Assembly (NCBI GenBank): GCA_905221605.1
Contig: CAJNDS010002124.1
Span: forward strand, 1,323,421-1,387,420
Length of the DNA stretch: 64,000 bases
Source of the DNA: Symbiodinium natans
Lineage: Eukaryota > Sar > Dinophyceae > Suessiales > Symbiodiniaceae
Direction of reading: 5' to 3'
This document shows positions 1 through 64,000 of the stretch, piece by piece (position 1 is the first letter of the stretch; each line of letters begins with the position of its first letter). The notes under the pieces are model-generated. The model saw only the letters and a program-made list of their open reading frames with translations. It was not told where the DNA came from and searched no databases. The position numbers were made by a program, and so were the translations under genes.

Positions 1-119
1 CAAACCCCAAACCCCAAACCCCAAACCCCAAACCCCAAACCCCAAACCCCAAACCCTAAACCCTAAACCCTAAACCCTAAACCCTAAACCCTAAACCCTA
101 AACCCTAAACCCTGAACCC
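1..119 (-). repeat. Telomere-type array at window start (CCCCAAA then CCCTAAA)
   Basis: Seven units of CCCCAAA change to CCCTAAA units. Internal in the sense that coding exons of a gene that continues upstream follow it; not evidence of a chromosome end. Confidence 0.95.
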
Positions 120-135
120 TACTTACCCGAAGCAG

Positions 136-221
136 CCTCAAGAACCCTGGGCTACTCAAGCCTCGAGCTCCTGCGCACATGCAAAGGAAAGCCAAGAAGA
201 TGATGCACCTGGCCAGATTTG
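136..221 (+). CDS. Dynein heavy chain, possible exon 1 of window
   Basis: Reads [18 protein letters not shown] at its 3' end, where dyneins have the P(A/G)xDPM...LAxxxG segment of AAA6. Acceptor GCAG at 131-135. Similarity is weak; placed mainly by order before the next exon. Confidence 0.35.
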
Positions 222-3200
222 GTGTTAGGGTTCAGGATTCAGGGTTTGGGGTTTAGGGTTTAGGGTTTAGGTTTTAGGGTCTAGGGTTTAGGGTTTAGGG
301 TATTAGAGGTTAGGGGTTTAGTGTTTAGGGTTTAGAGGTAAGGGGTTTAGGGGTTTAGGGGTTAAGGGGTCTAGGGGTCTAGGGGTCTAGGGGTCTAGGG
401 TTCCCTAGAGAGAGCTCCCAGGCCCTGAACCTCGAAGCACAGATCCCCAATGCAAAGGCATTTTTGTGGTCACTGTGTACCTTTTTAACCCGAAACCTTG
501 GGATGTTCGCCCCGTACACTAAGAGTCCTCACTAAGATTTTACATAATAGAGGGCAGATTTTTCACAATCCCTATTAAGGACAGTTAGTGCAAGGGGGGA
601 CATCCCAACCTAAACCCAAAACCCTTTTTTAACGGGTTCCGAAGAACCTACCCGTCATGGGTTCAGGCTTTAGGGTTTAGGGTTTAGGGTTTATGGCTCA
701 AAATTTAGTGTTTAGGGTTATAGGGTTGAAATCAACGTGGACCTGTTGAGCCCAACACCCTCCCCCCCCCCTCCCAGAGGCAGCCAGGCTTGATTCAGAA
801 AGCCTTGGGTCCCCGCTGATTAGCCTTGGTAGCCCAGGGGTACCCTTTTCCGTTTTGTGGTTCAAGGTTCCCTTATCAACTATAGCTAACCCCAAAAAAT
901 TGGTGCGCTTAGTGCAATTTTATATATGGTTACGTGGCTACCAAGTAGGAAAACCTGACAAACTCGCGCTATTTCTAGGCTAAGCAGGTCCCTGGGTACT
1001 AAGCAGCGGGCCCCATTCACCATTCTGCCGCCCCCCTCCATTTAGGGTTCATGTTTAGGGTTTAGGGTTTAGGGTTTAGGGTTTAGGGTTTAGGGTTTAG
1101 GGTTTAGGGTTTAGGGTTCAGGGTTTAGGGTTTAGGGTTTGTGGTTTAGGGTCTAAAACCCGAAAACCAGGATCGATGGCGCCGAAAAGGGCTTCTGGGT
1201 GCTACTGGCAAATTGCATCTTGGATTTAAGGCTTTAGTGTTGACCGGCCTGCAGGCAAATGCTGGCATCCTACCGCGCTCTAAACCCTATAGGACCCCTA
1301 ACCCCGAGCCCCCGAAATCCCTCGAGCCCTAAACCCTAGGGCCCTAAGTCCTAAACCCTCGCACAGCAAAGCCCCAAGCCCTATAATCCTAAAACGCTGA
1401 ACCCTTTCGACCCTGAAACCCCAAAGCCCCAAACCATAAATCCCTAGAACCCTCAACCTTCTTGAAGACGTGGTGCCGCTTCACCTCGACACTCCACCAG
1501 CCTCCCCTCCTACCTCTGACTCCCTTGGTTTCGATTTCGGTTTCATTGAAATAGGGTGTAGGGTTCAGGGTTTTTCTTTTCGGGCTTTTTCAGTGTTTAG
1601 GATTTAGGGGGGCTGAGGTTTTGAGGTTGGCATTGGGCTTAGAGTGGGGGTTGGGTTTGAAAGGTGGCTTTTGCTGCACCGTTGAAATGATTGTGGTTGG
1701 CACTTGCTACGGCCATGCCGCTTTGCTTTGTGTTTCCATAAACCGATCTCGGTAGGCCCTTGGCGAGGATCATATTCTGGAATGTTCTCAGAGGGTCTGA
1801 AGGGCCATCTCCTAGCTAATACCTAAACCCTAAACCCCAAACCCTAAACCCTAAACCCCAAACCCTAAACCCTAAACCCTCAAAAGTGGTGTTTTTTCTC
1901 TGCTTTAGTTCACTGAGAATCAAACCCGGGTTCAGCAGACCATTGTCATTCTGGTTCTGAGGGAGTACAGAATACCCTAAAGCCTAAACCGATTCGGGGG
2001 GGGATTCGACTTTGATAGTCCCCCGAATCCCTGTAGAGCTCGGCATTCTGATATCCGAAACACCTCGAACCTGCCACGGAACTTTGAGGACATGCTGATA
2101 TTAGCCAATCACCCGAAACCCTTATAAAGCCTCAAAGAAACCCGTATACAACCTTAAACAGAACCCTTATAAAGCCTTTAAAAGAACCCTTATGAAGCCT
2201 TAAAGAAACCCTTATAAAGCCTTAAAAAGAACCCTTAGAAAGCCTTCAAAAAAAACGAAACCCTTATAGAGCCTTCAAGAAACCCTTATACAGCCTTTAA
2301 AAAAGCCCCTTATAAAGCCTTAAAAAGAACCCGTAGACAAAACCCGGAAGTTGCGCAAGTGAACCTGAGGCCATCTCTGTGTGCATTGGCTTCCCTCTCT
2401 AGAGAAGCTGATCGAAAAGACCTTTGACGAGGTGAGCTTTGGTTGGGGATTCGAGCCCCATGGTTTGGGGTTTAGGGTTGAGGGTTTAGGGTTTAGGGTT
2501 TAGGGTTTAGGGATAACAAGCCCTAACTTAGCTTTGATAAGGGTTGCCTTTGGGCCTTATTTGCTCGGCAGGAAGGGGCGGGCATATGTGATGGCAGGGG
2601 AGGGGGGGGGGGGGGGGGGGGAAATATGGGCTTCTCAAAATTTGGGGACACGGGTTTTGGGTCTTGGGGGCTGTGGTGGCATCATCGTCCGAAAACATCA
2701 GTTGAAGTTGAACGTGCTCTCCATCAGGCTACGTCTGCGGATTTAAGGGCCTTTCAAAAGGCTAGTCAGCTTTGGCTGGAGAGTTCATTCCCCGAAATCA
2801 CCCTTTACGCTAAACTCTAAACCATAGCGCACCTGGTGACAAGTGTGGCCCTGGTGTGCATAGGATGCCTAGGGTTTACGGTTTAGGGTTTAGGGTTTAG
2901 GGTTTAGGGTTTAGGGTTTAGGGTAGTTGCATGGGCCCTTAACATGGTCCGTACCTCCCCTGATGTACGGGTTGAAACGACCCCAAGGCCGCATACACCC
3001 CTAAAGTCTACACCCTAAACCCTAAACCCTAAACCCTAGTCCCGAAACCCTAAACCCTAAACCCTAAACCGTAAACCCTAAACGCTAAACCCTAAACCCT
3101 ATACCCTTCATACACCCTGCAGGGGCCGCACGAGAAGTTCCGCATCTTCCTGTCATCCTCGCCGACTCCAAAGCCGTTCGGCGGTCAATGCCTAGTTCCT

Positions 3201-6200
3201 TTGAGTAGGGTTTAGGGTTTCGGGTTTAGGGTTTAGGGTTTAGGGTTTAGGGCTCAGGGCTTAGGGTTTCGGCTTCAGGGTTTAGGGTCTAGGGTCCAGG
3301 GTTTCGGGTCTAGGCCCTAGTGCGGAAATAAATGCTTGTCAGTCAAAGGTCGGCAGGTTAGCGGCTTGGGTAACGTGGTTGCGGGCTTTGAGACCCTGTT
3401 ACAAGGACCCCCCCCAAAAAAATGAATAAATAATAACAAAGTACATGCTTTTCCCTGTAGGGTTTAGCGTTTAGGGCGTTAAACCCTAAACCCTAAACCC
3501 TAAACCCTAAACCCTAAATTTCGGGGTTTGGCGCGTGTGGACAGCTCGGAGTTCCTGTCGCCTCATCCCATCGACTTCTGACTGAAATGCTGTGCAGGCC
3601 CCCCACAAGGCCCCAAACCGCCACCCCCCCGGCAGCCATAGGATTTAGGGTTTAGGGTTTAGGGTTTAGGGTTTAGGGTTTAGGATTTAGGGTTTAGGGT
3701 TTAGGGTTTAGGGTTTAGGGTTTAGGCATCAAGAATCCTTAGCTCTAGATCCCCGAATATTCTTCGAGTGCGTCACGAGGTTCCCCATTCAGCTCCTGCA
3801 GAACTGCATCAAGATGACCCTTGGCGTGGTCCAAAGTATGAGCCCTTAATTCGGGGACCTTTTCATCTAACCCTTATACACACTATCTATCTATCTATCG
3901 ATCTATCTATCTATCTATAAAACTATCTATATATATATATGTATATCTATATAATGGCTTAGTCTATATATATATATATACATAATAAGGGCCCCTACTG
4001 CCGATCCCTGTAAACAAGAGGGTAAGGGACCACTAAGGGCCCATGGTGCACACCTTAGAAGCTGAGGGCCACAGGGAGGGTCGGGGGCTTACTTGGTTTA
4101 GGGTTTAGGGTTTAGGGTTTAGGGTTTAGGGTTTAGGGTTTAGGGTTTAGGGTTTAGTGTTGCGGGTGCAGTAGGGCTGAGGCTCTAGTTTAGTCTAGTA
4201 CGTCATTGAGTTATTTCTTTTGCAACTCAAACGCCCCAACTACACCCTTGCAGCAGGGAGCATCGTACGTACATCAAGCGGTGCTCAAAGAGAACTCCAA
4301 CTTCGGGTTTAGGGTTCAGGGTTTAGGGTTCAGGTTTTAGGGCTAGGGTTTGGTCTTTCAATTTTCCACGTTTCGAACGCTTAATCCTCTAAACGCCCGA
4401 CACCCGAACCTCACAAAAACCAGAAACTGCCGAACGCCGAAGCATGAGATGAGGTTCCCCATCGTTTTACGCTTGAGTGCCCTCAAATGTACAGATCCAT
4501 GGCGAATCATGAAAGGGGGGGAGCAGAAATCATCCCATTCTCATAATCAGCATTTTTCAGATTGGGGGATATTAATCGGGTCCCCTAGATTAGGAGATGC
4601 CCAGACTGGGTTTAGGGTTCAGCGTTCAGAGTTTAGGATTTAGCTTGAAAGCTGACAGTCTGCGAACCAAGAAAGTTTAAGGACACTTTCCCACAGCGTC
4701 CTCTTCTGATGTACTAGACCCTCAACCCTCAACCCTAAAAGGCCCTGAACCCTAAAAAACCCTAGCCTCTAAACCTTATAATACTCTAAAAAGCCCTAAA
4801 CCCTAGACCCTAAAACCTAGAGCGTGCCAAGGACCACGGAACCTCCAAAGGGGCTGAAAGCCAACCTTGTGCGGCTGTTGCAGAACACCGCAGAGGAAGG
4901 TTAGGGTGTATGGTTTAGGGTTTAGGGTTTAGGGTCTAGGGTTTAGGGTTTAGGGTTTAGGGTTTGGGGTTTAGGGTTTAGAGTTTAGGGCCAGTTTAGG
5001 GTTTAGGGCTTAGGGTTTAGGGTTTAGAGTTTAGGGTTTAGGGTTTAGGGTTTCTGATTTAGGGCCTCCGGGGCACCTGGAGAAGCCGGTGTGTTCAACG
5101 TAAACCGACATGGCCCTAAGCTTCTGGGTACCCTTAAACCGATTTCCCAGACCCGTCCAAGGTACCGTTCCGTGTTTAAGGAGTATAGTTGTCCCTAAAC
5201 CCGAAACCCTAAACCCTAAACCCTAAACCCTAAACCCCAAACCCGAAACCCTAAACCCGTAGTTTTTGCTTTAGGCAAAACCTGAACCCCCAAATCCCTA
5301 AGACCTCAGCCCGTGGCTTGTGCAAAACTCCGCGGATGCGCGGCACTTGGGACTTGATGGAGGATCAGGGCTTAAGGGGTTTAGAGGGTTGAGGGTTTCG
5401 GGTTTAGGGTCTAGGGTTTAGGGTTTAGGGCTTAGGCTGTTTTCGGGACATCCAAGAGCAGAGCCCTGAACCCTGCAGCAAACGCCAGCGTTCTGGGACC
5501 TTCTTCGGAAGCTCCGGTGCCCCTTTAAGCGGAATCTTGTGATCGGCCATCAGCTTCCAGACAATGCCCAAATAACCCCCAAAACCACCAAACCCTAAAC
5601 CCCAAGCCCTAAACCCCCAAACCCCAAACCCCCTGAACCCTGAAGCCTGATTCTGGACTTACACCCCCTGAACCCCCAAGCCCTGAACCCTGAGATCCCT
5701 AGGGTAGGAGCCTGAATAATTAGAATAGGGTTTTGGGGGGGCTCTTACAGTATATTTACAAAGGGACCCTAAGGGAATAACCACTCGAAATTCTTCCGAC
5801 CCCGACGTTTTTTACTCCCTGGGCTTGCTCTTCGACCTAAACCCTAAACCCTAAACCCTAAACCCTAAACCCTAAACCCTAAACCCTAAACCCTAAACCC
5901 TAAACCCTAAACCCTAAACCCTAAACCCTAAACCCTAAACCCTAAACCCTATCCCTTGGCTTGCTCTTTGGCTGCTCCAGGAGTCCTACAACCGTGTCAA
6001 AGAGGTGCAGAAGTATCGCCGGCTCTTCTTCTCTCTGTGTTGGTTCCATGCAATTCTCCTGGAGCGGAAGAAGCCCCTCTGCTGGGTCGAGAGAGTTTAG
6101 GGTTTAGGCTTTGGGCATTAGGCTTTGGGCATTAGGCTTTCGGCTTTAGGCTTTAGGCTTTCGGCTTTAGTCTTTAGGCTTTAGGCTTTAGGGTTACAGG

Positions 6201-9200
6201 TTTTCGGGTTCAGGGTTTCTATTCCCCCCGCCCGCCCGACCGCCCTCGCAGCGGTACCTCTTCGTTGTTGTGACCTTGGTAGGACTCCGTAGGCAGACCC
6301 CTGTCACAGGAAACCCCTTTTTAGACCTCCTTCTTCCTCTCTTGGTTTTTGAAAAGGGGACCTTATCAAGAGGAGTTCTCTTAACTTTTAACAGGGGTCT
6401 TATTCAGGGTTCAGAGCGTTTAGGGTTTACCGAAAGCACTACTTTCGAACCCGGAGCCCACCCAAACCACCACAACCCCTAGACCGTAAACACCCCTTAG
6501 ACCCTGAGCACCCCGAAAACCCTGAACCGTACACACCCCTGACCCCAAGCTTGAACGAAACCCGACTAATATAGCAGTCTGAACGATGACCAACATCTTC
6601 CCTGTCGAATCCATACATGGGCAGCTAGCTAGATTAGGGTCCCTTTTGGGGGGTCCTCATTCAAGGGTGTCGTACTTTCTAGGGGAGCCAGAAAGAGACC
6701 CTACAGTAATTTAGAGAGCTACCCACATAAAACTAATATGATCTCAATGTACCCTAAACCCTAAACTGCCAACCGTGAACAACCCAAAGCAGCCTCAAGC
6801 TGGCGTCAGCAACAAAAGGATCAAATCCTAAAGCCCATACTAAACCCTAAACCCTAAACCCTAAACCCTAAACCCTAAACCCTAAACCCTAAACCCTAAA
6901 CCCTAAACCCTAAACCCTAAACCCTAAACCCTAAACCCTAAACCCTAAACCCTAAACCCTATCCCTTGGCTACAACGAAACTCAGGTTCAAGATGCTGGG
7001 ATGGAACATCGGCTACGACTTCAACGACTCAGACTTCGACATCTGCGGCTCGGATGGGTGATAAGGGGCACGGCAAGGGCCAGGTATTGTAGGGGCTTCA
7101 ATACTCGTTATTCCAATACGTGTTTTTTTTTTTTTTTTGGGGGGGGGGTGGGGGGGTGGGGGGGGGGGGGGCTCTTATGTTGTATTACACAGGGACCATA
7201 AGGGAATAACATTAGCATTTATTCCTCGCCTCTAGTACTAGGGTTGTTTAGGTCCTGGGGTTAGGGTTCTAGAGGAGCGCAGGCTTCCCCTCTTCGGTTT
7301 ACTAGACATGTATTCAGGCTTCAGGATGTATATAAGGAATAAGGGTTCAGGCTATTCAGAGGTACAGTATAGGTCTATGTTCATCGCGGCATACGTATAC
7401 AAAGATTGGTATTCCGACTCATAACCTCACTATTTCAACCTCGTGACAACATTCCCTCAACCTTTCAGTAGGTCCCACCTTCAACCCTAAACCCCAACCG
7501 CTAACCTGACGGTGAGGGCAAGAACCTTATATCCATAAGTTGCCAAAATCAACAGCCCTATGCCTTCAACCCTCAGCCTTGTTTCCCTAAAAGCCGTATA
7601 AACCCTAAGAGCCCTAAAATAGCCCTAAAAGCCCTCAACCCTCAGCAAGGTGAGAACATCCTGGCCATGTATCTGGACGAGAATCCCACGGAGATCCCTT
7701 GGGATGCCATCCGCTACCTCATCGCCGAGGTGAGGGTTTAGGGTTCAGGGTTTAGGGTTTAGGGTTTAGGGTTTAGGCTTTAGGGAGGGTGTAGGGTCTA
7801 GGGTAATAGGGTATATCAAAGGCACTACTTTAGGGTATGTTTAAATCAGGTGTTACTGTAGGGTCTATTCAGGTACTACTGCAGGGTTCAGGGGATTGGG
7901 GTAGCACTTTAGGGCCCTTAGGGCCTTTAGGCTTTTGGGCGGGGGCGGGGGGGGGGGGGGGGGGGACTACTGGGTTAACTTGTTCAGGCTCAGAAACTTT
8001 GTTAGGTACTATAATATGTGCCATCTTCACATTACCGCGTCCCTAAAACCTCTGACTCTCCCACTATGGTAGCTTGGTTAGCCCTGAAAAAAGCCCTGAA
8101 CCCCAAGCCCTTTGTTTACGGTAACTTGGCTGAACGCACGAGGGATGAGGGTTTGAAGCTTGGGGCTTGGAGAGCGCTCGATGAATCATCCAAATACAAG
8201 ATGTCCTGTGCTTGAAGGTGACTACAGGGTTCAGGGTTGAGGGTTGAGATGGTTCAGGGTTTAGGGTTTAGAGTTCAGGGTTTAGGCTCTTTGAGGTTTG
8301 GTGGGCAGGGTTTAGGGTTTAGGGCTCAGGGCTTCAAACGTCTCAATGCATCTGGTGAGAGGGGGGAAAACAGCCTGTACCAATTAGTTCGAAACTGTTT
8401 GCACGGTTGCCGCTGCCTTCCTGACTCTGGTGACGACCGCGCACAAGTTTAGGATGTAGGGCACCCTAAACCCTAAAACCCTAAACCCTAAACTCCTAAA
8501 CTCCTAAACTCCTAAACCCCAAACCCTAAACCCCAAACCCCAAACCCCAAACCCTAAACCCTAAACCCTAAACCCTAAACCCTAAACCCTAAACCCTAAA
8601 CCCTAAACCCTAAACCCTAAACCCTAAACCCTAAACCCTAAACCCTAAACCCTAAACCCTACCAGCCAACTCCGAAAGCCTAAGACCTAACACTTGACGG
8701 ACCGTGGAGGCCAACTATGGCGGCCGAGTCACTGAGCACCCGGATAACCGCATTTTGAGGCTGTCTGTATAGGGTTTGGGGTTTAGGGTTTAGGGTTTAG
8801 GGTTTAGGGTTCAGGGTTTAGGGTTTAGGGTTTAGGGTTTGGGGTTTGGGGTTTAGGGTTTAGGGTTTAGGGTTTAGGACCCCCATAGTAGATCTTTCTT
8901 GACCTCCAAGTTTTTTGGCTGTTTAGGACTTGGGGGCTTCAGCGTTTCAGACTTCAGGTGTTTAAGTTGTTCGGGCAGTGTTTCCTGGGCGTGGTCTTTC
9001 TCATGTCTTTGTTGCACACTTTCTTGTTGGGAGGGGGGTTATCAGTTGCTCAGAGTTCAATCCCTCGAAGTGGCAAGGAGGGGATGCAAAAAAACACCGT
9101 GATCCCAACCTAGGGTGCGAAGAGAGCCTCACCAGTGCCCTACATACCCAGGCCCTAAACCCTACAACCTAAACCCTAAACCCTAAACCCTAAACCCGCC

Positions 9201-12200
9201 AGGTCTTACGTCAACGAGTTCTTCTGCCCGGCAGCCTTGCAGCCAAAGTTCCAGCTCTCTTCCCTGCCCACGTACTTCATTCCGGAGGCCGGTGCCGCCA
9301 ATTGGGGTTTAGGGTTTAGGGTTTAGGGTTTCGGGTTTAGGGTTTAGGGTTTACCCTAAACCCCTAAGCCCTAAATGCCTTGATCTGCCCGAGTCTCTCT
9401 TGACAGGTTTCAGGTTTTGAGCCCTGGGGGCTTTTGAGGTTTAGGGTGTAGGGTTTAGGTCTTAGGGTTGAGGGTTTAGGGTGTAGGGTTTAGGGCCAAG
9501 GATTTAGGGTTTAGGGTTTAGGTTTTGAACCCTTTTTAAGTTTTCGGGCTGGTGCTTAACAAGGTTTGTCGAGGGGGTTTGTGGTTTTCGGGAAAGTGGT
9601 CGCGGGGGGGGGGGGGGGGGGGGGGGGTGTGCAGCTTAAATAGGGTCTATTTGGAAGCGGGGAATCGTATTTACAAGAGGAAAACAGGCCCCAAAACGTA
9701 TACTTATTCACAAGAGCCATGTTCCAAATAGACCCTATTTTAGGTCCTGTAGGGTTGCACAGACAGAATTTAATTCATTAAATTCCTTAATTTCCACTTT
9801 CCCCCTGGAATTTAATGAATTTAATCAATTAATTCAATTAATTCATTTATTTCCAAATGGGGGGTGGGGGCTGGGGCATCCTCCTCCCCCCAATATTAAA
9901 CCACGAGCCCGGGCCTCCCCCCAATACTAAATCACGAGCCCGGGCCTCCCCCCAATACTAAATTACGAGCCCGGGCCTTCCCGCAATACTAAATCACGAG
10001 CCCGGGCCTCCCCCCAATACTAAATCACGAGCCGGGCTAAATCACGAGCCCGGGCCTCCAAATTACGAGGCCGGGCCTCCCCCCAATACTAAATCACGAG
10101 CCCGGGCCTCCCCCCAATACTAAATCACGAGCCCGGGCCTCCCGCAATACTAAATCACGAGCCCGGGCCTCCCCCCAATACTAATTTACGAGCCCGGGCC
10201 TCCTCCCAATACTAAATCACGAGCCCTCCTCCCCCCAATACTAGGGCACAGTTTTTGCTCCAAAAAGTGACATCGCAAGCCCTGGTCCCTAAGATTTTGA
10301 GCTCATTTCTTGCCCCAAAGAGTAACATCGCAAGCCCTGGTCCCTAAGATTTTGGGCTCATTTCTTGCCCCAAAGAGTAACATCGCAAGCCCTGGTCCCT
10401 ATTATTTGGGGCCCAGTTTTTGCTCCAAAGAGTCAAATCGCAAGCCCTGGTCCCTAAGATTTTGGACTCAGTTTTTTGCTCCAAAGCAAGCCCTGGTCCT
10501 TAAGATTTTGGGCTCATTTCTTGCTCCGAAGAGTCAAATCGCAAGCCCTGGTCCCGAAGATTTCGGGTTCAATTTTTGCTCCACAGAGTCAAACCGCAAG
10601 CCCTGGTCCCTAAGATTTGGGGCACAGTTTTTGCTCCAAAGGGTCAAATCGCAAGCCCTGCTCCCTAAGATTTTGGGCTCATTTCTTGCCCAAAAGAGTG
10701 ACATCGCAAGCCCTGGTCCCTAAGATCTTGGGCCCAGTTGCTCCAAAGAGTCAAATCGCAAGCCCTGGTCCCTAAGATTTTGGGCCCAGTTTTTGCTCCA
10801 AAGGGTCAAATCGCAAGCCCTGGTCCCTAAGATTTTGGGTTCAATCTTTGCTCCAAAGAGTAACATCGCAAGCCCTGGTCCCTAAGATTTGGGGCCCAGT
10901 TTTTGCTCCGAAGAGTCAAATCGCAAGCCCTGGTCCCTAAGATTTTGGGTTCAATTTTTGCTCCAAAGAGTGACATCGCAAGCTCTGGTCCCTAAGATTG
11001 GGGGCCCAGTTTTTGCTCCAAAGAGTGACATCGCAAGTCCTGGTCCCTAAGATTTTGGGTTCAATTTTTGCTCCAAAGAGTGACATCGCAAGCCCTGGTC
11101 CCTAAGATTTGGGGCCCAGTTTTTGCTCCAAAGAGTAACATCGCAAGCCCTGGTCCCTAAGATTTTGGGCCCAGTTTTTGCTCCAAAGAGTCAAATCGCA
11201 AGCCCTGGTCCCTAAGATTTGGGGCCCAGTTTTTGCTCCAAAGAGTGACATCGCAAGTCCTGGTCCCTAAGATTTTGGGTTCAATTTTTGCTCCAAAGAG
11301 TGACATCGCAAGCCCTGGTCCTTAAGATTTTGGGTTCGTTTTTTGCTCCAAAAAGTGACATCGCAAGCCCTGGTCCCTAAGATTTTGGGCCCAGTTTTTG
11401 CTCCAAAGAGTCAAATCGCAAGCCCTGGTCCCTAAGATTTTGGGTTCATTTTTTGCTCCAAAGAGTGACATCGCAAGCCCTGGTCCCTAAGATCTTGGGC
11501 CCAGTTTTTGCTCCAAAGAGTCAAATCGCAAGCCCTGGTCCCTAAGATTTTGGGTTCAATTTTTGCTCCAAAGAGTCAAATCGCAGGCCCTGGTCCCTAA
11601 GATTTTGCATTCATTGTTGCTCCAAAGAGTGACATCGCAAGCCCTGGTCCCTAAGATCTTGGGCCCAGTTTTTGCTCCGAAGAGTCAAATCGCAAGCCCT
11701 GGTCCCTAAGATTTTGGGTTCAATTTTTGCTCCAAAGAGTCAAATCGCAAGCCCTGGTCCCTAAGATTTGGGGCCCAGTTTTTGCTCCAAAGAGTCAAAT
11801 CGCAAGCCCTGGTCCCTAAGATTTTGGGTTCATTTTTTGCTCCAAAGAGTGACATCGCAAGCCCTTGTCCCTAAGATTTTGGGCCCAGTTTTTGGTTCAA
11901 AGAGTCAAATCGCAAGCCCTGGTCCCTAAGATTTTGGGCTCAATTTTTGCTCCAAAGAGTCAAACCGCAAGCCCTGGTCCCTAAGATTTGGGGCCCAGTT
12001 TTTGCTCCAAAGAGTCAAATCGCAAACCCTGCTCCCTAAGATTTTGGGCCCAGTTTTTGCTCCAAAGAGTCAAATCGCAAGCCCTGGTCCCTAAGACTTT
12101 GGGTTCAATTTTGCTCCAAAGAGTGACATCGCAAGCCCTGGTCCCTAAGATTTGGGGGCCAGTTTTTGCGCCAAAGAGTAAAATCGCAAGCCCTGGTCCC

Positions 12201-15200
12201 TTAGATTTTTGGGTCGATTTTTGCTCCAAAGAGTCAAATCGCAAGCCCTGGTCCCTAAGTTGTCGGGGTCGATTTGTGCTCCACAGAGTCAAATCGCAAG
12301 CCCTGGTCCCTAAGATTTCGGGGTCGATTTGTGCTCCACGGAGTCAAATTGCAAGCCCTGGTCCCTAAGATTTTGGGCCCAGTATTTGCTCCAAAAGGTG
12401 AAATCGCAAGCCCCGGTCTTTAAGATTTTGGGCTCATTTCTTGCTCCAAAGAGTAACATCGCAAGCCCTGGTCCCTAAGATTTTGGAATCGATTTTTGCT
12501 CCAAAGAGTCAGATCGCAAGCCCTGGTCCTAAAATGTTGGGCTCAATTTTTGCTTTTCCCTTCTCTTCTGCTTCCTTTTAACTGATAAAACACAAGAAAG
12601 GAACTCATATGATAAAGCAGTGGAAAGGTAAGCAGAGGGTGACTCCTTGCGCGTGAGCCTTTCCATAATACTCCATCATATTCATCCTCTCGGCCTATCT
12701 CTTCTGTTCCTTTCCTTACTCTTCTCCTTCTCATAGTTCTTCCTTTTTGTTTTTCTCATTTCGAAAAGAAAGAGGGAAGGGAGAAACAAGGGAGAGAGAA
12801 TAGATAAAGAAGAGTGCCATCTTCTCTGCGCCTTGTTTTGTCTCTCCCTCTTCTCTATTCATCTGTCTTCTATTCTCTTCCTTGCTCTTCCCATTAAATA
12901 TGCAATCCTTGGTATCTCTCCTCTCTCCTTCTCTCTTCCTCCAACAGATGTGCTTTTGGATCGTTTTCTGCATCTTCAAGCGAGAAAAAAGGACACAGAC
13001 TGCGATTAAAAGGGACGCCCATGTTGGATTGGCAGCAAGCCCAGCTGATGCTCATGATTCTCTCTCTTTCCCTACACATGGGCGATGGAACGGGTGTCCT
13101 TTTCAATCGTTTTTCTGCATCTTCAAGAGAAACAGGGACACCCCACAAGAAGGAAAAGCAACATAAGAGATAGGGAGGGAAATTGACCCTTTCCTCTCTT
13201 CTTATCTGCTATTTTTCTTATTCGCTTCAAAAAGCAACATAAGGGAAAGGGGATTTCCTGAAGAGGAGAGAGGGAACCTATCTGTGAAAAGCAAGAATGG
13301 TTTTTTCTAGTTCGAAGGGGAATAGGGAGAGACAAGGGAGAGATGATATGTACAGCTTTGCGCCTTATTTTGTGATTCCGTCTCCTTGCTTCCTGTCTCT
13401 TCTATTCCTTGCAGCACGCTTCGGGAAACATAGCATCCTTGTTATCTTTCCTCTCTCACTTCCCTTTCCCTTCTCTTCTTCCGCTTCCTTTTAACTGATA
13501 AAACACAAGAAAGGAACTCATATGATAAAGCAGTGAAAAGGTAAGCAGAGGGTGACTCCTTGCGCGTGAGCCTTTCCATAATACTCCATCATATTCATCC
13601 TCTCGGCCTATCTCTTCTGTTCCTTTCCTTACTCTTCTCCTTCTCATAGTTCTTCCTTTTTGTTTTTCTCATTTCGAAAAGAAAGAGGGAAGGGAGAAAC
13701 AAGGGAGAGAGAATAGATAAAGAAGAGCGCCATCTTCTCTATTCATCTGTCTTCTATTCTCTTCCTTGCTCTTCCCATTAAATATGCAATCCTTGGTATC
13801 TCTCCTCTCTCCTTCTCTCTTCCTCCAACAGATGTGCTTTTGGATCGTTTTCTGCATCTTCAAGCGAGAAAAAAGGACACAGAATGCGATTAAAAGGGAC
13901 GCCCATGTTGGATTGGCAGCAAGCCCAGCTGATGCTCATGATTCTCTCTCTTTTTCCCTACATATGGGCGATGGAACGGGTGTCCTTTTCAATCGTTTTC
14001 TGCATCTTCAAGAGAAAAAGGGACACCCCACAAGAAGGAAAAGTAACATAAGAGATAGGGAGGGAAATTGAAGAACTCCTCATTGTACTTGGTCATTCCC
14101 TTTCCTCTCTTCTTATCTGCCCATTTTCTGTGCGCCTTGTTTTGTCTCCCCCTCTTCTCCCATCATCTCTCTTCTGGTCTTTTCTTTGCTCTTCCCATTA
14201 AAAATGCAACCCTTTTTATGTCTCCTCTCTCCTTCTCTCTCCCTCCTCTTCTCCTGTTCCCTTCTAAACGACAAAAACGCAAGAAAGGAAGAATAAGAGG
14301 GGAATGGAGGCCCTGTTCCTTTTCCTCTTTCAATGGATGGGGGAAGTGGGCGGAGTTGGCCCCTTGCCCGTACACCCTCCCCATGCTTCAGCAAACCCCT
14401 CCTCTCGCCCTATCGCCTCTGTTTTTTCCTTGTGCCCAAACGGAAAACGAAAACGGGTTCCTTTATATGTTCATTGTCCTTCCTTTTGTTTTTTTATTTC
14501 ACAGGGAAAAGAACCAGAGAAGAGGAAGATAAGAACGAGAGGTGAGATGAAAACGGCACCATCTTCTCTTTGCCTTATTTTTGCACCTCCCTCTCCTGTC
14601 TTAATTTCTCTTCCACTCTTTTTTTCCATTGCTCTTCCCATAATATTGCATTCCTTTTGATAACTCACAGGAAATTAAAATGGCCTCCTTGTTGTCTCTC
14701 CTCTCTCACTTCCCTTTCCCTTCTCTCCTTCTGTTTCCTTTTAATTTTAACTGATAAAACACAAGAAAGGAGCTTGTAAAATCAAGCAGTGGAAGGGTAA
14801 GCAGAAGGTGACTCCTTGTGCGTGGACCTTTGCCGTACTTCACCATACCCCTCTTTTCGGCCTATCTCTTCGGCTCTTTTCCTAACCCTTCTTCTTTTCA
14901 TCTTTCTTTTTGTTTTTCTCATTTCGAAAAGACAGAGGGAACGGAGAGATAAGGGAGAGAGGATAGATAAAGAAGAGTACCATCTTCTTTGCGCCTTGTT
15001 TTATCTCTCTTCTATTCTTTTCTTGGCTCTTCCCATGAAAATCGTGTTCCTCTTATCTTTCCCTCCTTCTCTCCCTTCTCTTCTCCTCACGAGAGCCTTC
15101 GACTTTAGGATTGAGGAGAAAAAGAGAAGAGAAAAGAGGAACTACCTGGTTCTTGTTCCTGAGGCCTCCATAGTACGACTGACGTGACAGCAGCGTACCC

Positions 15201-18200
15201 TCGTGGAAACGTGTATGGCTATAAGAAAACCCGAGTCCCAGCTTCCAAATAGACCCTATTTAAGCCACCCACGGGGGGGGGGGGTTGTGACAATGTGCTT
15301 TAGCTTAGAGGGGAGATCACCCCGGGATCCCATGGAAGGGGCGGCATAGGAGTGTTGGGTTTTGGGTTTAGGTTGTGGGGTTAAGGTCGATCGCCTCTTC
15401 ATCGTGATTTTGGGAACAGGTTATGGATCAAGTTGGGATTGCCTCTGCTTTGCCTTGGTAGACTTGAGAAGTATGCGGACCTTCCCTCAGCGCTCAACCC
15501 TAAATAAACCCTGAACTTTAAGCTTTAAACCCTAAACCCTAAACCCCAAACCCTAAACCTTCAACCCTAAGTAGAGACTGGGCAGTGCTTGCGTGCAGGA
15601 CGGCAGCCTCCACAGCTACCGCCAGCGCCCCCGATCGCACAAGACACCCCTGAGCCCAACAGTGAGCCTCAATGATACCCTAAACCCTAAACCCTAAACC
15701 CTAAACCCTAAACCCTAAACCCTAAACCCTAAACCCTAAACCCTAAACCCTAAACCCTAAACCCTAAACCCTAAACCCTAAACCCTAAACCCTAAACCCT
15801 AAACCCTACAGGGGTTTAGGGTTCAGGGTGTAAACTCGTAATGCTCACAGGAATCTTAGGGCTTTTAAGCAGCAATTTAGGGAACCATACCTACTTTGGG
15901 GCTGGGTAGGTAACCTTTAAACTTTTTGGTTATATTGAATCCTACTATAGATAAAAAAAGGTTAACCTTGTATGGGCTAGGATATTCAGCCCCTCAGCCT
16001 AGAGCAGTCAGAAACATCAGGTAGCTTCGTCAAGACCCGCCTCAATGCTTCAAGCGCCTGTCCTTTAGGCACCCTCTTTGCCATACACGTAACACCCTAA
16101 AGTCTTATGAGCCCTACAGCTCTAAGTACTACGCGTTTTGGGGTTAGGGTTTATGGTTTGGGGTTAAGGGGGCTCAAGGGGCTTAGGGTTTAGGTTTTAG
16201 GGTTTAGGGTTTAGGGTTTGGGGTTAAAGGGGGCTCAAGGCGCTTAGGGTTTAGGGCGCTCAATGGAGCTGGTTTAAGGCTTGAGGGTGATTCAACGATT
16301 TAGGGTTCAGGTGTCGAACATAGGGTTTAGGGTTTACTATCAGTTGCCTTACAGGCATGTATGCCGGAATTAGCACCCTGAACCCTATGACCTTAAGCTT
16401 AAGCCTCAAAAAACAGAGCGGCCCATGTCAGGTCTCTATAGTAGGGCATTCCTTGTAGTTTCTTGACTAAAGAATAGCCTAGGGTGTTTAGAATAGTGCT
16501 TTTAGGATTTAGGGTTGATGGTTTCAGGTGTACGGTTTAGGTGTCAGCCAACTACTAACAGTATCCCCTTTTACTTATAGGTCCCTACATAATTATACTA
16601 TAATCGCCCCCAAAACCCTTTTCTAATCCCTTAAACCCTTAAACCCTAAACCCTAAACCCTAATCCCTCAGGTACGTCCAGGGATTGCCGCTGAGCGAGC
16701 TTCCCGAGGCAGTCTTTGGGCAATTCTTTGCGGCGTAAGCGGAGACCCTAAAACGCTACAAACCTTAGAAACTCTACAAACCCGACAAGCCCCAGGAACG
16801 CTACCCTACAAACCCTAAGAGCCCTCCACCCAAGCCGGTTTAGGGTTTAGGGTTTAGGGTTTAGGGTTTAGGGTTTAGGGTTTAGGGTTTAGGGTTTAGG
16901 GTTTAGGGTTTAGGGTTTAGGGTTATGGCTTTCGAAGTGGCCACTGCGTCGCTTCGGCCTGTTGTTTTGTTCATGCCGGGGCACGGCCCGAAGGTGATGC
17001 AACCCGCAGGCCTTAGGGTTTAGGGTTTAGGGTTTAGGGTTCAGATGCTGAAGGATTTGCTCGCCGACGTCAAGAAGTTCAAAACAAGTTCGAAGCTGTT
17101 CGAAGCTGCAAGATTCGGCTTGGGCTTCACTGCAAAGCACACAAGAGTCTTCTGCACCATGCCAAGGTGGACTATAGCATTGGTGCTTCAGGCGGTGGTG
17201 TTCATGTACTTGACATCGCGCATGCCGCAACATCCTAAACGTCTATCAGGAGCCCCGTGAGGGCCATTAGGGTTTAGGGGTTTAGGGGCTTAGGGTTTAA
17301 GGTATGTGGTAGTTGTCCAACCTACAAGAAGCCCCCCCCCCCCCCCCCTACGCAGTTCTAAGTAGAGCTATAGGACCCTAAACTGGGTTATAAGCATCCT
17401 CACTTAAGCTATAAGTCCCAAAGCAGGGGCGGTCATGCGCCAGTCTGTGCATTCCCTTTGGCTTGGTGGCGCTTTACTGTAACTTTAGATCCCTAGCTTT
17501 TTTGGGTTTCTTGGGCTTCTTAATGAGGCAGCCAAAAGTTTAACTTTTTACTACCCTTAGTGCAGCCAAGTTGGGTGATCTCCCTTGACATCCCGTGTGG
17601 CGAGGAAGCACATGAGTGGCATTTTGCTGTTCCTGGCTCTGCTGTCACAACGATGTACCAGGGACAAAGACTTAATCCAGTGTATTAACCCTAAACCCTA
17701 AACCCTAAACCCTAAACCCTGAACCCTAATCCCTAATCCCTAATCCCTAATCCCTAATCCCTAAACCCAGCCAGGCTTCCAGTCTGCCCTGCTTAAACAG
17801 GCTCTTGAACCCTAAACCCGAAACCCAGGCGTCCAGTCTGCCATGCTTAAGTAGGGTCTAATTACATAACAAAGGGTTTAGGGTTTAGGGTTTAGGGTTT
17901 AGGGTTTAGGGTTTAGGGTTAGGGTTTGGGTTTAGGGTTTAGGGTTTAAGGCGAGAGCTACAACACCCCAAGCCCTAATCCCTAAACCCGAAACCCTATC
18001 CCCCAAGCCCTAAACCCTAAACCCTAAACCCATACCCTAAACCCTCCACGCCAAACTCCAAAAGCCTAAACCTCACCTCCAAGCCCTACACCCCAGGCCC
18101 TAAGCCCTAAACCATTGAAAGAGCTGAGAGGCTTTCGGCCAGCACACGAACGCCGAGATCTCGTCCTCGTTGGCCGACACAGCCCGCGGGCCGAACTCGG

Positions 18201-20817
18201 GGTTTTTTGGGGTTTAGGGCTTTAGGGGTTTAGGGGTTTATGGGTTAAGGGTTTCGGGGTTTAGGGGTTTAGGGGACTAGGGGTTTAGGCGTTTAAGGTC
18301 TTAGGGTTTTGGGGTTTAGGGTCTGGGGCTTTAAGGGTTTCAGGATTTAGAAATTAAGGTCTAGGGTCTCAGGCTTTGGGGCTTTGGGGGGTTTAGGGTT
18401 CTAAGGGTTTTAGGGTTCAAGGGTTTAAGGTTCAGGGCGTAGGGTTTAGGACTGGGGGGTTCAGGGTTTAGGGGCGTACGATTTTGGAGACAGTTCACTG
18501 TAGGGCCACAGAAAATAGGAGAGATTCCGGGCATTGAGCCGCAACAAGACTTCCCCCAATTGCCAGCCCTAGAGGGTTCACGTTTCAGCGTTTTATGGCT
18601 TCTACAACCGAAAGCTTAAGCCCTATAGCCTATACCCTAAGCCCTAAACCCTAAACCCTAAACCCTAAACTCTAAACCCTAAACCCTAAACCCTAAACCC
18701 TAATCGCTCCCCAGCAGCCCAGGACATACTCATGCAGACCATGATCGAAGTGCGCGGCGGAGGCAGGAATTTGCGCGGCGAAGGCAGTAATTTGTTTTGG
18801 GATCGGGTTTAGGGTTAGGGTTTAGGGTTTAGGGTTTAGGGTTTAGGGTTTAGGGTTTAGGGTTTAGGGTTTAGGGTTTAGGGTTTGGGGTTTAGGGTTT
18901 AGGGTTTAGGGTTGAGGGATTAGCTAAGCCCCTAAGACCCCAAGCCCTAGGTCGGTCGCACAGCCTTCGTTCTTCTGAAGTCGATCTAAGTCCTGCGGAA
19001 GCCCTTGAACCCGAACCTCTGAGCCCCAAACGCCCTGGAACTTGCCGCTGTAAATGGCAGCCCAGTCTATACTTGGGCCCTAAAGCTACTATATGGGAAC
19101 CCCTTTAAGGCCCAAGTATATACTTTATAGGTACGTGGACCCTTAGGGTAGGGTTCAGGGTGCGAATCTCTCAGGCTAAGAAGTGCACGCTTCCTCAGCC
19201 ATTTGCTGTGGACAGCCAGAACGGTGTCTAGCCGTTAGTGCACAGTAGATGATGCTTGCAGTTCGATGGTGGTTCTTGCTGCTTTGTGGAGCCATCTGGG
19301 CCGGCGCCAGCAATCCCAGCGATTCCAGTTGCCGGAGAGACTTGGGAGCACGGTGGCTACCCGTTTGGCCCCCCCCTTTTGGGTTCGAGGTTCCCTTAGA
19401 AAGTAACCAACCCCCCACAAGGGTACAGTACCCTGAGCTACCAAGGAGATGAGTCAGATTCACAGGGGGAATGTGAACCCCACTCCCTTCTCCAGTCTCG
19501 GACGCACGACCGCCAGCTTCTTGCTGTAGGGAAATGCGAGGTTGGTGCTTCGGTGTCGTGCCCAAGCGGCAATCCTTGTGCAGGGAACCAGTGCTGCCCG
19601 GATGGCACCATCTGTCCTTCTGCACCCTCAGATTTTACGGGATGCCCCTGTGTCATAGTTGGGTAACATTTTACATTTTTAAGGGTACTTAAACCCAATA
19701 AGGAATAAACAATTAAATTTCTAATATTATCCCAACAATGAACAAGGCCCCATACCACAGAAGTCGCAAGACTGCGTGTCAAAGACCATGAACGGCGCGG
19801 CAAGGGAAGGCAACGTAACCGTGGCAGTTATGGATTCTGATTCGGCCGTCACGCTCGACTGCTCGGGGGACACATTCATTGACTGCTGGACCTTCTTCAC
19901 TCAGCCTGACCCGACTCATGGAGACGTGGTCTATGTTGCTGAAACTACGGCCAAAAACCTGGGCTTCTTACTGGTTCAAGACCCAACTTTTCAACTTCTG
20001 GGCTTCTTCATAAGGTCGTTTGCTCTGAAAGTGTCAACATTTTATTTCCTTGGGTTCTCGGACAGTAAGGCCTGTATTACGTACAAGATGGGGTCGTGTA
20101 CCTCAAGAGCCAGGTGGGCCAGAACCAGCCGGCGCTCAGTATTCGACTCCAGTCCCGAGCCGTCTACCAGGCGGGGCACATCTGGCTCATTGATCCTTCG
20201 CTGACCCAGAGGGTCCATGTACCTAGATAGTATATACTTGGGCCTTAAAGCTACTACATAGGAACCCCTTTAAGGCCCAAGTATATACTATAGAGGTACA
20301 TGGATCCTTTAGCTGAGTGAGCCACACTCTACACCTTATTTGGGGATACTTTATATAGTCCCTTAGAGAACTGAAAGTGTGCACTTTTTCTAGGGGCATT
20401 ATGAGCTCAGCGACTAAGAACCCTAAACCCTAAACCCTAGACCCTAATTCTCTGGGTAACTTATGAACGCAGCAACTAAGGATATCCAACACATGCCCAC
20501 AGGCATGGGCACTTGGCCCGCTTGGTGGTCCTTCGGGCCTGATTGGCCCAACAACGGGGAGACTGAGTAGCCCAGTGGTACCCTTTACTTTTTTTTTAAA
20601 TTTGGCTACGGGTGCCCACCAACCCAAAAAAGGGTGCCCGTATTATAATATGGTTACTGGGCTACCCAGGAGATTGATACCATTGAGACGGTGAATGTGG
20701 AGAGCGTGGTGCAATCGACCCTGCACACCAGCGAAGGATGCTTCATGTACATTGATGCTTGCTAGCCCAGCGCTACCCTTTTTGCCCTTGCTTCCTGAAA
20801 AAGTAACCACCCGCCCC

Positions 20818-20850
<33 letters not shown>

Positions 20851-23800
20851 AGCAAAAAAAACAAACTCTTGTCATAATATGGCTGCTCCAAACGGTAAAA
20901 CCTACAAACCAAACGCTAAACCCTATAGACCCTAAAACCCTAAACCCTCAACCCTCAACCCTAAACCCTCAACCCTAAACCCTAAGCCAAGGATGGGATT
21001 AGCAGCACAGACTGCGTCTCCGGGGAGGGCCAAAGTGGCTGCGGCGTCAACGGGCCCTGGAACAGCGCTGGGCCAGCGTTCAACGACAACGGCGGTGGAG
21101 TGTATCTTGCTTAGACAGTTAGGGTTTAGGGTCTAGGGTCTAGGGTCTAGGGTCTAGGGTCTAGGGTCTAGGGTTTAGGGTTTAGGGTTTAGGGTTTAAG
21201 GTAACCTTCAACTTTGTTGGGTCCTCTTATCTTGTAGGAATAAGAGAGTTTAACCTTACTTGTTCTTTCGGTTCTTGGTGAGACGTAAGGTTTGCCACCC
21301 AGTGGACGAACGAGGCCATCTACATGTGGTTCTTTCCGCGTGGCCAGATCCCTGCGGACATAGACCAAGGGAACACCTACACATGGGGCCCGCCCTATGT
21401 GAAATTCCCCTTCACCAACTGTCCCTCGGACCAGGAGTAGGCCCCTGTTGCCTTTTTTGTTTTCATGGTTTAGGTTCCCGGGTAAGCCCCTTTTAAGCCA
21501 AAAAGCGCACGGCGTCTCAATCCTGGGTTGCCTCTTGGGTCTAGGACTGGGATGCTCCTCCCTTATACTAACAGTCCTTAATCGGGAATTATAGAGTACC
21601 CCGATTATCATCCCTCTAAGGATTGTCAGTATAAGGGGGGAACGTCCAAGTCTAGGTCCTTCTTGGCACTTCAATGATCAGCAGCTTGTGATCAACTTGG
21701 ACTTCTGTGGTGATTGGGCAGGTTCGGTGTTCCCTGGAGGGAATCTCGGTAGCCAAAGTAGCTACCCCTTTTTGAAGGAGGGGGGCAGGGGGGGGGGGGG
21801 GGAAGTTTGTGCTTGCCTTATACAAAGGAGCCAACCCCAAAAAGGGTGCCCTTATTCTAGTATGGGTACCTAAACCCGAAGCCCGAAACCCTAAGCCCTA
21901 AACCCTAAGCCCTAAACCCTAAACCGAAGGAACGAAGCTTGCATCGAGTATGTGCAAAACCCAGCCAACATCGAGGCACTCTCCGACGCTTACTGGGCGA
22001 TCAACTACGTGAAGGTCCTGTTTTGAGCTGATGCTGCGTGCCGATGTTGGCTTTGGGAGCAAGCTTCCCCGCCCCTATAAGTAGGTCAGTGTTAGGGATC
22101 CCTTTTTACTTTTTGGGTTATGGGCTTTCTTATATATGAACAACAAGGATCCTTTTTGCTTCCTAGGGGAACAGGGATTAAGATAAGTAGGTGTGCCTTC
22201 TAAGTGTGTGCTCGGTTTTTTGGGACGCCGCCCTCAGAAGTAGGAGTGGGCCCCCATGAAGTTCTGTCAACACCGAGTCAACACACTTGGCTATGAACTA
22301 TGCCTCTGCGTACTACTCACCAGCGCACTTCCAGTTTGTGAGACGCAGAGGACCTGGCTGACGATGGGGATGCCATCTTGGTCTGCGACCTAAAAAACCG
22401 AAAACACCCGTAACAAAAAACCCTTAAACAAATCTTAAAAATCCTAAAAAGCCTGAAAGCCTAAACCCCAAACCCTAAACTCATCGTGTGCGGCACGAGG
22501 CAAGGGCCAGAAGTGTCCTGTGCGATGTAGATAATCCAGGTCGCCGAGCCTGGCAAAGGGCAAACATGGACTTTCGTTGGGCTTCTGCCAATTTCATGGT
22601 TAATCTACTATGAGGGAAAATCATTAATCGTACTCCCTTACGGTCCCTATATGAGCAAGGGTCAAAACTATGGTGATTGCAGTGTTAGGACATTTGCATG
22701 CTGAAGTGTCAAAAACCCCTGTACATCGACGGGGAACATTGAAAAGCACGCCCCTTAAAACCCTTGTAAAGCAACGGGGAACACTGAAAAGCGACCCCCC
22801 CCCCCCCTCTCCGCCATTGCGCGACCTCGCCCCGACCTCTAGAGTTTTGACAGTGGCGTCATAAAGATATACCATAAGAATCAGACCCCCCAAAACCCTA
22901 TGCTTATTCGTAAGGCCCAGAAATTACCTTAAGCCCTAAACCCTAAACCCTAAAGCCTAAACCCTAAACCCTAAACCTAGACAAAAAAGCCCTGAAGCTG
23001 ATCTTGACAAGCACAAGCCTGCCGCAGATTTCCAAGACAGAAAGCCCAGGGGCTTTGGGGTTTGGGTCCCCGCAACCCTAAACCCTAAACCCTAAACCCT
23101 CTTTTGGCCGGTGGAACAGGTGTTAGGGACTAGGGCTGTGGAGTGGGATTTGTCCTCTTCGCTTCATACCGAACCTTGAACTATTCCCCGCGAAACCCTC
23201 CACAAAAGGAAAAGAGAGGCCAACAATAAATCTAAGGCTTCATACAGAGGATACAACAAAGCAAGCAGCTACTCAGATGCAGAAACCCTAAACTATAGAC
23301 TCAACCCTGGACCTAAACCCCCAACCCCCTAATATACGGGTCGGAATAATTACTATACTAGTATTTCTTTATGGTCCCTTTGTATACTATCAGAACCCCC
23401 CCCCAAAAAAAAACTCTTCTAACTATCAAGGCCCCTATATTACAATGCGCAATGCCCTAAAGTCTTTCCTTGCTGGTGCCAGGCGGCGGCTCCGCGGGAG
23501 GCGGGCTGAGGGTCTCACTGCGAGGGTTTAGGGTTTAGGGTTTAGGGTTTAGGGTTTAGGGTTTAGGGTTTAGGGTTTAGGGTTTAGGGAATATTACCTA
23601 CAGTTTCGTCAGGGGGTTCTGAACACTTTGAAGGCGGTCTGCGGGTTTAGGGGTTTAGGTTCGACATATTTATCGGACGAAGTGCGCAAGAAGAAGAAAG
23701 AGGCAAGGCATTTATGATGGGCTTTCGATGCCCTTGACGCTGCCTGGGACTCTCCTTACCTCCAGCCTTTATGGGTTTTGCCTACTACTTATGAGGGGTA

Positions 23801-26800
23801 CGAGTCTCCAAGGCGTCCCGAACCCGATATACTTGGGAACTCCCCTGAATTGAATTGACCAGTTGACTCCTGAACCCTAAACCCTTTACCCTAAATCCGA
23901 AGCCCTACCCCCCCCCCCCCCCCCCGCCACCCGGCCAAGGAATCGCCGATTCATAGACCCCTACTTGTCCCATAACAATAACTCTGATGCCTCAAAAGGT
24001 TTAGGGTTTAGAGTTTAGGGTTGAGGGCTAAGCCTCTCATGCCAACAACCCGGAAACCCCAATGGGCAGGAGACATCGGGGAGACCGTCTTCAGTACCTG
24101 CAACACACTTCTCGAGAAGCTTCCGGAGCCTCGGCCCTAAACCCCTTGCCTGCACCCTCAGCCCTAAAGCGTAAATCTAAATGCCTACACCCCGAACCCT
24201 AAACCTTGCGTACGCCATCGAACAGTTTCTTGAAGCTCTAAACTCTAAACCGGCTGGAAACCCCCCCAAACGCCCGGTGTTTAGGGTTTAGGGGTTTAAG
24301 GGCTTAGGAGGTTGCCCCGTGACCAACGCAAATACCCGCCCCTAATTCTAGACGCTAGAAAGCCCTGTACCCTTGAGTCCTAGATCGAACCAGGCCCTCA
24401 GGCTATCTAAATCCCTCGAGCTACAAACCCTTAATCCCTAAACCCAAAACCCCTAGACCCCGAATCAATCCCTGAAACCCTAAGCCCTGAACCCTAAACC
24501 CCTAATTCCCTAAACCCCTAAACCCCTAAACCCCTAAACCCCTAAACCCCTAAACCCTAAACTCTAAACCCTAAACCCTAAACCCTAAACTGGTGCAGGA
24601 GAACATCGACTGGGAGGAGGTTCGCGACCGCAACGAGGCCGACAACTCGCCACTGAAGGTTTGCCTGCTCCAGGACGCGCAGGGTCCTAAACCCTAAGCC
24701 CTCAAAACTGAAGCCCTAAACCCTAAACCCTAAACCCTAAGCCCTATACCCGAAAGCCTAGCCCTAAACCCTAAACCCAAGTGATAGGGTGGTTTAGGGC
24801 TTAGACCTGGAGGCGGTGGCAGAGGGTTTGAAGGGTTTTGGTCGTTGGTTTGGTTTATAAGCTATATTGGGTGAGGGTTTAGGGTTTAGGGTTTAGGGTT
24901 TAGGGTTTAAGCTATATTCCCTTTGTGGTGCTTTACTGTAACTTTAGATCCTTAGCTCTTTTGGGTGTATTGGGCTTTTTAATGAGGCAGCTAAAAGTGT
25001 GATTTTTTACTACCCTCCTAAGTGCAGCCAAGTTCCCCAGTTGCTTTTGGTAGTCCAGCAGGTATAAAAAACCTGTAAGTTTACTCCGTGAACCTTAAAC
25101 CCTAAACCCTCATCCTAAAACCAACAAGACAGGTTCTGGTCAGGGTACTGGACACCTAAGATTCTTGCTCTTGCGCGTGCAAAATGTTGGCAGATGTTCG
25201 AGGCGGGGGTGGGGGGGGGGGGTTGTGGTTTGGACTATCACAAGTCGTTCAGTCTTGAGACTTTCACCACACTAGATACGGGTTCAGAGTGTAGGGTTTA
25301 GGGCTTGAGGTACCCCAGGCTGCGCACTACCTCGTAGTTCACGACTAGCTGGGCCGCTGGGGCAATGTGGTTTGGGGTTTGGGGTTGGGGTTGAGGGGTT
25401 TACCCCCAAAAGCCAACCCTAAACCCTAAACTTACCCTAACCCTGAACCCTGAACCCTAAACCCAGGCGCATGAGGCATGTTTGTTCCACCTCCCCAATC
25501 TCATTTGTGAGAATTATCAGAGGCATTGAAGGGCCAAGCTAGCGCAATGGACCTTTTACACTCCTCAGAACAGGGCTTTCATGGATTAGCCCCAAACCCT
25601 CAACCCTAAGCCCTAAAGTCTAAACTCAACCCTAAACCCTAAACCCCAAGCCCTACACCCTAGACCCTAAACCTTAAACCCAAACCCTCAACCCTGAGCC
25701 TTTTTTTCTAAATGCAACCCTCAGGGTCCATGTACTTTATTATTACGTACTTGGGCCCTAAAGTCCCTAAATAGGAGGTGCTTTAAGGCCCAAGTATTCC
25801 CTATTTAGGTACATGGACCCTTAGGGCAAGTGTCTGAAGGAGAGCGAGCGGTATAACATCCTCCTGAGTGCGGTGCGCAGCTCCATCAAAGTGCTGCAGA
25901 AGGGTATCCAAGGCCAGGAGGAGGGTTTAGGGTTTAGGGTTTAGGGTTCAGGGTTTAGGGTTTAGGGTTTAGGGTTTCAGGGTTTCAGGGTTTAGGGGTT
26001 TAGGGGTTTAGGGTTTAGTTTTTCTTGAGCCGGGTCTCAGGATCTCAGGTTCTAGCTTGCCGCCCAGTCGTACACTTCCCTGTTTTGAGGGTTAGGAATC
26101 TCTTGCTTCTTCTAAACCGTTAAACCCCTTTTAAGAACAAAGGGACCGTAACTGCAAGTAAGCTCAACAGATGGTAAGCTCGTTCACTACCCCCAGCCCC
26201 TATACAATTATTGGGGCCCTAAACCCTAAAGTCAGGGTGCCGTGTAAAGGGCCAATACTCAAACGCCATTCGCTTTAGGACTTTCTCAGTGGGATCCCCT
26301 ATAGTCATGCGACGTTGATCGAAAAATCACGGATCCGCCTTGGGGTCTCTGTTTTCGTAGAACCTCTGTCGTTTAGGGCAACTCCCATATGCGGCCCACG
26401 GCAGCAGACACAAGGAGGGTGGGTTTAGGGTTTAGGGCTTAGAGTTTCGGGTTTAGGGTTTGGGGATTTCAGATTTTCCCAGAGGGCTTTCCTTCACCAC
26501 CTTAGTCAGGGTGTCGCTGTTGGTTCATCCCTATACCCGCCCCGACCCGCCACCACCTGTGTGCACCTAAGCCCCAATCCCAACACCCTAACCCCTCCCC
26601 CTGCCCCCACCCGCAGCTTCGGGTTTAGGATTCAGGGTTTAGGATTTAGGGTTTAACCAAAGGCTCCAATGTAGTTCCATTTTGGGTCAGGTATAGGGGA
26701 TTCTAGCATACTACCCCAAAAAGGTACTCCATAGGAGCCTTTGGGTAGGATCTAGGGTTTCGGGTTTAGGGTTTCGGATGTAGTTAGGGTGTATGGAAAT

Positions 26801-29800
26801 CGCTCAGCCCCAGAACTCCAAGGGCTGGTGGTCATCAGCAAGGAGCAGGAAGCTGTCATGAACTCGCGCCTTGGCTACGCAGGGTCTCTCTTGTTTTCTC
26901 AGGGCAGGTTCGTTATTTCAAGCATTGCTTGGGATGTTCGCCCTTGTACTGGCCGTCCTTGAGAGGGATTCTAGTAGGGGGTACTATAACCCTTTTTGAG
27001 GACTGTTAGTATAAGGGGAACCATCCCACAGCATTGTGGTCTAGAGTTGATGTCGGTTTGTAGGGCGGGCTGAGTTGTTGGTCCGCAGCCTGGTCAACCT
27101 AAACCCTAAGCCCTAAGCCCTAAACCCTAAGCCCTAAGCCCTAAGCCCTAGGCCCTAGGCCCTAGACCCTAGGCCCTAGGCCCTAGGCCCTAGGCCCGAG
27201 GCCCTAGGCGCAAGGCGCTAGGCGCTAGGCCCTAGGCCTAGGCCCTAGGGCCTAGGCCTAGGGCCTAGGGCCGGCCCTGCCCTTATCGGGCTTTAGGCGC
27301 TAGGCCCCAGGCCCCAGGCCCTAGAGCCCTGGTCTTCCCTGCTGCGCATGAGAGGTTTGCATCCGTCGGCTGGGAATTTAGGGCTGTGGAGAGTTGCCTA
27401 AACACTAAAGTCTAAAGCCATCAGCCCTAAACCCCAAAGCCCTAAAACCCTAGGGCTTGGGGTTGTCCCCTAAGCCTAACCCCTAAACCCCAGTTTTAGC
27501 CCGAAATCTGTACGAACCCTAAACCCTTACGAACCTTTTGGACGGTGTAGCTCTCTTTGCTAGCATTCCCGAACCCAAGCTGTCCTGGAGCTTGAAGATC
27601 CTAAAAACTCCGTAAGCCCTAGGCCCTAAACCACTAAAACAAATCCAAACCCTAAGCGCATCTGGTGCGGCCCGAGTGAAGCCCTGGCTCCCGAAAGCGT
27701 AAACCGCATGAATATCGACTCCCTGGTTTCATGTGTTGGTTGCGGGACTTTCGTGTGTTCAAGGGTTAGAGTTTAGGGTTTAGTGGAACTCCTGTACTCA
27801 TGGGTTAAGGTGTCTAGGATTTAACCCTGAACCCCTGAGCCCCTGAACCCCTGAGCCCATTAACCCGGGCTTCAAGTTTAGGGTTTAGGGTTGACCTGCG
27901 ACTCTAGTTACCTACACTTTAGTAGTAACTACTGGTACCCTTTATATAATTAGTAGGTGGAACCCTAGAAACTGCAGGTAAAGAGAGTGTCAGGTGGGTT
28001 TGGGGACGGGAATCCCGCAAACGCCAAGGCTCTATCAAGGCAGCGTCCCTCTGTCCTGGCTGTTTGCGTATCCCAGTGCCATGGCGGCGGACTTAACGGC
28101 GGACTTAAATCCCTAACCCAAAGGATCCATGTACCTATATAGTATATACTTGGGCCTTAAAGCTACTATATACCCCTTTAAGGCCCAAGTACATACTATA
28201 TAGGTACATGGATCCTTTGGGTAAGCCCCAAACCCTGAACCCTTAACCCCATCCTCGGGCTGAGGGAATCCGAACCTTCGCTCCTAAACCCCTGAGACTT
28301 TCAGGCCCAAGTCGGATACCTATAGACCCCAAAGGATCCATGTTACCTATATAGTATATACTCGGGGGCCTTAAAGGGGTTCCATAGTAGCTTTAAGGCC
28401 CAAGTATATACTATATAGGTAACATGGATCCGGAAGGAACCCTAACATCCGAATCCGCAGCCACCTGGAGCCCCATTTTGTTGAAATTTTTCTGAAGCCC
28501 TAAGCTCAGGTTTAGGGTTTAGGGTTTAGGGTTTACCTAGCGAACCCAAAACCCTAAAAAAAGTAGGGTTGAAATCAAGAACCCGTCTTTAGGGATGATG
28601 GACCAGCAAACCCCGGGTTCAGCTATCAAACCCCGTGTTTAGGCCAGTAAGCTATGGAGGGTAAGATGTTCAGTCCTATGAGGCCACACCTTCGAAGATT
28701 CTGAGGAACTCGCTGCTCAGGCATGGCTCCATTGGTGCAGTGGAGGCACAAACCATGAAGACATTGTAGCAAATAGAAAGTGAAGGATGCAGTTCGCCGA
28801 GCATGCATCGATCCAAACATCCCTATATACTGTAAGTAGAGTTCACAGGAGCATGTTCTGTTGCATCGTACAGCACGAAATGGCCAATCAGTTAGCTGAT
28901 GGCACCGGTCACTTTTTGCCGAGAGCTCAGACACTCGTAGGTTCGGCAGCTCGGAAGGAAGTGCCTCGCAAGGATGCCAGCAATGCTTGCTTGCATATTT
29001 GCAGGCATTTTAGTTCAGTCTCATCGGGGCTTGTAAAGTTTGGGCGCCATGGCGCCAAAGAATCGGAAGGGGAACACGGCTACGTGGAAGGGTGAAAGCC
29101 AGGAAGCGGGATGTGACATCAGGGGTATCAATGAGGCGTGGGATTGCGACGCAGAGCTTCGAGGGCGTCTGCGCAAAGGCGGACCTCTGATGCACGAGCA
29201 GTCAGGGCTGGTTTGCGACAACCATGTCTGCACACTGAATAAGTCGCTGTTGCTGCCATTGCTTTGCAAAATGGGTACCTGTGACAGAAAGCTGCCTTCG
29301 GTTGCAGACCTCCGAAGTGAAATGCACATCTTGTTCACTGAGAGCAAGCGTACGGGGCCGGATGTGCAACAGAGCATCACTGGTGACTCCGTGCATGTTC
29401 GCAAACTTCTTTCCCACGTCAAAGCTAAATGCCGACGCGAAGAAGTAAGCATCGAGCCATGACTTGGATCAGTTACATTTTTTTCGAAGCTCAGTTTGCT
29501 GGTTGCTTCCACTTTGTAATCCGTGTCGAGCACGCAAGTGTGTCAACCGTGCAAACTCAGGACCCGGATTTCCAAGAACTCTGTCTAGCTTTGGACCCGC
29601 TGCTTCAGGCCGGATCTTGATTGGATGAGGTCTTTTGTTTTGGGGAGCCCCTTGCAAATCACAGCCAACCCTACAAAAAACAAATCGACCTGCCCCTGTA
29701 TCGTATCTGTACCCATGTGTCATTCGTGCAGGAAGTGGTCAACGCAGTGAACGCCCGGGTCTTGCTGAAGTCTGGGAAAGAGGTGGGGGTTGAATGAGCC

Positions 29801-32800
29801 TGTGTAGAAATAGCCCGCAAAAGCATGAATCCTGTAAGCGCCCCGAGCACACAACCCGCCTGCGCGAGGCTTCCGACGAGGAGGACGACGCAGAGGATGA
29901 GTATGACGAGGAGTCGGAGAAAGAAGCGCCTCCCCCAACCAGCAACTCAGACACAAGCCTCCCTGCTGTTGCTGCTGCAGCTGAAGCCCCAGCCACGAGC
30001 CCTACCACTGCTGTTCCTGCAGCCCCAGCCACGAACCCTACCGCTGCTGCTACTGCAGCTGAAGCCCCAGCCACGACGAGCCCTACTGCTACTGCAGGAG
30101 GCCCAACCACGAGCCCCTCTGCTGCTGCTGCTACAGCTACCAGCCCCTCTGCTGTAGGAGCCCTTATCGCCACTAGCTCTGCTGATGCCACAGCAGCCCC
30201 AGCCAGGAGCCCCTCTACTGCTGAACTCTGTGCAGTTACCCCGGAAACTCTCGCTGTGCCCGCGACTCCTTCTGAGAAGTTCCAGGCACCCTCTGAAGCC
30301 CCAACAACGCCACCTCAGACCCCCTCTCTTGCGCGTGGAAGCTCTACATCTTCTTTGTCCGAGGAGGCTCTTACGGTGTTTACAAGTTGATACAGGGTGT
30401 TCTGCGTGAAGGGTATGTCTCAGCCCATTTTAGCCTAAAAGCAAAAGCCCCAAAACCCCAAACCAAACCAGCTCAGCCCTGTTGACAAGGCGCCTTCCTC
30501 TGCGGCTCCCAAGAAGCTGACCTTCACGCCATCACCCCATGAGTCTACCGGTGTCCGGGTTGAGTTTAGCAATTCATACTGCTTACGTAAAAGGTTTTTG
30601 ACTTTTGTGTTGACCTGGTTTGGTAGATATCACTCTGAAGGCTTCAAGTCAGGGAGGTAAAATGCGCAGCACCTAAGGTCGCAGGCGGCTTACTGACCAG
30701 GAGCGGGCCGAGATCAAAGCAAGGGTCGAGGCTTTGAGGAACCAGATCAAATCGACATTTGGCAGGATTTGGATGGGAGACCTGAGTTTCTTAGTTAAGT
30801 TCAGGATGTTGTTCAATTCTTGGGTTTGCAATTCCCAGGAAGAGTGCTCCGATGCCTGCGTCGGCCGTGCACGAGACCAGTGGCTCCGATGGCCAAGCTT
30901 CAGGACCCCCGTATGCTCAGCTAATTTGTTATACCTATGAAAGCGATAAGCCACACGAGCAAAGTATGGGAAACGGAGAGAGATGGAGCGAAAGAGAGAG
31001 GCAAGCCCCACACAGTCAGCAAAAATGAAACAATGGGAGACAAAGAGAGAGAGATATAAATAAAATCTACATATATTATATGTATATATGGAGATCGATA
31101 GAGCGAAACAGAAAAAGAAAGAGATGGAGGGACGGAGACAAAGATGCGGAAGACGAAAGAAGAAGAAAGGAAAGAGAGAGAGGGAGAGAGAGGGAGAGAG
31201 AGAGAGAGGGAAGGAGACAGAAAAAAAGAAGTAAGGAAAATAAGAGAAAGATCAAAGGGAGGGATGGAGGGAGGGAGGGAAAGTGAGAGGAAGGGAGGGA
31301 GGGAGAGAGAGAGAGAGAGAGCTGAAACGCAGGACCCTCCCCACCAGCATCCTTCAGCACAGCGGGGCTTTCGGATGATACACAGCCCTGGGACATCATG
31401 AGTGTTGAGGTGCCAAGTGAGTCGAGCGTCCTCCACATGCAGCCTGTCCCACCTGGGACAGAACCGGCAGCAGCCGCGCCCGAGCCAACAGCCGAGACAT
31501 CCGCCGATCCTGGCGAATTCACTGAAAGCAACGAAGAGGCCCAGACTTGCTGGAAGCTCCATATAAAGGATATCTTGCCTATTTAGTTCTTTCGGTTCCA
31601 CTATATTAGTCGGTTACTTTACTTGACTTCTTAGGTGGATGTGCCGGTGCTTTCTAGAAGGGACCAGTTTTGCTTGAAGAAGAACACGAAGGGCAAGAAG
31701 AAGCGGGGCCCCAAGGCCAACAGAGGCAAGGGTAAGGGTGCTACGGCAACACTCAAGAAGGCCAAGTCGATGTCACCATCCAAGCGCAAGCGCGTCATGA
31801 TGAAAGTGTGGCCCGTGGCCACTTTGAAGGTGAGGCCTTCGGCTACCGTGGATTCCTTGGACCATGGGCCAGGCGGCGAGTCAGAGGAGGAGCCTGCAAA
31901 GGGCAAGCGTGGCAAGACCGCTGCCGCAGCCAAGCCTTCAAAGGCCTTGCCTTCGCCCAAGGCGAAGGCGAAGGCAAAGGGGAAGGCGAAGGCAAAGAGC
32001 ATGCCGGCAAAGACAGCTGCCAAGCCCAAAGCCAAGTCGACTGCGAAAAAGGCTTCGCCAAAGAAGTCTGAGTCTCCTGAAGCCTCAAAGTCTGGTGACA
32101 AGCGCAAGGCCTACCCGAACCTCACACCGTCTGAGATTTTGCGGTGGTACTTTGAGGCAGGGAACGAGAAGGAGGTGGTGGCTGTCGTCGCAGACTTTGC
32201 CACCGGCTGGCAGGACGGCGAGTGCAATGCGAAGTTCAAGGCGGACTTGAAGGCATCGCTGCCTGAGCTTTGGCAGGTCGGTCTGACAATGTACTGGACA
32301 AGGGCAGGCGCAGGCACGCTGCACAAGGCTAGCGGCAAGGAGCTCGGGAACTTTGCCTCTGGGGGAGCACGGCGCGAGCTTAGTTGGGCAACCAAAATGT
32401 CTGCAGCGGCAAAGGTCGCTAGTATGTTTGGCTTCATGGTGGATTCCTTGGTCTACGAAGGCTACATGAGTGAGGACGACTTGCCAGGCTCTGATCTGAT
32501 TGAAGAAATGAAAAATATCTTTAAGAACATTTTGTGTGATGCGCTGTCTGAGATGGCCGTGTAGAAGAGGAAGCTTCGAGACATCTCTTTTCCGGGCTAG
32601 AAAGCCGCTCGGCTTTTGCGCGTTTAGATGATCGATGGGAATGCAAGTGCGTCTTGCACGTGGGAGATCGATCTGGTACATGCAAAGCTGTCGTGTGGCT
32701 CCCTCGGATTCACGATGTCAGTTTCTCTTAGGGGACTTAGTTCGCTGCCCGACCGTTCTAAAGCGATGCTTTAAATCGTACATGATCTTTGTTCCCCAGC

Positions 32801-35800
32801 CTACCTAAGTATTGTATGTGTAGCGACGCATGTAGAGACCCTCCCAGCAACAGTACTCATCACAAGTTCTGCAAAGGAGCGGGTTGTGCAGCAGAGCTTC
32901 AGAGTCCTTCAAAAGGTCAATCTTGCGCGGGCCCTGAGTACATCTTTTGTACTTAATTACCTGGTAGAAACTGTATCATCCTTACAAGACGCATTACCTT
33001 TGGGGGCTAGCCTTATCATCGCCGGGCCCTGTGCCCATACTCATTTTGTGCTCAGCGAGCCTCGTCGCTGTCTGAGATGTTCATCTGTGTGGATTGCTGC
33101 GGCGAAAAAGCCTTGGACGGGAGCGAAAGTATATTTGATGATTTGCTTCTGCACTTACAGACTGTGATTGTAGAAGCAGCAGCACCATTCGAGCCCAACA
33201 GGCCCACCCCGCACCCTGTACACTGTCTCATCTATGTGCGTGCCCAGGTCCAGACATCGATGCCTCTCCTCCCAGCCGGCACGCTGTGGAAGCTCCGCCT
33301 CGCACAGTCGAAGCAGCAGGGTACTGCCGGCTCGTTCTTTCGGCCTCGAAGCCCCCTAAACCCTTTCTAAACCCTATACAAACCTTTTTTTTCTTTACAT
33401 ATTCCTTTTTACACTATTCTAAACCCTGTACACAAACCCTATAACCGCTCGATCTTTTCAAGGTTGCGCTGAACGGGGAGGAATTGAGGGAGAGCAAAAC
33501 TTTTCATCAATCAAGCAGGGCGAACAAACAGTTCAGCGATACGCAGTCGCACACTACGTACAATGCATCTTGGGGCTGAAAGTCTCACGTTCGTCAAACC
33601 TGGTAAAACCGCGGCCTCTGCGTAGCCGCGCGATACGATGATGGATGTCGATCTCCTCTGTTGGCGGCTGAAGCAGCTCAAAGCTCCCAAGGACGACGGT
33701 GGTTCTAACGAAGCCCCCTTGCAGTCCCAGTGTCCCACGGAACATTTCTATCTGTAAATATTAGTGCGCCCGGTACCCAACCATCGCAGGACTTCATCCT
33801 GATAGTTTTGGTCTTGATCTGGTCTGTAGACACAGCAAAGCTGCAGCAGGCTGGGTGAGTGTATCCAGACTCGAGAGTCATGTTCGTGCAGGGTCTCTCG
33901 TTGTGAGGACTATGAGTTCATAGAGTTCTTTGCTGGACAGGGCAGGCTTTACCGTTGTATGAGGGCTGCTGGTGGGTACAAATCAATTCGCTTTGACATC
34001 ATGGATGCCGAGAAGGGTAATCGTTGTTCGAATTACATGGACATTACGTCTACCAGTGGCTTCGCGCACCTTGTGTTGCATTCCAGGCAGTAGTATATAG
34101 GGCTGTCGTTGCGTGAGGAACCCAATGTGTTTCTTTGAAGTCCAGATTTTGTAGACCGCAGAATTGAGTAGCAACTAAGTGTTGCCCTGCTCGCCATCTT
34201 AAAGCTGAACTGTGGGCGTGGCTACGTGCATTTCGGAATGAAATGCTCTTCCCTATCATCTATGAACAGAGCAACGAGTGGCCGCACGCCATGCTGCCCA
34301 ACTGGCAACGCAGCGTACCCGAGCGTTGCAAGTGCAAACGTTATCATCGAACGGACCGGCTTTCTACTGTCGCACACCGGGTTGATCTGAAACTTCTTGA
34401 AATGTTTTTCTTACCCACCCACACCCCTGAAGGACAATACTTTGCGCTCTGTTGGTCACAGCGATGGACTGCACGTGGACCCTCGAGCAGCCGGGGAACT
34501 CCACCCTGGAATTTTATCCTGCTTGGAGACATATGCTAATCAGCCTCTGGAGCGCTGGTGGACCTTACTCTGCCCCAAACTCAATCACAAGTCCCATCAG
34601 TATATCTTGGGTTCCCTTCTTATCAACCATGAAGCTGTCGACTCAGCTAAGGTGACGAAGGTCAGCTTTTGGATGGCCCACTTCATGTCCAGAACTCCTA
34701 AGCGTCACTACGTCTTTTCGAACTCCTCACGAGTCAGGGTTCTCAACCAAGGGAAACTTGCGCTGTCTAAGTACAAGTGCAGAGTTAAAACCACCCATCG
34801 TTACGTTGACGCCAACGGCAAACCATGTTGGACGGGCAATCGCAACCTGCGAAAAACGGAGCATCTCATCCCCAATAAGCAGAGATGTCTTTGTGTATTA
34901 AGCCCTAAGCAAGCTAGTAAAGAGTCCCCAAAAAACTTCCCCAAGTACAAATACATGCTGGAATCATGATCCTTTGCAGCCTTAAGTTCTGTCTTCGATC
35001 CTTGTTCCCTCAATCCCAAGTAGAAAGCTAGCTTCCTCGACCATCAAGGAAACCACAGACAACACCAAACATGCTATATAAATGCTGCCCAGCTTCCTGC
35101 TCATCCCAGGCAGTACCCAGTCGCCTTTGCCAAGTACATGGTGCACATCTGCGAAGTCCTCAAGAAGCGCCGGCGCGGCTGTCCCAAGGCAGGTTGTGAG
35201 GTCCCCTCGGGCCTTGAAACGGTTGCAAGTCTTTCCAGCCATGACAGTGAAGAGTTTGCTGCTGCTGCTTTACCAGAAGTGTACAACTATGTTAGAGGGG
35301 GCAGCAGCCTCCGTATCCCAGATGTTTGGCGGGGTCTTTTGCCGGATGGCTTCCTGTAGTGGCTCTCTGAATGGCATATAGGGTTGGGTTCCTAGACATA
35401 CCAGGACGTGACAATCGCACCATCTAAGTATTATATATACAGAGAGGCTGTTAATGTTTTGTTATTTTAACGTATTATTTTCTATTGCCATAATTTTGGT
35501 CCGGTTGCCCCGTCCTGGTAGTTTGGTTTGGGGGAAACTATGGAAGGCTTCTGTAGGGAACGGCGCGGGTTTGTGCGGGTTTGTGCGGGTTTTTATGGTT
35601 TTGCTTCAAGGTTTTAAGGTTTTTTTGTGGAAATTTCGGGTTGGGAAGCCGTCTGGGGCCTAGAAGCACGTGAAACCCCGGGTTTACCCATGACAAACCC
35701 GTGATTTCCCCACCAAAACCCCGGGTTTAGACACCGAAACCTCGGGTTTAGGCAAAACCCCGGGTTTAACCCCAGAACCCCTGAACCCGTGACAAACCCA

Positions 35801-38046
35801 TGGCAGACCCATGATTTACCCGTGACGCCGTCATGGGTAAACCCCGGGTTTAGGGTCGATTTCCTGAGACCAAAAATGCCCCGTCTTTGCTACCCCGCAC
35901 AAGGTTCGAATGGGCCTGGCTGCGGGAATTTGTTGAAATTCGGATGTCTGTGGGAAGTAGCCATAGCTCTGGATGCAGGGTCTGAGATGTCCTATTGGGC
36001 GTTGGAACAAAGTCGAACACTTGGACTTGCCCAATGTGTTCAAGCTGCCTCTCTGCATGGATCCCCAGGAAGCAACGCTCCCAGAAGCACAGGGGCTCTT
36101 CTCACCCGCCTTGTCTTGGCTTTCTGCAGAACAGTTCTCCGTACATGTGTAGTACTGGGGTTGCTATGGCCCTGCCTAGCAAAATTTCAAAGCTATGGAG
36201 CTGTGCAACCTTACACTTGGGTCTCGACAGTGTCCTGGAAAGATCAGCCACTATGGATGATGCGCAGGCTCTTCGCGAAATTGAGGAGAATTGGGGCGGG
36301 GGTTAGGTGTTTAGATGCTCTCGGCCTGAATTGAGCACGTTCTGCCAATAGAACCCCACGCGAAACCCCACAGCCCCAAAACCCCAACACCCTTCAAACC
36401 CCAAAAGCGGGATGTTCCCCCTTATGCTAACAGTCCTTACGTGGGTTACTAGTAATAATAATAATAGGGGTACTTTTATGCCTATAAAATATAAATAAAT
36501 ACATATATATATATATAAAGTCCCTAGTATAAAAGGGGAACATTCCAACCCCAAAGCCTTAAACCCTATAGAGCCTTAAAACCCTAAAACCTTAGAACTC
36601 CAAAACCCCAATTCAGACCAGCAAAACCCCAAAACCTTAAGACCCTAAAGCCCCTATAAACCTTAGTCGTTGCTCCGCTTTTGAGGAGCTGGAGAAACTT
36701 TTGCAGGATGACGAGGCCTGGGCCCCACTTTTCCCAACCTAATGTAGAAGCCTGGGGTGTAGACTCTGTGGCGTTGCGCTATTACTTTCAAGGCCGAAGC
36801 CATGATTCCTTCTGCTGAACTACTTTGTCTACGTGAAATGGAGACTGTTCCTGCTCTACCCTCAGGAACAATCTCCTGGTGCAAAATATCAGCTGCTCTC
36901 TCTCTGGCTGTGCTGTCCTTTGGGTTTCTGATTGAGGCTTCGTTCCAGGAACTACGTGAGGCTGGAATCGGTACAAAGGCTGCGAGCGAACCACCGGCCC
37001 CAATGCCGGAAGCTGTGTGTGAAACCGATGCCTACACACTGCTTGATGTTCCCTGGCCACAAAACACACATGTTGTCGCGAAACCGCGAAACCGCGAAAC
37101 TGCAACCCTGCAATATTCAGTCCCCGCTGCAGGCTGATTCCACCGATGAAGAGGAGCTGGACAAAGCTTCCTAAGTGCATTTACAGATTTCCAGCAAGAT
37201 GCAAGATTTTGGGAAGCTTGGTTGTCGTTGCTTATCTTAGGCTTCCGCTGCAGACATGTTGGCACTTCTGACTGGGGTTTTCGGAGTGGAAGAGCCAGAT
37301 GTTACTGCAGCCACCCCGCCACCACGAACACGCGAAGTCAAAGAAGAAACCGATGATAATGCCACTGAGAAGAAGCCGGCGACGAGACAAGCCCCTCAAC
37401 ATGAATCCCTTTGTGCTATGTGATGTATCGGTCGGTCAATTTTCGCGCACTTCGTGTGCTGTGTCTCATCATGCCTTCTGCGAGGATAAGTTGCTCCGTG
37501 CTGCGAAAGCACGCATTGATCGTATGGTCAAGCCACACGCAAAGCGGAGAAGCCTCGATGTGCCAGAGTGGATGAAGGAGGAATGGAAGAAGGGCGACAA
37601 GGGCGCGATTGCGAAAACATTGCGGGATGTAAACTTCGACCGTGTTTCTGGGCCGTGATAGCACCAACGCAACAGAGCAACCAGCTCAACACAAGCCCAA
37701 CCAACAACTTAGGAGAAGTTCCTTGTCAAGATGGAGGTCTCGGTGAAACTGAGCAACAAGCGTGAGATCATCATCGACGAGGGCTGGTACACCCACGAAG
37801 AAATGATGTCTGACTTGGGGTGGACCAAGTTACTTAGCGCACATATATAGCTTTGTCAGCGCAATACGCTACCTTAAGAGTGCGAAGCCCCACCCTGCCC
37901 AGCCCGTCTCCACCCCTGATAATTTCAGGACGCGAGCCGACAAAGCTGTTGCCCAATGCCGACTGCTGGGGCCCGACTACTGCAGGCAACCCCACAGCAC
38001 TTTGCTCTCTCTCCTCTCTCTGTCGCTCTCTCTCTCTCTCTCTCTT

Positions 38047-38113
<67 letters not shown>

Positions 38114-41100
38114 GTCCCTGTCTCTGTCTCTCTCTTTGTCTCGGTCTCTGTCTCTGTCTCTGTCTCTTTCTCTTTCTCTTTCTCTTTCTCTTTCTCTTTC
38201 TCTTTCTCTTTCTCTTTCTCTTTCTCTTTCTCTTTCTCTTTCTCTGTCTCTCTCTCTCTCTCTCTCGCACTCGCTGTCGCTCTCGCTCTGTGGCCCTGTT
38301 GCTCCTGTCCCTTATAATCCTTATTGTTTTATCTCATTCTCTTTATTGCCTGTTTATCTTCTGTCTCTTTCTTCCTTATCTTTCTCGCGAGGAAGAACGA
38401 GTACGATGGCTTGGAAGAGTTTTGGGTCAAGATTCGAGAGCATGGAAAGCGGAAGCAAGCCCTAACCTATGAGGAGAACCACAAGAAAGCTTGCCAGGCC
38501 CTGCGTCCCGAAACGCCAAGCGTTCATACCAAGCATCCTCAAGCATCCTCCCATCCTCAACGACGCCAGGACCGTGAGGAGCTCCCAGATGTGGCCGGCC
38601 TCGACAAGTTCGACAAGCTAGAGGTGCTGCAGAAGCGAGGGTGCCAGGCACAGGACGCAAACAAACAGGAGGACCCGAAAATGCACATGCATCGCCAGGC
38701 CAGCGCACACGCAGTCAGTACTGCCCTGTGACTCTGTTTGGCATAGCTCACTAAGTTTCTTATGACTTTCAAACGCTTGTAGACCCTCGCCGCCCTCGAG
38801 AAGTACACCGATGCTGTTATGGCGCAGATAGGAAAGCTCCGGAATTTGGCAAAGGATATTCACAAGAATTATGTCAATTCGGAGGAGACAAAGAAGTTTC
38901 CTGGCCCCATGCAACGGTTGAAACCTGCACTTCTGCAAAACCTCAGTAACGAACACCGTGAAGCCCAGGGCTGCTGCGGCCATCGATACCCAGATCTCGA
39001 AAGTCGAGGCGATCTACGATTCCTGTATGGAACTCAAGGCGAATGCCGAAATGATGAAAATGGACGAAAAGCCACTTGCCTGTGTTTGTACCTGAGGTAG
39101 ATTCAGGTAACACCAGTTCTTTTCTGTAGAAAGGGGTGTGTTTGCGCGCGCACAAGGTTTCACAATGATGCGGGGAAGAAAATGAAGGACGGAACCCTCG
39201 TGCCCCCAAGCCTGTACTATTCAGAAAGCTTTGAATCGCTTTCAAGGAAAGTTTGTTTAGATAGATACACGAACTCTCCCTTGAAACCCCTTCCTGTTCA
39301 AAGGTGCAGTCGCGCCGCCGCGTTGGAGAACAAGCTGAAGACGCCAGCTGCAGTGGTGTCGAGTCCTTGGGTTTGGGGTATATCTAGGGTTTATATAGGG
39401 TTATAGGGTTCGGGATTATAAGGGTTTATAAGGGTTAGGGTTTATATATAGGGTTTAGGAGACGCACGGGTTACTGATTCTGGGCTGTCGGGATGGGTTT
39501 GTCGACTTGGTTCTATGTAGTGAGTTGGCCCAGGACTGCAAAGAAATGCTGGGAAAAGGTTACGCCGTCATCGCAGCCCTCCCTGAAGCCTAAGCCAAAG
39601 GCCTCCCCGAAGCCTGCTGATGCCGCCCCAGCAAAGCCCAAGAAGAAGTGCAAGAAGTAGGGTTCTGTAAATATGGGGCTGGGGACACGCGGGAAAACCC
39701 GTGCTTTTATTCGTGGTACATGGCCACGAATGCGCAGTACGACGGGCTGTGGGGATCTGCTGAAACAACTCGCCTGCCTTGCAAGTGGCCTCCTGATGCT
39801 GCAGCACGGGTCACACAAAGCTGAGTGCAAACCTGCTCTACATTCTTGAAGCCAGGTTCTTCCGCTGGCCACACCATACGCGGGCTCAGCAGCGACATTG
39901 GCGATGGCGCCGTGTACTCAGAAAACGTTGCTGCGAGTACTTCAGTCCGGCTTGCTCTTCTGACTGTTTGCACGTGTAGCTTTTTGATCGGGTGTGTGTG
40001 ATGTCTTTGTTTGCTGGCAATGGAAATGGGCACCGCAAGCACAGACGATGAGTTGTGGGATCTTCTTACCTGTCATCGCCACGATAGCCAGCTGAGGTGT
40101 TTAGGGTTTGCAAATGTCTTTCTTTTAAGAACTATTTTTGTGCTTCATGCTGCTAAGACCCTTTGATCCTGTCCCCGCAAACCTAGGAGAGTATTGCCCC
40201 GTATCCTTGGAAGAAAAGATCACCTGAAACAAAGCGCAACCAGCCCAAGCCCGTCATCAAGGTGGATAAAAACCTTGGCACAGATTAAGTCCCCGGCAGC
40301 AGACCCCAGCATCAAGAGCATTCGCCGTAGTGATGTCTTGAGAAAAAGAAAACTTGGCACGTCGTTTGGGCGGCTCGGCGAGCCTATATACTTGAGATTC
40401 ACAGGGCATGCCACTGCAGGAAAACCGACAACCCAACCGACCTGTCTTGTCTCGGCACTCTTGTCGTTTTGCATCACATAAAGAAAAACTCTTCCGACAT
40501 TTTGGGATCATATGAGAGCATTGCCGGGCCTGGGGATATATAGAGACGATGTTCGTCCATTTGTCTAGATCTCGCTGGTAACGGTAGACATCATTGCACC
40601 ACCTCTGTGCGCGTGATCCTGATTTTAAAAATGAGCGGCTCCCATTTTCGGAAAAGTGGTGGTGACACGAGCTGCGACGACCGTTTCATGACGTACATTG
40701 TGTACAGATCCTTCAAGCATCCGACCAGGGAGGCGCAGAAATTCCTTGAGCTCCATTCGAAAAACTTTGACAAGTGAGAACTCGGGGGTACACGAGCAAA
40801 CAAAGTTTGTGCGCAACCACAGTTTGCAAGCCAAAGTGTGTGTTCTCATTCAGTAAAAAGCATCACACGTATGTATGTTTCTTTTCCCTCTTTCCGAGGC
40901 CTCCTGCCGTGCAGCCATCCGGACTGCTCGCAACATTGTGAAGGACGTGGGCGTGGAGCAGGCACGAAACGTAGGTGGCCTGCTTGGTTTGGCTCGTTGC
41001 TCTCAGAGTCATTCCGAGAGGGATACCCGGGGGCTATTGTCGCAGAAGCTGGGGCTGGCGTTACCCATTCCTTTGCGTGCTGTTCCTGATTCGGTGGATC

Positions 41101-44100
41101 CGAGCGTGCACGAAAAAAATAGACTTCGGATGCTGACCATGAAAGACTGGGCCAGCTTCTTTCTTCGGACAAACAATTGGCACGTATTGTGCGGGCTCCG
41201 GTCCCCGAATCCTGAACGGGAGCAAGCGATTTGGAAGTCGTGGTGGCAAAAGTACGAGCAAATTGATCCGGGTCATCCTATATTTGCAATGGCCCAGCGA
41301 GGCGAGGTCGCTTTAAGCAAAACGGCGGCCGTCGTCGTACACGGCGACGAGGGGAGAGGGAGGCGCCGGCAGGCGTTTTTCGTCCTGTCGTTCCACTCGG
41401 TTCTTGGCCGCGGCACAGTTGCTTCACTGGAGAAATCTAAGAAGCCCAATGCAAGACGAGTTAGGAAGCCTTATCTTAAAATGGGCTTGAACTTCAAAGG
41501 ACATTCCTACACAACGCGTTTTGTTCTGGGTGTTCTTCCTCGCCACCTTTACGCTGACAAAGATCGAAACTTCACTTCGCTTTTGCGTGCTGTATATCAC
41601 GATGCAGCCTCGATGGCGACAACCGGTGTGGTCGATCGTAAGGGATGCCGTCACTGGCTATGCGCTGTTCGCACCATCGGCGACTGGCCATTTCTACATA
41701 AAGCTGGCAATTTGGACAGGACGTATGCAAACACAGTGAAATCTGTGAACCAAGCTTCTTCAGGGATTTGTCATCTCTGTTGTGCTGGAGAGCCAAACAT
41801 TCCGTTTGAGCAGATCGCGACAAGAAGACCGGACTGGTTGGATAGGCCTTGCACCACTTCACCATTCAAGGATGGGATTCTTCCTGAGGCTGCTTGTCTT
41901 CCTCATGCCCCAGGCCGTTTACCCAACCACTATGCGTATGACATCTTTCACACCTTCCATTTGGGAGTCGCCAAGAACTTTCTTGGCGCGGTTCTCGCTC
42001 GCTTATCAGACTTTGAGAGCGGAAATGTGGAGCAGCGCTTTGAGGCGTTGACTGTAAAGTATCGTACTTGGTGCCGTGCGACAGGAAACGCGCCAATAGT
42101 TTCGAAATTGACAAAGGATCTTATACAGTGGGAGACAACGAGCGACTACCCCAACGGTTCTTGGTATAAGGGGGGCCTCAGCACGAACCTTATGCTCTTT
42201 TTTGAGTCGTTGGATGGCACATTGTCGGATCCATTACTTCTTTTGGCAATGGACGGCGCCAAGGCGATAAACCTTTTCTTTCGGACTCTCTATGCTGAAG
42301 GCTTTTGGCTGTCACCTGCAGTGGCGAGTTTTACGGGGCAGCTAGCAAGCAAGTTTTTGAGAAGGTACGAGGAATGTGCAAGATTGGCGCACAGCGAGCA
42401 AGCCACGCTGTTCGTTCTGCAACCTAAGTTGCGCCCGCTTCACCATTTCGCAGTTGATTTGCTGCGGGCTGTGCAGGCTGGGCACGAAGCTATCAACCCT
42501 CTGGGGTTTTCGACACAAATGTCGGAAGACCTGGTTGGCAGGCCTTCTCGCCTGGGCCGGCGAGTGGCGACACCTTTAGTTTGCCAACGTGTCTTGGAAA
42601 GGTACTTGCAGTCGTCATATGGCGAGTGGGTCAAGGCTGGTCTCCTGATCGAATCGAAGGGCTCTGCGTGAAAAGGTCACCGAGCACTTTGAGCATCAGA
42701 TTTGTTTCGGCAGGTTCGAGAAGGTATGAGCATCAGATTTGTTTCGGCAGGTTCGAGAAGGTCGGAACATCATGTCATCAGCTGTTTATAGAGACCCCAT
42801 AGCATGACTCTTGGGATGAATAAAGCCCCTCAAAATCTCGAAAACCCTAAACCCCGGGTTTAGATTCCAGACCCCGTGTTTAGACACCACGCTCGTTTTT
42901 TTTCAGGTTTTAGGTTCTTCAGGTAGGGTTTAGGGTTTAGGGTTTAGGGTTTAGGGTTTAGGGTTTAGGGTTTAGGGTTTAGGGTTTAGGGTTTAGGGTT
43001 TAGGGTTTAGGGTTTAGGGTTTAGGGTTTAGGGGCCCTCAAGCTACACCCTAAAGGTCCCGAGAGCCCTAAGCCGTAAACCCCTAACCCCCTTAACAGCC
43101 ACGCCCCCGAAACTCCAAACCTTAATGAACCCTAAGACCCTAAACCCTAAACCTTGCACCCTGAACCTATTCTTAACACCCTACACCCGGACAGACTCTC
43201 ATCCTGTGAAGCCCGAGTGGAAGCCCGGGCTCCCCCAACCTGTAAACCCCATGAATGGGATTGTAGGCTTGCGTTAGGGATTTTTTATGGGGTTGAGGAT
43301 GGTTTAGGGTTTATAGGTTCGGGGAATCTTGAGGATGTGGAGGACATCCATTGAGCTTTCCTGTGTCTGGCTTCTTCTGGTTCGGGCTGAAGGCCTGGGT
43401 TTTCATATGTGGGTTGCGGGACTCTCGTGTGTTCAAGGGTTTAGACTTTAAGGGTTATGGTTTAAAGGCGTCTAGGATTTAAACCTGAACCCCTGAAACT
43501 CTGAACCCCTGACTACGGTTAGCAGTTACTACCCCTTAATTAGTAGGCATAACCCATAACAACTGTAGGTGAAGAGAGGCATATGAGCCCTCCAAACCCC
43601 AGGCCCCGGACACTAGTTCCCAAAAAAACACAAACGCCCTTCGCGCGAAGCCCTGCAACCCTAGTCTAGTAGTAGAGTACGTAACCTTTAACCTTTTTGG
43701 GGTAGTAAAAACCCCTTATAATCCCAAAGGTTAACCTTTAATTCCCCCAGGTTACTGGACAACTAAGCCAGACTAAAACGCCCCTAAAAAGCCCTAACTG
43801 GGCTTTGGAGTACTATACTTTAATACTTTTTTTGGTTTTGGGTTCCCATTATAGCTACTTATACCTAAAAAGTATATACTTTTTTTTCTGGGTCTACTCC
43901 AGAGGTAGGCTAAAATCCCCCGGGGATGCCCTGGACAAAACCCAAAACCCTCAAAAGCCTCAACCACTGAAATCTGAACACTAACCCCCAACCCGAAAAC
44001 CCTAAACCCTAAACCGTAACCCGAAACAACTATAAATTTTTCCCGGGTATGAACCCTAGAAAGCCGAAACACTAAGAAGCTAAACCCCACACCCTGAAGA

Positions 44101-47100
44101 CCCTAAAAAACCCTCAAGCCCCAGAAACCCAAATTCTATCCAGGTGTGTAGCCCTACACCCTAAACCCTAAATCCTAAACCCTAAACCCTAAACCCGAAG
44201 CTTTCCCCAGGTATGAAGCCCCTGGGCAGCTGGATGCCGGACCTCGCCGAGCGCATCGAGCAGCTTAACTCCTGGGGCTTCACAGGCCTTAGGGGGGGAG
44301 GGGGTTTAGGGTTTAGGGTTTAGGGTTTAGGGTTTAGGGTTTAGGGTTTAGGGTTTAGGGTTTAGGGTTTAGGGTTTAGGGTTACAGGCCTTACGGGGGG
44401 GGGGGGGGGGTTCGCATTTTAGGGAGAGGGTTTAGGGCTTAGGGTTTAGGTTTAGGGCGGGGTGCTGTCTACAACTAACATTGACCAATCAACCGAAAAC
44501 AACGGTTTCCGGGCCAGCTCGCATCAAAAGCCCTCCCATTGGAACTGGAAATTTCCCCCACCCACCTCCTGAGCCTAAGCCCTCAACCCTAAACCCTAAA
44601 CCGCCTCAACCCTAAACCCTAAACCGCCTAAACCCTAAAGCCAAAACCCCCTCCCTCCTGTGACTGCCAGCCTCCGCGAGGTGTGCCGAAGGTCTTGTGG
44701 CTCGACTGCCTTCGACATTCATGACTTTGTGGTGCTTTACTGTAACTTTAGATCCTTAGCTTTTTTGGGTTTATTGGGCTTCTTAATGAGGCAGCTAAAA
44801 GTTTAATGTTTTACTACCCTCCTAAGTGCAGCCAAGATGAGATCGGACATTCATCCCATCAAGGGACTACCGGAGGGACCCTTATAAGGTACCTTGGGGT
44901 TCTTTGGGGGCTGCTTAGGTAAACAGGGACTCTTTACAAGGTGTATATAAATATAAATAAATATATATATATATATATAAGGGTTATATCGGGGAATAAG
45001 GTTGAGGGTCCCTTCTAGGGGTCCCTCCTTTTACCCCCCCCCCCCCCCCCCCGGAATCCCAAAGCCCTGACCCACCCCCACACTCGAAATCCGAAACCCC
45101 GATCCCGAAAACCCAAAAACAGCAAGACCCGAGCCTTAATGCCCGGAACCTCGGACCTCACTTCCAAGTTTGCCACTTGATCCCTAAACCCTAAACCCCT
45201 CAGGCCGAAGCCCCAAGCCCTAAGCCCGAAACCCATCCAACATCCGGGCTTGACCTGGAATGTTTGTTGGAGTTCCACGGGCTTTCATTCTCATAGAAAT
45301 ACAACTTCTGGCTAGCCCAGCGGTACCCTTTTGCCATCCTGTTGGTTGTAGGTGCCCCTGTGATGTAACCAGCACTCTAAACCCTAAACCCTAAACCCTG
45401 AACTTAAAGCCCTAAAGGGGTACACAATATGATTCCTGGACTTCCAAGACTTTTGCAAAATCCCAAATCCACAATTATATTCCTCAACCTGAAGGTTAGT
45501 TGGGCGGCCCAACTGGGGGGGCCAGGGCCCTTAAACCCTAACGGGTAAGCCCCTGAACCCTAAACCATAAACCCTTAAACAGGTGGCTGGGCGGACTGAC
45601 GTACCCCACAAGCCTTCTGACCGCCATCCTGCAAGCGTGCCCCAAGCAGCATCTACTTACCTTTCTTCGGTAGGATTCCGGATGGTGGGGCTTAGGGTTG
45701 AGGGTTCAGGGTTTGGGGTTTGGGGTTTGGGGTTTAGGGTTTAGGGTTCAGGGTTCAGGGTTTGGGGTGTGGTTAGGGGAAGGAGGCTCCCCTAAACCCT
45801 CAATCCTTCTGCCTTAACCTGGCCAAGCTGGCACCTGCTCCTTATACACCTGAGCCCGAGGCACGATGCTGAAGGCTTGAAGAGCATTTCCACAGTATTC
45901 ACACATACATACAAGGAGGGACCCTTACTTATACTAATTAGTTGTTTTGGGACTTATGACCTAGGTTAGGATCCCTTATAACCCAGTTTAGGCTTGTGTA
46001 GGAACACAAAAAGGGAGGGCTGGTCATGAATTACCTTCGATGCCCATCAACGCGGGCATTGGGCTATCTTCGGCCCGTACTGTTGACTGATTTATACCCC
46101 CCTTGTCAGAAGAGCACGACTGGCGGAACTCAGTCAGAACACCCGTCCTCAATCTACAAAAACCAAAAAAAAGTTGCAGGTGCATGGGAGGTGAAGGTTT
46201 GGGTTTAGCAGGGTTTGGGGTTATTGAGGGTTTCGTTTGCTTTCTGGAAGAGGCATCCCTTTTGAAAACCGCGCCCCCCCCCCCCCCCCCCCCAACACGG
46301 CACAAGACGACAGCCCGTGTAAAACACCCGCTGCAATTATAAGTTCCGACCCCCCGTCCCCTTCTAGAGAGCTTGAATCAATGCAGGGGTGTTCTGAATG
46401 GGAAGTCAGCAGTAAATTTCACTAAGCCCTGAACACCCCAAACTCCAATCCCTAACCCTAAATCAAACCCTAACCAACAAGAAACAAACTACAACCCTGC
46501 ACACCCCAGAACCCTAAAACTCCTATAAGTCCTTACAGAAATGTCTATTAGAGTAGCCCTAATCCGTAAACCCTACAGACCTAAACACATAAAAGCCCGA
46601 AGCCCTAAACCTTTAACCCATACAAGGATGGGCTATAACTTACAACCTAAATTAGGGTCCTCATAATTCTACCTCTACCCAGGAGGAGGGGAGAGAGGGG
46701 GGCACTCCTTGTAGAACCCTGAATCCCTAAGCCCTAAGCCCTAAACCCTAAACCCTAAACTAAAGCCCACTTCTAGCATTGGGGTTGGGGGGGGGGAGGT
46801 ACAGTGGGCCCTCCTTGTAACCGTGATGGGACTTTTGGAATCTTTATCTAGGATGCCCAGTAGTACCCTTATTCCCTTTTTGGTGGGTTTAGGTTCCCTT
46901 ATAAACTCCTTTAAGCAAAAAAGGGCACCCTTTTTAAGTCTAGGTTACTGGGCAGCCTAGTTATCTTTGGACCAGGTCTTCGCGGAAGAACCCGGGCGTC
47001 TGATCCTCAGACTGTGCAGGGGTGGGGGAGGGGGCAAGGTTTAGGGTTTTAGAGTTTAGGGTTTAGGGTTGAAGATTTAGGGCTTAAAGTTTAGGGCTTG

Positions 47101-50100
47101 GGGTTTAGGGTTGAGGGTGTTTAGGGCTATTTTTGGTTTCTTGGCTAGTGCTTTGGGCCCTAAACGGACACGTGTTTCCCCCCAAGCTTTTTTCAACCCC
47201 CCGCTGCCTAACATTTTCTGTGTGCGGCCCTCCTGAGACGCCCTGGCTGAACCCTGCTGGGACCCTCCTGGAACCTCTGACACCCCCTGCTACGACAACC
47301 CAGAACCTTGAAATTCCTTCTATGACCTATGTATCCGTTGTCCATTCACCTTCTCAAGCCTGGCTGTAAAGCTGCTCGGACGCCAAGCATCCAGGCCGGC
47401 GCCAGACCGCAATGACCCATAGCCTCAGCTGCAAAGCTGATTTTGTCCCAGAAAGCCCTATGCCGCGGCAGTGCTCGCCCAGCTTCGACCAAGCGCTGGA
47501 GACGAGCGTCAAGGCTTCCACTCAAAATCAGGGCTCCGAGAAGGTCCACAATGAGCACACCAGCCCAACTACGGAACCAACAGGTCCAGAGCTCACTCAC
47601 GGAAAGCCAGTACGCAGAGGCAAGCGACGTGATGCATCAACATCGGAGGCGAAGCAGAGGAAAGGGGTAGTCGCTGAGAAGGCGGAGCGCTCTCCTCTGA
47701 GTCCAGGCCTTGTCACACGTGCCAGCCGCAAGCAAGAGAATAAGAAGCTCATGGAGCGCTACGAGGACTTGGGAAAACCCAAAGGATCCATGTACCTATA
47801 TAGTATATACTTGGGCCTTAAAGCTACTATATAGGAACCCCTTTAAGGCCCAAGTATATACTATATAGGTACATGGATCCTTTGGGAAAGAACTCAGGGT
47901 TCCGGGCTTGCGGTTTTAGGGTTTAGTTGAGGTTAGAGCATCATGGGCCCTCGGGGGTCCATGTACTTTATTATATATGTACTTGGGCCCCTAAAGTCCC
48001 TAAATAGGAGGTACTTGAAGGCCCAAGTCTTCCCTATTTAGGCACATGGACCCTTAGGGGGTGGGGGGGGGGATGAAGGACACCATGTTGATGGACATGC
48101 ACAAGGTCGAGAAGGTTACCGCAGCGTCCCAGAGGGTCGCAATGAGCATGGCCAGCGGGGAATCCAAGCCGACCACGCCCAAGTGGTCGGGACGTGTCAT
48201 GTGTATTCGCATGACGCCGCAGCACTTCAGCCCCTTGGGAACCATCTTCCGCGATGTGCGCGTGAGCTTCTTGCCCAGGAACTTCGTCATCCAAGCTGTT
48301 GACTGCGAAGGCTATGTATGGACAGCTCGTTCGTCCATGCTGCCGGGGTACCTGGCTGTGGATCGCTGCAAGTACAAGATCAATCCGCTTGGCAAGGATG
48401 TGCTCATCACCCTTTGCGCCGCGGACAAGGATCAGTCTTGGAAGGGCCTGGGACGTCTTCAGCTGTTCCGACCATACGAGATTGAGGAGCTTGAGCAAGT
48501 ATGTGGCAACAAGAGCAACTTCATCTAGCGCTTAGCATGCTTTCAACACTTCTGAGAGTGCTACCCCGGTACTGCAGTCATGCAAGCCCCAAACTCTGAC
48601 CTGACATGCTTTACACATGTCTACCGACTTAACATACTTGGACCATGTTTGCCCTTTGCTTACCTCGTCTGTCCCTGAGATCAGCCAGAGTTGAGGCGCA
48701 ACAGTGTTCCAAAGGAAGGAGGCAGCCACAGATTCGAGATTCCGCGCACTTACTTTGTAGGCACTCTGTACGGAGATGTTGCATGAGATGCTTCTGGCTT
48801 CTGTCTGCTTCAGGTTAGAGTGCCTGCATTGGCTGTTTTTTGGATACGTGGCCTGTGTACTTATGAGTGTATATACCGGGTGACTTCGTAACCCTAAACC
48901 CTAAACCCTAAACCCTAAACCCTAAACCCTAAACCCTAAACCCTAAACCCTAAACCCTAAACCCTAAGCCGTTGGGAAAATCCGAGAAACAGCCAGTCTC
49001 AGCTGCAGCCACTCAACTGACGTTTCCGTTCCATCCTGAATGGAATGCTGCGACCGCTGTGCTACGCGTCTTCAGTGAATTCGGCTTTCGCAGGCTCCAG
49101 AATCTGTTGTCGCTACTTGTTGCGAATTGGGGGTGTGCGCAACGCGCCACCTGCTAACTTCAATGCGATCGACAAACGTGCACGAATGAGACGCATGCTG
49201 CTGAGAGGTTCTGGGCCACAGTTCTGATCGCTGCTATCTGCCAGGTTGCCCGCACTAGGGTTTAGGGCTTAGGGTTTAGGCATTTTTCCTGGTCTCTTGT
49301 TACTCTAAGATGCTTCACCCAGTGCCAGGCCAGCGCATTCGTGTGAAATCAAGAGGCTGCCGAAGCAGCCTCAGATAGCGAGTGGGCATGGTGTGCACCG
49401 ATATTTGAAACCTACAACAGATGCAACAAACCCTGCACACCATGCAGACTAAGCTTAGACTTGGATGACACACTTTCGGGAGAGCATGCGCAGAATGTCG
49501 AGGAGGGCTGTCAGGTTTGTCTTAAATTTGCCATCAGCAGCGGACATGCTGATAGTGGACCCCTGAAAGGGCGGTGAGGTCATTGAGACACGCGGTGCTC
49601 TCTTGAGCTCAGTTTGCAAGGCCAAGACCTCTATTGAGCGTCCATAACCCCACTTGAAATCCCTAAATCGTAATCACTAGGATGCCCAGTAGTACCCTTA
49701 TTCCCTTTTTGGTGGGTTTAGGTTCCCTTATAAACCCCTTTAAGCAAAAAAAGGGCACCCTTTTTAAGCCTTGGTTACTGGGCAGCCTAGATCATGATAT
49801 TCTACCAACTAGCCAGAAACAAAGGTGGGCAGGGTGCCAAAGAGATGTCGGCCCTGTGACATGTTGCTACCTTTCTACCACGCCTTTGAAGATCTTGGAA
49901 AACGGTCACTTTGCTGCGCTTGCTGTTTTTGGGAAGCATGTAGTTCAGGGTTTAGGGTTTAGGGTTTAGGGTTTAGGGTTTATGGGGATGTTTTTGGGAG
50001 TAGGACGTGGGAACTCCGCTAAGTCCCTGTTGTTGTAGCTCCCCAAACCCTAAAGAACCTGAGCCCCATTACCTGTTAATAGGGTTTAGGGTTTAGGGTT

Positions 50101-53100
50101 TAGGGTCATAGAGTTCTTATGGGATGGGGCCTCCTTTGTGGTGCTTTACTGTAGCTTTAGATCCTTAGCTTTTTTGGGTTTATTGGGCTTCTTAATGAGG
50201 CAGCTAAAAGTTTAATTTTTACTACCCTCCTAAGTGCAGCCAAGGTTCATGGGGGGTAGGTACCTAGGGAAGCTTGGGGGAACCTTAGGGAGCCTTCGGG
50301 AGTAGTGGGAGAAAGGGAGCCTTGGGTGACAGACCTTCCTTGAACCCAAACCCCAAACCCTAAACCCCAAACCCCAAACCCCTGAACCCTAAACCCTAAA
50401 CCCTAATCCCTGAACCCTAAACCCTAATCCCTGAACCCTGAACCCTAAACCCTAAACCCTAAACCCTAAACCCTAAACCCGAAACCCTAAACCCGAAACC
50501 CGAAACCCTAAACCCTAAACCCTAAACCCTAAACCCTAAACCCTAAACCCTAAACCCTAAACCCTAAACCCTAAACCCTAAACCCTAAACCCTAAACCCT
50601 ACCTTCCCTTAAGAACACTACAATGTTGGGAAACCCCCCAAGATGGAAAGTTCCTTCGGCTCTTTTGGGGGGGCTTTACTGCCCTGAAAAGAAACTGCTC
50701 ACCGGAACCCCGGTTTAGGGTTTAGGGTTTAGGGTTTAGGGTTTAGGGTTTAGGGTTTAGGGTTTAGGGTTTAGGGTTTAGGGTTAGAGAACTGCCGAAG
50801 GGAAGTCCAAGCCCTGAGCCCAGACCCTGACCCCCAAACCCTAAACAAACAAACCCAAACCCCAAACCCTAGACCCCAGACCCTAAACCAAAAAACACCC
50901 GAACCACCCGAACCACCCGAAACCCGGGACCCCAAACAGCAAACCGCTGAACCCGCAACCCCTAAGCCCTAAGCCCTAAATCCTAGACCCTAAAATCCAA
51001 ACCCCAAACCCCAAACCCTAAACCCTAAACCCTAAACCCTAAACCCTAAACCCTAAACCCTTAACCTGGGGACTTGCAGGTGTCTGTGGATGCCTTGTCC
51101 TTCGACTTCGTAGTTCAGACCCAGGAGGGATTAGGGCTTAGGGTTTAGGGTTTAGGGTTTAGGGTTTAGGGTTTAGGGTTTAGGGTTGTGGGTTGTGGGT
51201 TGTGGGTTGTGGGTTGTGGGTTGTGGGTTGTGGGTTGTGGGTTGTGGGTTGTGGGTTGGGGCTAAGGATGAATCAGGATGAAGGGTTTCGGGCTTTTGTA
51301 GGGCTAAGGGTTTTGTAGGGTTGAATCGCTTGCGGCAACTGGCCCAGGTCTGGAACCCCGAGAAAGAGCAAAGAACAGTTCTCGACCCTTTCCGGCTTCT
51401 GGGTTCAGGGTTTAGGGCTAGGGTTTAGGGTTAGGGTCTAGGGCTTAGGGTTTTTATGTAGGACTTGCGGCTTCTTCCGGTTTGTGGGGTCTAGGTTGGG
51501 TTGAGCTATCACGGCTTAGGCCAGGGAATCATGGTGTAGGGATCTTAGACGAGTTCATAGGGATGATTCAAAACCCCTGACACCACAAAAACCTAAACCC
51601 CACACCCTAAACCCTAAATTACCGTTAAACCTAAACTCCAAACTCTAAAGCCCTAAATCCTAACTCCCCCCCCGCTTCCCCGCCAGGATGAATCGCAGAT
51701 CAACGCGCTGCCCAAGGAAGGTGCTTACATTAAGAGCAGCCTGCCAAGGTTTAGGGTTTAGGGTTAGGGTTTAGGGTTCGGTGCGCCGGGCTTAGGGGTT
51801 AGGATGTGGGGTGCAGGGTTTCGGGGCTTAGGGTTTAGAGATCGCAGGGTGAAATCGCGAGAGGCCGAAGGGGGAAGCGATTCTGCCAAGGGACTACCCT
51901 TCGGTTTTTGGGGACTCATTGGGGACCCTTTTTCAAGATTCCCCTTTTAGGTAAGCTAAGGCCCATCTTAGGAGTAGATTCAGGGAAGCCTTTCCAAGCA
52001 GGGCCCCCCCTCTACTATACTAACCATAGTTAAGGGACTTCTCACCTAAGTCAGGATCCTTGTAACCCAACTTAGGGTCCTTGTAACTCTATGGGCCCCC
52101 GAATTGGTCCTTATTTTCCTTGTTTTAGGGCTTAGGTTCCCTTACAAGCTCCCTTTCTACCAGAAAGGGCACCCTTTTTGCTCTCAGGTCGAGTCTAGTC
52201 CACTTATGCGGGGGGAGATAGGTGCAATTCTTGAGATCACACTATGCCCTCTAAAGCCTAAACCCGTTTCTGGAGGTGAACTGGGTTGGGGTGGAATAAT
52301 TTGGGCTTCCTTTTTGCGTAATTATTGCTGCGGGGGTGTCGTGGAAGACTCGAAGCCTGAAGCCCACACAAGCCCAACGGCTCAACAACTTCAGCGAACA
52401 AAAACCAAGGTCCTCGCATAGCATGGTCTCTGGCCCAAACATTCCCAGAAACACGAACAGAGTCTTGTACTGGAGAGGATTTTGTCAGGGTAAAGCCCTA
52501 AACCCGAAACCCTAAGCCGTAAACCCTGAACCTTCACCGTACTTGCAAAGCCGCTTGCGTGGTAGCCCAGGCATGATCCTGGAAGGACCCGACGTTTTCA
52601 TCTTTTAGGGTTCAGGGTGCACGGTTTAGGGTGTTGTATTAAGAGTGTACCGTTTAGGGTTAGGGGTTCTGGATATGGGCTCCCAGAGACTTTCCTCCAT
52701 TATGGCCTTCCTACGTTTTCAGGGTTTAGGCTTTCGGGCTTAGGGTTTAAGATGCCTTCAACTCTGTAGGGAGAGGTTCTGGTAGGGCAGTTTGGGGGGG
52801 GGCAGGGGGGAGGGGGGGGGGGAGGGGAGGGGGGGGAGGGGAGGGGGGGGAGGGGAGGGGGGGGAGGGGAGGGGGGAGGGGGGGGAGGGGAGGGGGGGGA
52901 GGGGAGGGGGGGGAGGGGAGGGGGGGAGACCCCGAAACCCACGTCGAGCAAGATCAGGGTTTGGGGTGGTGTCGGGTTTAGGGGTTAGGGAGGGGGAGTT
53001 ACCATAACGGGGTTGTACAGTAGACAAGATGATTTCCTTAAGGTCGCGTAGTTTGGGTTCCTACAGTAACTAGAAACAAGAGCCCAGTTCCATGTGAATT

Positions 53101-56100
53101 TGAGCCGTGTCGTTCGTTTGTTCCGGGTTTAGGATTTAGGGTTTGGGGCTCAGGGTTTAGGCGAAAGGGCTTTCAGGGCTATTTTGGGTTGAGGGTTAAG
53201 GCCCAAGGGGTTTTAGGGGTATCGAAGAGCCTTGGCTGTTCGTGACTCAAAGGCATACGCCACGAAGGCTGTGGCACGCCAAGGTTATTTGGGTCTAGGG
53301 TTTATGGGGCTTAGGGTTTACAGGCCCGCCAAAACTTAGTCCAAACACCACTGCAGGAGCCAAGTGGGATAACAATGGTGGTTGCCTGGCCGACGCAGAC
53401 ACCATGGCCTTGTTCAATCCGATGCCGATCGCACGGCGCTGAGGGACTCAGGGGCAACAGTGGGCTTCGGGGCATTCGGCGCGGGCTTTAGGTTGGGGTT
53501 CAGGGTTTATTGTAACGAGCCAAGAACGAACACACAAATACGAAAGTTTAGGTTATGTATAGGTGCTTGATATACTCCACTTAGCAGACCCCAAGCAAGC
53601 TCCCGGAGAACCTTAGCCGCACAGATGGTTTAGCTGAGAGTTATAGGGGCCCCAAGAAGCAAATAAGCAAAACTTAGGATAGGGATAAGGTAGGATGTCC
53701 GTACTAAACCCTAAACCCTAAACCCTAAACCCTAAACCCTAAACCCTAAACCCTAAACCCTAAACCCTAAACCCTAAACCCTAAACCCTAAACCCTAAAC
53801 CCTAAACCCTAAACCCTAAACCCTAAACTAAAAAGCTTATGCTTATGTCGTTTTTGGATGGCTTCGGGATGCCCCCTTTGGGAGCTTCCGAAAAGCTTAC
53901 GCTCCATTTAGTTTGTCCCTTTGACTGAGGGTTTAGGGTTTAGGGTTTAGGGTTTACGTTTAGGGTACCCCTTTCTGCGAATCCTTTGAAGGTGGGTTCT
54001 GCCAAAAGTGGGGAGGGAACAAAGCTGAGATTTTGCAGCCTTCCCATCAACGTGAGAAACGCCCTAGCGTCCGAAATTGCGAAAGCTCTAAACTACATAA
54101 CTCAACTTGGGTCGACAGGGTACCAGAAACGGCCCATGATGCAGACTTATATCAACCTACGCTGAGGCCCTAAACCCCACAAACCCTAGTTTGAGCTTAG
54201 GGGCTTCGGGCTTCGGGCTTCGGGCTTCGGGCTTCGGGCTTCGGGCTTCGGGCTTAGCGGCCAACCGCCCGAACCCCTTGCCTCCTTACAGGCTCACCGT
54301 TACAGAAGCAGGCCACGCACTCACTCCAAAAGCCCAAGAGCCCTAAAAGCCCAAGAGCCCCAACACCCCCAAAAGCCCCAAAACCCCCAAAACCCCCAAA
54401 AGCCCCAAAAAGCCCCAAAACCCCAAAAGCCCTGAGCCCCAAAAGCCCTAAAAGGCCAGAACCCGCAAAGCCGCGAAAGCCCAAGACCCCAAACCCACAA
54501 ACCCCCAAGATCCCGAAACACCAAGACCCCAAAGTCCCGCAACCCCAAAGCACCAAACCCCCCGAATCCCCCAAAACCCTAAACCCCAACCCCCAAACCC
54601 CTAAACCCCCTAACCCCCAAACCCTGCCCGGCCTTTCGTGAGGTCCATTTCAAGCCGGTGGTGCGCAAGAAGGCATTCCCCCCCCCTCCCCCCACGCCCA
54701 CCCCCTCCTCCACGGGTTTAGGGTTTAGGGTTTAGGGTTTAGGGTTTAGGGTTTAGGGTTTAGGGTTCAGGGTTCATGGTTCAGGGTTCAGGGTTCAGGG
54801 TGTAGGGTTGAGGGCTTTGGGGCCCTGAACCCCCCTTAGTGCTTTGCCTTCAAGGGCTCAAGAAATGGCATTTCCATTTCCCTGGTTTTGGGGGGTGCAA
54901 CCCTAAACCCTAAACCCTAAACCCTAAACCCCAAACCCTAAACCCTAAACCCTAAACCCCTCATAAAGTAACCAACCCCACCCAACAAAAAGGGAACCTT
55001 ATCATTATATATGGTTACTGGGCTACCAAGCTTCAGATGGCGCGACCCCTCAGTTTCTTCAGAAGGGGTCTCCAAAGATAAGGTTACAACCTTAATGCAG
55101 AGTTCAAGGTGGAAATGGATTTGGGTTAAGGGGGGGATGGGGCCCTGAACACCATACCCGAAACCCCTAGACCCCTAAACCCCCAACTTAAACCCCAAAC
55201 CCTAAACCCTAAACCCTAAAACCTAAACCCTGAACCCTAAACCCTAAACCCAAACCCCCCCCCCCCCCCCCCCCCCACATCCGTGAAGAGAGCTCTAGGC
55301 CGTCACGGAGGGCATCTACCAATGCCCGCTCTACCTCTACCCCATCAGGCAGGGAGGGGTTTAGGGTTTAGGGTTTAGGGTTTAGGGTTGAGGGTTTAGG
55401 GTTCGCTCTACCTCTACCCCATCAGGCGGGCGGGGGGCTTAGCGGCGGGTTTGGGAGGTTTAGGGTCTTAGGGTTTGGGTTTTTTGGGTGTTTTGTTTTT
55501 TGGGTTTTTTGGGTTTTTGGGTTTCAGAGTTTTTGGGTTTTTTGGGATGTTGGGTTTTGGGGGATCAGGGTTTGGGGTGTCCAACACCCCCCCCCCCCTT
55601 CGCCCCCTTAAAACGTTGCAAGCGAGTTTGTGGTTGAGGGTTAAACCTACCCTAAACCCTAAACCTCAAATCTAGAACTTTGGTTTGCAAGGGCTCTAGC
55701 CCTTAACCCTGCACCCTAAACCCCAAAGAACGCCAATGCCGAACCTACAGCCAGAAAAAGCTCTTAGTGAAAAGGTTTGGGATGTTCTCCCTGATACTAA
55801 GAATCCTTTTTCGGGACTGTGAATAGGGCGTACTACAATCCCTATTCAAGGACTGTCAGTATAAGGGCGGAACATCCCCAATATAGGGTCCGTAAGGGAG
55901 GGGTGCTTCAACGGGGAGGACCTTACCAAACCCCCACATGGGTAGTTGTCTCAATTAGGGTACCTTTTGGGATCCTTGTTGCAAGTGCGCAAAAATGAAC
56001 AATTCCCCAGACACAGCCCAAACTCCCTAAACCCCCTAAACTCCGAACTCCTGACATCGGTAATCCCCGAGCCCTCAACCGTGTAAATCCCTAAAGCCTT

Positions 56101-56890
56101 CAACTCTGAACCCCCTAAGTCTGCGCTTAACTTCATAAAGCCGAAACAACCGCAGAAACCTCTAAATCCTCAACCCTAAAACCTTACCTCCTAAACCCAA
56201 CCTTAACCCTAACGCCCAATCCGTATAAGCCCCTACATCCTCAACCCGAAAATCAGAACCCAACCCTAAACCCTAAACCACCCTAAACCCAAAACCCCAA
56301 ACTCCAAATCCCGAACCCCGAACCCCAATCCCCAAACCCCAAACCTCAATCCCCAATCCCCAAACCCCAAGCCCTACCTCCAAGTCCCTGTGAGGACCGG
56401 CACGCGCGAGCGGCCCTCCTTCATGATCTGGGTCGACCTCAAGCCTGGACCTCAGGAGTTGAGGCTCAGAGTTTCATGGCTTCAGGGTTTAGGGATTTAG
56501 GGTTTGAGGTTTAGGGTTTGAGGGTTGAAGGGTTTAATGGTTTAGGGCTTAGGGTTTGGGCTTGAAGGCTAAGTGTTCAGGGTTGAAGGGTTTAAGCTCT
56601 GGATTTTGAGGGTTTAGGGTTGAGGGGCACTAGTGACAGGGTCTCAGGTGCAGGGGTTTGGAAGGGGCCGAGCAGCTTACTGAACCCACCCTCAAGCCCG
56701 CAGCGTGTGAACCCTAAACCCTAAACCCTAAACCCTGAACCCTGAACCCTGAACCCTAAACCCTAAACCCTAAACCCTAAACCCTCAACCCTAAACCCTA
56801 AACCCTAAACCCTAAACCCTACACTCACTGAGGGCGGGTGCCTTCACCTCCGACCAGTGGACGAAGCGCGGCACAGCTCTGCTGCTCTCG
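136..56890 (+). CDS. Axonemal dynein heavy chain, DNAH2 / I1 1-beta-like (C-terminal part, about 30 exons)
   Basis: Microtubule motor subunit of ciliary/flagellar inner-arm dynein. Short exons in correct order encode the AAA6 region ([34 protein letters not shown]), the helix [18 protein letters not shown], then [64 protein letters not shown], the linker to [94 protein letters not shown] and finally [12 protein letters not shown]. The YPIR and RGTALL endings and ENIDW..NSPLK favour the DNAH2 (I1 dynein 1-beta) subfamily. The 5' part (tail, AAA1-5) lies outside the window, and the last residues and stop were not located. Exons are listed separately below. Most resolved introns are GC-AG. Three other genes lie within its introns, so an assembly join or pseudogene is possible, but phases agree at most testable junctions and I saw no in-frame stop in the exons. 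Confidence 0.88.
421..465 (+). CDS. Dynein heavy chain exon (LGQGQ-like segment)
   Basis: After CCCAG reads [14 protein letters not shown], which fits the dynein SLGQGQ-P-A-AI segment that precedes the WVLLQNCHL motif. Divergent; the donor may be GTGGTC at 466. An A-family palindromic element follows at 500. Confidence 0.5.
500..606. mobile_element. Introner-like palindrome, family A
   Basis: Ends GGGATGTTCG and the complementary GGGACATCCC; arms carry ACTAAGAGTCCT / AGGACAGTTAGT. Lies in a dynein intron. Confidence 0.75.
825..945. mobile_element. Introner-like palindrome, family D
   Basis: CTTGGTAGCCCAGGGGTACC ... TATGGTTACGTGGCTACCAAG ends. Confidence 0.78.
1043..1151 (+). repeat. Telomere-type array (TTTAGGG)n
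   Basis: About 14 units with few variants, in the dynein intron before the exon at 1171. Confidence 0.95.
1171..1214 (+). CDS. Dynein heavy chain exon (FWVLLANC)
   Basis: Reads [14 protein letters not shown] then a split Cys codon, matching the dynein xGxWVLLQNCHL motif. The donor is GC (AATT|GCATCT); joining to the next exon at 2370 restores [14 protein letters not shown] in frame. Confidence 0.87.
2370..2431 (+). CDS. Dynein heavy chain exon ([10 protein letters not shown])
   Basis: Acceptor CTGAG|GC completes the Cys codon of the previous exon; reads [20 protein letters not shown] and ends at GAG|GTGAGC, a GT donor. Confidence 0.87.
3123..3172 (+). CDS. Dynein heavy chain exon ([11 protein letters not shown])
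   Basis: Acceptor CTGCAG; reads [16 protein letters not shown], the dynein FRLWLTSxP strand of AAA6. The GC donor (CAAA|GCCGTT) gives phase 2 and joins to the exon at 3780 as [12 protein letters not shown]. Confidence 0.87.
3632..3726 (+). repeat. Telomere-type array (TTTAGGG)n
   Basis: About 12 units in the dynein intron before the exon at 3780. Confidence 0.95.
3780..3818 (+). CDS. Dynein heavy chain exon ([13 protein letters not shown])
   Basis: Acceptor ACGAG|G; reads [13 protein letters not shown], equivalent to FPVSILQNGIKMTNEPPKG. The 3' boundary is not resolved. Confidence 0.78.
3878..3985. repeat. CTAT/TA simple repeat
   Basis: Tetranucleotide CTAT run that passes into TA dinucleotides. 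Confidence 0.95.
4832..4895 (+). CDS. Dynein heavy chain exon ([12 protein letters not shown])
   Basis: Reads [20 protein letters not shown] then Glu. Joins in phase 0 to ESYNRVKEV at 5981; the intron would then start GAAGGT, a GA-AG intron. Confidence 0.87.
5716..5797. mobile_element. Introner-like element, family E
   Basis: GAATAATTAGAATAGGGTTT ... GGGACCCTAAGGGAATAACC. Confidence 0.65.
5837..5951 (-). repeat. Telomere-type array (CCCTAAA)n
   Basis: About 16 perfect units. GGCTTGCTCTT occurs on both sides (5822-5832 and 5958-5968), a duplication-like flank, and the right-hand copy leads straight to the dynein exon at 5981. Confidence 0.95.
5981..6072 (+). CDS. Dynein heavy chain exon ([10 protein letters not shown])
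   Basis: Acceptor CTCCAG; reads [20 protein letters not shown] and continues [11 protein letters not shown], the near-invariant dynein KLLFxLCFFHAxxQERR helix. GC donor AGAA|GCCCCT. Longest dynein exon in the window, at 92 bp. Confidence 0.94.
6841..6960 (-). repeat. Telomere-type array (CCCTAAA)n
   Basis: About 17 units. Its right junction (CCCTATCCCTTGGCT) is identical to that of the array ending at 5951 although the sequences beyond diverge. Confidence 0.95.
6986..7047 (+). CDS. Dynein heavy chain exon ([15 protein letters not shown])
   Basis: Acceptor CTCAG|G restores [20 protein letters not shown], the classic dynein FGPLGWNIPYEFNDSDL motif. The donor is probably GC at 7048, which joins in phase to GGTGAGAAC at 7650. 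Confidence 0.92.
7081..7212. mobile_element. Introner-like element, family E with poly-T/poly-G core
   Basis: CTCGTTATTCCAATACG ... CAGGGACCATAAGGGAATAAC. Confidence 0.65.
7650..7729 (+). CDS. Dynein heavy chain exon ([13 protein letters not shown])
   Basis: Reads [20 protein letters not shown] then RYLIAE, the dynein MFLxEYxxIPWDALRYLxGE segment. Donor GAG|GTGAGG, after which TTTAGGG repeats start at once. Confidence 0.93.
8463..8660 (-). repeat. Telomere-type array with variants
   Basis: About 28 units, including CTCCTAAA and CCCCAAA variants at the left, then perfect CCCTAAA. An array in the opposite orientation lies beyond the dynein exon at 8710. Confidence 0.95.
8710..8766 (+). CDS. 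Dynein heavy chain exon ([14 protein letters not shown])
   Basis: Acceptor GTGGAG; reads [19 protein letters not shown], the dynein NYGGRVTDDxDRR motif. In phase 0 with the preceding exon; GT donor (GTATAG). Confidence 0.93.
8770..8878 (+). repeat. Telomere-type array (TTTAGGG)n
   Basis: About 15 units; starts 3 bp after the GT donor of the dynein exon at 8710. Confidence 0.95.
9203..9287 (+). CDS. Dynein heavy chain exon (SYVNEFF..TYFIPE)
   Basis: A telomere-type tract runs into the acceptor CGCCAG. Reads [20 protein letters not shown] then [10 protein letters not shown] donor (GGAG|GCCGGT) opens the 6.3-kb intron that holds the satellite block. Confidence 0.9.
9780..9860. repeat. AATT-rich palindromic patch
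   Basis: Repeated TTTAATTCATTAAATT-like words, AT-rich, between the inverted-repeat end and the 31-bp satellite. Confidence 0.7.
9884..10243. repeat. 31-bp tandem repeat
   Basis: About 11 units of CCCCCCAATACTAAATCACG followed by AGCCCGGGCCT, with a truncated unit near 10030-10070. Confidence 0.95.
10244..12550. repeat. 55-bp satellite, about 41 copies
   Basis: Unit runs GCAAGCCCTGGTCCCTAAGA, TTTTGGGCCCAGTTTTTGCT, CCAAAGAGTCAAATC. Two variants tend to alternate: one with GGGCCCAG and AGTCAAATC, the other with GGGTTCAA and AGTGACATC, which hints at a higher-order dimer. Long frames through it come from repetition, not coding. Confidence 0.95.
12551..15186. repeat. About 0.9-kb tandem duplication, pyrimidine-rich (two good copies plus a diverged third)
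   Basis: The segment opening CTTCCTTTTAACTGATAAAA occurs at about 12569 and about 13483 (914 bp apart) at near identity and again, diverged, at about 14730; the second unit is longer by about 300 bp. Strand-biased CT/GA composition. No convincing protein frame is conserved, so I do not call genes. Confidence 0.85.
15599..15624 (+). CDS. Dynein heavy chain micro-exon (DGSLHSYRQ)
   Basis: 26-bp exon after [14 protein letters not shown] plus a split Gln codon. GC donor GCCA|GCGCCC. With flanking exons gives [19 protein letters not shown], as in dynein IPxDGSLxSYxxYIxxLPL. Confidence 0.88.
15673..15808 (-). repeat. Telomere-type array (CCCTAAA)n
   Basis: About 19 perfect units, starting about 50 bp after the dynein micro-exon at 15599. 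Confidence 0.95.
15897..15988. mobile_element. Introner-like palindrome, family F
   Basis: GGGTAGGTAACCTTTAAACT ... AAAAGGTTAACCTTGTATGG. Confidence 0.6.
16672..16734 (+). CDS. Dynein heavy chain exon ([17 protein letters not shown])
   Basis: Acceptor CTCAG|G completes the Gln codon; reads [19 protein letters not shown], the dynein LPxxDxPEVFGLHPNA segment. Donor GTAAGC. The expected HPNAD continuation was not found, so a short exon between here and 18.7 kb may be missing. Confidence 0.91.
16839..16925 (+). repeat. Telomere-type array (TTTAGGG)n
   Basis: About 12 perfect units in the dynein intron after the exon at 16672. Confidence 0.95.
17045..17257 (+). other. Unassigned open segment in dynein intron
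   Basis: After TTCAG an open frame reads [20 protein letters not shown] then [15 protein letters not shown]..; the opposite and other frames are open too, so the true frame is unclear. Too unlike dynein to place; it could hold the missing HPNAD-region exon or be a fragment of another gene. Confidence 0.25.
17461..17570. mobile_element. Introner-like element, family C
   Basis: GCTTGGTGGCGCTTTACTGT ... CCTTAGTGCAGCCAAG, with inner TTGGGCTTCTTAATGAGGCA; short imperfect inverted ends CTTGG..G..CTT. Confidence 0.8.
18715..18770 (+). CDS. Dynein heavy chain exon ([15 protein letters not shown])
   Basis: Reads [17 protein letters not shown], placed where dyneins have a helix followed by a Gly-rich loop. 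A 21-bp near-identical tandem duplication starts at 18751 within the exon end. Boundaries uncertain. Confidence 0.65.
18806..18915 (+). repeat. Telomere-type array (TTTAGGG)n
   Basis: About 15 units right after the duplicated end of the dynein exon at 18715. Confidence 0.95.
19061..19147. mobile_element. Introner-like palindrome, family B (left end lost)
   Basis: CTATACTTGGGCCCTAAAGC ... GGCCCAAGTATATACTTTAT, then GGTACGTGGACCCTTAGGG; the matching left terminus is missing. Confidence 0.7.
19249..22026 (+). CDS. Secreted GH16 endo-beta-glucanase-like protein with Cys-rich N-terminal module (10 exons)
   Basis: Glycoside hydrolase family 16, expected to cut beta-1,3(4)-glucans outside the cell. 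Exons: 19249-19351, 19446-19651, 19761-19962, 20070-20212, 20481-20558, 20670-20756, 20992-21108, 21303-about 21436, about 21656-21740, 21930-22026 (stop TGA). It starts with a signal peptide ([20 protein letters not shown]), then a Cys module ([16 protein letters not shown]) that I recall from dinoflagellate secreted hydrolases. The GH16 fold follows: [36 protein letters not shown], the catalytic EIDTIE box (E-x-D-x-x-E intact), [42 protein letters not shown] and the end [10 protein letters not shown]. Introns are short; several are palindromic D- or B-family elements, others contain telomere repeats. Complete and apparently intact, yet placed between two exons of the dynein gene on the same strand. 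Confidence 0.9.
19352..19445. mobile_element. Family D element that is exactly a GH16 intron
   Basis: GGTGGCTACCCG ... CCTGAGCTACCAAG occupies the whole 94-bp gap between exons 1 and 2 of the GH16 gene. Confidence 0.82.
20210..20313. mobile_element. Introner-like palindrome, family B, at a GH16 donor
   Basis: AGGGTCCATGTACCTAGATA ... GGTACATGGATCCTTT. The intron begins at the GT of the element's own GTCCATG end (20213), so the element supplies the splice donor. Confidence 0.85.
20559..20669. mobile_element. Family D element forming a GH16 intron
   Basis: GAGACTGAGTAGCCCAGTGG ... GGTTACTGGGCTACCCAG; splits the catalytic NNG|EIDTIE box. GAG occurs at both edges, like a target duplication. Confidence 0.85.
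20757..20890. mobile_element. Family D element at a GH16 donor, with poly-C core
   Basis: GCTTGCTAGCCCAGCGCTAC begins at the GC donor; a run of about 30 C lies in the middle. Confidence 0.75.
21119..21198 (+). repeat. Variant heptamer array (GGGTCTA)n then (TTTAGGG)n
   Basis: About seven GGGTCTA units in a GH16 intron, passing into normal TTTAGGG. Confidence 0.95.
21548..21648. mobile_element. Introner-like palindrome, family A
   Basis: GGGATGCTCCTCCCTTATAC at the left, ATAAGGGGGGAACGTCC at the right; in a GH16 intron. Confidence 0.8.
21747..21870. mobile_element. Introner-like element, family D
   Basis: CGGTAGCCAAAGTAGCTACC ... AAAGGGTGCCCTTATTCTAG then TATGGGTACC, with a poly-G core. Confidence 0.75.
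22027..24069. other. Dynein intron downstream of the GH16 gene
   Basis: 3' UTR of the GH16 gene, scattered telomere-type units, a perfect TTTAGGG block at 23524-23588, an E-family palindrome at 23337-23449 and poly-C runs at 22795 and 23910. A Gly-rich open segment at 23484-23515 may be a dynein exon. Confidence 0.5.
23337..23449. mobile_element. Introner-like element, family E
   Basis: GGGTCGGAATAATTACTATA ... TATGGTCCCTTTGTATAC and a poly-C/poly-A core. Confidence 0.65.
24070..24129 (+). CDS. Dynein heavy chain exon ([19 protein letters not shown])
   Basis: Reads [19 protein letters not shown], the dynein helix ending KLPEP/QKIPE. First dynein exon after the nested GH16 gene. A Gly-rich frame at 23484-23515 could be a further exon between. 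Confidence 0.77.
24599..24658 (+). CDS. Dynein heavy chain exon ([17 protein letters not shown])
   Basis: Acceptor GTGCAG; reads [20 protein letters not shown], like the DNAH2-type IDYE..DPSPLN segment. GT donor (AAG|GTTTGC), phase 0 to the next exon. Confidence 0.87.
24920..25032. mobile_element. Introner-like element, family C
   Basis: CTTTGTGGTGCTTTACTGTA ... CTAAGTGCAGCCAAG. Confidence 0.83.
25723..25826. mobile_element. Introner-like palindrome, family B, at a dynein acceptor
   Basis: AGGGTCCATGTACTTTATTA ... TAGGTACATGGACCCTTAGG; its right end lies 4 bp before the dynein exon at 25831, so it lies against the splice acceptor. Confidence 0.85.
25831..25912 (+). CDS. Dynein heavy chain exon ([15 protein letters not shown])
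   Basis: Follows directly after a B-family palindromic element (acceptor GGCAAG). Reads [20 protein letters not shown] then VLQKGIQ, the dynein LQExxRYNxLL helix. GC donor CAAG|GCCAGG. Confidence 0.93.
26823..26867 (+). CDS. Dynein heavy chain exon ([14 protein letters not shown])
   Basis: Joining after CCAAG restores [19 protein letters not shown], the dynein IKGLVVMSxxLExxxNS motif. The 3' end lies within AACTCGCGC and is unresolved. Confidence 0.88.
26931..27028. mobile_element. Introner-like palindrome, family A
   Basis: GGGATGTTCGCCCTTGTACT ... AGTATAAGGGGAACCATCCC, in the intron after the dynein exon at 26823. Confidence 0.8.
27097..27330. repeat. Variant heptamer array (CCCTAGG)n
   Basis: CCCTAAG units drift to CCCTAGG/CCTAGGC for about 200 bp. 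The derived unit is self-complementary (CCTAGG), unlike the parent repeat. Confidence 0.93.
27551..27589 (+). CDS. Dynein heavy chain exon, probable ([12 protein letters not shown])
   Basis: After TGTAG reads [12 protein letters not shown]; joined to the next exon by a GC donor (TGGA|GCTTGA) it gives LSW-S-MKPLGSW in phase, where dyneins have VPxxW..YPSxKPLxSW. Last exon before the 16.6-kb intron holding the four-gene island. Confidence 0.6.
27899..27990. mobile_element. Introner-like palindrome, family G
   Basis: CGACTCTAGTTACCTACACT ... ACTGCAGGTAAAGAGAGTG, with TTAGTAGTAACTACTGGTAC in the middle. Confidence 0.55.
28118..28221. mobile_element. Introner-like palindrome, family B
   Basis: CCAAAGGATCCATGTACCTA ... 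GGTACATGGATCCTTTGGG. Confidence 0.85.
28329..28434. mobile_element. Introner-like palindrome, family B, opposite orientation
   Basis: Same arms as the copy 100 bp upstream, but the asymmetric loop is reverse-complemented (AAAGGGGTTCC.. then AGTAGCTTTAAGG). Confidence 0.83.
29049..32564 (+). CDS. Island gene 1: basic, low-complexity, H1-like protein of a dinoflagellate family
   Basis: Unknown function. Well-phased exons: 29049-29444 ([16 protein letters not shown].., [11 protein letters not shown]), 29732-29782 ([17 protein letters not shown], joined as CRREEVVNAV), 29824-30375 (acidic [16 protein letters not shown], then about 100 residues rich in Ala, Pro, Thr), 30472-30586, 30678 to about 30780 ([20 protein letters not shown]), 30839-30910, 31333 to about 31568 and 31635-32564 (stop). 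The last exon has a Lys/Ala/Pro tract ([22 protein letters not shown]) like histone H1 tails, then a globular C-terminus ([14 protein letters not shown].., [11 protein letters not shown], ..LSEMAV). The charge pattern suggests a nuclear, nucleic-acid-binding protein; that is inference. The intron at 30911-31332 is a GA-rich simple repeat. Phases around 30780-30910 are not settled. Confidence 0.68.
30960..31324. repeat. GA-rich simple-sequence intron
   Basis: Mostly GAGAGA, GAAAGA and GGGA words on the plus strand, within an intron of island gene 1. Confidence 0.95.
32565..33637. other. Between island genes 1 and 2
   Basis: 3' UTR of gene 1 and the probable 5' part of gene 2. Short exon-like pieces are seen (33077-33170, [14 protein letters not shown]; 33180-33340, Pro-rich) but frames do not settle. 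A few TAAACCCT remnants occur at 33355-33450; no array. Confidence 0.4.
33638..35359 (+). CDS. Island gene 2: IEFFAG protein, possibly related to a DNA methyltransferase fold
   Basis: Exons: tentative 33638-33756 ([15 protein letters not shown]) and a small one near 33833; then well-phased 33892-34065, 34180-34380, 34433-about 34547, 34661-34860 and 35110-35359 (stop). The protein reads [20 protein letters not shown] then [105 protein letters not shown] and [21 protein letters not shown] recall this as a high-copy dinoflagellate family of unknown function. The FFAGxG..x..AAG...D start recalls motif I of cytosine methyltransferases (F-G-G, then acidic residue), CSS and EQPGN could be the motif IV and later positions; no canonical PC dipeptide is seen. 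The methyltransferase link is a hypothesis. Three resolved introns use GC donors. Confidence 0.72.
35655..35860. repeat. Cluster of AACCCCGGGTTTA palindromic motifs
   Basis: At least five copies of CCCCGGGTTTA or one-base variants between island genes 2 and 3, matching motifs at the island ends. The core CCCGGG is a palindrome. Confidence 0.85.
36166..39660 (+). CDS. Island gene 3: charged/basic protein of a dinoflagellate-specific family
   Basis: Unknown function; exon set partly resolved. From the 5' end: [24 protein letters not shown] (36166-about 36300), [20 protein letters not shown] (36670-36737), [11 protein letters not shown].. (36802-36950), [15 protein letters not shown].. with acidic tail (37256-37422), [20 protein letters not shown] then [15 protein letters not shown] (37484-37640), [20 protein letters not shown] (37722-37832), [20 protein letters not shown] (38390-38508), [18 protein letters not shown] (38564-38715), [20 protein letters not shown] (38786-38910), [20 protein letters not shown] (38945-39090) and a basic tail [17 protein letters not shown] ending in TAG (39527-39660). 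Predicted mostly helical and coiled. The DVPEW..W..G and EGWY..EEM motifs recur, as I recall, in many dinoflagellate proteins. The intron at 37.85-38.38 kb is a CT-rich simple repeat. An A-family palindromic element lies in the intron at 36.41-36.55 kb. Confidence 0.6.
36409..36547. mobile_element. Introner-like palindrome, family A
   Basis: GGGATGTTCCCCCTTATGCT ... AGTATAAAAGGGGAACATTC with an AT-rich centre; the only clear family member inside the four-gene island. Confidence 0.8.
38004..38290. repeat. CT-rich simple-sequence intron
   Basis: CTCTCT, CTGTCT and a perfect run of TCTCTT hexamers, within an intron of island gene 3. Confidence 0.95.
39661..40630. other. Between island genes 3 and 4
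   Basis: No convincing gene. Mixed-composition DNA with one TTTAGGG unit near 40100; holds the 3' UTR of gene 3 and the 5' region of gene 4. Confidence 0.4.
40631..42671 (+). CDS. Island gene 4: Tnp2/KDZ-transposase-like protein
   Basis: First exon 40631-about 40775 ([18 protein letters not shown].., [19 protein letters not shown]) joined to a long exon 40915-42671 ending in TGA; total about 630 residues. Long uninterrupted exons contrast with the tiny dynein exons. Marks seen: [12 protein letters not shown] followed by [11 protein letters not shown], then [15 protein letters not shown], a [14 protein letters not shown] zinc-type segment, [18 protein letters not shown] and a long helical C-terminus. 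The order D (VHGDEG), D (GDWPFLHK), CxxC and DxxHTFHLG resembles Tnp2/Plavaka/KDZ DDE transposases, in which GDxPALxK is followed by a Cys motif and DLLHTxxLG. Assignment is by motif resemblance only; a domesticated or plain dinoflagellate protein is possible. The join uses a GA-type donor or another unseen exon. Confidence 0.6.
42925..43033 (+). repeat. Telomere-type array (TTTAGGG)n closing the island
   Basis: About 16 near-perfect TTTAGGG units beginning about 40 bp after the right-hand CCCCGTGTTTAG motif of the four-gene island. Confidence 0.95.
43515..43580. mobile_element. Introner-like palindrome, family G
   Basis: CTACGGTTAGCAGTTACTAC ... ACAACTGTAGGTGAAGAGAG. Confidence 0.55.
43672..43755. 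mobile_element. Introner-like palindrome, family F
   Basis: GTACGTAACCTTTAACCTTT ... CAAAGGTTAACCTTTAATTC. Confidence 0.6.
44211..44285 (+). CDS. Dynein heavy chain exon ([17 protein letters not shown])
   Basis: Acceptor CCCCAG; reads [20 protein letters not shown] then WGFT. GC donor ACAG|GCCTTA. The donor-spanning ACAGGCCTTA is repeated at 44384 on the far side of a telomere-type tract. Confidence 0.92.
44304..44385 (+). repeat. Telomere-type array flanked by a duplicated donor site
   Basis: About 11 units; ACAGGCCTTA is present on both sides (44282-44291 and 44384-44393), the left copy being the end of a dynein exon plus its GC donor. Confidence 0.93.
44681..44696 (+). CDS. Dynein heavy chain 16-bp micro-exon (GVPKVL)
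   Basis: Acceptor GCGAG; with a split Gly codon gives [18 protein letters not shown] when joined to the exons on both sides. Ends at a GT donor (GTGGCT). The family has NGPPKVFWLSGF here. The end could alternatively lie a few bases downstream because WL is encoded on both sides. Confidence 0.72.
44724..44836. mobile_element. Introner-like element, family C
   Basis: CTTTGTGGTGCTTTACTGTA ... CTAAGTGCAGCCAAG, just after the 16-bp dynein exon. Confidence 0.83.
45310..45375. mobile_element. Degenerate family D element
   Basis: GGCTAGCCCAGCGGTACCCT then GGTGCCCCTGTGATGTAACC; truncated. Confidence 0.55.
45583..45655 (+). CDS. Dynein heavy chain exon ([17 protein letters not shown])
   Basis: Acceptor AACAG|G; reads [20 protein letters not shown] then KQHL, the dynein WLSGFTFPTGFLTAVLQ motif. 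3' boundary not resolved. The following intron holds the CS-domain gene. Confidence 0.92.
45656..47411. other. Dynein intron upstream of the CS-domain gene
   Basis: Telomere-type units, a poly-C run at 46264, a poly-G run at 46790 and a D-family element at 46848. Short unique islands near 46030-46200 and 46985-47020 have no recognised product. Confidence 0.45.
46848..46960. mobile_element. Introner-like palindrome, family D
   Basis: CTAGGATGCCCAGTAGTACC ... GGTTACTGGGCAGCCTAG. Confidence 0.83.
47412..48528 (+). CDS. CS-domain (CacyBP/p23-like) protein
   Basis: First exon from ATG at 47412 to about 47782 encodes a Ser/Thr/Lys-rich disordered segment ([38 protein letters not shown]). After an intron holding two B-family palindromic elements (47778-47886, 47954-48058) the second exon reads from about 48060 to the stop at 48528. 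It carries [19 protein letters not shown], an aromatic strand, [18 protein letters not shown] and the end [14 protein letters not shown]. The beta-strand pattern and the final ITL..A....SWxxL strand fit a CS domain, an HSP90/chaperone-partner fold as in CacyBP, SGT1 and p23. The gene lies in the dynein intron between exons at 45.6 and 51.1 kb, same strand. Exon boundaries next to the poly-G run are uncertain. Confidence 0.58.
47778..47886. mobile_element. Introner-like palindrome, family B, in the CS-domain gene
   Basis: CCCAAAGGATCCATGTACCT ... GGTACATGGATCCTTTGGG, directly after the first exon's coding sequence. Confidence 0.85.
47954..48058. mobile_element. Introner-like palindrome, family B (B3-like subtype)
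   Basis: GGGGTCCATGTACTTTATTA ... GGCACATGGACCCTTAGGG; closest to the copy at 25723. Confidence 0.83.
48889..48967 (-). repeat. Telomere-type array (CCCTAAA)n
   Basis: About 11 perfect units downstream of the CS-domain gene. Confidence 0.95.
49678..49790. mobile_element. Introner-like palindrome, family D, near-identical to 46848
   Basis: Only a few differences from the copy 2.8 kb upstream, including the full internal TTGGTGGGTTTAGG segment; recent duplication or transposition. Confidence 0.85.
50133..50244. mobile_element. Introner-like element, family C
   Basis: CTTTGTGGTGCTTTACTGTA ... CTAAGTGCAGCCAAG; nearly identical to the copies at 24920 and 44724. Confidence 0.83.
50347..50602 (-). 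repeat. Longest telomere-type array, with variants
   Basis: About 36 units in 256 bp: CCCCAAA, CCCTAAT, CCCTGAA and CCCGAAA variants at the left, homogeneous CCCTAAA at the right. Confidence 0.95.
51080..51127 (+). CDS. Dynein heavy chain exon ([10 protein letters not shown])
   Basis: Acceptor TTGCAG; reads [16 protein letters not shown], the dynein IxxDTLSWEFEV segment. Followed directly by TTTAGGG repeats. Confidence 0.88.
51129..51263 (+). repeat. Hybrid array (TTTAGGG)n then (TTGTGGG)n
   Basis: About eight TTTAGGG units switch abruptly to about eleven TTGTGGG units, just after a dynein exon end. Confidence 0.95.
51687..51750 (+). CDS. Dynein heavy chain exon (PKEGAYIKS)
   Basis: Acceptor GCCAG; reads [19 protein letters not shown], the dynein PPKDGAYVxGLxLEGA segment. 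3' boundary uncertain. Confidence 0.87.
52100..52195. mobile_element. Degenerate family D element
   Basis: Shares TTAGGTTCCCTTA..AAGCTCC and AAAGGGCACCCTTTTT with the copies at 46848 and 49678. Confidence 0.5.
52792..52927 (+). repeat. G-rich (GGGGAGGGG) tract
   Basis: 135 bp of runs of 3-9 G separated by single A, in units of about 18 bp; strong quadruplex-forming potential by pattern. Confidence 0.95.
53357..53430 (+). CDS. Dynein heavy chain exon ([16 protein letters not shown])
   Basis: Acceptor CTGCAG; reads [20 protein letters not shown] then PMPI, the dynein GAxWDxxxxCLxExxPMxLxxxMPxIHF segment. GC donor GATC|GCACGG, phase 0. Confidence 0.92.
53704..53828 (-). repeat. Telomere-type array (CCCTAAA)n
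   Basis: About 18 perfect units in the dynein intron between exons at 53357 and 54643. Confidence 0.95.
54203..54256 (+). repeat. Variant heptamer array (GGGCTTC)n
   Basis: About eight GGGCTTC units. Confidence 0.95.
54643..54672 (+). CDS. Dynein heavy chain 30-bp exon ([10 protein letters not shown])
   Basis: Acceptor CGTGAG; reads [12 protein letters not shown] donor GAAG|GCATTC. Joined to both neighbours in phase 0 it reads [20 protein letters not shown], a strong dynein match. Confidence 0.88.
54961..55030. mobile_element. Family D element, right part
   Basis: AAAGTAACCAACCCC ... ATATGGTTACTGGGCTACCAAG; left end replaced by telomere-type units. Confidence 0.65.
55311..55348 (+). CDS. 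Dynein heavy chain exon ([13 protein letters not shown])
   Basis: Acceptor ACGGAG; reads [12 protein letters not shown] plus a split Arg codon. The YPxR ending rather than KTSERR is of DNAH2 type. GC donor TCAG|GCAGGG. 24 bp spanning this exon end and donor are repeated exactly at 55404-55427. Confidence 0.88.
55779..55878. mobile_element. Introner-like palindrome, family A
   Basis: GGGATGTTCTCCCTGATACT ... AGTATAAGGGCGGAACATCC. Confidence 0.8.
56395..56450 (+). CDS. Dynein heavy chain exon ([18 protein letters not shown])
   Basis: Acceptor GTGAG|G; reads [18 protein letters not shown], matching the DNAH2-type R.S.FVI.IDL.SG segment. 3' boundary approximate. Confidence 0.88.
56708..56821 (-). 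repeat. Telomere-type array (CCCTAAA)n
   Basis: About 16 units with three CCCTGAA variants, ending 12 bp before the acceptor of the last recognised dynein exon. Confidence 0.95.
56833..56890 (+). CDS. Dynein heavy chain exon, near C-terminus ([12 protein letters not shown])
   Basis: Reads [19 protein letters not shown], the C-terminal WIKRGxALLxxL motif found a few residues before dynein stops. GT donor GTCACA at 56891, so a last short exon with the stop should lie downstream; it was not identified. Confidence 0.88.
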
Positions 56891-57985
56891 GTCACACGGC
56901 GGTGTAATTTCAGCCAGATCCCCCCTTGGGGAATTAGGGGGGGGTTTAGGGTTTAGGGTTTAGGGTTTAGGGTTTAGGGTTTAGGGTTTAGGGTCTTTGG
57001 ATTTTTATTATATAAAACCCAAGAGGATATTAAGATTTTGTTTCTTATTAAGGTTCTAAGGGGAGGAAGGTCAGGGGTTTCTTGGATAATGCTGCGTTTT
57101 CGGGCTTAGCGTTTAGGTTCATGATGCCCGGTTTCGTCGTCATCCGGCATGTACCTGTGAAAACCTATAGTTCTACTACTGTACATGGATTCATGTGGTG
57201 ACAAGCCAAACTCTGGATGATTGAGGGTTTATAGACTTAAACCCTACAAACCCTACAAACCGTAAACCCTACACCCTAGGCCCTAAACTGCCCTGTAGGG
57301 TTCAGGGTAGGCCTGCCCCCCCCCCTCCCCCCCCCCCCAGCCCACCCCAACAAACAAAGAATGAAAACTCGCACCCCTGCGGTCTGAGGTGGCGTCCTGA
57401 TGCCTTGGCGCATGTGCGCGTGCAGGGGAGATGGCTGGCCTTGGACTTGCAGAGCGGGTCAGGGATTAGGGCGCAGTGGGAAAATCTGCAGGCGAATCTA
57501 GAGGCAGTTCCCCCTGTAGCCGTTTGATTGACTACAATCGAATGACACAGAACACATCCAACACCCTAAGCAAGCAGCCAGGCCATGAATCTGAAAACCC
57601 CCAAACCCCAAGCAACCCCAGGGCACTAACTCCCCAAACCCCTAAATGTTCCAGTGGGTCGAACTCCTAAACCCAAGCCTTTCCGAGCTACAAACGCTTG
57701 AGGTTCACAGGCCGTACTGTGCAAGGTTTTAGGGCCATGTTGAGCCCAGCGTTTGAGTAAGTAAGGACCACGTGCGGTTCAGGGTTTCGGGCTTATCTAA
57801 GTGCAGTTTTATGGGGCTTTAAATATGGTCCCTTACCTACTGAAGTATGGGCCCTTAGCTTGTATAGGGTATATAATAATTAAGGGGTATGCAAGGGGCC
57901 CCCTTTTGAGGGCCCATACGAAGTAACAATGTAAATACCCCAAGAGAGCTTGGGGTGTGAGATTACGAAGCCTACACAGTTTGGG

Positions 57986-58069
57986 TTCTAGGGTTTAGGG
58001 TTTAGGGTTTAGGGTTTAGGGTTTAGGGTTTAGGGTTTAGGGTTTAGGGTTTAGGGTTTAGGGTTTAGA
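57986..58069 (+). repeat. Telomere-type array (TTTAGGG)n
   Basis: About 12 perfect units beyond the dynein gene. Confidence 0.95.
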
Positions 58070-58468
58070 GAAGCCCACGCTTACCCCTTAAGCCTGAAGT
58101 GGTCCCTTACAACCTAATGCCTGGGCAAAGGTTTTGTGCTTCAACGGGCGATTCAACTGACCCCTCCCCCCCCCCCCCCGCCACCACCTCAACCCTAAAC
58201 CCTAAACCCTAAACCCTAAACCCTATACCCTAAGCCCTAAGCCCTAAGCCCTAAGCCCTAAGCCCTAGGGTGCCCTAGAGACCTGCCCAAACACGCTAGC
58301 TCGCCAGCTTTTTCCTCTTGGAGTGTGTGGCCTTTGCAAAAGCACAAAGTCAAGATTGCTGCTTAGTGCAGCAGAATATGCACGCAAATCACCAAAATTG
58401 ACCCGAGCCGAGCGCATCCATGGGCATTTGTGTGCTGCGGGAAAGCTCTGCTGACTAATCTACTACAG

Positions 58469-58553
58469 GGGTCGGAATAATCACAAACAGTATTCCCTTT
58501 TGGTCCTTTAGTAAACCCAAAAGCCTATTCTAATTATTAAGTTCCCTATAGGA
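58469..58553. mobile_element. Introner-like element, family E
   Basis: GGGGTCGGAATAATCACAAA ... TTCTAATTATTAAGTTCCC. Confidence 0.6.
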
Positions 58554-60208
58554 CCCTGTTTCCGAGCTGCCACAAACCTCTTTTGAAACCCCGAAGCCCT
58601 AAACCCAACTTAAACTCATAGCCTGGCTTATAAGAAGCTGCGCCTCAACAAGTGCTCCTCGGCCGTGTTACTTGCCAGCAATTTGTCTGGTTCGGCTGCC
58701 CTCGCCAGGTCCGGGCGACCCATTCCAAAACCGCGAAAGTACAGGGTTGAGCGCCGCATTGGGGTTTAGGGTTTAGGGTTTAGAATTTCGGGTTTAAAGT
58801 TTTGGGTTTAGGGTTTAGGGTTGAGGGTTGAGGGGGTTGGATAGGGTTTAAGGTTCAGGCTTCAGCGCCTATCGCCTTGATTGCCCTAAACCCGGCCCCG
58901 ACCCCTAAGCCGGAAGATCGCGCCATGTAAGGAATGAGAATGTTGGGGCTCTACCCTGAGCAAAACACCTCAACCGACCCGAGCATTCAGACTCGGAGTT
59001 TATGGACCGAAAGTGTTTAGGGCTTTAGGGTCTAGAGTATAAGGTTTAGGGCTTCAAGCCTTCGGGTGTAGCATGTTAGGTTTAGGATTCAGGCCTTAGG
59101 GTGGTGTAGCACAGGGTATGTAGGTATTTGGGGTTTTGGGGTTTAGGGTTTAGGGTTTAGGGTTTAGGGTTTAGGGTTTAGGTCTAGGACCCTCAACTCT
59201 GAAACATACAATGTCACCGGCCCTGGCAGAGCTGCTAGACTCGCCCTCAGGGCTTTGCTGTTGAGTGTAGGGTTTATACTTCAGGGTTTAGGGTTTAGGG
59301 TTTAGGGTTTAGGGTTTAGGGTTCAGGGTTTAGAGTTTAGGGTTCATAGTTTAGGGTTTAGGGTTTAAAGTTTAGGGTTTTATAGTTTAGGGTTAGGGTT
59401 CACCTAGAGTAGCTAGGGTGCCCAGTAGGTTTTGATTCGATTTTTTGGAGGGTTCGGCTCTGCTTCTAAACTCCATTGAACTGGCCTGCACTATGCCGGC
59501 CACGCAACAGGGAGGGCTACAGTACCCTTGAGCCCCAAGCCCACCTGTTTAGGGCCTTTGGGGATTAGGGCCCTTTAGGGGGCCTTTGCGGCCATTGGGT
59601 TCTTTAGGGCCTTTCATGTGCCAGCAGCAAAGCTCCGCGGGCGTCGATAACCCCCAAGGCCTGTCTCAAACGAGAATGCAGGAGCTACCCCTGGTCTCCA
59701 TTAGCTCATCATGATCATCCATATGAACCCGTCCGGTGAATCTCGTAATGACGGTACCCAAAACCCTACACCCTAAACCCTAAATTCAGCCCAAGATGGA
59801 GGACCCACGTGTTCCTTCTAGAAGTACCTGGACCACCTGGTGTGGGCCTCATATACGAGGTATAGCTTGGAATCCTAATCCGCTTAAAGCCACTTGAGCC
59901 ACTCAAGCCCTGGACCCTTTGGAGCTGCCATTCCTAGGAACGTCGAATGTCTCCAAAGCTACGTACAAGGTGCACCATACACGCTTATATAGGTGTAGGT
60001 TTAGGTTTAGGGTTTACGGTACACCGCTTCATGTGCTTATGGCGCTGCCATTCCTGACAGGGGGATCGTCTGCATTTGCGTGCCTGTGTGTCCAGACTGA
60101 ATTCGATGTGAGCGCAGGCTTTGAAAAGCATCTGAGAGGATCCGCTACACCCCAAACTATAGCAAAACCCTATAACCCTTATCCCAGAACAGGCCCTATA
60201 ATGCCTAG

Positions 60209-60486
60209 ACCCGAAACCCTAAACCCTAAACCCTAAACCCTAAACCCTAAACCCTAAACCCTAAACCCTAAACCCTAAACCCTAAACCCTAAACCCCGAA
60301 CCTGCGGGGAGGACTGAGAGTTGAGAGCTTAGGGTGTCGGATGTTCCGAGTGCAGCCGGGGCTGGGGGCTTAAGATGTACAGCTTTGAGACCCATTTTCA
60401 GCCTAGGGTTTAGGGTTTAGGGTTTAGGGTTTAGGGTTTAGGGTTTAGGGTTTAGGGTTTAGGGTTTAGGGTTTAGGGTTTAGGGC
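60209..60486. repeat. Pair of telomere-type arrays in opposite orientation
   Basis: CCCTAAA units at 60209-60296 and TTTAGGG units at 60405-60485, converging on a 110-bp unique spacer. Confidence 0.95.
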
Positions 60487-60492
60487 ACTGAG

Positions 60493-60570
60493 CTCGCAGG
60501 CCCCTCCGGCCTCCGATGCCCAAACGCTCCTGCACCTGCATGACAGCAGTGACAACTCGAAGGCAGGGGC
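60493..60570 (+). CDS. Unassigned exon-like segment (APPASDAQTLLHLHDSSDNS)
   Basis: After CTCGCAG an open frame APPASDAQTLLHLHDSSDNS with coding-like composition between two telomere-type arrays. Product unknown. Confidence 0.3.
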
Positions 60571-60840
60571 GAGTAGGGGCTTGGGATCCTTAACCCCTAG
60601 ACCCTGAACCCTAAACCCTAAACCCTAAACCCCAAACCCCGAACCCTAAACCCTAAACCCTAAACTCTAAACCCTAAACCCTAAACCCCCCGTCCCCGTG
60701 GCCCAACCGTAAGACGAGGTCCAAGTAGACCTAACTTGTTTGGCCGACTTTGGGGGCCTCATCTCAAGGTGGGGGTTGGCCAACGGCAGTGTAGGACCAT
60801 GAAGGGTCGAGGGTTTAGCGTTTAGGGTTTCGGGAATAGC

Positions 60841-60947
60841 CCAAAGGATCCATGTACCTATGTAGTATATACTTGGGCCTTAAAGGGTTCCTATATAGTA
60901 GCTTTAAGGCCCAAGTATATACTATACAGGTACATGGATCCTTTGGG
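60841..60947. mobile_element. Introner-like palindrome, family B, opposite orientation
   Basis: CCAAAGGATCCATGTACCTA ... CAGGTACATGGATCCTTTGG with the loop in reverse orientation, as at 28329. Confidence 0.85.
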
Positions 60948-61090
60948 AGGGCAATCAGGGTGTTCACAGGTTTAGGTTCGGTGTTGAGGGGTTTGGGCTC
61001 AGGGTGTTTAGGTTCGGGGAATTATGGTTAGTGTAGCAGTTTGTGGGCTGAGGTTCGCCACACGAGCTGCAGCTTCAATGCGTCCTTCCC

Positions 61091-61136
61091 ACCCTCATCT
61101 CTGAGCTGAACTTGTCATGTTACGACCTCCAGAAAC
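61091..61136 (+). CDS. Unassigned exon-like segment (LPTLISELNLSCYDLQ)
   Basis: Open plus-strand frame LPTLISELNLSCYDLQ; may extend left to a GCTGCAG acceptor at 61068. Part of a downstream gene or an unrecognised dynein relative. Boundaries and product unknown. Confidence 0.3.
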
Positions 61137-61368
61137 CCAAGTAGCCTTAGTAGAGTCCCCCTGAACCCTAATCCCTAAGACTTGTCATTCAGGGTTCAGG
61201 GCTTTGTTAGGGCCTACAACAGGGCTTTAGGGCTTTAGGGTGTAGATCAACCCCTCACCCTCCTGCTAGAGCCGGTCAGAAGCAGGCGAGCGCGACGCTG
61301 TGCGGGCTTCATGGGCAGCGCTCTTGGCAAAGTCGGTTTTGGCTCTACGTCTGAGGGAACTTTGCAAA

Positions 61369-61500
61369 TATGGGGGTTTCCGAAAATAGGGGTACCCATT
61401 TTGGGGGTCCCTGCAAGGGGATTCTATTCTATTTTGGAATAAAGGGGTACCCCTATCTTGGGAAATACCCATATATCCTCCGCAACTACTATATAAGTCC
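61369..61500. repeat. Dispersed dinoflagellate-type repeat
   Basis: Palindrome-like block with GGGGTACCCATTTTGGGGGT and ATAAAGGGGTACCCCTATCT. Its plus-strand frame begins MGVSENRGTHFG, which I recall as a common artefactual peptide from a dispersed repeat of Symbiodiniaceae genomes. Not a gene. Confidence 0.55.
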
Positions 61501-62021
61501 CGGAGACCTTGCTCCCAGAAAGCCGATACAGTCAGCTCTTGTTGGTTTGTTTGTGTGGGTTGTTTAGGGTTCAGCGCAGTGGTAGCTGCCTGAGCTCTGT
61601 AAGGCTCTAAATCGCTCAAGACCTGCGCCTGCACAGCCTTCAAGCCGAAACAAGAGCTCTTCACCTGGAAGATGCCTCATCCCTACACCATTTAGGGCTG
61701 AGGGTTTAGGGTTTAGGGTTTCGGGTTACATTAAAACCTAAACCCGAAATCAGCATTTCTGAAAAAAGTTCCGCCGTGGGCATTGGGTGTGCCAGCTGAC
61801 CAAACATCAAGCCCGAGACCTGAAGGCACCCAATTCTAATCCCTTCGGGTTCTGGGTTTCGGGTTTAGGGTTTTAGGCTAGGATCATGTCCTGTTTGTAA
61901 GTTATAAGTAGTAAGAGTATTCTGTGTTGTCCTGTCCTATGACCCCGCTTAGAACCTACTTACTACCTTCTCCGAGCCTTATTAAAGTATTGGATGACTT
62001 GTCGGTCCCCGAACACTCAAC

Positions 62022-62096
62022 CCTAAACCCTAAACCCTAAACCCTAAACCCTAAACCCTAAACCCTAAACCCTAAACCCTAAACCCTAAACCCTAA
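62022..62096 (-). repeat. Telomere-type array (CCCTAAA)n
   Basis: About 10 units. Confidence 0.95.
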
Positions 62097-62106
62097 AACC
62101 CAAGCT

Positions 62107-62185
62107 AAAGGTCCCTGGACCAGGAAGGCTACCGACACATCTTGGACCACGGTAACGAGGAGAGTCTAGCTTGCTTCCTCACGAG
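62107..62185 (+). CDS. Unassigned exon-like segment (SLDQEGYRHILDHGNEES)
   Basis: Open frame SLDQEGYRHILDHGNEESLA directly after a CCCTAAA array, high-GC third positions; unlike flanking DNA. Product unknown. Confidence 0.35.
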
Positions 62186-62916
62186 GCCTGTGCTGCTGGG
62201 CCTTAGGGTAGATGGCTGGTGTTTCATGTTTTTTTTTTTTTGTGTGTGTGTGTGTGTTTTGTTTTTAAGGTTTTGTGTTTCGAGGTTTACCGATATTTGT
62301 TGACTATAGGAATTGTGCTTCTATGAGGAGCAGCTAAGTTTTGGAGTTGAGGCTTTTGGGTAGGTTGCTACGTGTTTAGGGACCCGAACCCAGGAATTTA
62401 GGGTTTGGGGTTTTCGGACCCTGTTTTGTGCTTGCGTGGACTAGCCGTGCCTCGGTTTGTTCGGTGGTGTTCACAAGTAACATCGTTCGCGCTTGTATAC
62501 AAGGACCAGCTACTTGGCGAGTGTAGCAGATAGGATAGGTAGTAGTAAGCTTTGAGAACTGAGAACCTTCGTCGTATTCTCAAAAAAAAAGAGAATTCCA
62601 GGGTTTAGTGTTTTGGTCTAAGCCAGCCCGTCGTCTTCGGAAGCCAACAAAAATAGTCTGTTAGTCTTCGCCTTCGTAGGAGTTCTCTTCAAGGTTGTCC
62701 CCGTTGGCTAAATATGCACCACGCTCCTTGATTTTCCAACTTTGCCCGTCTTAGGAGATCAGAACGATGAACCCCCCTGGTATCTTAAGATAAAACCAGA
62801 CAGCACTTCTTGCATTCCTGGAAGCAAGCGCTTCCATCCCTATCCTAGGAAAAGAACAAAGACGGCTCTTCTTGTGTTGTGCTTATGTTGAGGGCCCCTC
62901 CCCTCCGGTTTGAGAA

Positions 62917-63237
62917 GTGAGCATCTGGTTCACAAGATATCTGGGCCTTCTCCTTCAGCAGAAGTGGGCGAATACCTCCGATTCCTCTTGTGCATCAACA
63001 TCCGGAAACTCTCTTCTTAAGAAATTAGCAGCTGCTCTTCTGTGTAGTTGCTTAGAACTTAGACCCTTTTTTCAAGGCGTGCGAGCCCTTTTTTGTGAAA
63101 CTTCGATGAAAGGGAGCCTCGTTCCCTTCATAAGAAAGGTGAGAAAGAAAGGTGAGAAGTACTTTGATAATCAAAATATTAAGAACTTGCGAGCCCTTCT
63201 TGAACACTTCGCGAAGGAGAAGGTGATTCATGGGTAG
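62917..63237 (+). CDS. Hypothetical open segment ending KEKVIHG
   Basis: Open plus-strand frame to a TAG at 63235; the last third (YFDNQNIKNLRALLEHFAKE) looks coding and helical, and GAAAGGTGAGA at about 63135 could be a splice site. No recognised family; AT-richer than other exons here. Confidence 0.3.
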   Translation: MSIWFTRYLGLLLQQKWANTSDSSCASTSGNSLLKKLAAALLCSCLELRPFFQGVRALFCETSMKGSLVPFIRKVRKKGEKYFDNQNIKNLRALLEHFAKEKVIHG

Positions 63238-63539
63238 CTATACTTAGGGCTATATAGATCCCCTTAAACTAGGCTTACAATAAGGGCTCTCTGCCTGTAT
63301 ACATCATGTATATATACACACCCAAAAACACAGTACTCCTAAACCCTAAACCCTACACCCTACCCCACACCCCCAACCCCAAACCCCAAACCCTAAACCC
63401 CAAACCCCAAATCCCAAACCCTAAACCCTTCAACTTCTTTGTAGCACCTGTGAGCCTGTGACCCTTTGAGCAAATAATGTCGGACCGCAGGCTCGCAGGC
63501 AGTCAAGGCCACGAAGTTCCTGAGGAGACCTAATCCCAC

Positions 63540-63830
63540 CTAAACCCTAGGTTTCGGGTTTAGAGTTTAGCTTTTTAGGTTTAAGGTTTAGGGTTTAGGG
63601 TTTTAGGGTTTAAGGTTTAGGGTTTAGGGCTTAGGGTTTAGGGTTTTAGGGTTTAAGGTTGAGGGTTTAGGGCTTGGGGTTTGGGGTTTCGGTTTCGGGT
63701 TTCGGGTTTCGGGTTTCGGGTTTCGGGGGGCGTAGGGTTTCGGGTTTAGGGATTAGGGTTTTGGGTTTTGGGTTTTAGGGTTTAGGGCCTTTAGGGTTTA
63801 GGGCCCGATGCCCTGAGCCCTAAGCCCTAA
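63540..63830 (+). repeat. Degenerate telomere-type array with TTTCGGG and TTTTGGG variants
   Basis: TTTAGGG units drift to TTTCGGG and TTTTGGG and then reverse to CCCTAAA-type near 63820. Confidence 0.93.
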
Positions 63831-64000
63831 ACCCTGAACCCTGGTTTGCATGATGGGCTTTAGCCAGCTCGCTGCATGCTATCCTTGCTGGTTGGCACAC
63901 GGATTCTTTGATGTTCAAAGGTTTAGGGTTTAGTGTTTAGGGTTTAGAGCCCCTTATCTTCTTTGAGGGGTTCTGAAGTATGCGCCGGTGGGTTTTACAG

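Follow-up and report, generated by a model that had tools for sequence, protein, structure and literature searches.

A candidate cargo-carrying DNA transposon with a predicted RAG1/Transib-like transposase in Symbiodinium natans

Part of contig C1812 of the Symbiodinium natans genome (759 Mb), from an alga related to coral symbionts, contains a group of co-oriented coding stretches in DNA that is poor in the telomere-type repeats surrounding it. The question raised by this locus is whether the stretch is a mobile element and, if so, of what kind. The whole 64 kb of DNA analysed is referred to here as the window. An initial annotation proposed a composite DNA transposon; that proposal is supported, although with a different class of transposase. 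With a probability of about 0.9, the island is a DNA transposon of the cut-and-paste type that belongs to a Symbiodinium-type dinoflagellate and is, or was until recently, autonomous.

The island and its ends

Between 29 and 42 kb the window holds 0–4 telomere-type motifs per kb, compared with mostly 10–83 in the flanks. The stretch had been described as a compositional island, which is true of the motif drop but not of base composition, since its GC (0.485–0.546) lies inside the range of the remaining window; it is an island by repeat content only. Other motif-poor stretches exist at 10–15 kb (no motifs) and 19–20 kb (two), and degenerate TTTAGGG-like repeats also occur within the island at 35.5–36.7 kb and 39.4 kb. 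Its supposed location inside one dynein intron found no support in a six-frame search for dynein motifs or in a Pfam search of eight flanking ORFs, neither of which gave a match, and two flanking ORFs compared with PDB sequences returned nothing useful. The flanks themselves (1–28500 and 43000–64000) carry dense (TTTAGGG)n and (CCCTAAA)n tracts, some as inverted pairs 100–150 bp apart, and sit at least 1.3 Mb into their contig. Satellite arrays of 31 bp and 55 bp units (42 copies of the latter) occupy 9883–14100, in a telomere-motif-free stretch, and are followed by a stretch that recurs after about 0.9 kb (12.8–14.1 kb).

The ends were determined by comparison with a second copy on contig C1801, using blastn with telomere-type repeats masked, since an unmasked run was swamped by them. 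Positions 28572–42914 are colinear with C1801 over 14 kb, while the compared flanks (1 kb left, 1.6 kb right) give no alignment, and both alignments end in a (TTTAGGG)n tract. The element is 14.4 kb long with ends at 28536 and 42923, so that the limits first suggested, 28608–42882, were at most 75 bp out. In both copies the left junction passes from ...GGGTTTA into CCTAG(C/A)GAACCC..., and the right from ...GGTTCT(T/C)(C/T)AGG into TAGGGTTTAGGG. Removal of the element with one TA brings the TTTAGGG repeat back in phase, and a 2 bp duplication within the 7 bp repeat is the simplest reading. Exact matches to CCTNNNGAACCYAAAACCY number just two in the 64 kb, the two ends of the element; at up to two mismatches there are 14 in the window against 0.4 expected.

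The terminal inverted repeats (TIRs) at both ends and the TA duplication are alike in the window and C1801, and the evidence is weaker for a third element, on C1855. The latter has a right end of ...CGTTGCCGTTGG followed by TAGGGTTTAGGG and a left end, 16.4 kb away and placed by eye, of ...GGGTTTA followed by CCAGTGGCGCCCAAAACCCTGAAAAA, which was chosen by likeness to the left end in the window and by telomere context, five other candidates outscoring it against the right end. TA-bounded right ends are also found in a more distant family (33% amino acid identity), of which there are four near-identical copies at different sites (C1977, C1557, C2205 and C2357; L023–L026), two per orientation. 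Each ends in ...GGGGGATTAACAGG followed by TA, then telomere-type sequence, then unrelated DNA. Near-identical copies with unrelated DNA beyond them point to independent insertions, and this family has probably been active recently.

A TTTAGGG-like context is found at seven of the eight readable right ends (L010, L011, L012 and L023–L026, but not L030), or six of seven without L012, whose end was recognised by that very context; the eight come from 27 loci, the other 19 having been dropped for want of a readable end. As background, a fraction of 0.31 of the TA dinucleotides in the non-island parts of the window have this context (P 0.0016), with local values of 0.00 to 0.47 at the remaining sites. 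The TIR pattern matches the genome 423 times, compared with 18 times for a reversed control. Among the first 30 distinct matches listed (L040–L069, not a random sample), 15 are preceded by TA and four by a telomeric 7-mer, and these MITE-like copies do not show a strong telomere-tract preference. At five of the 30 (L046, L053, L054, L057 and L068) a partner in inverted orientation completes an element of 86–104 bp, with TA on both sides at L054. These short elements look like MITEs of this family and are a possible source of introners.

Gene modules and the transposase

The features of the element are collected in Table 1. The four genes originally proposed are all present as co-oriented protein stretches, but the coil and the transposase most likely belong to a single spliced gene; coil-like stretches are, by reading of the sequences, fused to the transposase in the predicted proteins P0007 (S. 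microadriaticum), P0120 (Effrenium) and P0008, and precede it in the first two. A conserved exon set upstream of the four (29049–30775) was absent from the initial annotation. The element probably holds three genes.

Table 1. Coordinates of the element and its modules in the window
Feature	Position	Strand	Remarks
Left TA target-site duplication	28534–28535	.	inside (TTTAGGG)n; mirrored at 42924–42925
Left terminal inverted repeat	28536–28565	+	starts CCTAGCGAACCCAAAACCCTAAAAAAAG; C1801 comparison and pattern match
Gene 1, first exon	29049–29459	+	137 codons; 70% amino acid identity to C1801, 33% to C1855
Acidic, then Ala/Pro/Thr-rich open frame	29794–30390	+	probably gene 1, splicing inferred
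Short conserved exon	30677–30775	+	probably gene 1; 73% amino acid identity to C1801
Basic H1-like tract and conserved C-terminal domain	31635–32564	+	dN/dS 0.37
Methyltransferase-like gene	33638–34876	+	about six exons, joins inferred, beginning near 33638, 33784, 33905, 34172, 34431, 34650; EFFAG, KCSS..N.TSGR and LEQP motifs
Charged coil module	36157–39911	+	probably 5' part of transposase gene; exons about 36157–36297, 37241–37417, 37488–37646, 37713–37832, 38378–38545, 38773–38925; linker 39852–39911
Exon like end of GIY-YIG-like domain	40631–40778	+	the domain precedes other transposases of the family
Transposase, RAG1/Transib-like predicted fold	40884–42671	+	open frame, 598 amino acids
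37 bp tandem duplication	42690–42762	+	two copies; single in C1801 copy
Right terminal inverted repeat	42894–42923	-	CCTGAAGAACCTAAAACCTGAAAAAAAACG on minus strand; C1801 comparison and pattern match
Right TA target-site duplication	42924–42925	.	C1801 comparison

Eight island ORFs gave no Pfam match above the cut-off, and three relatives of the methyltransferase-like protein gave none of meaning. In this family K109 and C110 are invariant and S112 is near-invariant (KCSSF..N.GTS.R). The catalytic motif of C5-cytosine methyltransferases is PCQ, and in our reading the KCSSF motif may stand in its place; the protein is a putative DNA-modifying enzyme. GIY-YIG nucleases are marked by a GIY/YIG motif with a catalytic R and E, which the stretch KFGWTHDP..RWSN..MLEASLI resembles; Pfam searches with two of these stretches were empty at E≤10. 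A GIY-YIG-like domain is encoded ahead of the transposase in some family members (P0083, C1855, C813, C2454 and C1321); the window element apparently retains a single exon of it. The N-terminal part of P0083, a Symbiodinium natans protein, is 99–100% identical to three places in the genome. A search of PDB sequences with profiles A1 and A4 returned nothing significant.

The best fold matches of the transposase model are Transib and the vertebrate immune enzyme RAG1, and the protein is predicted to be an intact D-D-E type enzyme. The RAG1 active site consists of D600, D708 and E962; the candidate catalytic residues here, D158, D270 and E551, are assigned by conservation only. Pfam searches of seven and then 51 transposase relatives gave no meaningful match: at E≤1 the 51 matched 17 Pfam families, none of them a transposase model. 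The protein had been called Tnp2/KDZ-like, of which KDZ lacks support. It is nevertheless conceivable that the locus is a KDZ element (Zisupton/Kyakuja/Dileera) or a plain Tnp2/CACTA element with incidental neighbours, and a remote relation to Tnp2 is possible since CACTA/EnSpm and Plavaka are members of the CMCT group, as Transib is, and produce 2–3 bp duplications (PMC12730594). Against this stand the predicted fold and the Pfam result, together with ends of CCTAG...CAGG rather than CACTA and a TA duplication in place of the 8 bp recorded there for Zisupton, which leave such an assignment improbable.

Copies, linkage and selection

The transposase has at least 88 matches in the genome, grouped into at least 60 places, both figures being lower bounds from 73 scored candidates out of 193. 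For the H1-like protein one paralogue was found, on C1801. C1855 is the third best transposase place (42% identical), and the 20 kb upstream of its transposase contains, in order, gene-1 exon 1, the H1-like protein, methyltransferase-like exons, the coil and the GIY-YIG-like domain. The methyltransferase-like family was counted with a full-length relative, P0122, whose 84 genome matches fall into 49 places. At 31 of these a transposase in the same orientation follows 4.6–23 kb downstream of the gene, against 0.06 expected under uniform placement, and within 30 kb no methyltransferase-like place is downstream of a transposase or on the other strand. Where match statistics agree or almost agree, the linked places represent a single element in several copies (C813/C2454/C1321; C1977/C1557/C2357/C2205; C446/C2038/C900; C1847/C2445), and counting each copy group once leaves 23 groups. 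In C2205 the distance to the methyltransferase-like match is 23 kb rather than 8 kb. A GIY-YIG-like domain lies between the two genes at nine of 13 places. The repeated co-occurrence and order that the initial annotation had anticipated are thus found at 31 of the 60 scored transposase places, and the whole module order is kept in the three elements read through (window, C1801 and C1855).

That 29 transposase and 18 methyltransferase-like places stand alone might suggest a nest of independent transposase, methyltransferase and H1-like elements lying together by chance. This is very unlikely given the constant order and strand at the linked places and in the three elements, and given that exact TIR matches occur in the window only as one pair, at the two ends of the element. 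In a Durusdinium trenchii predicted protein, P0132, a methyltransferase-like domain is, by reading, joined to a coil-like stretch, and with the fusions in P0007 and P0120 the linkage seems to be older than the genus.

Per 500 bp, the window and C1801 elements are 57–79% identical over most of their length and 90–97% identical in the rightmost part (about 41.0–42.9 kb). This pattern suggests that element lineages have exchanged the transposase end, whether by swapping modules or by gene conversion. With synonymous sites near saturation except in the transposase, dN/dS is 0.20 for the transposase, 0.37 for the H1-like protein (0.24 for its C-terminal part), 0.20 for gene 1 exon 1, 0.09, 0.35 and 0.20 for methyltransferase exons 3, 4 and 5, and 0.15 and 0.16 for two coil exons. 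All eight segments tested are under purifying selection, and maintenance of the cargo as protein suggests that it serves the element. Old copies with selected genes would also suit a segmental duplication or an immobile host gene cluster, an explanation made extremely unlikely by the TIRs and TA at both ends of two copies, in phase with the TTTAGGG tract, and by the four near-identical copies of the related family at different sites. Just as remote is an integrated virus or virus-derived element, to which the large size and methyltransferase-like gene might point, as the eight island ORFs scanned hold no viral structural or replication Pfam family and what is conserved between copies is the gene 1, H1-like, methyltransferase-like, coil and transposase set.

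Mechanism, related systems and significance

For a cut-and-paste transposon of this kind, the transposase would pair the CCT...AGG ends, excise the element and insert it at TA, perhaps with a preference for TTTAGGG-like tracts, and the coil may multimerise the transposase. The methyltransferase-like protein could modify element or target DNA, as a protection against host methylation or in imitation of it, and the basic H1-like protein might pack or hold this long DNA within a nucleus poor in nucleosomes.

Transib and RAG are associated with 5 bp GC-rich target duplications and CAC-type ends. The predicted fold is shared with Transib/RAG1, but identity is about 10% with no Pfam match, and the element has TA and CCT...AGG ends instead. 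CACTA/EnSpm and Plavaka (CMC) are of the same wider group and share short target duplications, but their termini are unlike those described here and the 51 members gave no Pfam transposase match. Fungal TET/JBP DNA transposons carry a DNA-modifying enzyme as cargo, some with TA duplications (PMC12730594); theirs is a dioxygenase, in contrast to the methyltransferase-like, H1-like and coil cargo with another transposase family found here. Dinoflagellate LINE and DIRS retrotransposons carry recognisable DNMTs (PMC5890265), and so methyltransferase-type genes on mobile elements are common to both, but here the carrier is a DNA transposon with TIRs and the enzyme is divergent; DNMT-encoding DNA transposons in marine viruses are mentioned in the same source. 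KolobokP, a composite-like DNA transposon with transposase and nuclease, is described in PMC9587614 as belonging to another superfamily, with a His-Me finger nuclease and long terminal direct repeats.

A literature search, mostly without subscription papers, found no description of such an element, which is apparently undescribed. It is not categorically new, as the concept of a DNA transposon with DNA-modifying cargo is known from the fungal elements of PMC12730594. A much broader proposal would be a new Symbiodiniaceae superfamily of RAG1-fold DNA transposons apart from Transib, CACTA and Chapaev, equipped with a DNA methyltransferase, a chromatin protein and a GIY-YIG-type nuclease of their own, inserting at TA within telomere-like tracts and mobilising a swarm of MITEs of ~100 bp that share their ends, a potential source of dinoflagellate introners; taken whole, this is tentative and rather doubtful. 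As the family is multi-copy with near-identical copies at different sites, its activity is testable. If the transposon reading is true, a RAG1-like recombinase would be present in a large cargo-carrying dinoflagellate element, a DNA transposon bearing a methyltransferase-like gene would be added to organisms whose chromatin is known to be unusual, and the many short elements with TIRs in these genomes would have a candidate autonomous source.
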